A DNA stretch of 45,887 nt, from assembly GCA_021775005.1 (NCBI GenBank), contig JAJFIK010000047.1, positions 1 to 45,887 on the forward strand. Direction: 5' to 3'. Shown here piece after piece: positions 1 through 45,887 of this stretch. Position 1 is the first letter of the stretch, and the number at the start of each line of letters is the position of its first letter. The stretch is from Rhodospirillales bacterium (GTDB lineage Bacteria; Pseudomonadota; Alphaproteobacteria; JAJFIK01). A program made the position numbers and the translations under genes. Below the pieces are notes generated by a model that was given only the letters and a program-made list of their open reading frames with translations, was not told where the DNA came from and did no database searches.

Positions 1-33
1 TGGAGACCGGACACCTTTGAAGGGGATTTGAAA

Positions 34-537
34 ATGATACGAGTATTGGTGGCCGCAAGCCTTTTCGTGACATTGGCAGCGTGCCAGCACGCAGGCGATG
101 AGCCGCATCGGGATCGCCGGGCGGAATTGGCTGTCGAACACCCTCTCAATGGCACCTGGCATCAGGAAGCCAAATCGAGCGATTCGCGCGCCAACACGGT
201 TGTCTTCGACACCCAGCCGCTTGATCGGTATTGGCAAGTACGCGGCGGCTCATTCGATGGCTCGCTGGATTCTGGTGATTCCGCAGCGGTGGATTTCGCC
301 TGGGACGGGTTCAACAGCTATTGGCACCCAGAGCCGCAACACGGCTATGCTGGCACCGTTGAGCTGACCTATTCCACTCGCGTCTACTACGGCGACCGAG
401 GCAATGGCCCGTTCGGGAGTGACAACGAATTGCGGCAAACTGATTACTGCACCTATTCTGTGAATGCAGATGAGAGTGAAGTTACGTTCTCAGATGGCTG
501 TTTGCTGTTTAGCGGGACGTTTAGCAAATCTATGTAG
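34..537 (+). CDS. Small lipoprotein of unknown function (paralogue of the next gene)
   Basis: Predicted 167-residue exported lipoprotein. The N-terminus has a basic start, a hydrophobic stretch and a lipobox ending LAAC near residue 18, so it should be cleaved and lipidated by Lgt/Lsp. I chose the ATG at 34 because an AAGGGGA ribosome site lies about 8 bases upstream; an in-frame TTG at 28 is too close to it. The mature part carries HPLNGTW near residue 37 and a C-terminal CX16C pair (DYC...DGC) inside a predicted beta-rich segment. The same two features recur in the protein at 648-1133, so the two genes are tandem duplicates. No named family was recognised. A factor-independent terminator follows directly. 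The region upstream of the start is cut by the window edge. Confidence 0.75.
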   Translation: MIRVLVAASLFVTLAACQHAGDEPHRDRRAELAVEHPLNGTWHQEAKSSDSRANTVVFDTQPLDRYWQVRGGSFDGSLDSGDSAAVDFAWDGFNSYWHPEPQHGYAGTVELTYSTRVYYGDRGNGPFGSDNELRQTDYCTYSVNADESEVTFSDGCLLFSGTFSKSM

Positions 538-555
538 CTCGGGTTGCAATAATTC

Positions 556-592
556 AGGGCGGCGAGATGACAAGTCTCTGCCGCCCTTTTTT
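556..592 (+). terminator. Rho-independent terminator after the first lipoprotein gene
   Basis: AGGGCGGC-GAGA and TCTC-TGCCGCCCT form a GC-rich stem with a one-base bulge around a short loop, followed by six T. It lies 18 bases after the stop codon, so the two lipoprotein genes probably have separate transcripts. Confidence 0.85.
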
Positions 593-647
593 GTGACTGA
601 AAATTGTGCGTAATATTACTGTACGAAGAAACACCAAGGGGAACATT

Positions 648-1133
648 GTGGCGCGCCTCATTATCATTGCCGCTATTTGCTTTGCCGTCGCGAGCTGCTC
701 AAGATTTGATGCCTCGTCCATGGAAGATCTGCTCGGCAATCATTCCCAGGACCACCCCCTCAATGGCACTTGGCAGCAATTGCAAAGCCCCGAGGGTCCG
801 GTGAACGAGATCCGCTTCAACCGGGTTCCCACCCCAAGCAACTCGCGCATTGGCCGCTTCACCGGGCGCGTGGGAGAGGGGGATACGGTGCAGGTGGATT
901 TGGTCTGGTTCTCCCTGCCAGCCTTTACCTTCGCGGGCCCCCTGGAGCTGAGCTATGATCAGGGTCAACTGATCAACCCGCCGATCTTTGGGGCGGAGGT
1001 TTCCTCAGCCTGCGAATTTGAAGTAAGCGCCGACCGCACCCAGCTGGATTTTGGCCCCGGATGTCAACTTTTCCGCGGCTCCTATACCAAGGAAGGCCAG
1101 CCGCTGGTTTATGGCGACCGGCTTTGGCGTTAG
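648..1133 (+). CDS. Small lipoprotein of unknown function (paralogue of the previous gene)
   Basis: Predicted 161-residue lipoprotein. The start is taken as GTG at 648 because AAGGGG lies six bases upstream and translation then begins with a normal signal peptide ending in the lipobox AVASC. An in-frame GTG at 606 would add 14 residues without a good ribosome site. It shares HPLNGTW and a CX16C pair (SAC...PGC) with the gene at 34-537, including the pattern C-x-(F/Y)-x-V-x-A-D before the second Cys, which suggests a small beta-barrel domain held by a disulfide. The function is unknown. The gene is preceded by a terminator, so it probably has its own promoter in the AT-rich stretch 590-640, although no convincing -35/-10 pair was identified. 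Confidence 0.75.
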   Translation: MARLIIIAAICFAVASCSRFDASSMEDLLGNHSQDHPLNGTWQQLQSPEGPVNEIRFNRVPTPSNSRIGRFTGRVGEGDTVQVDLVWFSLPAFTFAGPLELSYDQGQLINPPIFGAEVSSACEFEVSADRTQLDFGPGCQLFRGSYTKEGQPLVYGDRLWR

Positions 1134-1236
1134 GTCGCACCGACCGCCCTTGCGCCCACCCCTCAATTCCTCTAAGACGCGCGCCTTAAGCCGTTCTGCG
1201 GTCGTCTGGCGGGCATTCCTTTAGGGCGTGCCTTGC

Positions 1237-1295
1237 GTGAGGGGGCGTGTTCCCCCCTTCACCGATCCGGTCGAACCATCGTGGGGGTCTCCCCC
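1237..1295 (+). promoter_or_regulatory. Tandem hairpins in the rpsF leader (possible S6:S18 feedback site)
   Basis: The 204-base gap before rpsF holds two hairpins: GTGA-GGGGG/CCCCC-TTCAC (1237-1262) and GGGGG-TCT-CCCCC (1283-1295), with ACCG-ATC-CGGT between them. Many bacteria control the rpsF-rpsR operon through an S6:S18-binding leader RNA containing a CCG bulge. Whether this leader has that fold cannot be decided by eye. Neither hairpin has a T-tract, so they are not obvious terminators. No clear promoter was recognised in 1134-1236. Confidence 0.35.
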
Positions 1296-1337
1296 GCGCC
1301 GCTGGACAAACGAAACAAAAATGAATGAGGACACCAC

Positions 1338-1832
1338 ATGTCGCTCTACGAGCACATTTTCATTGCGCGCCAAGACGTCTCGGTGCAGCAAGTTGAACAA
1401 CTCACCGACACTTTCAAATCAGCCATCGAAGCTGGCGAGGGTACGGTTGAGATGGTCGAAAACTGGGGTCTGCGGACCCTGGCCTATAAAATCAAGAAGA
1501 ACCGCAAGGGCCACTATGTGCGCCTGAACATCAACGCCCCCCATAGTGCGGTGGCGGAGATGGAACGCCTGATGAGCCTGAATGAAGACGTCTTGCGCTA
1601 CATGACCATCAAAGTTGATGAGCTTGACGAGAAGCCATCCGCTATTCTTGCGAAGGTCCGTGATGACCGCCGCGGTGGTGGCCGTTTTGGTGATCGTGAT
1701 CGCCCGCGCCGCGACGACCGCTCCCCGCGCCGGGATGATCGCCCGCCACGCCGGGATGACGCCCCTGCTGCCGTTGCCGCGCCTGCCGCCGTGGCAGCGC
1801 CAGATGCCGAACCAACCCCTAAAGCCGAATAA
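1338..1832 (+). CDS. rpsF: 30S ribosomal protein S6
   Basis: S6 is a 30S subunit protein that binds S18 on the platform. The 164-residue product begins [15 protein letters not shown] and contains the S6 ferredoxin-like core (about residues 1-100) with the RRLAYKI-like segment [15 protein letters not shown] tail of about 60 residues follows with repeated RRDD units ([20 protein letters not shown]) and an Ala/Pro-rich end; such charged tails are usual in alphaproteobacterial S6. The ATG is preceded by GAGGA. It is the first gene of the rpsF-rpsR-rplI operon, 11 bases before rpsR. Confidence 0.97.
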
Positions 1833-1843
1833 GGGAGGCCAAA

Positions 1844-2095
1844 ATGTCAGATCGTATTCCTCAGGTGCCTGTCCGCCGCCCTTTCTTCCGTCGGCGCAAA
1901 ACATGTCCGTTCTCCGGTGATAACGCACCGAAGATCGACTACAAAGACATCCGCTTGCTTCAGCGCTTTGTCTCTGAACGCGGCAAGATTGTCCCTAGCC
2001 GTATCACCGCCGTTTCGGCCAAGCACCAGCGGAAACTTGCGCAAGCTGTAAAGCGCGCGCGATTCCTGGCGCTTTTGCCCTATTCAATCGACTAA
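1844..2095 (+). CDS. rpsR: 30S ribosomal protein S18
   Basis: S18 pairs with S6 in the 30S platform. The 83-residue protein has the expected family length and the signature segment [19 protein letters not shown] followed by the basic helix [26 protein letters not shown]-like site (AGGGAGG) lies just before the ATG. The gene sits between rpsF and rplI, as in most proteobacteria. Confidence 0.98.
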
Positions 2096-2113
2096 GCAGG
2101 AAGGAGCAAAATC

Positions 2114-2788
2114 ATGGATGTCATCCTGCTAGAACGCGTGGAAAAACTGGGCCAGATGGGTGATCTGGTCAAAGTCCGCGACGGGTATGCCCGCAATTTC
2201 CTTCTGCCTCACGGCAAGGCCTTGCGCGCAACCAACGAAAACAAGAAATCCTTTGAGACCCGCCGCGCGGATCTCGAAGCCCGCAACCTGGAGCGCAGGT
2301 CCGAAGCCGAAACCGTTGGCGAAAAGCTCAATGGTGAAAGCTTTACGATCATCCGTCAGGCGGGTGAAAGCGGCCAGCTTTATGGTTCCGTCAGTGCCCG
2401 CGATATTTCAGACGTAATGGTTGATGGTGGTTTCAAGATTGACAAAAACCAAGTCATGCTCGAACGCCCGATCAAGATGCTGGGCCTTGTGGAGCAGCGC
2501 GTTCAGTTGCATCCCGAACTCTTCGTGACCGTCACAATCAATGTGGCGCGCTCACAAGATGAAGCCGAGCGTCAGGCCCGTGGCGAGAAAGGTCTCGCCT
2601 CTGCAGTTGATCTTGAAGACGAAGCGGCTCTGAATATTGAAGAGGTCTTTGAAGAAGACGTTGTTGCTGAAGTTGCCGAAGAAATCGCGGCGTCTTCGGA
2701 AGAAGAAACGCCCAAAGAACCCTCTGAAGCGGCAGATGAAAGCGGCAGTGATGCCCCGTCTGACGAAGAAAAAACAAAATCTGAGTAG
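2114..2788 (+). CDS. rplI: 50S ribosomal protein L9 with acidic C-terminal extension
   Basis: L9 binds 23S rRNA near the base of the L1 stalk and helps frame maintenance. The 224-residue product starts [21 protein letters not shown] and includes the signature [13 protein letters not shown], then the linker helix and the C-terminal domain (about residues 65-148). Canonical L9 ends near residue 150; here a Glu/Asp/Ser-rich tail of about 75 residues follows ([19 protein letters not shown] and onward). Longer acidic tails occur in other alphaproteobacterial L9 proteins. An AAGGAG site precedes the ATG. A terminator follows 40 bases after the stop. Confidence 0.97.
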
Positions 2789-2827
2789 TTCGCGCCAATA
2801 GCCGTAGACTCTGATTTCAATATTTGC

Positions 2828-2858
2828 GAAAAAGGCGGGGCAATGCTCTGCCTTTTTC
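2828..2858 (+). terminator. Strong rho-independent terminator after rplI
   Basis: GAAAAAGGCGGGGC and GCTCTGCCTTTTTC pair along their full length, with two G-U pairs, around a three-base AAT loop. The 3' arm ends in five T and the 5' arm begins with A5, so the element could also work from the other strand. It closes the ribosomal protein operon and separates it from dnaB. Confidence 0.9.
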
Positions 2859-2897
2859 CGTATACGGACGAAATATTTGCCACAGGGCGAGGGAATG

Positions 2898-2927
2898 TTT
2901 TCCACAGACTTGTTATTCTGTGGATAA
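2898..2927. promoter_or_regulatory. DnaA-box palindrome upstream of dnaB
   Basis: TGTGGATAA at 2919-2927 is an exact reverse-strand DnaA box (TTATCCACA). TTTTCCACA at 2898-2906 differs from the consensus by one base in the opposite orientation. The pair forms the perfect inverted repeat CCACAGA-N8-TCTGTGG (2902-2923). A weaker TTTGCCACA lies at 2876-2884. The pair is about 75 bases upstream of the dnaB start, so DnaA binding here could affect dnaB transcription or titrate DnaA. No AT-rich unwinding element or further boxes were seen, so an origin is unlikely. Confidence 0.5.
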
Positions 2928-3000
2928 GTCCCCTGTGAGCAGAATTTCTAACCCCAATTTGGCAATTGCGCTGCGCCTTTGATCAGGATTGAGTGCCATA

Positions 3001-4473
3001 ATGGAAGCTGAAGATATCCTCACCCAAAATGCGCCCACGGGCAGCGTTGAACACGCGCGTGATGCACTTGCCAATATTGAGGCTGAGCAAATGGTGCTCG
3101 GCACCATTCTCCTCAACAACGAATCCTTCCATCGGGTTGCCGATATTTTGCGCGCAGAAGATTTTGCCGAAGCTTTGCACGGGCGCATATACGATACCGC
3201 CGCCAAACTGATTGAGCGCGGGCACATCGCCTCGCCTATTTCGCTGGCACCCTATTTTGAGCGCGACCCGGCCATCGTTGAGATTGGCGGCACCGACTAT
3301 CTCGCGCGCGTTGCGGCCTGGGCCACCCCTGCAACCATTGTCACGGACTATGCCCGGCTCATTCACGCCTTGGCCGTGCGGCGCGGGCTCATTGAGATCG
3401 GGCAGTCGTTGATTGAGGATTCAATCCACGCCGATATTGATGACAAGCCTGAGGACATGATCACTGAGGCGGAGAAGGAGCTCTACATTCTCGCTGAAAC
3501 TGGTCAGCGCCAAGGGGGGTTCGTCCAATTCAGCGCCGCTTTGGAACAAGCGCGGCAGATGGCAGAAAATGCCTACAAGCGCGATGGCCATTTGTCAGGG
3601 CTTTCGACGGGGCTGAAAGATCTCGACCATCGTTTGGGCGGGTTGCAAAATTCCGATCTTGTCATTCTTGCCGGTCGCCCCGGCATGGGGAAAACCTCGC
3701 TAGCGACAAATATTGCCTTCAATGTCGCCTCCCAGCTCAAACCCAAAAGCGATGGGGAGGAAGATTTTGAGCATCACAAGGTCGCGTTTTACTCCCTGGA
3801 AATGTCGGCAGAGCAATTGGCCACGCGGGTAATCTCAGAGCAGGCGGAAATTCCATCCTCCGACATTCGCCGCGGACAGATCAATGAGAACCAGTACCGC
3901 AGCCTCGTAAGCGCCATTGATGAGCTTCAAGAAGTGCCGCTGATGATTGATGATTCCGGCGGATTGAACATAGCGGCCCTTGCGGCGCGCGCGCGGCGCC
4001 AGTATCGCAAATCCGGCGGGCTTGATCTCATTGTCGTTGACTATATTCAACTGCTGGCCGGATCAGACAAGCGCCGCAATGAAAGCCGGGTGCAAGAAGT
4101 CACTGAGATAACCACCAGCCTCAAAGCACTGGCCAAAGAACTTAACGTGCCCATTTTGGCCTTGAGCCAGCTTTCACGGGCCGTGGAATCGCGCACTGAT
4201 CGCCGCCCCATGCTGTCGGACTTGCGCGAGTCAGGCTCCATCGAGCAGGACGCCGATGTGGTCATGTTCGTCTATCGCGAGGAATACTATTTGCGCCTCG
4301 ATGGGGCTTCAGACAGCGAAATTGTAGAAAAAGGCGCGGCGCAAAAAGCCGAAGTGATAGTCGCCAAACAGCGCCATGGACCCACCGGCGATGTGCCGCT
4401 CCACTTCACTGCCGAATACACCCGCTTTGGCAATCTTGAGCGCACTCATCAAAGCGACGATTTCAAGTATTAA
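3001..4473 (+). CDS. dnaB: Replicative DNA helicase DnaB
   Basis: Hexameric 5'-3' helicase of the replisome, loaded at the origin and in contact with primase. The 490-residue product has the N-terminal DnaB helical domain (NIEAEQMVLGTILLNNESF, about residues 20-120) and a RecA-type C-terminal domain with Walker A GRPGMGKTSLA, the FYSLEMSAEQL motif, Walker B DLIVVDYIQLL, and the terminal block RESGSIEQDADVVMFVYREEYY. Its length matches the family, and no intein interrupts it. The ATG at 3001 is preferred; an in-frame TTG at 2989 would add four residues and overlaps the likely ribosome site AGGA. DnaA-like boxes lie upstream. Confidence 0.96.
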   Translation: MEAEDILTQNAPTGSVEHARDALANIEAEQMVLGTILLNNESFHRVADILRAEDFAEALHGRIYDTAAKLIERGHIASPISLAPYFERDPAIVEIGGTDYLARVAAWATPATIVTDYARLIHALAVRRGLIEIGQSLIEDSIHADIDDKPEDMITEAEKELYILAETGQRQGGFVQFSAALEQARQMAENAYKRDGHLSGLSTGLKDLDHRLGGLQNSDLVILAGRPGMGKTSLATNIAFNVASQLKPKSDGEEDFEHHKVAFYSLEMSAEQLATRVISEQAEIPSSDIRRGQINENQYRSLVSAIDELQEVPLMIDDSGGLNIAALAARARRQYRKSGGLDLIVVDYIQLLAGSDKRRNESRVQEVTEITTSLKALAKELNVPILALSQLSRAVESRTDRRPMLSDLRESGSIEQDADVVMFVYREEYYLRLDGASDSEIVEKGAAQKAEVIVAKQRHGPTGDVPLHFTAEYTRFGNLERTHQSDDFKY

Positions 4474-4548
4474 CCTATCCATTTGCGTGCCCTGCCACGC
4501 CCTCGCCATAGTGCCAAGGTGCTATAGGGTCGTATAAAGGGCGCTACG

Positions 4549-5673
4549 ATGAATCCAATTGAGAAATCTACTACCAAGCTAATTGAGCTTGACCCCAATA
4601 CCGCCCGGCTCACGGTTGATTTGAGCGCGCTGAAGACAAACTTTCTGCTCTTGAATGAGATGACCGGCGACGCCCGACTTGCAGCGGTGGTCAAGGCCGA
4701 CGGCTATGGCCTCGGTGCCGCGCGCCTCGCGCCGCCACTGGTGGAGGCGGGATGCGATCTTTTCTTTGTCGCCCGCGCCCATGAAGGGGCCGCTTTGCGC
4801 GATGCAGGCATTAGCCAAGACATTTTCATTCTCGATGGCCTTGCTGTGGCGGAACCAGAGCAATTGCACCGCTACAACTTGACGCCCTGCCTCAACCGCC
4901 TTGCGGAAATTGAACGTTGGGGGGCCTATGCCCAAGCGCAAGGCATCAAACTGTCCGCTGCGGTGCATTTCGATACCGGCATTAGCCGCCTTGCCATGCC
5001 GCTGGCGGAGTTTGAAACCATGGCGGGCGATCCTTCATGCCTCAATGGCATCGACGTCGCGTTCTGGATGAGCCATCTGGCGTGCGCCGACGCCCCCAGC
5101 CACCCGCAAAACGCCAAGCAGCTTAATCGCTTCAAGGCCGCGCTGGCGCGATTGCCAGCGGCCAAGGCCTGCCTCGCTAATTCCGGTGGGATCTTTTTGG
5201 GCAAGGACTATCACTTCGATGTCTGCCGCACCGGGATCGCGCTTTTTGGCTGTCGCCCTGGCAAATTGAAGTCGGAGCGCCTCAGCGCCGTCGTTCTGGC
5301 GGAAGCCCGTGTATTGCAGGTTCGCGACATCCCTGCGGGCACCACCGTGGGCTATGGTGCCACATGGGAAGCCAAGCGCCCCTCCCGCATCGCCACCATG
5401 GGTCTGGGCTATGCCGACGGCTACCCCCGACACCTCGGGGGACTGGCCGATGTGGGCTTCAAAGGTCAACGGGCCCCCATCATCGGGCGCATCTCCATGG
5501 ATCTGCTGATGGCGGATCTCACGGATCTTCCGCCAGATTTGGTCAGCGCGGGCGACTGGGCAGAAATCATGGGCGAAACCGTCCGCGCCGAAGAATTGGC
5601 GGCCATGGCGGGCACCATTCCCTACGAGATGTTGACGAGCCTCGGCAGGCGGTACAGAAGACAGTACGCTTGA
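4549..5673 (+). CDS. alr: Alanine racemase
   Basis: PLP enzyme that interconverts L- and D-alanine for peptidoglycan synthesis. The 374-residue protein has the family length. The PLP lysine is K49 in VVKADGYGLGA; the barrel continues to the NSGGIFL segment, and the C-terminal beta domain carries the catalytic tyrosine in GLGYADGYPR and the ISMDLLMADL motif. It starts 75 bases after dnaB, and dnaB-alr adjacency is common in alphaproteobacteria. Downstream mlaE begins after a 25-base gap. Confidence 0.96.
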   Translation: MNPIEKSTTKLIELDPNTARLTVDLSALKTNFLLLNEMTGDARLAAVVKADGYGLGAARLAPPLVEAGCDLFFVARAHEGAALRDAGISQDIFILDGLAVAEPEQLHRYNLTPCLNRLAEIERWGAYAQAQGIKLSAAVHFDTGISRLAMPLAEFETMAGDPSCLNGIDVAFWMSHLACADAPSHPQNAKQLNRFKAALARLPAAKACLANSGGIFLGKDYHFDVCRTGIALFGCRPGKLKSERLSAVVLAEARVLQVRDIPAGTTVGYGATWEAKRPSRIATMGLGYADGYPRHLGGLADVGFKGQRAPIIGRISMDLLMADLTDLPPDLVSAGDWAEIMGETVRAEELAAMAGTIPYEMLTSLGRRYRRQYA

Positions 5674-5698
5674 TCTGACCGACTCAGAGGCATTTGGT

Positions 5699-6493
5699 AT
5701 GGCATTTAACCCCTTGGCGATTATTGGGCGCTCCACGATGGCAGCGCTGCGGCAGGTCGGGCACCTGGCCCGTTTTACCTGGACCGCCCTGCGCCACACC
5801 TTCACCCCGCCGTTTTATCCAAGATTACTGCTAGAGCAGTTCATGCGCATCGGGTTTTATTCACTCCCGGTCGTGGGCATGACGGCGGTCTTCACCGGCG
5901 CAGCGCTGGCGCTTCAGATTTATATTGGTGGCGCGCGCTTCAATGCAGAACAGATCGTCCCCAATATTGTGGTTCTTGGTATTACGCGCGAGCTTGGGCC
6001 GGTGATCGCCTCGCTGATGGTGGCGGGCCGCGTGGCAGCCGCCATCGCTGCTGAGATCGGCACCATGCGCGTCACTGAACAAATTGATGCTCTCTCAACG
6101 CTGTCCACCAATCCGTTCAAATATCTTGTGGCACCGCGCTTGATCGCAGCGGTTATCGCCCTGCCCCTGCTGGTTTTGATTGCTGACACCATCGGGGTGA
6201 TGGGCGGCTATTTAGTCTCCACCTATGGCCTGGGATTTAACTCCGCTGTCTACCTGCAGAACACGGCGGAGTTTTTAGAGCTGGGCGACGTGACGTCAGG
6301 ACTTTATAAGGCGGCGGTGTTCGGCTTTATCATCTCGCTCATGGGGTGCTATCAGGGCTTCAACTCAAAAGGCGGCGCAGAAGGGGTCGGACGTGCCACC
6401 ACCAATGCCGTTGTGGCCGCGTCAATTCTGATTTTGGCAGCAAACTATCTCATGACGTCGCTCCTTTTCAGCGGGGGGGCGACACCGCTTTAA
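5699..6493 (+). CDS. mlaE: MlaE-family lipid ABC transporter permease
   Basis: Inner-membrane permease of an Mla-type phospholipid transporter that maintains outer-membrane asymmetry. The 264-residue product shows five or so hydrophobic segments and the family signature ITRELGPVIASLMVAGRVAAAIAAEIGTMRVTEQIDAL. The C-terminal segment includes KAAVFGFIISLMGCYQGF, typical of the coupling region. It is followed after 3 bases by the ATPase gene mlaF. No mlaD-like substrate-binding gene is adjacent. Confidence 0.93.
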   Translation: MAFNPLAIIGRSTMAALRQVGHLARFTWTALRHTFTPPFYPRLLLEQFMRIGFYSLPVVGMTAVFTGAALALQIYIGGARFNAEQIVPNIVVLGITRELGPVIASLMVAGRVAAAIAAEIGTMRVTEQIDALSTLSTNPFKYLVAPRLIAAVIALPLLVLIADTIGVMGGYLVSTYGLGFNSAVYLQNTAEFLELGDVTSGLYKAAVFGFIISLMGCYQGFNSKGGAEGVGRATTNAVVAASILILAANYLMTSLLFSGGATPL

Positions 6494-6496
6494 GCC

Positions 6497-7273
6497 ATGA
6501 CAGAAAACGCAAAAATTCACATCAAAAATGCCCACAAGAGTTTTGGCAAAAACCATGTTTTGAATGGGCTCGACCTGAGTGTCAAAGATGGCAAATCCCT
6601 TGTGGTCATTGGCGGCTCGGGCACCGGCAAATCAGTCATGCTGAAATGCATTCTGGGACTGCTGACACCGGAAAGAGGTTCCATTTTGGTGGACGGCGAA
6701 GAAACCGTCGGCATGGGCGAGCAGGGGCGCGACACAATCATGCGAAAGTTCGGCATGTTGTTTCAGGGCGGCGCGCTGTTTGACTCGCTGAGTGTTTGGG
6801 AGAATGTGGCCTTCGGCCTGACCCAAACCAAACGCGCCACCCGCAAAGACGCGCATGACATCGCCATCGACAACTTACGCAAAGTGGGGCTCGCCCCCGA
6901 AGTGGGCAAGCTCTACCCGTCTGAGCTTTCCGGCGGTATGCAAAAGCGCGTCGGCCTAGCCCGCGCCATCGCCACCCAGCCGGAGATCATATTCTTTGAC
7001 GAACCCACCACCGGGCTCGACCCCATCATGGCCGACATCATCAATGAGCTCATTGTTGAGCGGGTGAAAGATTTGGGCGCGACGGCGCTTTCCATTACCC
7101 ATGACATGGCATCGGCGCGCAAAATTGCTGACGACATCGCCATGATCCACAAAGGCCAGATCATCTGGCGCGGGCCCGCAGGCGAGATCGACCACACCGG
7201 CAATCCCATGGTGGATCAATTCATCAATGGCCGCGCCGAAGGCCCCATTCAAATGGAAGTGCTGAAGGCCTGA
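6497..7273 (+). CDS. mlaF: MlaF-family lipid ABC transporter ATPase
   Basis: Cytoplasmic ATPase partner of the upstream MlaE-like permease. The 258-residue protein has Walker A GGSGTGKSV, Q-loop MLFQGGALFDSLSVWENV, signature ELSGGMQKRVGLARA, Walker B IIFFDEPTTGLDP and switch histidine SITHDM. The FQGGALFDSLTVWENV-type Q-loop region is characteristic of MlaF. It ends two bases before radA. Confidence 0.94.
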   Translation: MTENAKIHIKNAHKSFGKNHVLNGLDLSVKDGKSLVVIGGSGTGKSVMLKCILGLLTPERGSILVDGEETVGMGEQGRDTIMRKFGMLFQGGALFDSLSVWENVAFGLTQTKRATRKDAHDIAIDNLRKVGLAPEVGKLYPSELSGGMQKRVGLARAIATQPEIIFFDEPTTGLDPIMADIINELIVERVKDLGATALSITHDMASARKIADDIAMIHKGQIIWRGPAGEIDHTGNPMVDQFINGRAEGPIQMEVLKA

Positions 7274-7274
7274 T

Positions 7275-8672
7275 ATGGCGCGCGCGGCTGCTTCTTACGT
7301 TTGCCAATCTTGCGGGGCCGCCGCGTCCAAATGGGCCGGGCGCTGCGACGCCTGCGGGGATTGGAACACGCTGCAAGAAGAAGTGGGCGCTGCCGCGGCG
7401 GGCGAAAGCGCACACAAAACCTCCCTCGCCGCAACGCGCGGCAAAGGGGCAAAACTCAATCTTGTGCCGCTCAAAGGCGAAAGCGCTGAGCCGCCCCGAG
7501 CCGTCTCCGGCATGGCGGAATTTGATCGCGTCACCGGCGGGGGTTTGGTGCCCGGTTCCGCTATTCTTGTGGGCGGTGATCCAGGCATCGGCAAGTCGAC
7601 AATCTTGTTACAAGTGGCGGCAAGAATTGCGGGCAGTGACGGTGTGGTTTACGTCTCGGGCGAAGAAGCTATCGAGCAGGTGCGCTTGCGGGCGCGCCGC
7701 CTCGGCCTCAGCGAAAGCCCGGTCCAGCTCGCCGCCGCCACCAACTTGCGTGATATTCTCTCGACGTTAGAGGCCGCCAAGCCGCGTCTTGTGGTCATCG
7801 ATTCTATCCAGACCATGTGGTCCGATGTGCTGGAAAGCGCGCCCGGCACCGTGAGCCAGGTCCGCGCTTGCAGCCAAGAACTAGTGCGCTTTGCCAAACG
7901 CTCCGGTGCCTGTGTGCTGCTGGTGGGACATGTCACCAAGGACGGGCAAATCGCCGGCCCCCGCGTGGTGGAGCACATGGTGGATACGGTGCTCTATTTT
8001 GAAGGCGAGCGTGGGCACCAATTCCGCATCTTGCGCGCGGTAAAAAACCGCTTTGGGCCCACAGACGAAATTGGTGTCTTTGAGATGACCGGCGAAGGTC
8101 TGCAAGAAGTCGCCAACCCGTCTGCCTTGTTTCTCTCCTCCCGCGAGGAGGGTGCCACAGGCAGTTGCGTTTTTGCGGGCATTGAAGGCACGCGGCCGGT
8201 GCTGGTAGAGATCCAAGCCCTCGTCGCGCCCTCCCCCCTTGGCACGCCGCGCCGCGCCGTGGTGGGGTGCGATGCCGGGCGTCTCGCCATGGTTCTTGCG
8301 GTGCTGGAGACCCGCGCCGGGCTTTCGCTGGCCGGCAATGACATCTACCTCAACGTGGCGGGCGGGCTGCGGGTCACAGAACCCGCAGCTGATCTGGCCG
8401 TGGCGGCTGCGCTGATTTCCTCGCACCTCAATATCCCTGTGGCGGCGGACCGGGTGATTTTTGGTGAGGTCAGCCTTTCGGGCACCGTGCGCCGGGTGGC
8501 CCAGGCCGAAGCGCGGCTCAAAGAGGCGGCAAAGCTGGGATTTGGTGCCGCCATTGTTCCCGGTGCCCCTGACAGCGGTGGCGCTGCCCAGGCAAAAAGT
8601 GACCCTTCATTAACCACTTATGAAGTTCGTGACCTGCACTCTCTCCTCGACCTCCTGAAGGGCGACGCCTGA
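7275..8672 (+). CDS. radA: DNA repair protein RadA
   Basis: RadA is a RecA-like branch-migration helicase involved in recombination and fork repair. The 465-residue product has an N-terminal C4 zinc finger (C10, C13, C24, C27), Walker A GGDPGIGKST, the RadA-specific KNRFGPTDEIGVFEM motif, and a C-terminal Lon-protease-like domain (PLGTPRRAVVGCD to the end). It is nearly contiguous with mlaF, and cvpA follows after about 50 bases. Confidence 0.96.
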   Translation: MARAAASYVCQSCGAAASKWAGRCDACGDWNTLQEEVGAAAAGESAHKTSLAATRGKGAKLNLVPLKGESAEPPRAVSGMAEFDRVTGGGLVPGSAILVGGDPGIGKSTILLQVAARIAGSDGVVYVSGEEAIEQVRLRARRLGLSESPVQLAAATNLRDILSTLEAAKPRLVVIDSIQTMWSDVLESAPGTVSQVRACSQELVRFAKRSGACVLLVGHVTKDGQIAGPRVVEHMVDTVLYFEGERGHQFRILRAVKNRFGPTDEIGVFEMTGEGLQEVANPSALFLSSREEGATGSCVFAGIEGTRPVLVEIQALVAPSPLGTPRRAVVGCDAGRLAMVLAVLETRAGLSLAGNDIYLNVAGGLRVTEPAADLAVAAALISSHLNIPVAADRVIFGEVSLSGTVRRVAQAEARLKEAAKLGFGAAIVPGAPDSGGAAQAKSDPSLTTYEVRDLHSLLDLLKGDA

Positions 8673-8721
8673 GGCCTTTGCGCCCCGGGATGCGCCAGTA
8701 CCCGTGGTGCGGAGACGAGAT

Positions 8722-9333
8722 ATGGGCTTTGTCGATCTGATCATTTTGGGCGTGATGCTGATCTCAGCGCTTTTTGCCTTTGCGCGCGGCTTTGCCCGCG
8801 AGGCTGTTAGCCTGTTTTCCTGGGTCTCCACCGCCGTTGCGGTCTACTACGTCTTTCCCATCGTCAGACCTTATGCCCATGCCTCCATTGGCTCTGGCAT
8901 GGTGGCAGATGCCATCGGCTTGTTTGTGGTCTTTTTCGGCTTCCTGACGCTGCTCTCCTACATCAGCTCCAAGCTGGCAGGCCGCCTTAGAAGTGGCCGC
9001 ACAGGGGCTGTAGATCGCGCCCTGGGCTTTGGCTACGGCCTCTCCCGGGGATTGGTCCTGGTGGCCGGACTTTATTGGGTGTTGGGATTTACTACCTACC
9101 AATCCAGCCAACCTCGATTCTTGGAAAGCGCCAGCCTGATGCCGCTTGTGGATACCACCGCGCGGACCATGGAAGCCTATTTCCCAAGCGAGAGCAGGAC
9201 TTACCAAATGGGACTTGCTCAGGCCCAAGATACCACCTATGTGTCGCCCACCGGCGCTGAGGACGAGGAGGGTTATGCCTCCTCTGAGCGGCGCGCGCTG
9301 GATCAGCTGATCGAAAGCACAAGCGGCGACTAA
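8722..9333 (+). CDS. cvpA: CvpA family membrane protein
   Basis: Inner-membrane protein of the CvpA family, named for colicin V production; its molecular role is still unclear, with links to envelope stress. The 203-residue protein has four predicted membrane segments in the first 140 residues, the typical N-terminus FVDLIILGVMLISALFAFARGFAREAVS split by charged residues, and the GAVDRALGFGYGLSRG motif. The ATG at 8722 is chosen because GGAG lies seven bases upstream; an in-frame GTG at 8704 lacks a site. The last 60 residues are polar. It directly precedes purF, as in many proteobacteria. Confidence 0.92.
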   Translation: MGFVDLIILGVMLISALFAFARGFAREAVSLFSWVSTAVAVYYVFPIVRPYAHASIGSGMVADAIGLFVVFFGFLTLLSYISSKLAGRLRSGRTGAVDRALGFGYGLSRGLVLVAGLYWVLGFTTYQSSQPRFLESASLMPLVDTTARTMEAYFPSESRTYQMGLAQAQDTTYVSPTGAEDEEGYASSERRALDQLIESTSGD

Positions 9334-9336
9334 TTT

Positions 9337-10836
9337 ATGGTTCAAATTATCGGTACCGATAGCGGGGAACGCGAAGACGATTCTCTGGGCACGAATCCGT
9401 TTGATGACGACAAGATGCACGAAGAATGCGGCATCTTCGGCATTTTAGGCACAACGGACGCCGCAGCCTTTACCGCGCTGGGGCTGCACGCGCTTCAGCA
9501 TCGCGGCCAAGAAGCCGCTGGTATCGTTGCCTTTGATGGCAAGCACTTCAATTCCGACAGACGTCTCGGCCTTGTCGGGGACAAGTTCACCCGGCCCGAT
9601 GTGATTGAGCGCCTTCAAGGCGAATCTGCCATCGGCCATGTGCGCTATTCCACCGCCGGCGGCACCGTGGTGCGCAATACCCAGCCCCTTTTTGCCGACC
9701 TAACCGGCGGCGGCATCGCCTTGGCGCATAATGGTAATCTGACCAACGCCAATCAGCTGCGCCGAAAATTGGTCGAAGAAGGTGCCATATTTCAATCCAC
9801 ATCGGACTCAGAGAACATTGTCCACTTGGTTGCACGCAGTCGCGAGCCGCGCATCGTCGGCCGCATCGCGGATGCCTTGCGCCAAGTGGAAGGGGCTTAT
9901 TCCCTTATTTGCCTAACCAACAAGAAGCTCATCGGCATTCGTGACCCCCTTGGGGTGCGCCCGCTGGTCTTAGGCAAACTTGATGGGGCTTACATGCTCG
10001 CGTCTGAGTCCTGTGCGCTGGACATCATCGGCGCTGAATTTGTGCGCGACATCCGCGCCGGAGAGATGATCGTGATCACGCCCGGCGGCATCGAGAGTTT
10101 CGAGCCCTTCCCCAAGACACAGCAGCGCTTCTGCATCTTTGAATATGTCTATTTCTCACGCCCCGACAGCGTGGTGGAAACCCGTTCGGTCTATCAGGTG
10201 CGCAAACAAATCGGCGCAGAACTGGCCAAGGAAGCGCCCATTGACGTGGACCTTGTGGTGCCGGTGCCGGATTCAGGTGTGCCCGGCGCTATTGGCTACG
10301 CTGAACAATCCGGTGTGCCCTTCCAATTGGGTATTATCCGCAACCACTATGTAGGGCGGACCTTCATTGAGCCCTCGGAACAAATTCGCCACTTAGGTGT
10401 GAAGCTGAAACACAATGCCAACCGCGCCCTCTTGAAAGGCAAGCGCGTGGTATTGGTGGACGATTCCATTGTCCGCGGCACCACCTCCGTCAAGATTGTC
10501 GATATGATTCGCGAAGCGGGCGCGAGCGAGGTGCATATGCGCATCGCCAGCCCGCCAACAACAGACTCCTGCTTTTATGGCGTCAACACACCGCAAAAAG
10601 AAAAGCTGCTTGCGGCCCGTATGGATGTGGCCGCCATGTGCAAGCACATTGGCGCGAACAGCCTTGCCTTTGTTTCTATCGATGGTCTTTACCGCGCGGT
10701 GGGCGAAGCGCAACGAAATGGCGATTGCCCGCAATATTGCGATGCCTGTTTCACTGGCACATATCCGATCCCGCGCGTGGACTTCGAGGGCGGCGAAGAT
10801 GATGGCCAGCTCTCCCTATTGACGGAAGTTTCATGA
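9337..10836 (+). CDS. purF: Amidophosphoribosyltransferase
   Basis: First committed step of purine synthesis: glutamine + PRPP to phosphoribosylamine. The 499-residue product has an N-terminal Ntn glutaminase whose nucleophile is C31 in EECGIFGI, so a propeptide of about 30 residues must be removed. A PRPP-binding loop VVLVDDSIVRGTT lies in the C-terminal domain. Four Cys match the Fe4S4 ligands of the Bacillus enzyme: CIFEY, SCFYG, and the pair in CDACF. A later start at 9415 (MHEEC) would shorten the propeptide to four residues but has no clear ribosome site. The stop overlaps the next gene (ATGA). Confidence 0.96.
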   Translation: MVQIIGTDSGEREDDSLGTNPFDDDKMHEECGIFGILGTTDAAAFTALGLHALQHRGQEAAGIVAFDGKHFNSDRRLGLVGDKFTRPDVIERLQGESAIGHVRYSTAGGTVVRNTQPLFADLTGGGIALAHNGNLTNANQLRRKLVEEGAIFQSTSDSENIVHLVARSREPRIVGRIADALRQVEGAYSLICLTNKKLIGIRDPLGVRPLVLGKLDGAYMLASESCALDIIGAEFVRDIRAGEMIVITPGGIESFEPFPKTQQRFCIFEYVYFSRPDSVVETRSVYQVRKQIGAELAKEAPIDVDLVVPVPDSGVPGAIGYAEQSGVPFQLGIIRNHYVGRTFIEPSEQIRHLGVKLKHNANRALLKGKRVVLVDDSIVRGTTSVKIVDMIREAGASEVHMRIASPPTTDSCFYGVNTPQKEKLLAARMDVAAMCKHIGANSLAFVSIDGLYRAVGEAQRNGDCPQYCDACFTGTYPIPRVDFEGGEDDGQLSLLTEVS

Positions 10837-11549
10837 CCACACGATCGCTTGAAGGCCGCGTGGCGCTGGTCACCGGCGCGTCCCGCGGCATTGGCTACTT
10901 CACTGCCATCGCCTTGGCGGAAGCTGGCGCGCATGTCCTTGCCGTTGCGCGCACGGTGGGCGGCCTTGAAGAACTCGACGATGCCATCAAAGCCAAGGGT
11001 GGGCAGGCAACGCTTGTGCCAATGGACTTGCGCGACATGGAGGCCTATGAGCGCCTTGGGGCCAGCATCGGGGAGCGCTGGGGCAAGCTCGACATCCTAT
11101 TGGCTAACGCAGGCGCGCTTGGCACCTTGAGCCCCTTGGGGCATATCAAGCCCAAAGACTGGGCCGAGGTGATGGACGTCAATGTCACCGCGAATTGGCT
11201 CTTGATCCGTGCGCTTGATCCATGGCTTCAGAAATCTGACGCAGGGCGCGCGATCTTCGTGAGCTCTGGCGCGGCAACGAATTTCCGCGCCTATTGGGGC
11301 GCCTATAGCGTCACCAAGGCAGCGCTGAACGCTCTCGCCCATGTCTATGCCGCTGAATGCGACAAGACCAACGTGCGCGTGAATATTGTGAACCCTGGTC
11401 CCATGCGTACCGGCATGCGCGCCAAGGCCTTTCCTGGTGAAGACCCGCAGATGCTGCCGCATCCGCGCGAAATAGCGCCGTTGTTCCTGGAGCTTTCAAG
11501 CCCTGATTGCGCACGCCACAACGAAGTCATTCAATTCCAGACGAAATAG
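10833..11549 (+). CDS. Short-chain dehydrogenase/reductase
   Basis: NAD(P)-dependent oxidoreductase of the classical SDR family; the substrate is unknown. The 238-residue protein has the Rossmann motif TGASRGIG (residues about 14-21), the NAG motif LLANAGAL, catalytic Ser in FVSSGAAT and the YXXXK pair in YSVTK. It overlaps purF by four bases (ATGA), implying translational coupling, and this purF-SDR order is widespread in alphaproteobacteria. It converges on der with a gap of only three bases and no obvious terminator between them. Confidence 0.9.
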   Translation: MTTRSLEGRVALVTGASRGIGYFTAIALAEAGAHVLAVARTVGGLEELDDAIKAKGGQATLVPMDLRDMEAYERLGASIGERWGKLDILLANAGALGTLSPLGHIKPKDWAEVMDVNVTANWLLIRALDPWLQKSDAGRAIFVSSGAATNFRAYWGAYSVTKAALNALAHVYAAECDKTNVRVNIVNPGPMRTGMRAKAFPGEDPQMLPHPREIAPLFLELSSPDCARHNEVIQFQTK

Positions 11550-11552
11550 GCT

Positions 11553-12950
11553 CTAAGTCTTATTCTTTCGCGATTTGGAAAGATGACGCTTGGGGTTTTT
11601 CTTGTCGTCAAAGGGATTTTCGCGCTCGCGCAGATTCAGCCGCAACGGTACTGACGGAATTTCAAACGACTCTCGAAGCCCATTGATCAAATAGCGCACG
11701 TATGACTCAGGCAACTTGTCCGCCCGCTGCGTAAATGCGGCAAAGGTTGGTGGCCTTGAAGTGGTCTGGGTGAGATATTTGATGCGAATGCGGCGGCCGG
11801 CCACTGCGGGCGGCGGGTGACGCTGCACCGCTTCCAGGAGCCACCGATTAAGCGGGCCCGTGGCCACGCGGGTGTTCCACAACTGCTCAACTTCAAACAC
11901 ATGGCGCATCAATCGCTCGATACCCTTACCGCGCTCTGCTGACATGGTGAGGATCGGCACACCGGGCACTTGCGGCAACAACCGCGCAGTCTTTTCCTTA
12001 ATCTCGGCCAGCAATTCTTTCTTGTCTTCAACAAGATCCCACTTGTTGACCGCGAGCACCAGCGCACGCCCTTCCTGGATGACAAGATCTGCCAGTTGCA
12101 GGTCTTGCTTTTCAAAGGCGTTATCGGCGTCCATCATCAACACAACGACCTCGGCAAAGCGGATGGCGCGTAAGGACTCGCCCACAGACAGCTTTTCCAG
12201 CTTTTCGACAACCCGAGAGCGACGGCGCATCCCGGCAGTGTCGAAGAGTTTGATCTTGCGATCTTCCCAGAGCCAATCCACCGCAATGGCATCACGGGTG
12301 ATACCTGCTTCGGGGCCCACCAAAAGGCGGTCTTCACCAAGCATGCGATTGATGAGCGTCGACTTGCCTGCGTTGGGCCGACCGACAATGGCGATGCGCA
12401 AGGGTTTTGTGGGGTCGTATTCTTCTTCGGCGGCAAGGGCGGCGTCAGCGTCTGCTAGCGCGGCAAATGGCTCCAGCGCTCTATAAAGATCGCTCATGCC
12501 TTCGCCATGTTCCGCCGAAATGCCAATAGGATCGCCCAGGCCAAGACTATAGGCTTCCGCAATGCCCGCATCGGCGACACGGCTTTCGGCCTTGTTGGCT
12601 ATGAGCAATACCGGTCGCCCGGATTTGCGCAGCATGTCGGCAAAATATTGATCGATCGGGGTGACGCCAGCGCGGGCATCAATGAGAAAAAGATTTACAT
12701 CCGCTTCGGCAATGGCCATTTCTGTTTGCTGCTGCATGCGGCCTTCAAGGCTCGCATCGTCCGCATCCTCAAGGCCTGCAGTGTCAATGACGCGAAATTT
12801 CAGATCCCCAAGCTTGCCATCGCCTTCGCGGCGGTCGCGGGTCACGCCGGGCGTATCATCAACCAGCGCAACGCGCTGCCCGACTAGCCGATTGAAAAGA
12901 GTGGATTTACCGACGTTAGGTCGGCCTATTACCGAAACAGTGAGGGCCAT
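11553..12950 (-). CDS. der: Ribosome-associated GTPase Der (EngA)
   Basis: Tandem GTPase required for 50S subunit maturation. The 465-residue protein has two G domains: [10 protein letters not shown] with DTPGVTRD and NKAES in the first half, and [10 protein letters not shown] with DTAGMRRRS and NKWDL in the second. A KH-like domain follows (about residues 350-440), then a basic tail ([15 protein letters not shown]). The ATG at 12950 is preceded by GGGTGG; an in-frame GTG at 12959 is less likely. Its first 22 bases overlap the end of bamB, so the two are probably translated together. Confidence 0.96.
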
Positions 12951-14419
12951 CGGAACCACCCCCGATCATCCCCATCATCGCCTTCCGCATCATCCTGGCT
13001 GCTGCTGCTTGCACTAGCCTGATTCCGCGGTTGTCCGCTCGCCGCTGCTGAGCGATTGAAAACCTCGCGTCCTTGATAGGCCATGATGTCGCCATCGGCA
13101 GTGTAAATGTAGAGCGTGTTGTTGGCCACAATAGGCGGCAGGGTTACGTCATCCCCCAGGCGCGTTTCATCGCGGATCTCGCCAGTGAAGGGCGAGAGTT
13201 CAAACAAGTGCCCCCTCGATGAAATCACCAGAAGACGTTCGCTGACCAATACAGGGCCGACATACTGCACTTCGTTGCGCTCGTTCCGTCCCTCGTATTG
13301 ATCAAGTTGTGTGATCCAACGAATGCGGCCATCACGGGCGGAAAGGCAAATTACTTCGGCATCAACCGTCACCACGTAGATATAGCTGCCCACCACCCAA
13401 GGGGTTTGCATGCTCGCGATATTCGCCGTCCAAATTCGCTCACCAGTGCGCAGGTCGATGGCCACAAAGCGGCCCGAGTGGGATACCGCATAGACGCGGC
13501 CCCCATGAATCACAGGCCGCGCGGCAATGGCATTGATATTTGCCAACGGCGTGAATGTCCCCGTGCGGGTCAATTGATCCGACCAGGTCACATTGCCGGT
13601 CTGAATGCGCACCGCATCAAGCTCACCTGAGGTAAAGGGCGCAATGACAATATCTGAATTGGCCGCGGGGCTGGTTGCCGCCAGTAACCCGGCACTTTCT
13701 GTAAAGGCGCGGTGATTCCATAGAACCGTTCCATCATTGACGTCGATGGCAAGAAGTTGGTTATCCGTTGTCGTAATAAAGGCCCGGCCGCTCACCACCG
13801 TTGGCGCGGTTCGAATGGGAACCCCAACGTTCCGCGTCCAAAGAAGCGTGCCATCGGTTTCGGAGAGTGCATGCACTTGCCCGTAGCCCGTTGTAACCAC
13901 AACGCGGTCACCCGCGTGAGCAATACCACCGCCAAATCCGACCGTGCGGTTTTCGCCGCGAGGGACCAGGCGTTGACGCCAAATGCGATCACCGTTTGCC
14001 ACATCAATCGCGCGCACCGTCGACTCTGAATCGAGCGCGAAGATCATGCCATTCGCAATCACTGGAACAGCTGTCATGCGGGTACTTCTACGATTACCTG
14101 TCCCGCCATTGGCACGCCAAATGCGGCGCAGCTCGCCGCCTTCCACCTGCAAATGCTGCATGGCATTGGAGGGTGCGCCACCAGGCTGCGGCCATTGAAT
14201 GTTTTCATAGGCGCGCGGTAGATTGACGGGTGTATTCGCAAGCCTTGGGTCAGCCTGAAGAATATTCTCAAGCGTCAAAACCGCAATTGCGTCGTCGCTG
14301 ATCTCTTCGTCATGGTCTGTACCGAGATATTTCTGCACTGTCTGACAGGCGGAAAGGCTGATTGCTGCGGCAATAATAATCGCGGTGGCCCGAAGGCTGT
14401 GACGGTTACGAACATGCAT
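12929..14419 (-). CDS. bamB: Outer membrane assembly lipoprotein BamB (PQQ-like beta-propeller)
   Basis: Lipoprotein of the BAM complex that inserts outer-membrane proteins. The 496-residue product has a signal peptide with lipobox LSAC near residue 24 and a series of PQQ-type propeller blades ([50 protein letters not shown]). It ends in a Ser/Asp-rich low-complexity tail. The ATG at 14419 is chosen (AAGAGA upstream); an in-frame TTG at 14455 would add 12 residues before the signal peptide and overlap the yfgM stop. The neighbours yfgM and der are the classical partners of bamB. Confidence 0.93.
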
Positions 14420-14451
14420 CGGCGTTCTCTTTTCAAAATGCAAAAAAGGGG

Positions 14452-15126
14452 TCAATCCCCAGATGGTTCGGGCGTCGCCCCACGCGCCACATTTAAAAGT
14501 TCGTCGGCTCTGCGCACAATCCCCGTTGGCGCGGAACTGTCGTCGGTTATCTGGCTAAGGTGTTCGATCGCCAGCTCATGTTCCCCCGATTGAAGGGCGG
14601 CAAACCCCAGCAGCTCTCGTGCATGATAGCGCCAAGAGCTGTTACTATCGGCAACGGGTTCAAGGCGCGTCGCCAATTCGGCGTAGCGCATATTACCCAT
14701 ACCTAAAAGTGTGTACCCGCCATAGATACGCGCAAGATTGCGGTAGGTGTCTTCAAATTCTTCGTTTGCGGCGATGCCATCATAGGTCGCCAGCGCCCCG
14801 GCTAAATCGCCAAGCTCGCGCTGGGTCACGGCAACTTGAAACCCTGCAAGCAAGCGATAACCCGATGGGCCATCTGCCGCGAGGGCGGAAAATGTTTCAA
14901 GCGCGCTTTGCTGGTTCCCATTATCGAACGCTTCAATGCCCGCGATCAATTGCTCTCCGGCGCGGCCCTGGACCGCGAGGCGTTGGTTCTGCCAAAGGTT
15001 ATACCCGCCGTAAATGCCCACAAGCAAAACTGCGGCAATGGCCAAAAACGGGCCATAGCGGCGGACGATGGCTTCCACTTCTTGACTGCGGACGTCTTCA
15101 TCGACTTCGCGAAAAATGTCACTCAA
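14452..15126 (-). CDS. YfgM-like TPR membrane protein
   Basis: Predicted single-pass inner-membrane protein with a periplasmic tetratricopeptide-like domain, similar in layout to YfgM, the ancillary SecYEG subunit that links the translocon with periplasmic chaperones. The 224-residue protein begins MSDIFREVDEDVRSQEVEAI, has one membrane helix at about residues 25-43 (FLAIAAVLLVGIYGGYNLW), then TPR-like helical repeats. Its position before bamB supports the assignment; sequence similarity to E. coli YfgM is expected to be low. Confidence 0.8.
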   Translation of the reverse strand: MSDIFREVDEDVRSQEVEAIVRRYGPFLAIAAVLLVGIYGGYNLWQNQRLAVQGRAGEQLIAGIEAFDNGNQQSALETFSALAADGPSGYRLLAGFQVAVTQRELGDLAGALATYDGIAANEEFEDTYRNLARIYGGYTLLGMGNMRYAELATRLEPVADSNSSWRYHARELLGFAALQSGEHELAIEHLSQITDDSSAPTGIVRRADELLNVARGATPEPSGD

Positions 15127-15244
15127 GGTCGTCGGCTCCCAATGGGGTCAAAGGCTTTGCCGGGGGCGGCAGCGGGAAAGCGCCGTACCCTAACGCTCAC
15201 GTGGCTCGCTTTCAAACAGGAAGGCGGGGCAAATGCAAGGCAAA

Positions 15245-16090
15245 TCAAGCGTTTTTCTTGAGAGGCGGCGGCTCATCCTTGAGGCTGTAGGTGTGCTCTA
15301 GGGCTGGAAACGCCCGCGCTTTCACATCGGCGGCATAGCTGCCCACGGCATCGTGGATAATGCCGCGCAAATCTGCGTATTTCTTGACGAAACTCGGCAC
15401 CCGGCCGGTAAGCCCCAAAAGATCATCTGTGACCAGGATTTGGCCATCACATTGGGCTGAAGCACCAATGCCAATGGTGGGGATCTCTATCAATTTGGTG
15501 ATTTTGGCCGCGAGGGGCTCGGCCATGCCTTCCAGCACAATGGAAAACGCACCTGCGTTCGTGACCGCGATGGCATCCGCCTCGACCCGCGCCCATTCCG
15601 ATTTGACCCGGCCTGAGGTTTTATAGCCGCCCATGGCGTGGACCGCTTGCGGTGTAAGGCCGATATGAGCCATGACAGGGATACCGCGCTTCACCATGAA
15701 TTCAATCGTGGCGGCCATGTGCGTGCCGCCTTCAAGCTTTACCGCCGTGCAGCCCGTTTCCTGCATCACGCGCGATGCATTGCGGTAGGCAATTTCCGGC
15801 GATTCCTCATAACTGCCAAAAGGCATGTCGACAACAATGCAAGCGCGCTGCGAACCGCGCAGCACCGCTTGGGCATGCAGGATCATCATATCGAGGGTGA
15901 CGGGAACCGTGTTGTCAAAGCCGTGCACGACCATACCAACGCTGTCCCCAATGAGAATGAGGTCGGAAACCTCGTCCACAAGCTCAGCGATGGGTGTTGT
16001 GTAGGCGGTTAAACAGACCAGTGGATCTTTACCCTTCTGGGCACGGATTTTTGTCACGGTCTTGCGGCGAATGGGGGTCTGAGCCGACAT
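15245..16090 (-). CDS. panB: 3-methyl-2-oxobutanoate hydroxymethyltransferase
   Basis: First step of pantothenate synthesis: methylene-THF + ketoisovalerate to ketopantoate. The 281-residue barrel protein has the family motifs [12 protein letters not shown] (metal ligand Asp), VDMPFGSYE (second Asp), VKLEGG, and AHIGLTPQ. Its length fits. AAGGAGG lies ideally before the ATG. panC is not adjacent here. The 118-base gap to yfgM shows nothing I can name. Confidence 0.96.
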
Positions 16091-16192
16091 GGGGCCCTCC
16101 TTGGAAAGCAGCGACGTTGTGCTCTCGCGTCAAGAGTGGCGCGGACCCTACCCCATGCGATGGTGCAGCGCAAACAAATGACGTCAAATGAG

Positions 16193-16933
16193 CTAGCGCG
16201 CGCCCATTTCAGCGAGTTTTTCCTGAATGCGCGGCTCTTGCGGTGCCAGCGCGACCGCCCGTTCATAGCTCAAAGAGGCTTCCCGCAAATTGCCACCCAT
16301 CTCGTAGGCGAGGCCGCGATAGAAATGCGTCTCCCAATATTGCGGGCCGAACTGCACAGCCAGGTCCGCATCTTCAGCGGCCGCGGCCTGATCGCCGAGT
16401 TGCATCAGAACAAAAGCCCGGCTGGCCAACGCGATGGGGTCCAGCGGTTCGATATCAATCGCATCATCGCAGTCAAGGCGCGCAAGCTCAAAGTGTTCCT
16501 GAATAGCGTAGACCCAACACCGGTTGGTAAGGGCAACGGCATTGTCGCCGCGCAAAATGATCGCCTGATTGAGATCCATAAGCGCGCGCTCATAGAGCTC
16601 CAATTCAATGAGCGCGGCACCCCGATTTGAAAGCGTGACGGAGTCGTCGGGTTGCAATTCAAGCGCGACATCATAATCGGTAACAGCGCGGTCAAATTGC
16701 CCAAGATCAAAAAATGAATTGCCGCGATTTGAATATGTGATGGCAAGATTGGCTTGATCCAGACCGGGGGTATCAATGGCCTCAGAGCACAGCACTATGC
16801 CGCCGGCCGGACTATCCCCGGCCTGGTAACAGGCCTCCGCCTCGCTGGTCCATTCCGCCTTCGCAGGTGCAGCATATAATGCCGCAAGGACGGCCAGGAC
16901 CGCGAATCGCCAATTTTTCCACATCCGCGTCAT
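16193..16933 (-). CDS. Exported TPR-repeat protein of unknown function
   Basis: The 246-residue product has a cleavable signal peptide (hydrophobic core FAVLAVLAALYAA, likely cut after AKA) and four or five tetratricopeptide repeats (for example LAITYSNRGNSFFDLGQFDRAVTDYD, given here only as a landmark for the second repeat's start at LAITYSNRG). TPR arrays mediate protein contacts, so a periplasmic scaffold is likely. The ATG at 16933 is used; the TTG at 16954 has no site, and ATG 16924 is also possible. It lies upstream of panB in the same direction with a 102-base gap. Confidence 0.82.
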   Translation of the reverse strand: MTRMWKNWRFAVLAVLAALYAAPAKAEWTSEAEACYQAGDSPAGGIVLCSEAIDTPGLDQANLAITYSNRGNSFFDLGQFDRAVTDYDVALELQPDDSVTLSNRGAALIELELYERALMDLNQAIILRGDNAVALTNRCWVYAIQEHFELARLDCDDAIDIEPLDPIALASRAFVLMQLGDQAAAAEDADLAVQFGPQYWETHFYRGLAYEMGGNLREASLSYERAVALAPQEPRIQEKLAEMGAR

Positions 16934-17115
16934 CAGACGTCTATGGAGCCTCAAAAATGGCCCCTAAGTCAATGAATCAACGAATAGACCACAACTGAGG
17001 TTCCAGGCCTTCCCGGGCATGTGGGGACCTTCTCACTTAAGGCGAATCGGTGAGGCCAATTGATTCGCATAAAGATGATTCCCAGACGGATGGCGTGTTA
17101 GGCAAGGAATCGTTG

Positions 17116-17195
17116 ACCCTCCCCAGAATCGGGGCCTACGAGTCAGGCGACGCTTCGGTCTGACCCCGTAGTGTCTTCCCGAGGAACCCTCCCCA
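17116..17195 (+). repeat. Direct repeat ACCCTCCCCA (two copies)
   Basis: ACCCTCCCCA occurs at 17116-17125 and at 17186-17195, the second inside the loop of hairpin 2 of the RNA candidate. As RNA the motif contains CCUCC-like sequence complementary to ribosome binding sites, a feature of some alphaproteobacterial sRNAs. Confidence 0.6.
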
Positions 17196-17213
17196 AAAGG
17201 TTCCACACCCCCC

Positions 17214-17249
17214 TGCCCCTGCGGTTCCCGCCGCAGGGGCATCTTATTT
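17214..17249 (+). terminator. Terminator-like hairpin at the end of the RNA candidate
   Basis: TGCCCCTGCGG and CCGCAGGGGCA form an 11-bp perfect stem around loop TTCCCG, followed by the imperfect T-rich TCTTATTT. A T-tract exists only on the + strand side, so it would end a + strand transcript, not vapC. It abuts the vapC stop codon. Confidence 0.6.
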
Positions 17250-17662
17250 CAGGAAGCTGCATCTTTGGCCGTGACGTGCCCCGTCGCTGCGTACTTAAGA
17301 ATGCCTTTGTCGGCGGTTAGCATGATCGCCTTGTGATGCCGCGCTGTGGCGACAATCATTCTGTCAGCCGGGTCATTGTTGAGCCCATTGGGAAGCCTCA
17401 CACTTTCAACCGCAATGGCTGGTAACAGCGGGGCAATGCTTATGCCGGGAAGGTCCAACGCTTCTTCGATCCAATTGCCGACGTTATGCGCCAAGGCGAG
17501 CCGCCCCTTCTCGACTAACATTGCAATTTCCCAAGGTGTGATGGCCGCGATTAGAATTTCGTCGGCGCGACCTTTGCGTTCAATTGAGCGCCGCGAATTT
17601 GAGCCAATACGATCATCGCCTTCCATGAGCCAGATGAGCACGTGGGTATCCAGAACAATCAC
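17249..17662 (-). CDS. vapC: VapC-type PIN-domain toxin
   Basis: Predicted Mg-dependent ribonuclease toxin. The 137-residue PIN protein has the acidic residues expected for the active site: D5 in LDTHVLIWL, E45 in PWEIAMLVEKG, D100 in NNDPADRMIVATA and D118 in LTADKG. The start is taken as GTG at 17662, which overlaps the antitoxin stop as GTGA and gives the usual MIVLDTH beginning; a GTG at 17677 would add five residues. All catalytic positions are intact, so the toxin should be active. It is co-transcribed with the upstream antitoxin. Confidence 0.92.
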   Translation of the reverse strand: MIVLDTHVLIWLMEGDDRIGSNSRRSIERKGRADEILIAAITPWEIAMLVEKGRLALAHNVGNWIEEALDLPGISIAPLLPAIAVESVRLPNGLNNDPADRMIVATARHHKAIMLTADKGILKYAATGHVTAKDAAS

Positions 17663-17904
17663 TGACCGGCCGACCACTCATCAGGTTCGGTGGCGGGATC
17701 AAACGGTTTGTCATATCGAAGCACGGAGCCTTTCAACGCCCCAAACAAGCCCTTGAATTTCGCCGAAATGGGAACCGGGCCAAGCACCGCCACAGGCGTT
17801 CCCCGTTTGGTAATCGTAATGGATTGACCCGTCCGCTCAATGGCCACCACGAGCTTCAGGCATTCAGCTTGAAATTCAGACGCGCCAATGTGTTTCGCAG
17901 TCAT
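17659..17904 (-). CDS. vapB: Phd/YefM-family antitoxin (VapB)
   Basis: 81-residue antitoxin of the Phd/YefM fold. The N-terminal half (IGASEFQAECLKLVVAIERTGQSITITKRG) binds DNA and the C-terminal part neutralises the toxin; the segment TPVAVLGPVP is typical. The ATG at 17904 has GGAGG six bases upstream, whereas the ATG at 17916 overlaps that site. The gene overlaps vapC by four bases and lies behind a promoter with an inverted repeat, so autoregulation is likely. Confidence 0.9.
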   Translation of the reverse strand: MTAKHIGASEFQAECLKLVVAIERTGQSITITKRGTPVAVLGPVPISAKFKGLFGALKGSVLRYDKPFDPATEPDEWSAGQ

Positions 17905-17917
17905 TCGATCCTCCATT

Positions 17918-17958
17918 ATATGTACGTATTATATATACATATTACCAACCATAGTCAA
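17918..17958 (-). promoter_or_regulatory. vapBC promoter with inverted-repeat operator
   Basis: On the - strand, TTGACT (17958-17953) precedes TATATAAT (17935-17928), giving 17 bases to TATATA or 19 to TATAAT. The perfect inverted repeat ATATGTA-N11-TACATAT (17918-17942) covers the -10 region, where the antitoxin or the VapBC complex would be expected to bind. The stretch is very AT-rich compared with its surroundings. Nothing further was recognised in 17959-18044. Confidence 0.65.
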
Positions 17959-18044
17959 GGCCCAATGCTGGCCCCGTCCAGTGGCTCCTAATGGTTCCTG
18001 GTGGGCATAACGTGATGTCTTAGAATCCGCGCCGGCGATTCGAG

Positions 18045-18806
18045 CTACCGATATGCAACCAGGTCGTGAACAAACAGCTCCACCGTATAATTTAACGCGG
18101 CAAGTTCACGGAGCAATTTTTCCCGAATCTCATCGGTCAGATGCACGTACTCAAGAATGAGAACTTTTGGTGCGTATTTACTAAGGTCGAGCGTGCTGAG
18201 AACGTCGTAGTCATAGCCTTCCGCATCGATGTGCAACAAATAGAGATCTTTATCACGACTACGCTCCATCAAACCATCGAGGCTCATAACTTCTACCGGC
18301 AGCTCTTCTATATAGGGCTCCAACACGCCATCGAGATGATTGGTGATATTCTCTCTTTTGAACGAACTCAATTGACTAACCCAGTAGGGTACTGAGACAT
18401 CAATTAAATCATGGACGTTCTGCTTGACCGTATAGAAGACGAGGTTTTCTCTCTGGGGGGAAACAGCCGCGTTGAGAAGCGTCACGCGATCATAGTCACG
18501 ATATAAATCCTGCAGTTTGGCAAATAGAAACGGGACGGGCTCAAAGAGATAACCGCGCCATTTCAGGTCAACGATATACTTCCGCAATGGATCGTTCGTG
18601 ACGCCATCGTTTGAGCCGACCTGAATAAAGAAGATGTCTTCCTTGTCCGCCACAAGACTGTCCACAAGCTTGGTGAAGGTTTCTTCGTCCCTTCGCCGCG
18701 CAGCGATTCTTGCTCTCTCAGTCGGATCAATATTGTCTCTGAGGAATTTTGCCACTCTGTAGGTGACCACATTGCTTTTGAGCAGGTCTTTCACAGCTTC
18801 AATCAT
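18045..18806 (-). CDS. FkbM family methyltransferase (copy 2 of a tandem pair)
   Basis: Predicted SAM-dependent methyltransferase of the FkbM family, which O-methylates sugars or small molecules. The 253-residue product has the SAM-binding start FFIQVGSNDGVTNDPLRKYI, FEPVP, the central AVSPQRENLVFYTV and the motif LLHIDAEGYDYDVL. The ATG at 18806 is used (GGGAG ten bases upstream); a TTG at 18827 is possible. It is clearly a duplicate of the gene at 18849-19613, over half identical by eye and without gaps. Local GC is low: bases 18361-18420 contain 24 G/C of 60. The substrate is unknown. Confidence 0.85.
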   Translation of the reverse strand: MIEAVKDLLKSNVVTYRVAKFLRDNIDPTERARIAARRRDEETFTKLVDSLVADKEDIFFIQVGSNDGVTNDPLRKYIVDLKWRGYLFEPVPFLFAKLQDLYRDYDRVTLLNAAVSPQRENLVFYTVKQNVHDLIDVSVPYWVSQLSSFKRENITNHLDGVLEPYIEELPVEVMSLDGLMERSRDKDLYLLHIDAEGYDYDVLSTLDLSKYAPKVLILEYVHLTDEIREKLLRELAALNYTVELFVHDLVAYR

Positions 18807-18848
18807 CGAGGCATTACTCCCAGCCAATAAACTATCCGTCAGCGCAGC

Positions 18849-19613
18849 TTATGACTGGTAGGCAACCAAGTCTCTGCTGAAGAGCTCTATAGCATATCCG
18901 CGCCCGCGCAGGTCGCCAATTAGCCTATGCAGAACATCTTCCGGCAGGTGCATGTGCTCAAGAATAATGACCTTTGGCGTGCACGCGTCCAAATTAAGGG
19001 AACTCAAAACCTCAAAGTCGTATCCTTCCGCATCAATGTGCAGCAGATACAAATCCTTGTCAGGGCTTTGCCTCAACACATCATCAAGGCTCATGACTTT
19101 AACGGGTATCTCAATAATGTGGGGGTTCAGAATACCGTTCAAATGTTTGGCAATATTGGCTCTGTTAAATGAACTCAAATTGGTATGCCAACGGGGCAAG
19201 CGCTCATCTACCAGCTCCTGAACATTTTCTTTGACCGTATAGAACGTCAAATCATCTCGTTGTGGAGAGATCGCGACATTGAGGGTTTTGAGATGATCAT
19301 GCGCGCTGTACAGGCTCTCCAATTTGGCAAAAATCTGCGGTACGGGCTCAAAGAGATAGCCGTGCCAATTCAACGGCAGGATAAATTTTCGTAAAGGGTC
19401 GCCCACGATCCCATCGTTGGACCCAACCTGAATGAAGAAGATACCCTCTTGGTCCAACAACAGGCGATCCAGAAGACTTTTGTATGCGTCCTCGTCCCTC
19501 CGCGTGGCAATCATTTCCGCTCTGGATTTGGGGTCAATGCGCGTCCACAGGAATTTCGTCGCCCGGTGCACATGGACATTTTTCTTGAGAATAGATTTCA
19601 CGCGATCGATCAA
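18849..19613 (-). CDS. FkbM family methyltransferase (copy 1 of a tandem pair)
   Basis: Paralogue of the downstream FkbM gene with the same motifs: FFIQVGSNDGIVGDPLRKFI, FEPVP, ISPQRDDLTFYTV and LLHIDAEGYDFEVL. The start is uncertain. TTG at 19613 aligns exactly with the ATG of the paralogue and lies 11 bases after GGGAG; TTG at 19616 and GTG at 19631 are alternatives, the last overlapping the guaA stop. In any case its initiation region sits on the guaA stop codon, so it is probably translated from the guaA transcript. Both copies form an accessory, lower-GC insert behind guaA; no glycosyltransferase gene is nearby. Confidence 0.83.
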   Translation of the reverse strand: MIDRVKSILKKNVHVHRATKFLWTRIDPKSRAEMIATRRDEDAYKSLLDRLLLDQEGIFFIQVGSNDGIVGDPLRKFILPLNWHGYLFEPVPQIFAKLESLYSAHDHLKTLNVAISPQRDDLTFYTVKENVQELVDERLPRWHTNLSSFNRANIAKHLNGILNPHIIEIPVKVMSLDDVLRQSPDKDLYLLHIDAEGYDFEVLSSLNLDACTPKVIILEHMHLPEDVLHRLIGDLRGRGYAIELFSRDLVAYQS

Positions 19614-19621
19614 CAAATCAA

Positions 19622-21172
19622 TCACTCCCACTCAATGGTACCGGGGGGTTTTGACGTAATGTCATAGGTCACACGATTGATGCCGTTCACCTCATTTATG
19701 ATGCGGGTGGCAACGCGGCCCAGGAATTCATGATCAAAGGGATAGTAATCCGCCGTCATACCGTCGGTGGAGGTCACGGCGCGCAAAGCACAAACATAGT
19801 CATAGGTGCGCGCATCCCCCATCACGCCAACGGTGCGCACGGGCAGCAGTACGGCAAAAGCCTGCCAGATGGCATCGTAGAGCCCCGCGTTGCGGATTTC
19901 CTCCAGGTAGATGCTGTCGGCCTTACGCAGAATTTCAAGTTTCTCGCTGGTGATTTCCCCCGGCATACGGATGGCAAGGCCCGGACCCGGGAACGGATGC
20001 CGCCCCACAAATGCCGCAGGCAGACCCAATTCGCGGCCCAGCTCCCGCACTTCATCTTTGAAAAGCTCGCGCAAAGGTTCCACCAGTTTCATATTCATGC
20101 GTTCAGGCAAGCCGCCTACGTTATGATGTGACTTAATGGTGGCAGACGGGCCGCCCGCAAATGACACACTTTCGATGACATCAGGGTAGAGCGTGCCCTG
20201 AGCAAGAAAGTCCGCCCCGCCGACTTTTTTGGCTTCTTCATCGAAGACATCAATAAACGTGGCGCCAATAATCTTGCGCTTGGTTTCAGGATCGCTGACG
20301 CCCTCCAGCTTGCCTAGAAACAAATCCTGCGCTTGGGAATGCACCAGCGGAATATTGTAGTGATCGCGGAACAGCGAGACGACCTCATCCGCTTCGCCCG
20401 CACGCATCATGCCTGTATCCACAAAAACGCAAGTGAGCTGATCGCCAATGGCCTCGTGCAGCAGCACGGCGACGACGGAGCTATCAACCCCGCCAGAGAG
20501 CCCGCAAATGACGCGGCCCTTGCCCACCTGCCGACGCACCGCCGCAATGGCTTCGTCCTTAAACGTGCCCATGGTCCAGTCGCTTTTGCAGCCCGCTACA
20601 TTATGGGTGAAGTTTTTAATCAGCGCAGCCCCGTGGGGGGTGTGCACGACCTCCGGGTGAAACATTAAGCCGTAGAATTTACGGTTCTCATCGGCGATGG
20701 CGGCAAAGGGCGCGCCGTCGCTGGTACCCACCACTTCAAAGCCTTCGGGCATTTGGATGACCCGGTCGCCATGGCTCATCCACACCTGTTCGCGCATGCC
20801 GGGGGTCCATAAATCCTGAAACAGCGCGCAGTCTTTTTGCACCTCCACAAAGGCGCGGCCGAATTCGCGATGATCGGGCGCTTCAATAGTGCCGCCCAGT
20901 TGCTCCACCATGGCCATCTGCCCATAACAAATGCCAAGAACGGGAATACCGCGGGTAAACACCGTCTCAGGCGCGCGCGGAGTTCCTTCCCCCACAACAC
21001 TCGCCGGGCCGCCAGAAAGAATGACCGCTTTGGGGTTCATTTCTTCCAAGGCTTTTTCGGCGCTCTGAAACGGTACAATTTCAGAATAAACGCCGCTTTC
21101 GCGAACGCGGCGCGCGATCAACTGCGTCACCTGGGAGCCGAAGTCGATGATAAGAATGCGATCGTGGGACAT
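19622..21172 (-). CDS. guaA: GMP synthase (glutamine-hydrolysing)
   Basis: Converts XMP to GMP using ATP and glutamine. The 516-residue protein has the class I glutaminase domain ([20 protein letters not shown], nucleophile Cys in [18 protein letters not shown]) and the ATP pyrophosphatase domain with P-loop [10 protein letters not shown], ending in the dimerisation domain ([26 protein letters not shown]). Length and motifs are canonical. It follows rsmB closely in a - strand run that also carries guaB. Confidence 0.97.
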
Positions 21173-21181
21173 GAGCCTCGC

Positions 21182-22510
21182 TTAAGCAGTTGCGGCGCGG
21201 CGGAAGAGCGCGACGAAGAAACCGTCTGTGCCGCTTAAGGTTGGAGATAATTGGATCGAACCAGTTTCGCCAAGCCCGTCTTTCAGCGCAACGGGGAATG
21301 GCTCTGAAATATCCGATTCCCATGCGGCGTCGCAGGGCTCGATTGAAAATTCTGGCAACTGTTCAAGGAACCATTGCACTTGGTCAGTATTTTCCCGTGC
21401 AAAGACAGAGCACGTTACAAATGCGAGCCGCCCGCCAGGCTTCACCAGCGCGGCGCCGCGTTGTAAAATTCTTCGCTGGGTTTCAACCAATTGATCCACC
21501 GCGTCTTTGTCGAGGTTCCACTTGCCTTCGGGTTGTCGCCGCCAGGCGCCGGAGCCAGAGCACGGTACATCGAGCAGAACGAGATCAGCCCTGCCGACAA
21601 ACTCTTCCAAATCAGGATCGGTACTCGAGCCGTCAGGCGCCCAATCGGAAATGAGCTTAGGTTGGACATTGTGTAGTCCGGCGCGCTTCACACGGGTTTG
21701 CCCGGCCTTGAGGCGGCGTTCATCCACATCACAGGCAATGATCTGTCCGCTCCGGCCCATTGCAGCGCCGAGCACGAGGGTTTTGCCGCCGCCGCCCGCG
21801 CAAAGCTCAATCACTTGCATTCCCGATTTGGCACCGGCAAGCAAGGTCGCCAGTTGGCTCGCTTCATCTTGCACTTCAATGCGGCCATCCATGAACATAG
21901 GCAGGGCGCGGACGTTCTGGCCGTCCATAGCACCGATCTTTCGTTCAATACGAATACCGACGGGACTAAAGGGTGTTGCCTTGGCTGGAAAGCCTACCGC
22001 TTCCAATGCGGCTAGCGCCGTGGCGCGATCGGTCTTGCTGGTGTTGACGCGGAGATCCAGTGGCGCAATGTCAGTGAGTGCGAGGGCCAAGGCTTGCGTT
22101 GCGTCGTCCGTTCGCCCACGGGCCAGTTCCTCAAGCGCCCACGCGGGCCACTCAATGGCCTCGGGCGGTGTGTCAGCAAGCAGGGCTTTGGTTTCTGCAT
22201 CGTTGAGGGGCTCTGCGTTGTGCCCTTCCCCATTGCAAACCGCCGCAAGATCATCACAAGACGCGCCCATGCCCCAGCGGGCACCAGCAAGGACGAGCGC
22301 GCGGGGGGTGCCCTGCCCCATAGCGCTTTCATAGGATGCCCGATGGCGCAGCACGGTGAACACCAGATCACGCAAGTAGCGGCGATCTTTGGATCCAGCG
22401 TAGCGGTTCTTGCCGGCCCAGGATTTGAGGTAGCGATCTGCCGCCTGCCCGGTACGCTCCAACTCACTGAGAATGTCTGAGGCCGCTTTAATTCTTGCGC
22501 CGGGGGTCAC
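21182..22510 (-). CDS. rsmB: RsmB/NOP family 16S rRNA cytosine-C5 methyltransferase
   Basis: SAM-dependent rRNA m5C methyltransferase. The 442-residue protein has an N-terminal NusB-like segment (AADRYLKSWAGKNRYAGSKD), the SAM motif VIELCAGGGGKTLVLGAAM, and the two family cysteines in VPCSGSGAWRR and VTCSVF. GTG at 22510 is chosen because it gives the typical MTPGARIKAA start and lies just after the guaB stop; the open frame extends farther upstream into guaB but that part is not conserved-looking. It sits between guaB and guaA, an arrangement seen in many alphaproteobacteria. Confidence 0.9.
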   Translation of the reverse strand: MTPGARIKAASDILSELERTGQAADRYLKSWAGKNRYAGSKDRRYLRDLVFTVLRHRASYESAMGQGTPRALVLAGARWGMGASCDDLAAVCNGEGHNAEPLNDAETKALLADTPPEAIEWPAWALEELARGRTDDATQALALALTDIAPLDLRVNTSKTDRATALAALEAVGFPAKATPFSPVGIRIERKIGAMDGQNVRALPMFMDGRIEVQDEASQLATLLAGAKSGMQVIELCAGGGGKTLVLGAAMGRSGQIIACDVDERRLKAGQTRVKRAGLHNVQPKLISDWAPDGSSTDPDLEEFVGRADLVLLDVPCSGSGAWRRQPEGKWNLDKDAVDQLVETQRRILQRGAALVKPGGRLAFVTCSVFARENTDQVQWFLEQLPEFSIEPCDAAWESDISEPFPVALKDGLGETGSIQLSPTLSGTDGFFVALFRRAATA

Positions 22511-22514
22511 AGGA

Positions 22515-24776
<2,262 letters not shown>

Positions 24777-24780
<4 letters not shown>

Positions 24781-26120
24781 GGTTGTACCTCACCCTGCGG
24801 CATTTCCCCCTCGCCCATAACGCGGGCGCGAGCGGGTGCAAGGTCCCCGCCATCTGCCATCAACTGAATTAGAATGCCTTCGCGTAAACCTCTATCAGCC
24901 ACGCGCAACCGATCACAAGGCCAGAGATGTCGAATGGTGTCGAGAATGGCGCAGCCTGCCAGAATGAACTCCGCCCGGTCCTCGCCGATGCAGGGGTGGC
25001 CAGACCGCGCTGTGCGACCCATGGAGACAAGTCGCCCCACTTCCCGGTCGACCCGGGCCAAATCGAGCCACGAGCCATCAACAATGTTGCGATCATATTT
25101 GGGTAGATCAAGGGCAATCCCGGCAAGCGTGGTGACTGTGCCAGAGGTGCCAAGCAAGTGCGCAGATCTGTCCGACGCGGCGCGGCTAAACCTGGTGTAG
25201 CCGTCGCAAGAAATGAGCTGCGCCTTCACAAAATCAATCATCCGATCGTAGAGATCAAACGAGATCGGCACCTCCGAGAAGCGCTCATGGGCAAGCCCAA
25301 ACCGATCTGTCAAGGTGGCAACGCCGCATGGCAGCGACGCCCAGTCGACAATTTTGGGCTCCCCTGTGCGTTCATTTCGATCCTTGAGATCAAGCCAAAC
25401 AAGTTCCGTACTGCCGCCGCCGATATCGAAGACCAAGACGTCGTCACTCTCCGGGTCAGCAAGGGCTGCGCATCCTGTGGCGGCCAGCGCGGCTTCCTCT
25501 TGAGTGGAGATAATGTCGAAATCGATGCCGATTTGTTTTTTGATCCGCGCCATAAACGCCGGGCCATTATCGGCAAGGCGGCAGGCTTCTGTGGCAATGG
25601 CACGCACATGGGTCACTTGGCGACGGCGAAGTTTTTGCGCGCATATGCGCAGCGCCACCATGGTTCGGTCTTCCGCGTCAGTGCTCAGGGCTTTGGTCTT
25701 GGCAAGGCCCTCCCCTAGGCGCACCGTGCGCGAAAAGGCATCTATGACCTCAAACCCGGTGGCTACCGGCTTGGCCACCAACAGGCGGCAATTATTGGTC
25801 CCCAGGTCCAGGGCCGCATAAACATTGTTGGTGAGGGTTGAACTATCAGCCGCGTTCGGCGGCACGTCTCGCACAGAACCGTTCACCTCAGAGTTTTCAT
25901 CTGAGGCGGTCGTCGTTTTGGTCGAACGACGGCGCCGATTCCCGCCGCGGCGTGATCGGTGCCGCCTGGGACCGCTTTTGCGTTCCTCGGCCGACACGCG
26001 AGCCTCTCTCAATGGAGCGCGCGCTATCTCTTGTGGGAGGTAGGCCGACCCAATCAGGGCCTGCCGCGCCGCGTCTCCGCGCTTTGATGCCGACCCTAGC
26101 AGACCTTCCGGGGTTCGCAT
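24777..26120 (-). CDS. Ppx/GppA exopolyphosphatase / pppGpp phosphatase family protein
   Basis: Hydrolyses polyphosphate or pppGpp; the family cannot be split further by eye. The ASKHA phosphatase core starts at about residue 95 with [16 protein letters not shown] and contains [13 protein letters not shown] and [12 protein letters not shown]. An N-terminal extension of about 90 residues includes an Arg-rich run ([15 protein letters not shown]) which I take to be disordered. The start is uncertain: ATG 26120 is used, ATG 26150 also fits, and neither has a strong ribosome site. It overlaps rlmE by four bases, an order common in alphaproteobacteria. Confidence 0.87.
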
Positions 26121-26237
26121 AAAAATTAGTGATCCCCATGAAAATCCCATTGCAAACCGCTACAAACCCCCTATATCGGACCAACATAGGTTAGAATCGC
26201 CGCTAATTTGGCGGAATTGCCATTTGGGGTTGCAACG

Positions 26238-26804
26238 ATGGATGTACGCACCGTTTGCTTGGGGTTGTTGTCTGAAGCTGATCGCTCGGGCTATGAGATC
26301 AAGAAACTTTTGGAAGATGGTCCCCTTGGCAATTTTGTCGAGGCAAGCTTTGGCGCGATCTATCCAGCTTTGACACGGCTCACCGAGGACGGTCTGGTTG
26401 AGTTCCGTACCGAAGTCCAGGACGGGCGCCCAGACAAGAAAACCTATTCCCTGACGCCCGCGGGCCGCGAGACATTTCGTAAAGCGCTGGCGGAACCGAT
26501 TTCGCCAGACCGGTTTCGCTCAGACTTTCTTTTTGTTTTGTGGTTTGCCGAGACCTTAGAAGCCGATTACCTGAGCGAAATTCTTGATCATCGTATCGCT
26601 GAGTTTGAGGCCAAAATCGCGCGCATCAAATCAGAGCACGACCGACCCGAAGGCCCTGGGCCCGCATTCGTTGCCGGCCAGGCCATCGCTATTATCACTG
26701 CGGCCAAAACCTATTTGGAAGAAAATCGACATCTTATTGAAGCGGATTCCCGCACGCGTATCAAAACGCCGCGTAGCTTCGATGCGACTGTGTTGGGAGA
26801 TTAG
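26238..26804 (+). CDS. PadR family transcriptional regulator
   Basis: Winged-helix regulator, usually a repressor of a neighbouring transporter or detoxification gene. The 188-residue protein starts MDVRTVCLGLLSEADRSGYEIKKLLE and has the PadR helix-wing block FGAIYPALTRLTEDGLVEFR...GRPDKKTYSLTPAGRE, with a C-terminal helical part of PadR-C type (about residues 85-170). The ATG at 26238 follows GGGGTTGC; an upstream in-frame codon at 26208 is possible but would not look like the family. It is divergent from ppx and immediately precedes the efflux genes it probably controls. CCGC-TAATTTG-GCGG at 26200-26214 is a possible operator. Confidence 0.9.
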   Translation: MDVRTVCLGLLSEADRSGYEIKKLLEDGPLGNFVEASFGAIYPALTRLTEDGLVEFRTEVQDGRPDKKTYSLTPAGRETFRKALAEPISPDRFRSDFLFVLWFAETLEADYLSEILDHRIAEFEAKIARIKSEHDRPEGPGPAFVAGQAIAIITAAKTYLEENRHLIEADSRTRIKTPRSFDATVLGD

Positions 26805-26809
26805 AAAAT

Positions 26810-27898
26810 ATGCGTATTCAAGGATCTATCGTTATTGCCTTTGCCTTCGCGGGGATCATCGTGTTGTGGATGGTCTCGGGCGTGTTGCGCAGCGAAACAA
26901 ATCCTGGCGATAGCGATACACAAACAGAATTAGAATCTGCCAGTGATTTGATTGCGGTTCGTGTCGCCAATTTGACGGCAGAACCACGCGATGCGTCGCT
27001 CACAATCAGGGGGCGGACTGAGGCGTTGCGCAAAGTGACTTTGCGATCAGAAACCCAAGGCATCATTGCCAATATGCCTGTTGAACGCGGTGCCATGGTC
27101 GCGGAAGGTGAAATCATTTGTGAGATTGCCATCAATGATCGCGAAGCCCGCCTCGAAGAAGCGCGCGCCACATTGGCTCAGCGCCGGGCGGAATATGACG
27201 CCGCGCAAGAGCTCGGAGAGCGTGGCTTTCGCTCAGACATTCAGCGATCGGGCGCACGCGCGGCCTTCAATGCGGCACAAGCCAATTTGCGCGCCGCTGA
27301 AGTTGAAGTGGAGCGGACGCGCATTCGAGCCCCCTTTGAGGGCATCCTCGATGAACGCCACGTCAATATTGGTGACTACATGTCCCCCGGCGCCCCTTGC
27401 GGTGTTGTGGTGGATCAAGATCCGTTTTTGATTGTCGGCCAGGTTTCCGAGCGCGACGTGGGGTCACTTACGGTTGGCACCGCTGGCATCGGCCGTTTGG
27501 TGGACGGCACCGAGGTCCAAGGCATCATACGGTTCATCGGCACACAAGCGGACTCCGCCACACGCACCTTCCGGGTGGAACTTGCGGTGGCCAATGCGGA
27601 AGGCCAACTTCGCGACGGCATTACAAGTGACATCTTGGTCGCGATCCGCTCAGTGGAAGCCCACCGTGTTTCGCCAGCAGTTTTAACGCTTGCCGCCAAT
27701 GGCCAGATCGGCATCAAAATTTTGGATGAGAATGACATCGTACGATTTGCAGCGGTTGAGATTGTTGCGGACGGCTTTGATGGCTTTTGGGTGCGTGGGC
27801 TCCCTCCTCGCGCGCGCGTAATCGTCGTAGGTCATGAGTACGTCATCGATGGTCAACGGGTGCGCCCGGTGGACGTGACAGAGGATTACCAATCATGA
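26810..27898 (+). CDS. RND efflux membrane fusion protein (HlyD/AcrA type)
   Basis: Periplasmic adaptor linking an RND pump to an outer-membrane channel. The 362-residue protein has an N-terminal membrane anchor (IVIAFAFAGIIVLWMVSG), the lipoyl-like half-motif GRTEALRKVTLRSETQGIIANMPVERGAMV (quoted in part: RGAMVAEGEIICEI), a short coiled-coil hairpin (residues about 105-160), the second lipoyl half RIRAPFEGILDERHVNIGDYM and a beta-barrel with AQ/PADSATRTFRVE. It starts six bases after padR and overlaps the pump gene by four bases (ATGA). No outer-membrane factor gene is adjacent. Confidence 0.9.
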   Translation: MRIQGSIVIAFAFAGIIVLWMVSGVLRSETNPGDSDTQTELESASDLIAVRVANLTAEPRDASLTIRGRTEALRKVTLRSETQGIIANMPVERGAMVAEGEIICEIAINDREARLEEARATLAQRRAEYDAAQELGERGFRSDIQRSGARAAFNAAQANLRAAEVEVERTRIRAPFEGILDERHVNIGDYMSPGAPCGVVVDQDPFLIVGQVSERDVGSLTVGTAGIGRLVDGTEVQGIIRFIGTQADSATRTFRVELAVANAEGQLRDGITSDILVAIRSVEAHRVSPAVLTLAANGQIGIKILDENDIVRFAAVEIVADGFDGFWVRGLPPRARVIVVGHEYVIDGQRVRPVDVTEDYQS

Positions 27899-30800
27899 AT
27901 GCCATCGTTGACGCGGCCATCGCCCGGTCCCGTACTGTTCTTTTCATCTTGGTCGTCTCGGTAGCTGCCGGATTTTATAGCTATCTCACAATTCCCAAAG
28001 AAGCCGACCCCGATATCCCGATTCCGGTGTTTTTCATTTCCCTTGCCATGCAAGGCATCTCGCCCGAAGACGGCGAGCGCCTGCTTGTGCGCCCGATGGA
28101 ACTTGAGCTGCAGTCCATCGAAGGCCTGGTGGAAATGACATCCTATGCCGCGCAAGGTCATGCCGGTATTTTCCTTGAGTTTGACGTCTCGTTCGACAAC
28201 GAAGCGGCGCTTTTAGATGTGCGCGAAAGGGTTGATTTGGCGCGCCCTGAACTGCCCGATGATGCTGAGGAGCCCGTTGTTCAGGAATTCAACACCAGCC
28301 TGGAGCCGGTTGTCATCGTTGCCCTTTATGGCGACGTCCCTGAGCGCACTTTGCGGCAGCTTGGCGAAGACGTGCAGGAGGCGGTTGAAACTCTGCCCGG
28401 CGTATTGGAAGCAGACCTCAACGGCGTACGTGAAGAATTGCTTGAAGTCATCATCGATCCGGCTCTGCTTGAAAGCTACAACATCAGCCAGACCGAATTG
28501 ATCAATGCGGTCTCCCTCAACAACCGCCTAATCCCCGCAGGATCAATTGATACGGGACGCGGGCGATTTGCGGTGAGCGTTCCCGGGCTCTTTGAAACCC
28601 GCGAAGATGTATTGAACCTTCCCATTCGCGCCTCAGGTGACGGGGTCGTCACGCTTGACGACATTGCTGACATTCGCCGCACGTTTCAGGATGCTGCCGG
28701 GTATGCGCGCTTTAATGGTCAATCCGCGGTAACCGTTTTTGTGCGCAAACGTATCGGCGCAAATATCATTGAAACCAATGATTCAGTGCGCGCGCTTGTG
28801 GCTGAAATGTCAGAGGATTGGCCAGCCGGTGTGAATGTGGACCTCACCTTCGATGCCTCCGACTGGATTCACCGCTCTTTGAACCAACTTCAAAGCGCGA
28901 TCATGACGGCAATTTCCCTCGTCATGATTGTTATTGTGGCTGCCCTTGGGTTGCGCTCCGGCTTGCTGGTGGGTTTTGCCATTCCTGGATCGTTCATGCT
29001 CGGGTTCTTGCTGCTCGCCTTCACCGGTCAAACCGTCAATATGATGGTGATGTTCGGGATGGTGATATCTGTCGGGATATTGGTGGATGGCGCCATTGTC
29101 GTGGTGGAATTCGCTGACCGAAAAATGTCGGAAGGATTTCATCGAAAAGAAGCCTATGCCCTTGCGGCCAAGCGCATGTGGTGGCCGATCATATCTTCCA
29201 CCGCCACAACCCTGGCTGCCTTCACGCCCATGCTGCTGTGGCCAGGTGTGTCAGGCGAATTCATGAAATTCCTGCCCATCACCTTGATTTATGTCTTAAC
29301 CGCATCGCTGTTCATGGCTTTGGTGTTCCTTCCCGTGCTTGGTTCGAATTTCGGTCGCGCGCAAGTTGGGAACGAGAAAACCATGAAAGCGCTGGCAGCT
29401 GCTGAAGGCGGCGACCTGAGAGACATCGGCGGATTAACAGGTATCTACGTGCGGCTCATTACTTTCTGCACCAAGCGTGTGCTCATGTCACTTGTCGTTA
29501 CAGGTATGGCGTTTGCGATGCTATTTTCGATATTTATCTATTATGGCTCCCACAATTATGGCACGCAGTTTTTTGTTGCGACCGAACCTGAGTTCGTCAA
29601 CGTCTTTGTAGGTGCGCGCGGGAATCTGTCTGCGGAAGAATCCCGCGACCTTGTCATGGATGTGGAAGAGCAAATCCTGGCCATCGACGGCATTCGTTCG
29701 ATCTCCACCTCAACCTCAACAGGGGGCACTGGTGGCGGTAGTCCCTTTGGTGGGGGCTCCCCGTTAGATCAAATTGGCAATTTGTTTGTGCAGCTGGAGC
29801 CCTATGGTTCCAGACGTGACGGCGGCGAAATCATTCAAGACATGCGTGATTTTGCCAATAGCGTTCCTGGCATCTGGGTTGAAGTAAGGCCAATGGAGCA
29901 AGGCCCACCCACCGGCAAAGACGTGCAGGTCGAACTTCGGTCTGAAAACAGCACGGCCCTGATGGCGACAATGGCCGCCATTTCAAACCATATGCGCACT
30001 GAGGTTGACGGTCTTATCGAGATTGAAGACACCAGCCCACTTCCCGGCATTGAGTGGGAATTGGATGTGGATCGGGAGCAGGCGAGCCGATTTGGGGCTG
30101 ACATCACCTCAATTGGCACAACGGTTCAGCTTGTGACCAATGGCATTCTGATCGGGCGGTATCGCCCTGATGATGCGGATGACGAAGTCGATATTCGCGC
30201 CCGCTTCCCTGACAACGCGCGTTCCATCGATCAGCTGGATCAACTGCGGGTACAAACCCGGGATGGTTTGGTGCCGCTTTCGAATTTCGTAACAAGAACC
30301 GCCACTCAACGGGTCACACAAATTGACCGCATTGATGGATTGCGGGTCATGAATGTCCGCGCCAATGTGGAAGAGGGATTGTTACCGGACAACGTTATTC
30401 GCGAATTGCGCGACTGGGTCGATGGGCAATCGTTTAACCCGCGCGTCCAAATCCGATTCCGCGGCGCAAGCGAAGAACAAGCCGAATCTGCCGAATTCCT
30501 TGGTGGCGCAATGTTGATTGCACTCTTCATCATGTTTTTGATTTTGATCACGCAATTCAACAACTTTTTCCATTCATTTGTAATTCTGCTGACGGTCGTT
30601 TTCTCCACGGTGGGTGTGTTGCTGGGCCTTATGGTGATGCAGCAACCATTTAGCATCATTATGACCGGGACAGGAGTTGTCGCGCTCGCTGGTATTGTGG
30701 TGAACAACAACATTGTGCTGATTGATACTTATCAACGCCTGTTGCAGGAGGGCTTTTCCGGCGCTGATGCCATTGTGCGCACCTGTGCTCAGCGCTTGCG

Positions 30801-31110
30801 CCCGATCTTTCTCACCTCAATCACAACCATCTGCGGCTTGCTACCCATGATGTACATGTTGAACGTGAATTACATTGATCGGGCCTTTTCCATTGGCGGC
30901 CCTGTTTCAGTTTGGTGGGTGCCGCTTTCCACCGCAGTGGTCTGGGGGCTTGGGTTCTCAACCATCTTGACTTTGATTGTCACACCCTGCCTGCTGCGCC
31001 TGTGGGAAGCATTTGTGAACACGCTCTATCGCTCAGCACCGGCTATCGGACGAAGAATTGTCGGGCGCAAACCTGAAGAGCCTGTTGAGCAATCAGGTCC
31101 AGCCGAATAG
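27895..31110 (+). CDS. RND efflux transporter permease (AcrB superfamily)
   Basis: Large inner-membrane proton-driven exporter of 1071 residues, family length, with membrane helix 1 (TVLFILVVSVAAGFYSYLTI), helix groups around residues 340-480 and 870-1030, and two periplasmic loops. The helix-4 proton motif reads LVDGAIVVVEFAD: D398 is kept but the second Asp of AcrB is G399. At the helix-10 position where AcrB has a Lys, this protein has NNN (937-939) in AGIVVNNNIVLIDTY. A Gly/Ser/Thr-rich stretch sits at about residue 605-620. It is coupled to the adaptor gene and abuts the convergent ABC exporter with no gap. The substrate is unknown. Confidence 0.92.
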   Translation: MNAIVDAAIARSRTVLFILVVSVAAGFYSYLTIPKEADPDIPIPVFFISLAMQGISPEDGERLLVRPMELELQSIEGLVEMTSYAAQGHAGIFLEFDVSFDNEAALLDVRERVDLARPELPDDAEEPVVQEFNTSLEPVVIVALYGDVPERTLRQLGEDVQEAVETLPGVLEADLNGVREELLEVIIDPALLESYNISQTELINAVSLNNRLIPAGSIDTGRGRFAVSVPGLFETREDVLNLPIRASGDGVVTLDDIADIRRTFQDAAGYARFNGQSAVTVFVRKRIGANIIETNDSVRALVAEMSEDWPAGVNVDLTFDASDWIHRSLNQLQSAIMTAISLVMIVIVAALGLRSGLLVGFAIPGSFMLGFLLLAFTGQTVNMMVMFGMVISVGILVDGAIVVVEFADRKMSEGFHRKEAYALAAKRMWWPIISSTATTLAAFTPMLLWPGVSGEFMKFLPITLIYVLTASLFMALVFLPVLGSNFGRAQVGNEKTMKALAAAEGGDLRDIGGLTGIYVRLITFCTKRVLMSLVVTGMAFAMLFSIFIYYGSHNYGTQFFVATEPEFVNVFVGARGNLSAEESRDLVMDVEEQILAIDGIRSISTSTSTGGTGGGSPFGGGSPLDQIGNLFVQLEPYGSRRDGGEIIQDMRDFANSVPGIWVEVRPMEQGPPTGKDVQVELRSENSTALMATMAAISNHMRTEVDGLIEIEDTSPLPGIEWELDVDREQASRFGADITSIGTTVQLVTNGILIGRYRPDDADDEVDIRARFPDNARSIDQLDQLRVQTRDGLVPLSNFVTRTATQRVTQIDRIDGLRVMNVRANVEEGLLPDNVIRELRDWVDGQSFNPRVQIRFRGASEEQAESAEFLGGAMLIALFIMFLILITQFNNFFHSFVILLTVVFSTVGVLLGLMVMQQPFSIIMTGTGVVALAGIVVNNNIVLIDTYQRLLQEGFSGADAIVRTCAQRLRPIFLTSITTICGLLPMMYMLNVNYIDRAFSIGGPVSVWWVPLSTAVVWGLGFSTILTLIVTPCLLRLWEAFVNTLYRSAPAIGRRIVGRKPEEPVEQSGPAE

Positions 31111-33012
31111 TCAGGCGTCTGCAGGCACATCGCCGGTGTCGCGGAGGGCTTCAAGCTTTTCTGCGACTTCCTCTACTTCAAGCTGGCGCTGCCACATAGA
31201 GGCGTAGCGCCCAGCTTTTGCCAGCAACGCATCGTGGCGTCCGCGCTCAATAATATGCCCGCCATCGAGCACAATAATCTCATCGGCATTGATCACCGTG
31301 GAAAGCCGGTGCGCCACAATGAGCGTTGAACGCCCCCGTGATACGGCATTGAGGGCGGTTTGGATTTCTTTTTCGGTATGAGAATCCAGCGCCGATGTCG
31401 CTTCATCCAGCACAAGTATCGGTGGGTCTTTGAGCAGCGTGCGGGCGATGGCAACGCGCTGCTTTTCCCCGCCGGAAAGCTTCAGGCCGCGCTCCCCCAC
31501 TCGTGTGTCATAGCCTTTTGGCAAGCCCACGACAAAATCATGGATCTGCGCCTGCCTTGCGGCATGTTCAATTTCGTCTTGGCTGGCACCAGGGCGGCCA
31601 TAGCCGATGTTGTAGCGAATGGTGTCATTAAAAAGCACGGTGTCTTGCGGCACCATGCCAATCACATCGCGCAGGCTCCCTTGCGTGACATCTCGAATGT
31701 CCTGACCATCAATGGTGACGCGGCCTTCGCTCACTTCATAAAATCGGTAAAGGATGCGCGATAGCGTTGACTTGCCTGCACCAGTGGGGCCCACAACGGC
31801 GACGGTTTTGCCCGCCGGGATTTCAAAACTGATGTTGTGAATAATGCTGCGGTCTGCATCATAGTGAAAACAAACATCTTCGAATTTGATTTCCCCGCCG
31901 CGCACGTCAAGCGCCTTGGCATCAGAGGCATCCTCAATTTCCGGTTCCTGCTCCAACACATCAAACATGCGTTCCATGTCCACCAGGGACTCGCGGATTT
32001 GGTGGTAGACAAACCCAAGTAGATTCAATGGCACATAGAGCTGAATTAAAAGCGCATTGAGCATGACAAAGTCGCCCAGTGTCTTGGTCCCGTTCGCTAC
32101 TTCCATGCCCGCAAGGGTCATCAGCGCCGTCAACCCAATGGCGAAGACCACAGCTTGGCCAAAGTTGAGGAAGTAAAGCGAGGTCATGGCCTGAATCGCC
32201 GCGCGTTCATAGGCCGCCATAGAGCGATCAAAGCGCTTGGCCTCGTGCTCTTCGTTGCCAAAGTACTTCACGGTCTCATAATTGATCAGGCTATCCACGG
32301 CCTTGGTGCTGGATTCCGTGTCCGTATCATTCATTTGCCGGCGAAACTTTGTGCGCCATTCGGTAATGCCAAAGGTGAACCAGATATAAAAGATAATGGT
32401 GACACCGGTGATGGCCGCAAACCGCCAATCAAATGCCAATGTCAGCACCACGCAAACAAGGGCAAGTTCGATCAATGCGGGAACAATATTGAAAAGCGTA
32501 AAGCGCAGGAAAAACCCGATCGCTTCTGTGCCGCGATCAATAAGCCGGTTGAGCCCGCCTGTACGCCGATCCAGATGAAACCGCAGAGAAAGTTTGTGAA
32601 GATGTCGAAATGTCGTCACCGCGATGGAGCGCTGAGCATGTTGGCTCACTGGCACGAAAACAGCGTTTTGTAACTGCTGAAACAACGCCATCATGATGCG
32701 AGCGCCGCCATAGGCCACAATCGCCAGCACCGGGACCGCCACAATGGCTGCTGCCTCCGCCCCCACTGCCGGGGTCAAACCGTCCACCGCCATTTTGTAA
32801 AAAAACGGAACAATCACAGTAATGACGCGCCCTACCACCATCACAACAAGGGCAATCACAACGCGGGCACGCAAATCCATGCGCGATTTCGGCCACATAT
32901 AAGGGAGGATCGCCCGCATTGTCCGACCGATCCCGCCGCGGGTCGCGGTCATGGATGCAGAAGCTGCCGCGTCTGACACAGGGGCGGTGGAGGCGTTGTG
33001 GGCGTTGGCCAT
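31111..33012 (-). CDS. Atm1-type ABC exporter (fused permease and ATPase)
   Basis: Half-transporter of the Atm1/HMT family, which exports glutathione conjugates or sulfur species and protects against heavy metals. The 633-residue product has six predicted membrane helices (about residues 35-330) with the Atm1 signature DSLINYETVKYFGNEEHEAKRFD in part, then the ATPase domain with VGPTGAGKSTLSRIL, LSGGEKQRVAIARTLL, ILVLDEATSALDS and IVAHRLSTV. ATG at 33012 has AAGGA six bases upstream; ATG at 33042 is less likely. Its stop codon touches the RND stop codon at the 31110/31111 boundary, with no terminator in between. Confidence 0.9.
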   Translation of the reverse strand: MANAHNASTAPVSDAAASASMTATRGGIGRTMRAILPYMWPKSRMDLRARVVIALVVMVVGRVITVIVPFFYKMAVDGLTPAVGAEAAAIVAVPVLAIVAYGGARIMMALFQQLQNAVFVPVSQHAQRSIAVTTFRHLHKLSLRFHLDRRTGGLNRLIDRGTEAIGFFLRFTLFNIVPALIELALVCVVLTLAFDWRFAAITGVTIIFYIWFTFGITEWRTKFRRQMNDTDTESSTKAVDSLINYETVKYFGNEEHEAKRFDRSMAAYERAAIQAMTSLYFLNFGQAVVFAIGLTALMTLAGMEVANGTKTLGDFVMLNALLIQLYVPLNLLGFVYHQIRESLVDMERMFDVLEQEPEIEDASDAKALDVRGGEIKFEDVCFHYDADRSIIHNISFEIPAGKTVAVVGPTGAGKSTLSRILYRFYEVSEGRVTIDGQDIRDVTQGSLRDVIGMVPQDTVLFNDTIRYNIGYGRPGASQDEIEHAARQAQIHDFVVGLPKGYDTRVGERGLKLSGGEKQRVAIARTLLKDPPILVLDEATSALDSHTEKEIQTALNAVSRGRSTLIVAHRLSTVINADEIIVLDGGHIIERGRHDALLAKAGRYASMWQRQLEVEEVAEKLEALRDTGDVPADA

Positions 33013-33094
33013 GGGTGTCCTTGGTCCAAGGGGAATGACCATTCAACATGGCCCTCGCCTTGCCCGCGGACAACCCCTGGCAAGTTAGGGTGTT

Positions 33095-34060
33095 TTAATT
33101 ACCCGGCGGCACCGCAAAAATTTGTCCCGGATAAATCAGGTCCGGGTCGCGTATTTGATCTTCGTTGGCTGCATAAATGATGGTGTAGCGTTGGCCTTGG
33201 CCATAAATCACCCGGGAAATGCGCCACAGGCTATTGCCCGGCTGAACGATGACGCGGCCGTCGGTTAGAGCAACATCCGCAGGAGACGCGCGCTCAAATG
33301 GCACCTCGATGCGCTCCAGCACCACGCCATCATCAGCAATCAGGTCGACGCGCAACGTGTATAGCCCTGGCAGGATTGGTTCGTCGGCAATAATGGTCCA
33401 GCGACCATCGGGGCCGGCGCGGACAACGCCAACTGAGCGGTCACCCACATAGGCGCGAACGGCCGCCCCGTTCTCCGCCTCGCCGGCAAATATCACATTG
33501 CCGTCGTCGTCATAGTCGACCGAACTGAGCACCAGGCTGCCTTCACGAACGCCGTCTTGCGGCGCTTGCAGAACACGGCTGGGGCCATCTTGGGTCGAAA
33601 GCACAACAAGGGGCAGGTCATCCGGTCGATCTGGCACCGCCACCACGACCACCTGGGTCGAGGTATGCTCGTTTCCGTCGGCATCAAATGAGGTCAGGGT
33701 TATTTCCTGGTCGCCTTGATCAAGCGGCGCGGTGACAATCATGGTCCATTCGCCACGGGCATCTGCTTGAGCTTCACCGATCACTTCGCCGTTGGCATAG
33801 ACCCGCACGGTTTCACCTGGCTCTGTCCGGCCAGCGATAACGGCTTCGCCGGTGCGGTCCACGCGCACAATGTCAAAAGTGGGCATTTCTCGGCCCAGGA
33901 CGGCGGCATCATTCGCAGTGGACAGGTCCTCACTCGTCGGCGGCGGTGCGTCATAGGCAGATTGAGGGAGTTGCGGTGCTTGCACGCCAAAGAAAAGATA
34001 AAACGCCACGGCCACGGCAGCGAGCGCCACCAGACCAGCAAATATGAGAATAATACGCAT
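33095..34060 (-). CDS. LysM-domain protein with Ig-like repeats
   Basis: Predicted membrane-anchored envelope protein of 321 residues. ATG at 34060 is chosen (GAGGGG nine bases upstream, and it starts directly at the helix RIILIFAGLVALAAVAVAFYLFFG split here only as a landmark); the longer frame to 34174 would bury that helix. Two bacterial Ig-like modules follow (GEAVIAGRTEPGETVRVYANG and NVIFAGEAENGAAVRAYVGD mark their starts) and a C-terminal LysM (NSLWRISRVIYGQGQRYTII, DPDLIYPGQIFAVP) that should bind peptidoglycan. Similar LysM/Ig proteins are common near LOG genes in alphaproteobacteria. It is divergent from the LOG gene. Confidence 0.85.
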   Translation of the reverse strand: MRIILIFAGLVALAAVAVAFYLFFGVQAPQLPQSAYDAPPPTSEDLSTANDAAVLGREMPTFDIVRVDRTGEAVIAGRTEPGETVRVYANGEVIGEAQADARGEWTMIVTAPLDQGDQEITLTSFDADGNEHTSTQVVVVAVPDRPDDLPLVVLSTQDGPSRVLQAPQDGVREGSLVLSSVDYDDDGNVIFAGEAENGAAVRAYVGDRSVGVVRAGPDGRWTIIADEPILPGLYTLRVDLIADDGVVLERIEVPFERASPADVALTDGRVIVQPGNSLWRISRVIYGQGQRYTIIYAANEDQIRDPDLIYPGQIFAVPPGN

Positions 34061-34160
34061 AGACAAAAGCCCCTCTTTACATCTCCCCCATAGAGTTAAA
34101 CCATCAAATGTGGCCCGTTCGTGACCCATCCTGCGTTCAACCCCTTGCGGAGTACTGTAT

Positions 34161-34745
34161 ATGCCCGATCTCAAATCCGTTTGCGTTTATTGCGGCTCAA
34201 GCCCTGGCAACGACCAAGCCTATATGACTGCGGCCAAGACCCTTGGCGAGACCCTCGCCAGTGAGGGCGTGGAACTTGTCTTTGGCGGCGGCAATGTGGG
34301 CATGATGGGGCAGGTCGCAAACGCGACCCTGGCCAAAGGTGGCCGAGTAATCGGCATTATTCCCGAATTTCTACGCGCCGTGGAGTTACCGTCCTCAAAC
34401 CTCCATGAGTTGATCATCACCGAGACCATGCACGAGCGCAAGCACGACATGTATGATCGATCCGATGCTTTTGTGGTCCTGCCGGGCGGCATTGGCACCT
34501 TGGAAGAAGTGGTGGAGATGATTTCATGGGCGCAGTTGCAACAACACGACAAGCCCATTGTTCTTGTCAGCGTGAACGGCTTTTGGGAGCCTTTTGTCAC
34601 CCTTCTGGAACACATTATTGATCATGGCTTTGCGCGTTATGACATTCGCGCCTGCTGGGCAATTGTTGACGGTACAGAAGACGTGTTGCCTGCCATCCGA
34701 ACATGGCTGGCAAGTGAAGACCGGAAGATCGCACCCAAATTTTAA
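34161..34745 (+). CDS. LOG family protein (nucleoside-5'-monophosphate phosphoribohydrolase)
   Basis: Rossmann-fold hydrolase of the LOG/TIGR00730 family; members cleave AMP or cytokinin riboside monophosphates. The 194-residue protein has VCVYCGSSPG at the N-terminus, FGGGNVGMMGQVA, and the catalytic PGGIGTLEEVVEMISWAQL motif with ERKHDMYDRSDAFVVLPGG before it. GGAG precedes the ATG by eight bases. Its last four bases overlap the end of the convergent rarD gene. Confidence 0.93.
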   Translation: MPDLKSVCVYCGSSPGNDQAYMTAAKTLGETLASEGVELVFGGGNVGMMGQVANATLAKGGRVIGIIPEFLRAVELPSSNLHELIITETMHERKHDMYDRSDAFVVLPGGIGTLEEVVEMISWAQLQQHDKPIVLVSVNGFWEPFVTLLEHIIDHGFARYDIRACWAIVDGTEDVLPAIRTWLASEDRKIAPKF

Positions 34746-35668
34746 CGCATCACGCCAAGGCGTCGTCGCACTTGCGCTTCCGTATGAATGGCATTGCCGG
34801 TGTAAAGCGCCAGCGCGGTCCAGATCAGTGCAAAGGTAATAATGTGGCGAAGGGTGATGGCCTCGCCGTAACTCACCGCAATAATGAAATGAATCGATGG
34901 GGCGATATATTGCGCGATACCGAGGGTCGTCAGGCGTATGCGCCGCGCCGCGTAATTATACATCATCAGCGGCACAGAGGTGAACGGCCCGCAAAACAGA
35001 AAGAGCAGCGCGATCAACCAGCCGCTGTTTAGAAAGTGGCTTTCACCTTGAATCATCAACCAGATCAAATAGGCAAGGGCAAAAGGCGCCACCAAAAGCG
35101 TCTCAACCAACAGGCCCTCAACAGATTCAATGTTGACGGTTTTGCGGATGTAGCCATAAAAGGCAAAACTCACGGCAAGCGTCACCGGAATCCACGGCAA
35201 GGTGGTTAAATCGAGCGAAAGATTGATCACCCCAAGGGCGGCCAATCCAACGGCCGCCATTTGAATGCGATTAAGCCGTTCACCAAGCAGCGCCGCCCCG
35301 ATGACCACGTTCACCAACGGATTCATGAAGTATCCAAGGCTGGCATCAAGCACGCGGCCATGGGTGGTGGCCCAAATGAACAAGAGCCAATTGATCACGA
35401 TAAGTCCCGCGCTCAACATGAGCATGCGTAAGACACGCGGGTCCTTTACCTTTTCCCAAACATGGGCAAAGCCCTCGCCCCTTTGCACAACGATGGCCAG
35501 CATGACGCCTGCCCACAGAACCCGATGCACGAGGATTTCAGCCGCGCCATAGGCGCCGAGCAATTTCCAATAGAGCGGACTTACGCCCCAGGCGACGAAC
35601 CCGCCCACTGCGGCTCCCGTTCCCAGATGAACACGGGCGCGGACTTCGGCTTCGCTCCGCTCTGTCAT
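34742..35668 (-). CDS. rarD: RarD-like EamA-family permease
   Basis: Inner-membrane protein of the drug/metabolite transporter superfamily; RarD substrates are not established. The 308-residue protein shows ten predicted helices and the RarD signatures [30 protein letters not shown] and [15 protein letters not shown]. The length is typical. Its start codon overlaps the cysS stop (ATGA), so it is expressed with cysS. Confidence 0.9.
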
Positions 35669-37002
35669 TTTGTAATGGTCCAGGTGGTGCCTTCCGCCCC
35701 GTCCATAATCTCAACACCCATGGCCTTTAATTCATCGCGAATACGATCAGACGCAGCAAAGTCTTTAGCTGCACGGGCTTTGGTACGTTCCGCAAGAAGT
35801 GCCTCGACAACCATAGGATCGACGGACGACCGATTGAGCTTGGCCGCTTCCCACGCCTCCGCCGTGCCCTCAAGAAATCCAAGCAATTGCGCACCAGTTT
35901 TAAGCCCCGCGCCATCGCCTGCACTTGCCAGTTTGTGCAACTCTGCAATGGCACCGGGCGCGTTGAGATCATCTGAGATCGCTTTCAGCACACCTTCCGG
36001 CGCTTCCTTCGTCGCTTCAACGCCATCGGTCAAAGCGTACCACCTGTCGAGGGTGCCTTGAGCTTCCTTGCCTGAACGCTCTGTCCAATCGATCGGTTGG
36101 CGATAGTGGGACTGCAACATCTGCAGGCGCAACACCTCCCCCGGCCATTCATCAAGCAATTCATGAATGGTGCGGAAGTTGCCGAGGGATTTCGACATCT
36201 TCTCGCCCTCGACCTGCAGAAATCCATTGTGCATCCAAAAATTGGCCAAGGGTTCGCCGTGGGCGCAGACGCTCTGCGCCACTTCGTTCTCATGGTGGGG
36301 AAAGACAAGATCAATGCCGCCGCCATGAATGTCGATGGTGGTGCCCATATGAGCTTCAATCATGGCGGAGCATTCAATGTGCCAGCCCGGGCGCCCGCGG
36401 CCATAAGCTGAGTCCCAGCCGGGCTCAATGTCGGACGACGGCTTCCACAACACAAAGTCCATGGGATTTTTCTTATAGGGCGCAACTTCCACCCGCGCGC
36501 CGGCGATCATGTCATCAATGGAGCGTCCGGATAACTTGCCATAATCCGCCATGGATGTGACGTCGAACAGCACATGGCCTTCGGCGGCATAGGCGTGACC
36601 CTTTTCCACAAGCGTGTCGATAAGCGTGAGCATTTCTGCAACGTGATCCGTCGCCCGTGGCACCAGCGTTGGCACCAGGGCGCCAAGGGCGGCCACGTCA
36701 TCTTCGTATACTTTTGCAGTTTCTTCGGTGAGGTCGCGAATGGTGCGACCTTCTTTGGCCGCCCGCGCGATGATCTTGTCTTCAATGTCGGTGATGTTAC
36801 GCGCGTAGGTAACGTGGTCCGCGCCATAGAAATGGCGCAGCAAGCGGAACAAAACATCGAATACAATCACAGGGCGCGCATTGCCGATGTGGGCATAGTC
36901 ATAGACCGTTGGCCCACAAACATACATGCGCACATTCTTCGCATCGATGGGGGTGAAGATCTCTTTTGAGCGCGTTTTGGTGTTGTAAAGTTTCAAGGTC
37001 AT
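35665..37002 (-). CDS. cysS: Cysteinyl-tRNA synthetase
   Basis: Class I aminoacyl-tRNA synthetase charging tRNA-Cys. The 445-residue protein has the HIGH motif as [13 protein letters not shown] as [10 protein letters not shown], zinc ligands in [17 protein letters not shown] and FPHHENE, and the family's C-terminal helices. ATG at 37002 is used with the weak site TGAGA upstream; ATG at 37014 is the alternative. A 23-codon ORF with two adjacent Cys codons lies in the leader about 110 bases upstream, and hairpins fill the space between (see separate entries), suggesting control by charged tRNA-Cys. rarD is coupled downstream. Confidence 0.96.
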
Positions 37003-37040
37003 GGGACGTCTCATTGGTAATGCGAATCAATAGGGATGAA

Positions 37041-37057
37041 CGTCGCGTGCTGCGACG
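37041..37057 (-). promoter_or_regulatory. Hairpin in the cysS leader
   Basis: CGTCGC-AGCAC-GCGACG on the - strand forms a perfect 6-bp stem between the leader ORF and cysS. Its 3' arm (GACGT, 37044-37040) can instead pair with ACGTC (37009-37005), directly before the cysS ATG, so the two pairings exclude each other. No T-tract follows. TGCCTG/CAGGCA upstream offers another pairing. Whether any of these acts as a switch is inference. Confidence 0.35.
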
Positions 37058-37111
37058 ATGCCTGACGGTGAACCCAATTGTCGATGAGGAAATACGCAGG
37101 CAAGCTATGCG

Positions 37112-37183
37112 CTAGGCACAACACCAGCGCGGGCCGCCCCTGCGGGCGGCGGCGGTTTCGAAATTCACGGTGTTGCGGGCCAT
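37112..37183 (-). CDS. Putative cysteine leader peptide upstream of cysS
   Basis: A 23-codon ORF not long enough for normal gene calling. It starts MARNTVNFE and ends PRWCCA, with tandem TGT TGT codons at 37123-37118 just before the TAG stop. It has an excellent ribosome site (AAGGGGAG, five bases before the ATG). It starts 20 bases after the gltX stop and ends 109 bases before cysS, with no other gene between. A 7-bp GC stem (GCCGCCC-GCAG-GGGCGGC, 37150-37133) lies within it, just before the TGG TGT TGT codons. Tandem Cys codons ahead of the Cys-tRNA synthetase gene are what a ribosome-stalling leader would look like. A chance ORF cannot be excluded, and I do not know a described family for it. 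Confidence 0.55.
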   Translation of the reverse strand: MARNTVNFETAAARRGGPRWCCA

Positions 37184-37203
37184 TGCGGCTCCCCTTTACC
37201 GAA

Positions 37204-38541
37204 TTAGGCGGTTTCGCCTTTGAGACGGGCCCGCACGCGCGCCGCGCCGATGAGCGGCAGAAGATGCGCCATATCAGGGCCTCGATCAAGCCCAGTTATG
37301 GCGGTTCGCAAGGGGTGGAAGAGCGCCTTGCCCTTGCGCCCGGTTTTCTCCTTCAGAGCTGCCGTCCAAATCCCCCAGGTTTCCACCGTCAGATCCCCTG
37401 ATGGCAGAAGCGCTGCGGCGTCGGCGATATAGTCCGCCTCTTCGATGCGAGGTGTCACCGGTTCGGTCACAAGAGCCCAAAGCTCCGCCACATCGGCAAA
37501 TTTTTTCAGGTTCGGTCGCACCGTGTTCCAGAATTCCTCGCCTGCTTCAATGCCCAGCGCTACCAAGCGGTCCACCACATCTGCGAACGCGATCTCGTGG
37601 AGAAGTTTGGCGTTGAGAGATTCAAGCTCGCGCATGTCAAACCGTGCTGGTGCTCGACTGATCTTTTCAAAAGCAAATTCATCAGCAAGAGCCAGCAGCG
37701 AGGTGCGCGGCTCTACCTGATCAGAGGTGCCGATTTTGGCCAGCTGGCTCAAAAGCGCCAACGCCTCAAAGCCTTCCTCGCGCAAGCCTTGCACCGTAAG
37801 TGACCCAAGCCGCTTGGACAGCTTCCCGCCATCGGCATCCGTCAACAGCGGATGGTGGGCAAATTCTGGCACCTTGCCACCCAAGGCTTCAAAGATTTCG
37901 ATTTGCGCGCCCGAATTTGTCACGTGATCCTCGCCGCGCACAATGTGGCTGATACCGAACTCGATATCGTCAACAATGCTTGGCAGAGTATAAAGATAGC
38001 TGCCGTCTTCGCGGATCAAAACCGGATCTGAAATCGATGCCGTCTCAATGGTTTGCTCGCCGCGAATAAGGTCGATCCATTTCACCGCATTACCGGATAG
38101 CTTGAAACGCCAATGGGCTTGACGCCCTTCAGCCATCAATTGTTTCTTCTCATCATCGCTGAGCTTCAGCGCGCTACGATCATAGACCGGCGGCAGGCCG
38201 CGGGTGCGCTGCACACGGCGTTTGCGGTCAAGCTCGTCGGAGGTCTCATAGCAAGGATACAAAAGCCCCGCTGCTTTCAGCTTGTCCCTCGCCGCATCGT
38301 ATTTCGCAAATCGTGCGGATTGATGCTCAATGCGGTCATGCTTGAGCCCGAGCCACGCCAGGTCATCAATGATGCCTTGGGCAAACTCAGCGGTGGAGCG
38401 CTCTAAATCGGTATCGTCCAGACGCAATACGAATTGCCCACCTGCCCTCTTCGCCATCAAAAAATTGATCAGCGCGGTGCGGATGTTGCCCACATGAATG
38501 CGGCCCGTGGGGCTCGGTGCAAAGCGAACGATGGTGGTCAT
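37204..38541 (-). CDS. gltX: Glutamyl-tRNA synthetase
   Basis: Class I synthetase for tRNA-Glu. The 445-residue protein has the HIGH motif as RFAPSPTGRIHVGNIRTALIN, the RLDDTDLERS segment, and KMSKS as GGKLSKRLGSL. At 445 residues it is shorter than E. coli GltX (about 470), as is common for the GltX2 type present alongside a second copy in many alphaproteobacteria; whether it charges tRNA-Glu or tRNA-Gln cannot be told here. cysS and its leader lie downstream in the same direction. Confidence 0.95.
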   Translation of the reverse strand: MTTIVRFAPSPTGRIHVGNIRTALINFLMAKRAGGQFVLRLDDTDLERSTAEFAQGIIDDLAWLGLKHDRIEHQSARFAKYDAARDKLKAAGLLYPCYETSDELDRKRRVQRTRGLPPVYDRSALKLSDDEKKQLMAEGRQAHWRFKLSGNAVKWIDLIRGEQTIETASISDPVLIREDGSYLYTLPSIVDDIEFGISHIVRGEDHVTNSGAQIEIFEALGGKVPEFAHHPLLTDADGGKLSKRLGSLTVQGLREEGFEALALLSQLAKIGTSDQVEPRTSLLALADEFAFEKISRAPARFDMRELESLNAKLLHEIAFADVVDRLVALGIEAGEEFWNTVRPNLKKFADVAELWALVTEPVTPRIEEADYIADAAALLPSGDLTVETWGIWTAALKEKTGRKGKALFHPLRTAITGLDRGPDMAHLLPLIGAARVRARLKGETA

Positions 38542-38583
38542 GGATGGTCCCTGCAGCGTCGAAATTCTGCGGGAGTGTTAGCG

Positions 38584-38937
38584 CTAATCTGAGCCGCTGC
38601 GCAATGCCTTGACGATGACGACCGCCAGAACGACCGCCAAGACCCCGGCTGCAGCCATGGGCAGGAACAAAAGACCAAAGCTCAAGAGCCCAATGATCAG
38701 GCTAATCAAAGTCCCGATAAGCGCCGCAACAAAGGCAAAAATCGCCAGAATCAGCCCAAAGATCGCGCCGAAGATGGCGAAAATGCCGCCAAAGACGATC
38801 CAGAAAAACGCCCCTATTACCGGTATGGCCCAGGCCGCCACAAAAATGGCCGCCAGTACCAAGATGAAGACACCTAGAGGATTGGGGCCCGATTTCTCTG
38901 GGCTGGCGTCGGATGGGGCAGTATCAGTCTCTGGCAT
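38584..38937 (-). CDS. Small hydrophobic membrane protein of unknown function
   Basis: 117 residues with a polar N-terminus (MPETDTAPSDASPEKSGPNP) followed by an almost uninterrupted hydrophobic stretch rich in Ile, Ala, Phe and Gly, likely three membrane helices (about residues 20-110), and a short basic end KALRSGSD. No family was recognised. Its start overlaps the nadE stop by 14 bases, so it is translated from the nadE transcript. A strongly biased composition makes similarity to other proteins uninformative. Confidence 0.7.
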   Translation of the reverse strand: MPETDTAPSDASPEKSGPNPLGVFILVLAAIFVAAWAIPVIGAFFWIVFGGIFAIFGAIFGLILAIFAFVAALIGTLISLIIGLLSFGLLFLPMAAAGVLAVVLAVVIVKALRSGSD

Positions 38938-40588
38938 CGCGGAACCTGTTTGTTATGGGGTAGCGCCGATCGCGACCGAAATTCTTGGCCGTGATCTTCA
39001 CCCCTGGCGGCGCCTGCCGCCGCTTGTACTCCGCTATATATAGGAGATGTTCCACGTGTTTCACTACCTCATGGGTGTGTCCGCGCGCCACGATTTCCGC
39101 CGTTCCCATCTCTTCTTCCACCAAACAGGCCAGAATATCGTCCAATTCCTCGTATGGGGGGAGCGAATCCTGATCGGTTTGGCCTGCGCGAAGCTCGGCC
39201 GTGGGCGGCTTTGTGATGATATTTTCGGGGATCACGACCCCCGCTGGGCCCTTGGCATTTTTGGGATGGTTGGCATTGCGCCAATGAGAAAGCGCAAAAA
39301 CTTCAGTTTTGTAGATATCTTTTAGCGCGTTAAAGCCGCCGGACATGTCGCCATAGAGTGTGGCATAGCCCACCGACATTTCTGACTTATTGCCGGTGGT
39401 GAGCAACATGGCACCAAATTTATTTGAAAGCGCCATGAGCAGCACACCGCGAATGCGCGCCTGTATATTTTCCTCGGTGGTGTCGGGCTTGGTCCCCTTG
39501 AACATGTCGGCCAGGGCGGCGTCATAGCTATCCACAAGCCCTTCTATGGCGAGGCTGTCATAGCGCACGCCCAAGGCCTCCGCGCAGGCCTTGGCATCGT
39601 CAAGGCTTTCCGCGCTGGTGAACTTTGACGGCAGCATGACACAATGAACGTTTTCTGCGCCCAAGGCATCCACCGCGATGGCGGCGGTCAGCGCACTATC
39701 AATGCCCCCAGACATGCCCAAGACGACACCGGGAAAGCCGTTTTTACGGACATAATCGCCGAGCCCCAATGTCACAGCTTGATAGATCGCGGCATGGCCT
39801 TCCTCGGCCACATCAAGTTCGCCCATCGCGCAATGCCAACCGTCTGCTTTGCGCGTCCAATTCGTAACCACGAGGGCTTCATCCCAAGCCGGCAGTTGCG
39901 CCGCGAGGGCGCAATCGCCATTGAGCACAAAGGAGCGGCCGTCAAATGTGAGCTCGTCCTGCCCGCCAAGCTGGTTCACATATGCCAGCGGGCGGCCGGA
40001 TTCTTTTACCCGCGCCACGGCGTGCATCATCCGGTCGTGGATTTTGTCTGTCTCAAACGGGGAGCTGTTGGGCACGAGAAAAAGTTCTGCGCCGGTTTCT
40101 TCCAGGCACTCCACCACATCCTCAAACCAGATGTCTTCGCAAATGGGAACACCAATGCGCACGCCGCGAAAATCTATTGGGCTCGGCATAGCGCCTTGTT
40201 CAAACACGCGCAGTTCGTCGAAAACGCCATAGTTCGGTAAATGCACTTTATGGCGCATGGCTTTCACCTCGCCGCCATCGAGAAGCGCCACAGCGTTGTA
40301 GACCTTGTTGCCGATACGATCAGAGGTGCCAAGCAATATGCCCGGCCCGCCATCAGCGGTTTCAGCGGCCAAGGCGGCCAGCGCGGCGTCTACATCGTCC
40401 TGAAAGGCACGCTTCAGAACCATGTCTTCGGGGGGATAACCGAGCAGAAAGAGCTCGCTGAAAAGCACAAGGTCCGCGCCCAAAGCCCCCGCCTCTGCCC
40501 GCGCGCGGCGAACTTGGGCGACATTGCCGTCGATGTCCCCCACGGTGGGATTTAGCTGCGCAAGGGCAATCCGAAGCTGATCAGTCAT
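38924..40588 (-). CDS. nadE: Glutamine-dependent NAD+ synthetase
   Basis: Last step of NAD synthesis: amidates deamido-NAD with glutamine-derived ammonia. The 554-residue protein fuses an N-terminal nitrilase-type glutaminase (RIALAQLNPTVGDIDGN with Glu in LFSELFLLGYPPED, Lys in HKVHLPNYGVFDE, Cys in GVPICEDIWF) to the C-terminal synthetase with P-loop VLGMSGGIDSALTAAIAVDA and the TTGNKSEMSVGY motif. Its length and domain order match the two-domain family. It lies 40 bases after the aminotransferase gene, in the same direction. Confidence 0.96.
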   Translation of the reverse strand: MTDQLRIALAQLNPTVGDIDGNVAQVRRARAEAGALGADLVLFSELFLLGYPPEDMVLKRAFQDDVDAALAALAAETADGGPGILLGTSDRIGNKVYNAVALLDGGEVKAMRHKVHLPNYGVFDELRVFEQGAMPSPIDFRGVRIGVPICEDIWFEDVVECLEETGAELFLVPNSSPFETDKIHDRMMHAVARVKESGRPLAYVNQLGGQDELTFDGRSFVLNGDCALAAQLPAWDEALVVTNWTRKADGWHCAMGELDVAEEGHAAIYQAVTLGLGDYVRKNGFPGVVLGMSGGIDSALTAAIAVDALGAENVHCVMLPSKFTSAESLDDAKACAEALGVRYDSLAIEGLVDSYDAALADMFKGTKPDTTEENIQARIRGVLLMALSNKFGAMLLTTGNKSEMSVGYATLYGDMSGGFNALKDIYKTEVFALSHWRNANHPKNAKGPAGVVIPENIITKPPTAELRAGQTDQDSLPPYEELDDILACLVEEEMGTAEIVARGHTHEVVKHVEHLLYIAEYKRRQAPPGVKITAKNFGRDRRYPITNRFRDARD

Positions 40589-40628
40589 GAGTTATGAAGT
40601 AGCCCGACTGCCCCTCCTCCGCAATGGC

Positions 40629-41783
40629 TCAAAGCGCCTTGATGAGCTCGTCACATACCCGATCAATTTGACCTTCTGTGAGGTAGGGATGCATGGGCAG
40701 CGCCAATACCTCACCGGCAAGCGCCTCACATATGGGCAAGCCCCCCTCGCGCGCATAGGGCGTAAACGCCGCCATCTGGTGCAGCGCTTGGCGGTAGTAG
40801 ATCGCCGTGGGAATTTTAGCGGCACCAAGCGCATCTCGCACTTTGTCGCGGCTTGGCACCGTGATGGTGTAGTACCCCCAGGAGCTTTGAAAGCCTTCCT
40901 CCCGCGCCGGAAGATTCAGATACTCCCCCAGTCGCGCATCGTAATAGGCCGCATGCTTGGCGCGAAGCTCAAGCTCTTCTGGGAAAATAGCGAGCTTTTC
41001 AAGCAACACACCTGCTTGCATAGAATCAAGGCGACCATTGAAGCCCACACGAACTGATTCAGCCCGCGCGGCGTCGGTGCCATGCCAGCGGATCGAGCGC
41101 CAGATCTCTGCTTTGTCATGGTCAGTCGTGAACAGCGCACCGGCCTCGCCATAGGCCCCAAGTGCTTTGCCGGGGAAGAAACTTGTGGAGGTGATTTCGC
41201 AAAGCGCGCCCACCCGGGCATTGCCCATAGCGCCGCCGAAACTTTGCGCCGCATCGCCGAACACGGTCAGCCCATAGGCGTCCGCCACTTTGCCTATGGC
41301 GGTATAGTCCGCTGGCAGCCCGAACAGATCCACCGGGATAACCATGCGCGGCACCAGTTTGCCTTCTTCGCGTACAGCTTCGATTTTCATCGCAAGATCA
41401 GCCGCGTTCATGTTGAACGTTCCAGGTTTAACATCGACGAAGACCGGCGTTGCCCCGGCAAGAAGCACGGCATTGGCCGTCGCGTTATAAGTAAAGCCGG
41501 GGATGAACACTGCGTCCCCTGCGCCGATCCCCTCACCCATGATGGCAATAATCAACGAGTCCGTGCCACTGGCCACACCGACGCATTCTGTTGCGCCGGT
41601 AAATTCGCACAGCGCCGCTTCAAGTTCAGCGATCTCTGGCCCGTTGATGTATTGCCCGTGGTCAAGCACCGCCATCAGGCGCGCTTCGATCCGATCACGA
41701 ATGCGCAGCTGCTGCGCTTTAAGGTCAATGAACGCAATGGGGGCATCATCAGCTGTCACAGGGCGAAGGGGCTCAGTGGTCAT
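40629..41783 (-). CDS. DegT/DnrJ/EryC1 aminotransferase, GnnB- or WbpE-like
   Basis: PLP-dependent sugar aminotransferase, 384 residues. It has FIDLKAQQLRIRDRIEARL at the N-terminus, the GTDSL phosphate-binding region, GDAAQSFGG, and the PLP lysine K206 in SFFPGKALGAYGEAGA. Together with the adjacent Gfo/Idh/MocA oxidoreductase it forms a dehydrogenase-aminotransferase pair of the type that puts an amino group on C3 of UDP-sugars: GnnA/GnnB (UDP-GlcNAc to UDP-GlcNAc3N for amide-linked lipid A) or WlbA/WbpE on the glucuronate form. I favour GnnB because no uronate dehydrogenase or O-antigen genes are nearby. The assignment rests on context. Confidence 0.85.
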   Translation of the reverse strand: MTTEPLRPVTADDAPIAFIDLKAQQLRIRDRIEARLMAVLDHGQYINGPEIAELEAALCEFTGATECVGVASGTDSLIIAIMGEGIGAGDAVFIPGFTYNATANAVLLAGATPVFVDVKPGTFNMNAADLAMKIEAVREEGKLVPRMVIPVDLFGLPADYTAIGKVADAYGLTVFGDAAQSFGGAMGNARVGALCEITSTSFFPGKALGAYGEAGALFTTDHDKAEIWRSIRWHGTDAARAESVRVGFNGRLDSMQAGVLLEKLAIFPEELELRAKHAAYYDARLGEYLNLPAREEGFQSSWGYYTITVPSRDKVRDALGAAKIPTAIYYRQALHQMAAFTPYAREGGLPICEALAGEVLALPMHPYLTEGQIDRVCDELIKAL

Positions 41784-41800
41784 GGCATCGGTCCTTAATA

Positions 41801-42727
41801 TTACGCAGCCGCTTTGGCGGCAGATTGAATTTTGAGGGCAGTTTCAAGGGCGCGACGACCGCAGCGCCCGGTTACAACAGGTTCGGTGCGATTGCGCACC
41901 GCAGAGATAAAATGCTGCACGGCGAACCCCAAAGGGTCAGACATCACCGCTGAGTTGGTGTCACCAAAAAGGTCCGCCAGTTTCGCAGGGGTTGAATTCT
42001 CAACCGCGCGATTGACAAAATCGATGGTGACAATGCCATCGGGATAGGTCAGCGACATGTCCCGGTCGCGCGCATCCGCAATGCGGCTGGCGTGAAGATG
42101 CACTTCTCCGCCATCATCAAAACTAAGCATTGCCGTAACCTCATCAGGGTGGGCGCCATGCAAGGTCTTGGAGGTCGCGGAAACGTCTGTAATTATGCCC
42201 GGCATTACCTGATGCACCAGGTCGATGTCATGGATCATCAAATCCATAATCACAGAAGTATCCATGGCCCGCCCCGAGAACGGCCCGGTGCGCCGCACTT
42301 TGATATGCTGCGGCGAGACCTCGCGCTTCAAAATACCAAGGGCATCGAAGACAAAACGCTCTTGATGGCCCACCTGCAGGACCAGCCCATGGGCGTTGGC
42401 GAGCGCGATCAGCTCATCCGCGTGGTCGGTATTGAGCGCTATGGGTTTTTCCACAAGCACGTGCTTTTGCGCTTCAAGGGCTTCTTTGGTGAGGCCATAG
42501 TGATGGGTGGCGGGCGCGGCCACGGTCAGCACATCCAGCTGAGGCAATGCCGCCGCAAGGTCGGTAAAGGCTGTGGCGCCAAGCTCGGCCGCCAGTGCGC
42601 TTGCGCGGGCTTCATCGGGGTCGATAATGGCCACCAATTCGACCTCTGTAATCTCGGCATATTTGCGCCCATGGAAAGTGCCAAAAACACCTGCACCTAC
42701 TACGCCTGCCTTGAGCCGTTCCGCCAC
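41801..42727 (-). CDS. Gfo/Idh/MocA family oxidoreductase, GnnA-like
   Basis: NAD(P)-dependent sugar dehydrogenase of 308 residues from GTG 42727 (GAGG eight bases upstream; GTG 42760 would give 319). The Rossmann start is GVVGAGVFGTFHGRKYAE, the substrate-site motif HVLVEKPIALN contains the usual EKP, and the DLMIHDIDLVHQVM segment carries the catalytic H. This fits an enzyme oxidising C3 of a UDP-sugar before transamination by the adjacent DegT enzyme, 17 bases downstream. Likely role: synthesis of UDP-2,3-diamino-glucose for lipid A, by analogy with GnnA of Acidithiobacillus and Bradyrhizobium; this is an inference. Confidence 0.85.
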   Translation of the reverse strand: MAERLKAGVVGAGVFGTFHGRKYAEITEVELVAIIDPDEARASALAAELGATAFTDLAAALPQLDVLTVAAPATHHYGLTKEALEAQKHVLVEKPIALNTDHADELIALANAHGLVLQVGHQERFVFDALGILKREVSPQHIKVRRTGPFSGRAMDTSVIMDLMIHDIDLVHQVMPGIITDVSATSKTLHGAHPDEVTAMLSFDDGGEVHLHASRIADARDRDMSLTYPDGIVTIDFVNRAVENSTPAKLADLFGDTNSAVMSDPLGFAVQHFISAVRNRTEPVVTGRCGRRALETALKIQSAAKAAA

Positions 42728-42878
42728 GTCAATTGCCTCGGGTTTGTACAAAATATCCACGTCCCCGCGCCATCAATGGCGGCATCTGAGGGGGCCAATC
42801 AAGTCAACTATTGTTTCATGATTATTACCGGCTAGGGTGAACGACAACACTCATTCTCCTATTCAAAGGATTACCCCC

Positions 42879-43898
42879 ATGTCAGGCCTCAAATCAAAAG
42901 AAATCCGTCTCGCCTCCCGCCCCTCCGGTACGCCGGTTCCAGAGAATTTTGAACTCGCTGAGATCGATGTGCCGGCCATTGGCGATGGCCAGATTCTCAT
43001 CCGCAATCACTGGATGAGCGTTGACCCCTATATGCGCGGGCGCATGATGGATGTTCAAAGCTATGTCCCGCCCTTTCAGATTGGCGAGGCCTTAAGCGGC
43101 GGTGCCATTGGCGAGGTTGTCGATTCAAACAACCCTGACGTCCCGGTGGGCACCTGGCTCAACCATATGAATGGCTGGCGCGAATACGCTATCTCTGATG
43201 GCTCCTTTGATCAAAAAATTGACCCCAGCCTTGCCCCGCCTGAGGCCTTCCTGGGCGTGCTGGGCATGCCTGGCCTCACAGCCTATGCCGGGCTTTTGCG
43301 GATCGGCGAGCTGAAACAAGGCGATAATGTTTTTGTCACCGCCGCGTCCGGCGCGGTGGGATCTGTCGTGTGTCAGATCGCCAAGGCCAAGGGCTGTTAT
43401 GTGGCAGGATCGGCAGGGTCGGATGAAAAGTGCGACTGGCTCAAAAACGAAGCGGGCGTCGATGCGGTAATCAATTACAAAAATTGCAAAACCCAGCAAG
43501 ACCTAGAGGCCGCCATGGCGGCGGCTTGCCCCAAAGGCATCGATGTTTACTTTGAGAATGTGGGCGGCGACCACCTGATCAGCGCGCTCAACCTGATGAA
43601 CCCGTTTGGGCGCATGCCCCTTTGCGGCATGATCTCGCGCTATAATGACACCGCACCGCAGCCGGGCCCGTGGAACCTCATCCTCGCTGTAGGCAAGAGC
43701 CTGAAAATGCAGGGTTTCATCGTCTCCAATCATCTTGACATGGCCGAAGACTTTTTGCGTGATGTGCCTGCGTGGCTTGCGGAGGGCAAAATCAAGCGCA
43801 AGGAAACCATCTACGAGGGCATTGAGAGAGCGCCTGATGCGTTCATGGGGCTCTTCTCCGGTGCGAACTTTGGCAAGATGCTGGTGAAGCTGAGCTAG
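42879..43898 (+). CDS. NADP-dependent oxidoreductase, CurA/medium-chain reductase type
   Basis: Zinc-free medium-chain dehydrogenase/reductase of the CurA (curcumin reductase)/leukotriene B4 dehydrogenase group, which reduces enone double bonds. The 339-residue protein has SVDPYMRGRM, GGAIGEVVDS, the glycine motif VTAASGAVGSVVCQIAKAKGC, and FENVGGDHLISALNLM. ATG at 42879 has AAAGGA eight bases upstream; the GTG at 42837 is not needed. It is divergent from the GnnA-like gene. Confidence 0.92.
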   Translation: MSGLKSKEIRLASRPSGTPVPENFELAEIDVPAIGDGQILIRNHWMSVDPYMRGRMMDVQSYVPPFQIGEALSGGAIGEVVDSNNPDVPVGTWLNHMNGWREYAISDGSFDQKIDPSLAPPEAFLGVLGMPGLTAYAGLLRIGELKQGDNVFVTAASGAVGSVVCQIAKAKGCYVAGSAGSDEKCDWLKNEAGVDAVINYKNCKTQQDLEAAMAAACPKGIDVYFENVGGDHLISALNLMNPFGRMPLCGMISRYNDTAPQPGPWNLILAVGKSLKMQGFIVSNHLDMAEDFLRDVPAWLAEGKIKRKETIYEGIERAPDAFMGLFSGANFGKMLVKLS

Positions 43899-43923
43899 GC
43901 ATTGACGAATTGATGAGGGTCAA

Positions 43924-44748
43924 ATGAGTTGGCGGCGGATAGCAATAGTAGCTGGCATTCTTCTTGTAATGGTCCTTGTCGCCGACGGTATTCGCAACGC
44001 TGACTTCGTCCGCGCCTATTTCGCATCGACCGATCACTTCGTTGTTCATGCCGCTAACCCACATGTTCTCTATGAAGAAGACATTGGCGGCCTTGCCGAT
44101 GAGATTGCCGCCCTGTTGCCGGGCGCGGTCGCAGATGTGGAGGCGCATTATGGCATGCCCTTCCCTGCCGCTGCGCGCGTGTTCGTTTGTGCCACAAAGG
44201 ATTGCTTCAACGGTCTGACGGGGACCAACAATCGTTTTATCCGGGCGGCCACACCGCCCCGCGGCGTTGTCATCTCACCTGATATACTAGAGTGGCGCGA
44301 GAGTGTTCCGGCGATCATCCGTCATGAACTCTCGCACCTCTACCTCAAGCAACGCCTTGGGCTCTTTCAGCGCCCACCGCCTGCTTGGTTTGATGAAGGA
44401 TATGCGGTTTGGATATCCGGCGGTGCGGGTGCGGAGCGCGTAACCGCCGAAGAGGCCAGCGCTGCCATTGGGCAAGGCCATCACTTCGTGCCGCGAAGTG
44501 CGCCGCGCTGGATCGGCCGCGATCATGCAGCGCAGTGGGGCCTGACTAATCACATGTACTACCGCCAGGCGGTATTGTTCATTGAGTACCTTGAGCAATT
44601 GCGCCCTGGGGGCGTTGACCAGTTTTCGCAAGAAATCGCTGTGGGGCGGAGTTTTGGACCAACCTTCACGCAGGTCTTTAGCGCAGACGTAGAAACGCGC
44701 TGGCGTGAGTTTGTGGCAAGCCTGACCGTGGTTGACGTTCGTTCTTAG
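43924..44748 (+). CDS. Predicted membrane-anchored zinc metallopeptidase
   Basis: 274-residue protein with an N-terminal membrane anchor (IAIVAGILLVMVLVA) and a zinc-peptidase signature: H134-E135-L-S-H138 in IIRHELSHLYLKQR and a downstream E158 in WFDEGYAVWISGG. The spacing of 20 residues matches gluzincins (peptidase MA type). The fold is likely extracytoplasmic. C89 and C94 may form a disulfide. It follows the CurA-like gene by 25 bases in the same direction but no functional link is evident. The substrate is unknown. Confidence 0.72.
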   Translation: MSWRRIAIVAGILLVMVLVADGIRNADFVRAYFASTDHFVVHAANPHVLYEEDIGGLADEIAALLPGAVADVEAHYGMPFPAAARVFVCATKDCFNGLTGTNNRFIRAATPPRGVVISPDILEWRESVPAIIRHELSHLYLKQRLGLFQRPPPAWFDEGYAVWISGGAGAERVTAEEASAAIGQGHHFVPRSAPRWIGRDHAAQWGLTNHMYYRQAVLFIEYLEQLRPGGVDQFSQEIAVGRSFGPTFTQVFSADVETRWREFVASLTVVDVRS

Positions 44749-44850
44749 CAGCAGACCGAAACCCCGCATAAACTCATAGCTGTCATGTGCTGACCATTTC
44801 ATTTGTGCGGCATCCCATGGGATAACCCGCCGCACAGAGGAGATTCGTAC

Positions 44851-45468
44851 ATGGCCCAATACCCCAGCGACATCGGCTTTACGCCGACGGTGAAACACGA
44901 GCAGGAGCTACGCGGCTCGCGCACCGCCTATGCCAAGATGGAGGAAAGCGGCGGTTGGCGTACCACCATTGATCCTGTTTTGCAGGGATTTGTGGCGCAG
45001 CGAAACTCATTCTTTCTGGGTACCGCCAGCGCCGATGGGCAGCCCTATATTCAACATCGCGGGGGACCGAAAGGGTTCTTGAAGGTCATTGACGACAAAA
45101 CCCTTGGGTTTGCTGATTACGCGGGCAATCGGCAATACATCACCCTTGGCAACCTCAGCGATAATCCCAAGGCGTATATTTTCCTTATCGACTACGCCAC
45201 CAAACGCCGCATGAAGTTATGGGGCACAGCGCGCGTTGTGGAAGATGACGAGGCGCTGCTGGAGCAGCTCATGGATGAAGGCTACCGCGCGCGGCCAGAA
45301 CGGGCGATCCTGTTCACGCTGGAGGCCTATGACATCAATTGCCCGCAGCACATTCCCCACATGCTCACCGATGACGAGTTCGAGACGCAACTCAGCGCGC
45401 TCGAAGGCCGTATCGAACAGCTGGAGCAGGAAAACATACGCCTGCGACAGGAGCTGGCTGGGGGTTAG
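44851..45468 (+). CDS. Pyridoxamine-5'-phosphate oxidase family protein
   Basis: 205-residue flavin-binding-type split-barrel protein. The block [33 protein letters not shown] is characteristic (quoted in part: [19 protein letters not shown]), as is the later [17 protein letters not shown]-terminal coiled coil of about 30 residues follows ([20 protein letters not shown]). The ATG at 44851 has GAGGAG eight bases upstream; the longer frame from 44803 lacks one. The family binds FMN, F420 or heme and its substrate here is unknown. The stop codon overlaps that of the convergent DAHP synthase gene by two bases. Confidence 0.88.
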
Positions 45469-45887
45469 GCCACGGCCCGAGACTTGTCCCGTTCCTTGGC
45501 AGCGTTTTGCGCAATAAGGAACGACAGCTCCAGCGCTTGGTCCGCATTGAGGCGTGGGTCGCAATGGGTGTGATAGCGGTCTGACAGCTGCGCCTCGGAA
45601 ATGGCCTGCGCACCGCCAATGCATTCAGTGACGTTTTTGCCCGTCATCTCAAAATGCACGCCGCCCGCATGGGTTCCCTCCGTGCGATGAACCGCAAAGA
45701 AGCTCTCCACTTCTTTCAGCACACGCTCAAAGGGGCGGGTCTTAAAGCCACTGTCGGTTTTGATGGTGTTGCCGTGCATGGGATCGCAAGACCACACAAC
45801 GGTGCGGCCTTCCCTTTCCACCGCGCGGATCAGCTTGGGCAAATATTCAGCCACTTTGTCGGCACCAAAGCGGCAGATCAGCGTCAA
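45465..45887 (-). CDS. Class II DAHP synthase, C-terminal part (cut by window edge)
   Basis: 3-deoxy-D-arabino-heptulosonate-7-phosphate synthase, first step of the shikimate pathway. Only the last 140 residues are in the window; the frame is open to the edge at 45887, so the N-terminal two thirds lie outside. Diagnostic class II motifs present: [38 protein letters not shown] and [17 protein letters not shown]. The C-terminal tail is short. The class II type is usual in alphaproteobacteria. Confidence 0.93.

Follow-up and report, generated by a model that had tools for sequence, protein, structure and literature searches.

Control of cysS, the gene for cysteinyl-tRNA synthetase, through a cysteine leader has so far been documented only as a Rhodobacterales motif, uORFC-8-2, described in a single survey paper (PMC8632094). 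Its 145 examples all lie 5′ of cysS and come from Rhodobacterales only; the motif comprises an AUG-initiated uORF whose tandem Cys codons, usually codons 14 and 15, are placed in a stem, together with a terminator stem followed by a U-run (PMC8632094). The mechanism proposed there is ribosome-mediated attenuation, in which a shortage of Cys-tRNA-Cys makes the ribosome stall, upon which RNA polymerase reads through (PMC8632094). In a literature search, the name uORFC-8-2 was not found beyond that paper, and the leaders preceding cysS at five Rhodobacterales loci had no match in Rfam 15.

Leader peptides of related kinds have been described elsewhere. In mycobacteria, polycysteine leaderless short ORFs attenuate downstream genes in response to cysteine by way of their Cys codons (PMC8764745, as cited in PMC13236596 and PMC9094748), and translation attenuation has been reported for these Cys uORFs (PMC13236596, citing PMC8764745). 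In Sinorhizobium meliloti, the trpE attenuator works with the leader peptide peTrpL (PMC10117765, PMC7298713).

In this study, we describe a short ORF located directly upstream of cysS in an alphaproteobacterial window of 45,887 nucleotides, the window being the whole stretch of DNA analysed. As judged from its sequence and from those of its relatives, this ORF is very probably a cysteine sensor that raises the production of cysteinyl-tRNA synthetase. Tandem Cys codons in a short ORF directly 5′ of cysS, within the Alphaproteobacteria, are what the locus shares with uORFC-8-2. The mycobacterial ORFs, as portrayed in the papers citing them, resemble it in having Cys codons in a short ORF and attenuation of the downstream genes, whereas they occur in Actinobacteria, are leaderless, and precede cysteine biosynthesis operons rather than cysS. 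Similarly, peTrpL is an alphaproteobacterial leader peptide attenuating an amino-acid gene, although it concerns tryptophan, is leaderless, and heads its own transcript. peTrpL carries codons for the amino acid that it senses. A preliminary description of the locus had stated that no example was known for this gene in this group; this has to be corrected for the class, where uORFC-8-2 is known (PMC8632094), while for the order of the window no described example was found.

Results

The gap between gltX and cysS, two synthetase genes, harbors a 23-codon ORF that begins 20 nt after the end of gltX and finishes 109 nt before the start of cysS, and whose product ends in Trp-Cys-Cys-Ala (Table 1). 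The ORF with its good ribosome site, the tandem TGT codons following a GC-rich stem (at a distance of 9 nt from the stem end), and the 6-bp hairpin downstream of the ORF, all pointed out in the preliminary description, were found again in our analysis. The cysS start at 37002 is kept in the relatives, from which an alternative in-frame ATG at 37014 is absent. No family match was obtained for the leader peptide in a family search. Between 36900 and 37400, we found neither a sigma-70 promoter-like site, the consensus of which covers alphaproteobacterial promoters poorly, nor an intrinsic terminator or terminator-like site. Rfam yielded no match in the window at the gathering score, nor in the leader at E up to 5, and no tRNA or T-box-like element was found in the window. 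Since the leader ORF lies so close behind gltX, with no promoter-like site in between, it is probably contained within a gltX-cysS transcript, where it would adjust cysS alone. Other TGYTGYGCNTGA endings occur in the window's genome at 16 places, 8 of which were viewed by ORF length and peptide only.

Table 1. Features of the gltX-cysS region of the window
Feature	Position	Strand	Basis
gltX, glutamate--tRNA ligase, upstream of cysS	37204..38541	(-)	TIGR00464 above cutoff, and ORF
Shine-Dalgarno-like GGGGAG, 5 nt 5′ of the leader ATG	37189..37194	(-)	sequence; counterparts in relatives
Leader ORF, MARNTVNFETAAARRGGPRWCCA-stop, 23 codons	37112..37183	(-)	sequence; similar ORFs in G001 (21 codons) and G002 (23 codons)
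5′ arm, CGCAACACC, of predicted helix pairing the ORF start with the Cys codons	37169..37177	(-)	folding; shuffle p 0.23
GC-rich hairpin GCCGCCC-GCAG-GGGCGGC inside the ORF, 7 bp, loop GCAG, 5′ of the Cys codons	37133..37150	(-)	sequence/folding
3′ arm, GGTGTTGTG, of the same predicted helix, covering the Cys codons	37117..37125	(-)	folding
Tandem Cys codons TGT TGT (codons 21 and 22)	37118..37123	(-)	sequence
6-bp hairpin CGTCGC-AGCAC-GCGACG before cysS	37041..37057	(-)	folding; positional conservation
cysS, cysteine--tRNA ligase, presumed regulated gene	35665..37002	(-)	TIGR00435 above cutoff

The ORF is real and is conserved across the three genomes of the order that were compared, all of one genus (the window and two relatives, G001 and G002, whose cysS is 72% and 75% identical to that of the window by tblastn). 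At the same place in the gltX-cysS gap, G001 has a 21-codon ORF, MATVTQKQWKHVSVDVLCCCA, ending in DVLCCCA, with Cys at codons 18-20, and G002 a 23-codon ORF, MARTGLRVATVSWGSTICPCRCA, ending in TICPCRCA, with Cys at codons 18, 20, and 22; purine-rich ribosome sites, GGAGAG and GGAGG respectively, stand at the equivalent place. All three genomes have in common an ORF of 21-23 codons located 20-30 nt past gltX, a Shine-Dalgarno sequence, a Met-Ala start, and two or three Cys among the last six codons, followed by a final Ala; outside the Met-Ala start, Cys-rich end, and terminal Ala, the peptides have little sequence in common. Comparison of the gap among relatives, as the preliminary description had proposed, upholds the ORF, its ribosome site, and its Cys codons, the latter not being adjacent to one another in G002. 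In the three genomes, the clustered codons for the cognate amino acid are kept while the remainder of the peptide drifts. This is a trait of leader-peptide attenuators, and a leader peptide would be expected to retain its sensing codons in just this way.

An ORF arisen by chance in a GC-rich spacer could draw on the background of about 7% (13.65 of 190) that loose Cys-cluster ORFs reach in the class survey presented below. In its strict form, however, defined as a Shine-Dalgarno-led ATG opening an ORF of 8-35 codons, of which two or more of the final six encode Cys, such an ORF appeared at a frequency of 0.0006 among 5000 dinucleotide shuffles of the window's gap and of 0.001 and 0.0016 among as many shuffles of each relative's gap (0.06-0.16% per gap), yet it is present in all three of these widely differing genomes, and we give chance practically no credence. 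A small working protein, whose Cys pair would serve the peptide itself (for example in metal binding) rather than regulation, would be in keeping with the ribosome site of the ORF and with its constant location between the two genes; the scant likeness of the three peptides outside their ends, the absence of a family match, and the fact that the downstream gene charges cysteine nevertheless make it very improbable.

As regards RNA structure, small hairpins of differing sequence are located in both relatives at the place of the window's GC-rich stem, and around this small hairpin a pairing of the ORF start with the Cys codons is predicted in the three genomes, again with differing sequences. 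Compared with shuffles by duplex energy, this helix gives p 0.23 in the window, and 0.0035 and 0.034 in the relatives (combined Fisher p ~0.002, for one of two region pairs tried); it would be the counterpart of the stem that holds the Cys codons in uORFC-8-2. Further downstream, in each of the three genomes, the best local hairpin of the ORF-cysS interval ends 29-37 nt ahead of the cysS start codon, with p 0.13 in the window and 0.0025 and 0.0075 in the relatives (Fisher 0.0002). The window has the weakest copies of both elements among the three genomes, its foldings being no better than shuffles (z -1.0 and -0.6), and the folding energy of its whole leader is not clearly below that of shuffles either (z -1.1).

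The preliminary description had also suggested that the 3′ arm of the hairpin before cysS could pair instead with the bases before the cysS start. Such a pairing does exist in the window, where it rests on the palindromic GACGTC and reaches -7.8 kcal/mol vs -8.6 kcal/mol for the hairpin, but it is not kept in the relatives (-10.0 vs -13.8 kcal/mol in G001 and -3.2 vs -13.7 kcal/mol in G002), and we have rejected the arm swap as a shared switch. Modelled folds of the window with ribosome-masked positions displayed no clear switch, the openness of the cysS start region being 0.56, 0.57, and 0.55 across the positions.

These results bear on the possibility of purely translational control, in which a stalled ribosome refolds the leader and opens the ribosome site of cysS, transcription being unaffected. 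The absence of a U-run terminator from the window, the position of the hairpin before cysS in the three genomes, and the reports of translation attenuation at Cys uORFs of mycobacteria (PMC13236596, citing PMC8764745) would agree with it. On the other hand, the modelled ribosome positions barely alter the openness of the cysS start, the hairpin leaves this start uncovered, and the arm swap is not conserved; on balance, control of translation alone appears to us rather unlikely.

For comparison with uORFC-8-2, a covariance model was built from 20 aligned Rhodobacterales leaders; it is our own reconstruction, not the published model, and with 6 pairs only it is mostly a description of sequence. 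It finds seven of the eight Rhodobacterales loci outside its building set (E 1e-5 to 1e-15), matches two Hyphomicrobiales leaders weakly (E 0.1 and 0.5), and, with E allowed up to 5, returns no match to the leader of the window or to those of G001 and G002. In the Rhodobacterales leaders, uORF codons 2-5 can pair with the stretch directly before the U-rich run (p ≤ 0.1 against shuffles in 12 of the 20), whereas in the window a pairing of this style, between the ORF start and the stretch past the stop, is absent (p 0.86). As the window has neither this pairing nor a U-run, we do not file it as uORFC-8-2. The two also differ in the location of the Cys codons, which occupy the very end of the window's ORF instead of, usually, codons 14 and 15, and in the U-run terminator that the window does not have. 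Furthermore, the window's ORF follows gltX and is provided with a ribosome site, whereas the collected Rhodobacterales leaders start seemingly leaderless.

In the Rhodobacterales uORFs (L229-L256, L128, L147, and L086), a TA-rich hexamer precedes the ATG by ~12 nt, and no ribosome site is seen, which suggests that they are translated from leaderless transcripts. A GCGGGC past the stop and a GCCCGC before cysS are nearly invariant in this order, and could pair around the U-rich stretch.

Is the window, despite these differences, a plain member of uORFC-8-2, acting through transcription attenuation with an intrinsic terminator? The same gene, the tandem Cys codons, and the predicted stem containing them would argue for it, as would the leader of G001, the only one of the three with a T5 run, in which the helix ends at TTTTT just past the ORF. 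Against this stand the failure of the covariance model to recognize any of the three loci, the absence of a U-tract in the leaders of the window and G002, and the missing helix between the ORF start and the post-stop stretch, so that plain membership is improbable.

To place the locus within the class, 190 distinct cysS upstream regions, nearly all from Alphaproteobacteria, were surveyed for short ORFs that end 35-190 nt before an anchor (cysS codon 5) and carry a Cys cluster in their last 16 residues. Such ORFs were present in 66 of the 190 leaders vs 13.7 in shuffles (sd 4.1; highest of 20 shuffles, 21) and 4 on the opposite strand, and tandem CC ORFs in 35 vs 5.7 (sd 3.4) and 2 on the opposite strand, counts that include related genomes and hence are not independent. 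About a fifth of the 66 must be expected to have arisen by chance. A cysS tree with 110 rows shows the Cys-cluster label to be clustered (16 changes vs a shuffled mean of 25.9). Taken with the conservation across the order, this class-wide excess strongly supports the proposal, already made in the preliminary description, of a cysteine-sensing leader peptide for cysS.

Three families recur among these leaders: one in Rhodobacterales, MKxTCIIICCIITC-like; one in Hyphomicrobiales, MNGLLAICAICREITS-like (Bradyrhizobium, Pseudolabrys, and relatives); and a third, MTIAATTACICCTIIIS / MKTAATIWCICCTIIIS-like, in a single additional family (L146, L148, and L152). The Hyphomicrobiales leaders lie outside the published description of uORFC-8-2. 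In Bradyrhizobium and its relatives, the ORF-start pairing seen in Rhodobacterales is located before CTTTTCTC, with individual p values of 0.06-0.5, which are weak singly. We infer that, in Rhodobacterales and in Bradyrhizobium and its relatives, stalling at the early Cys codons would place the ribosome over the 5′ arm of the terminator. Filters based on Shine-Dalgarno sequences miss most of the Rhodobacterales and Hyphomicrobiales leaders, because a ribosome site is seemingly absent there.

Several observations were made along with the survey. The Hyphomicrobiales MNGLLAICAICREITS-like loci are L056 (about 2871-2981), L055, L072, L074, L048, L059, L035, L028, L030, and L201; their leaders, apparently devoid of a ribosome site, show a helix and then CTTTTCTC. 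Strong hairpins occur at the stop codon and before cysS in L146, L148, and L152. In L183, the region upstream of cysS contains a candidate leader with an extreme content of Cys, MTRCQNQICQICIGCICCQSIICG (given from the first Met). Close to cysS, two Rhodobacterales loci (L037:779-878 (-) and L086:571-668 (-)) match Rfam PYLIS_3, the pyrrolysine insertion sequence of mttB, above the gathering score; these matches probably reflect mttB-like coding sequence rather than the use of pyrrolysine.

Discussion

All together, we consider it likely, and with good confidence, that the window contains a cysteine leader peptide inside a gltX-cysS transcript, which adjusts cysS only, by means of a fold that a stalled ribosome keeps open. 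When Cys-tRNA-Cys is plentiful, ribosomes would read past the Cys codons, terminate, and dissociate, upon which the leader would fold, with the ORF start on the Cys codons and the hairpin before cysS formed, and cysS expression would be low. Under a shortage of Cys-tRNA-Cys, a ribosome halted at these codons would keep the fold open, favoring transcription into cysS (more likely) or increasing cysS translation, and thereby restoring charging. Within this scheme, the elements that we infer are the translation of the ORF, its co-transcription with gltX, the stalling, the sign of the effect, and the step at which cysS is affected.

The location of the sensing codons sets this leader apart in one respect. 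In the three genomes, a single Ala codon separates the last Cys codon from the stop, and a stalled and a terminating ribosome would cover nearly the same RNA; the difference must therefore lie in how long the ribosome stays, and a switch of the classical two-position type could hardly be accommodated here. Concerning the output, transcription appears about twice as likely as translation, because of the precedent of uORFC-8-2, which the window's leader probably resembles in its way of working. The stretch past the ORF in the window is richer in C than in G (0.32 vs 0.21), and, as a guess, it could serve Rho.

A broader proposal, which we advance tentatively and with some doubt, is that of an operon-internal cysteine attenuator, which would separate the control of cysS from that of gltX, be read by the dwell time of the ribosome at the ORF end, and have an output without a U-run terminator (through Rho or translation). 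It would belong among related leaders of several architectures that may be old and widespread for cysS in Alphaproteobacteria beyond Rhodobacterales.

What is new here is a probable cysteine leader before cysS in a separate, uncultured order, with a build different from that on record, together with Hyphomicrobiales leaders (Bradyrhizobium) whose build resembles that of Rhodobacterales, and similar leaders in other groups. If this reading is true, a leader peptide sits between the two synthetase genes of one pair, and cysteine-dependent control of cysS would be a class-wide regulatory habit, testable in ordinary laboratory strains.
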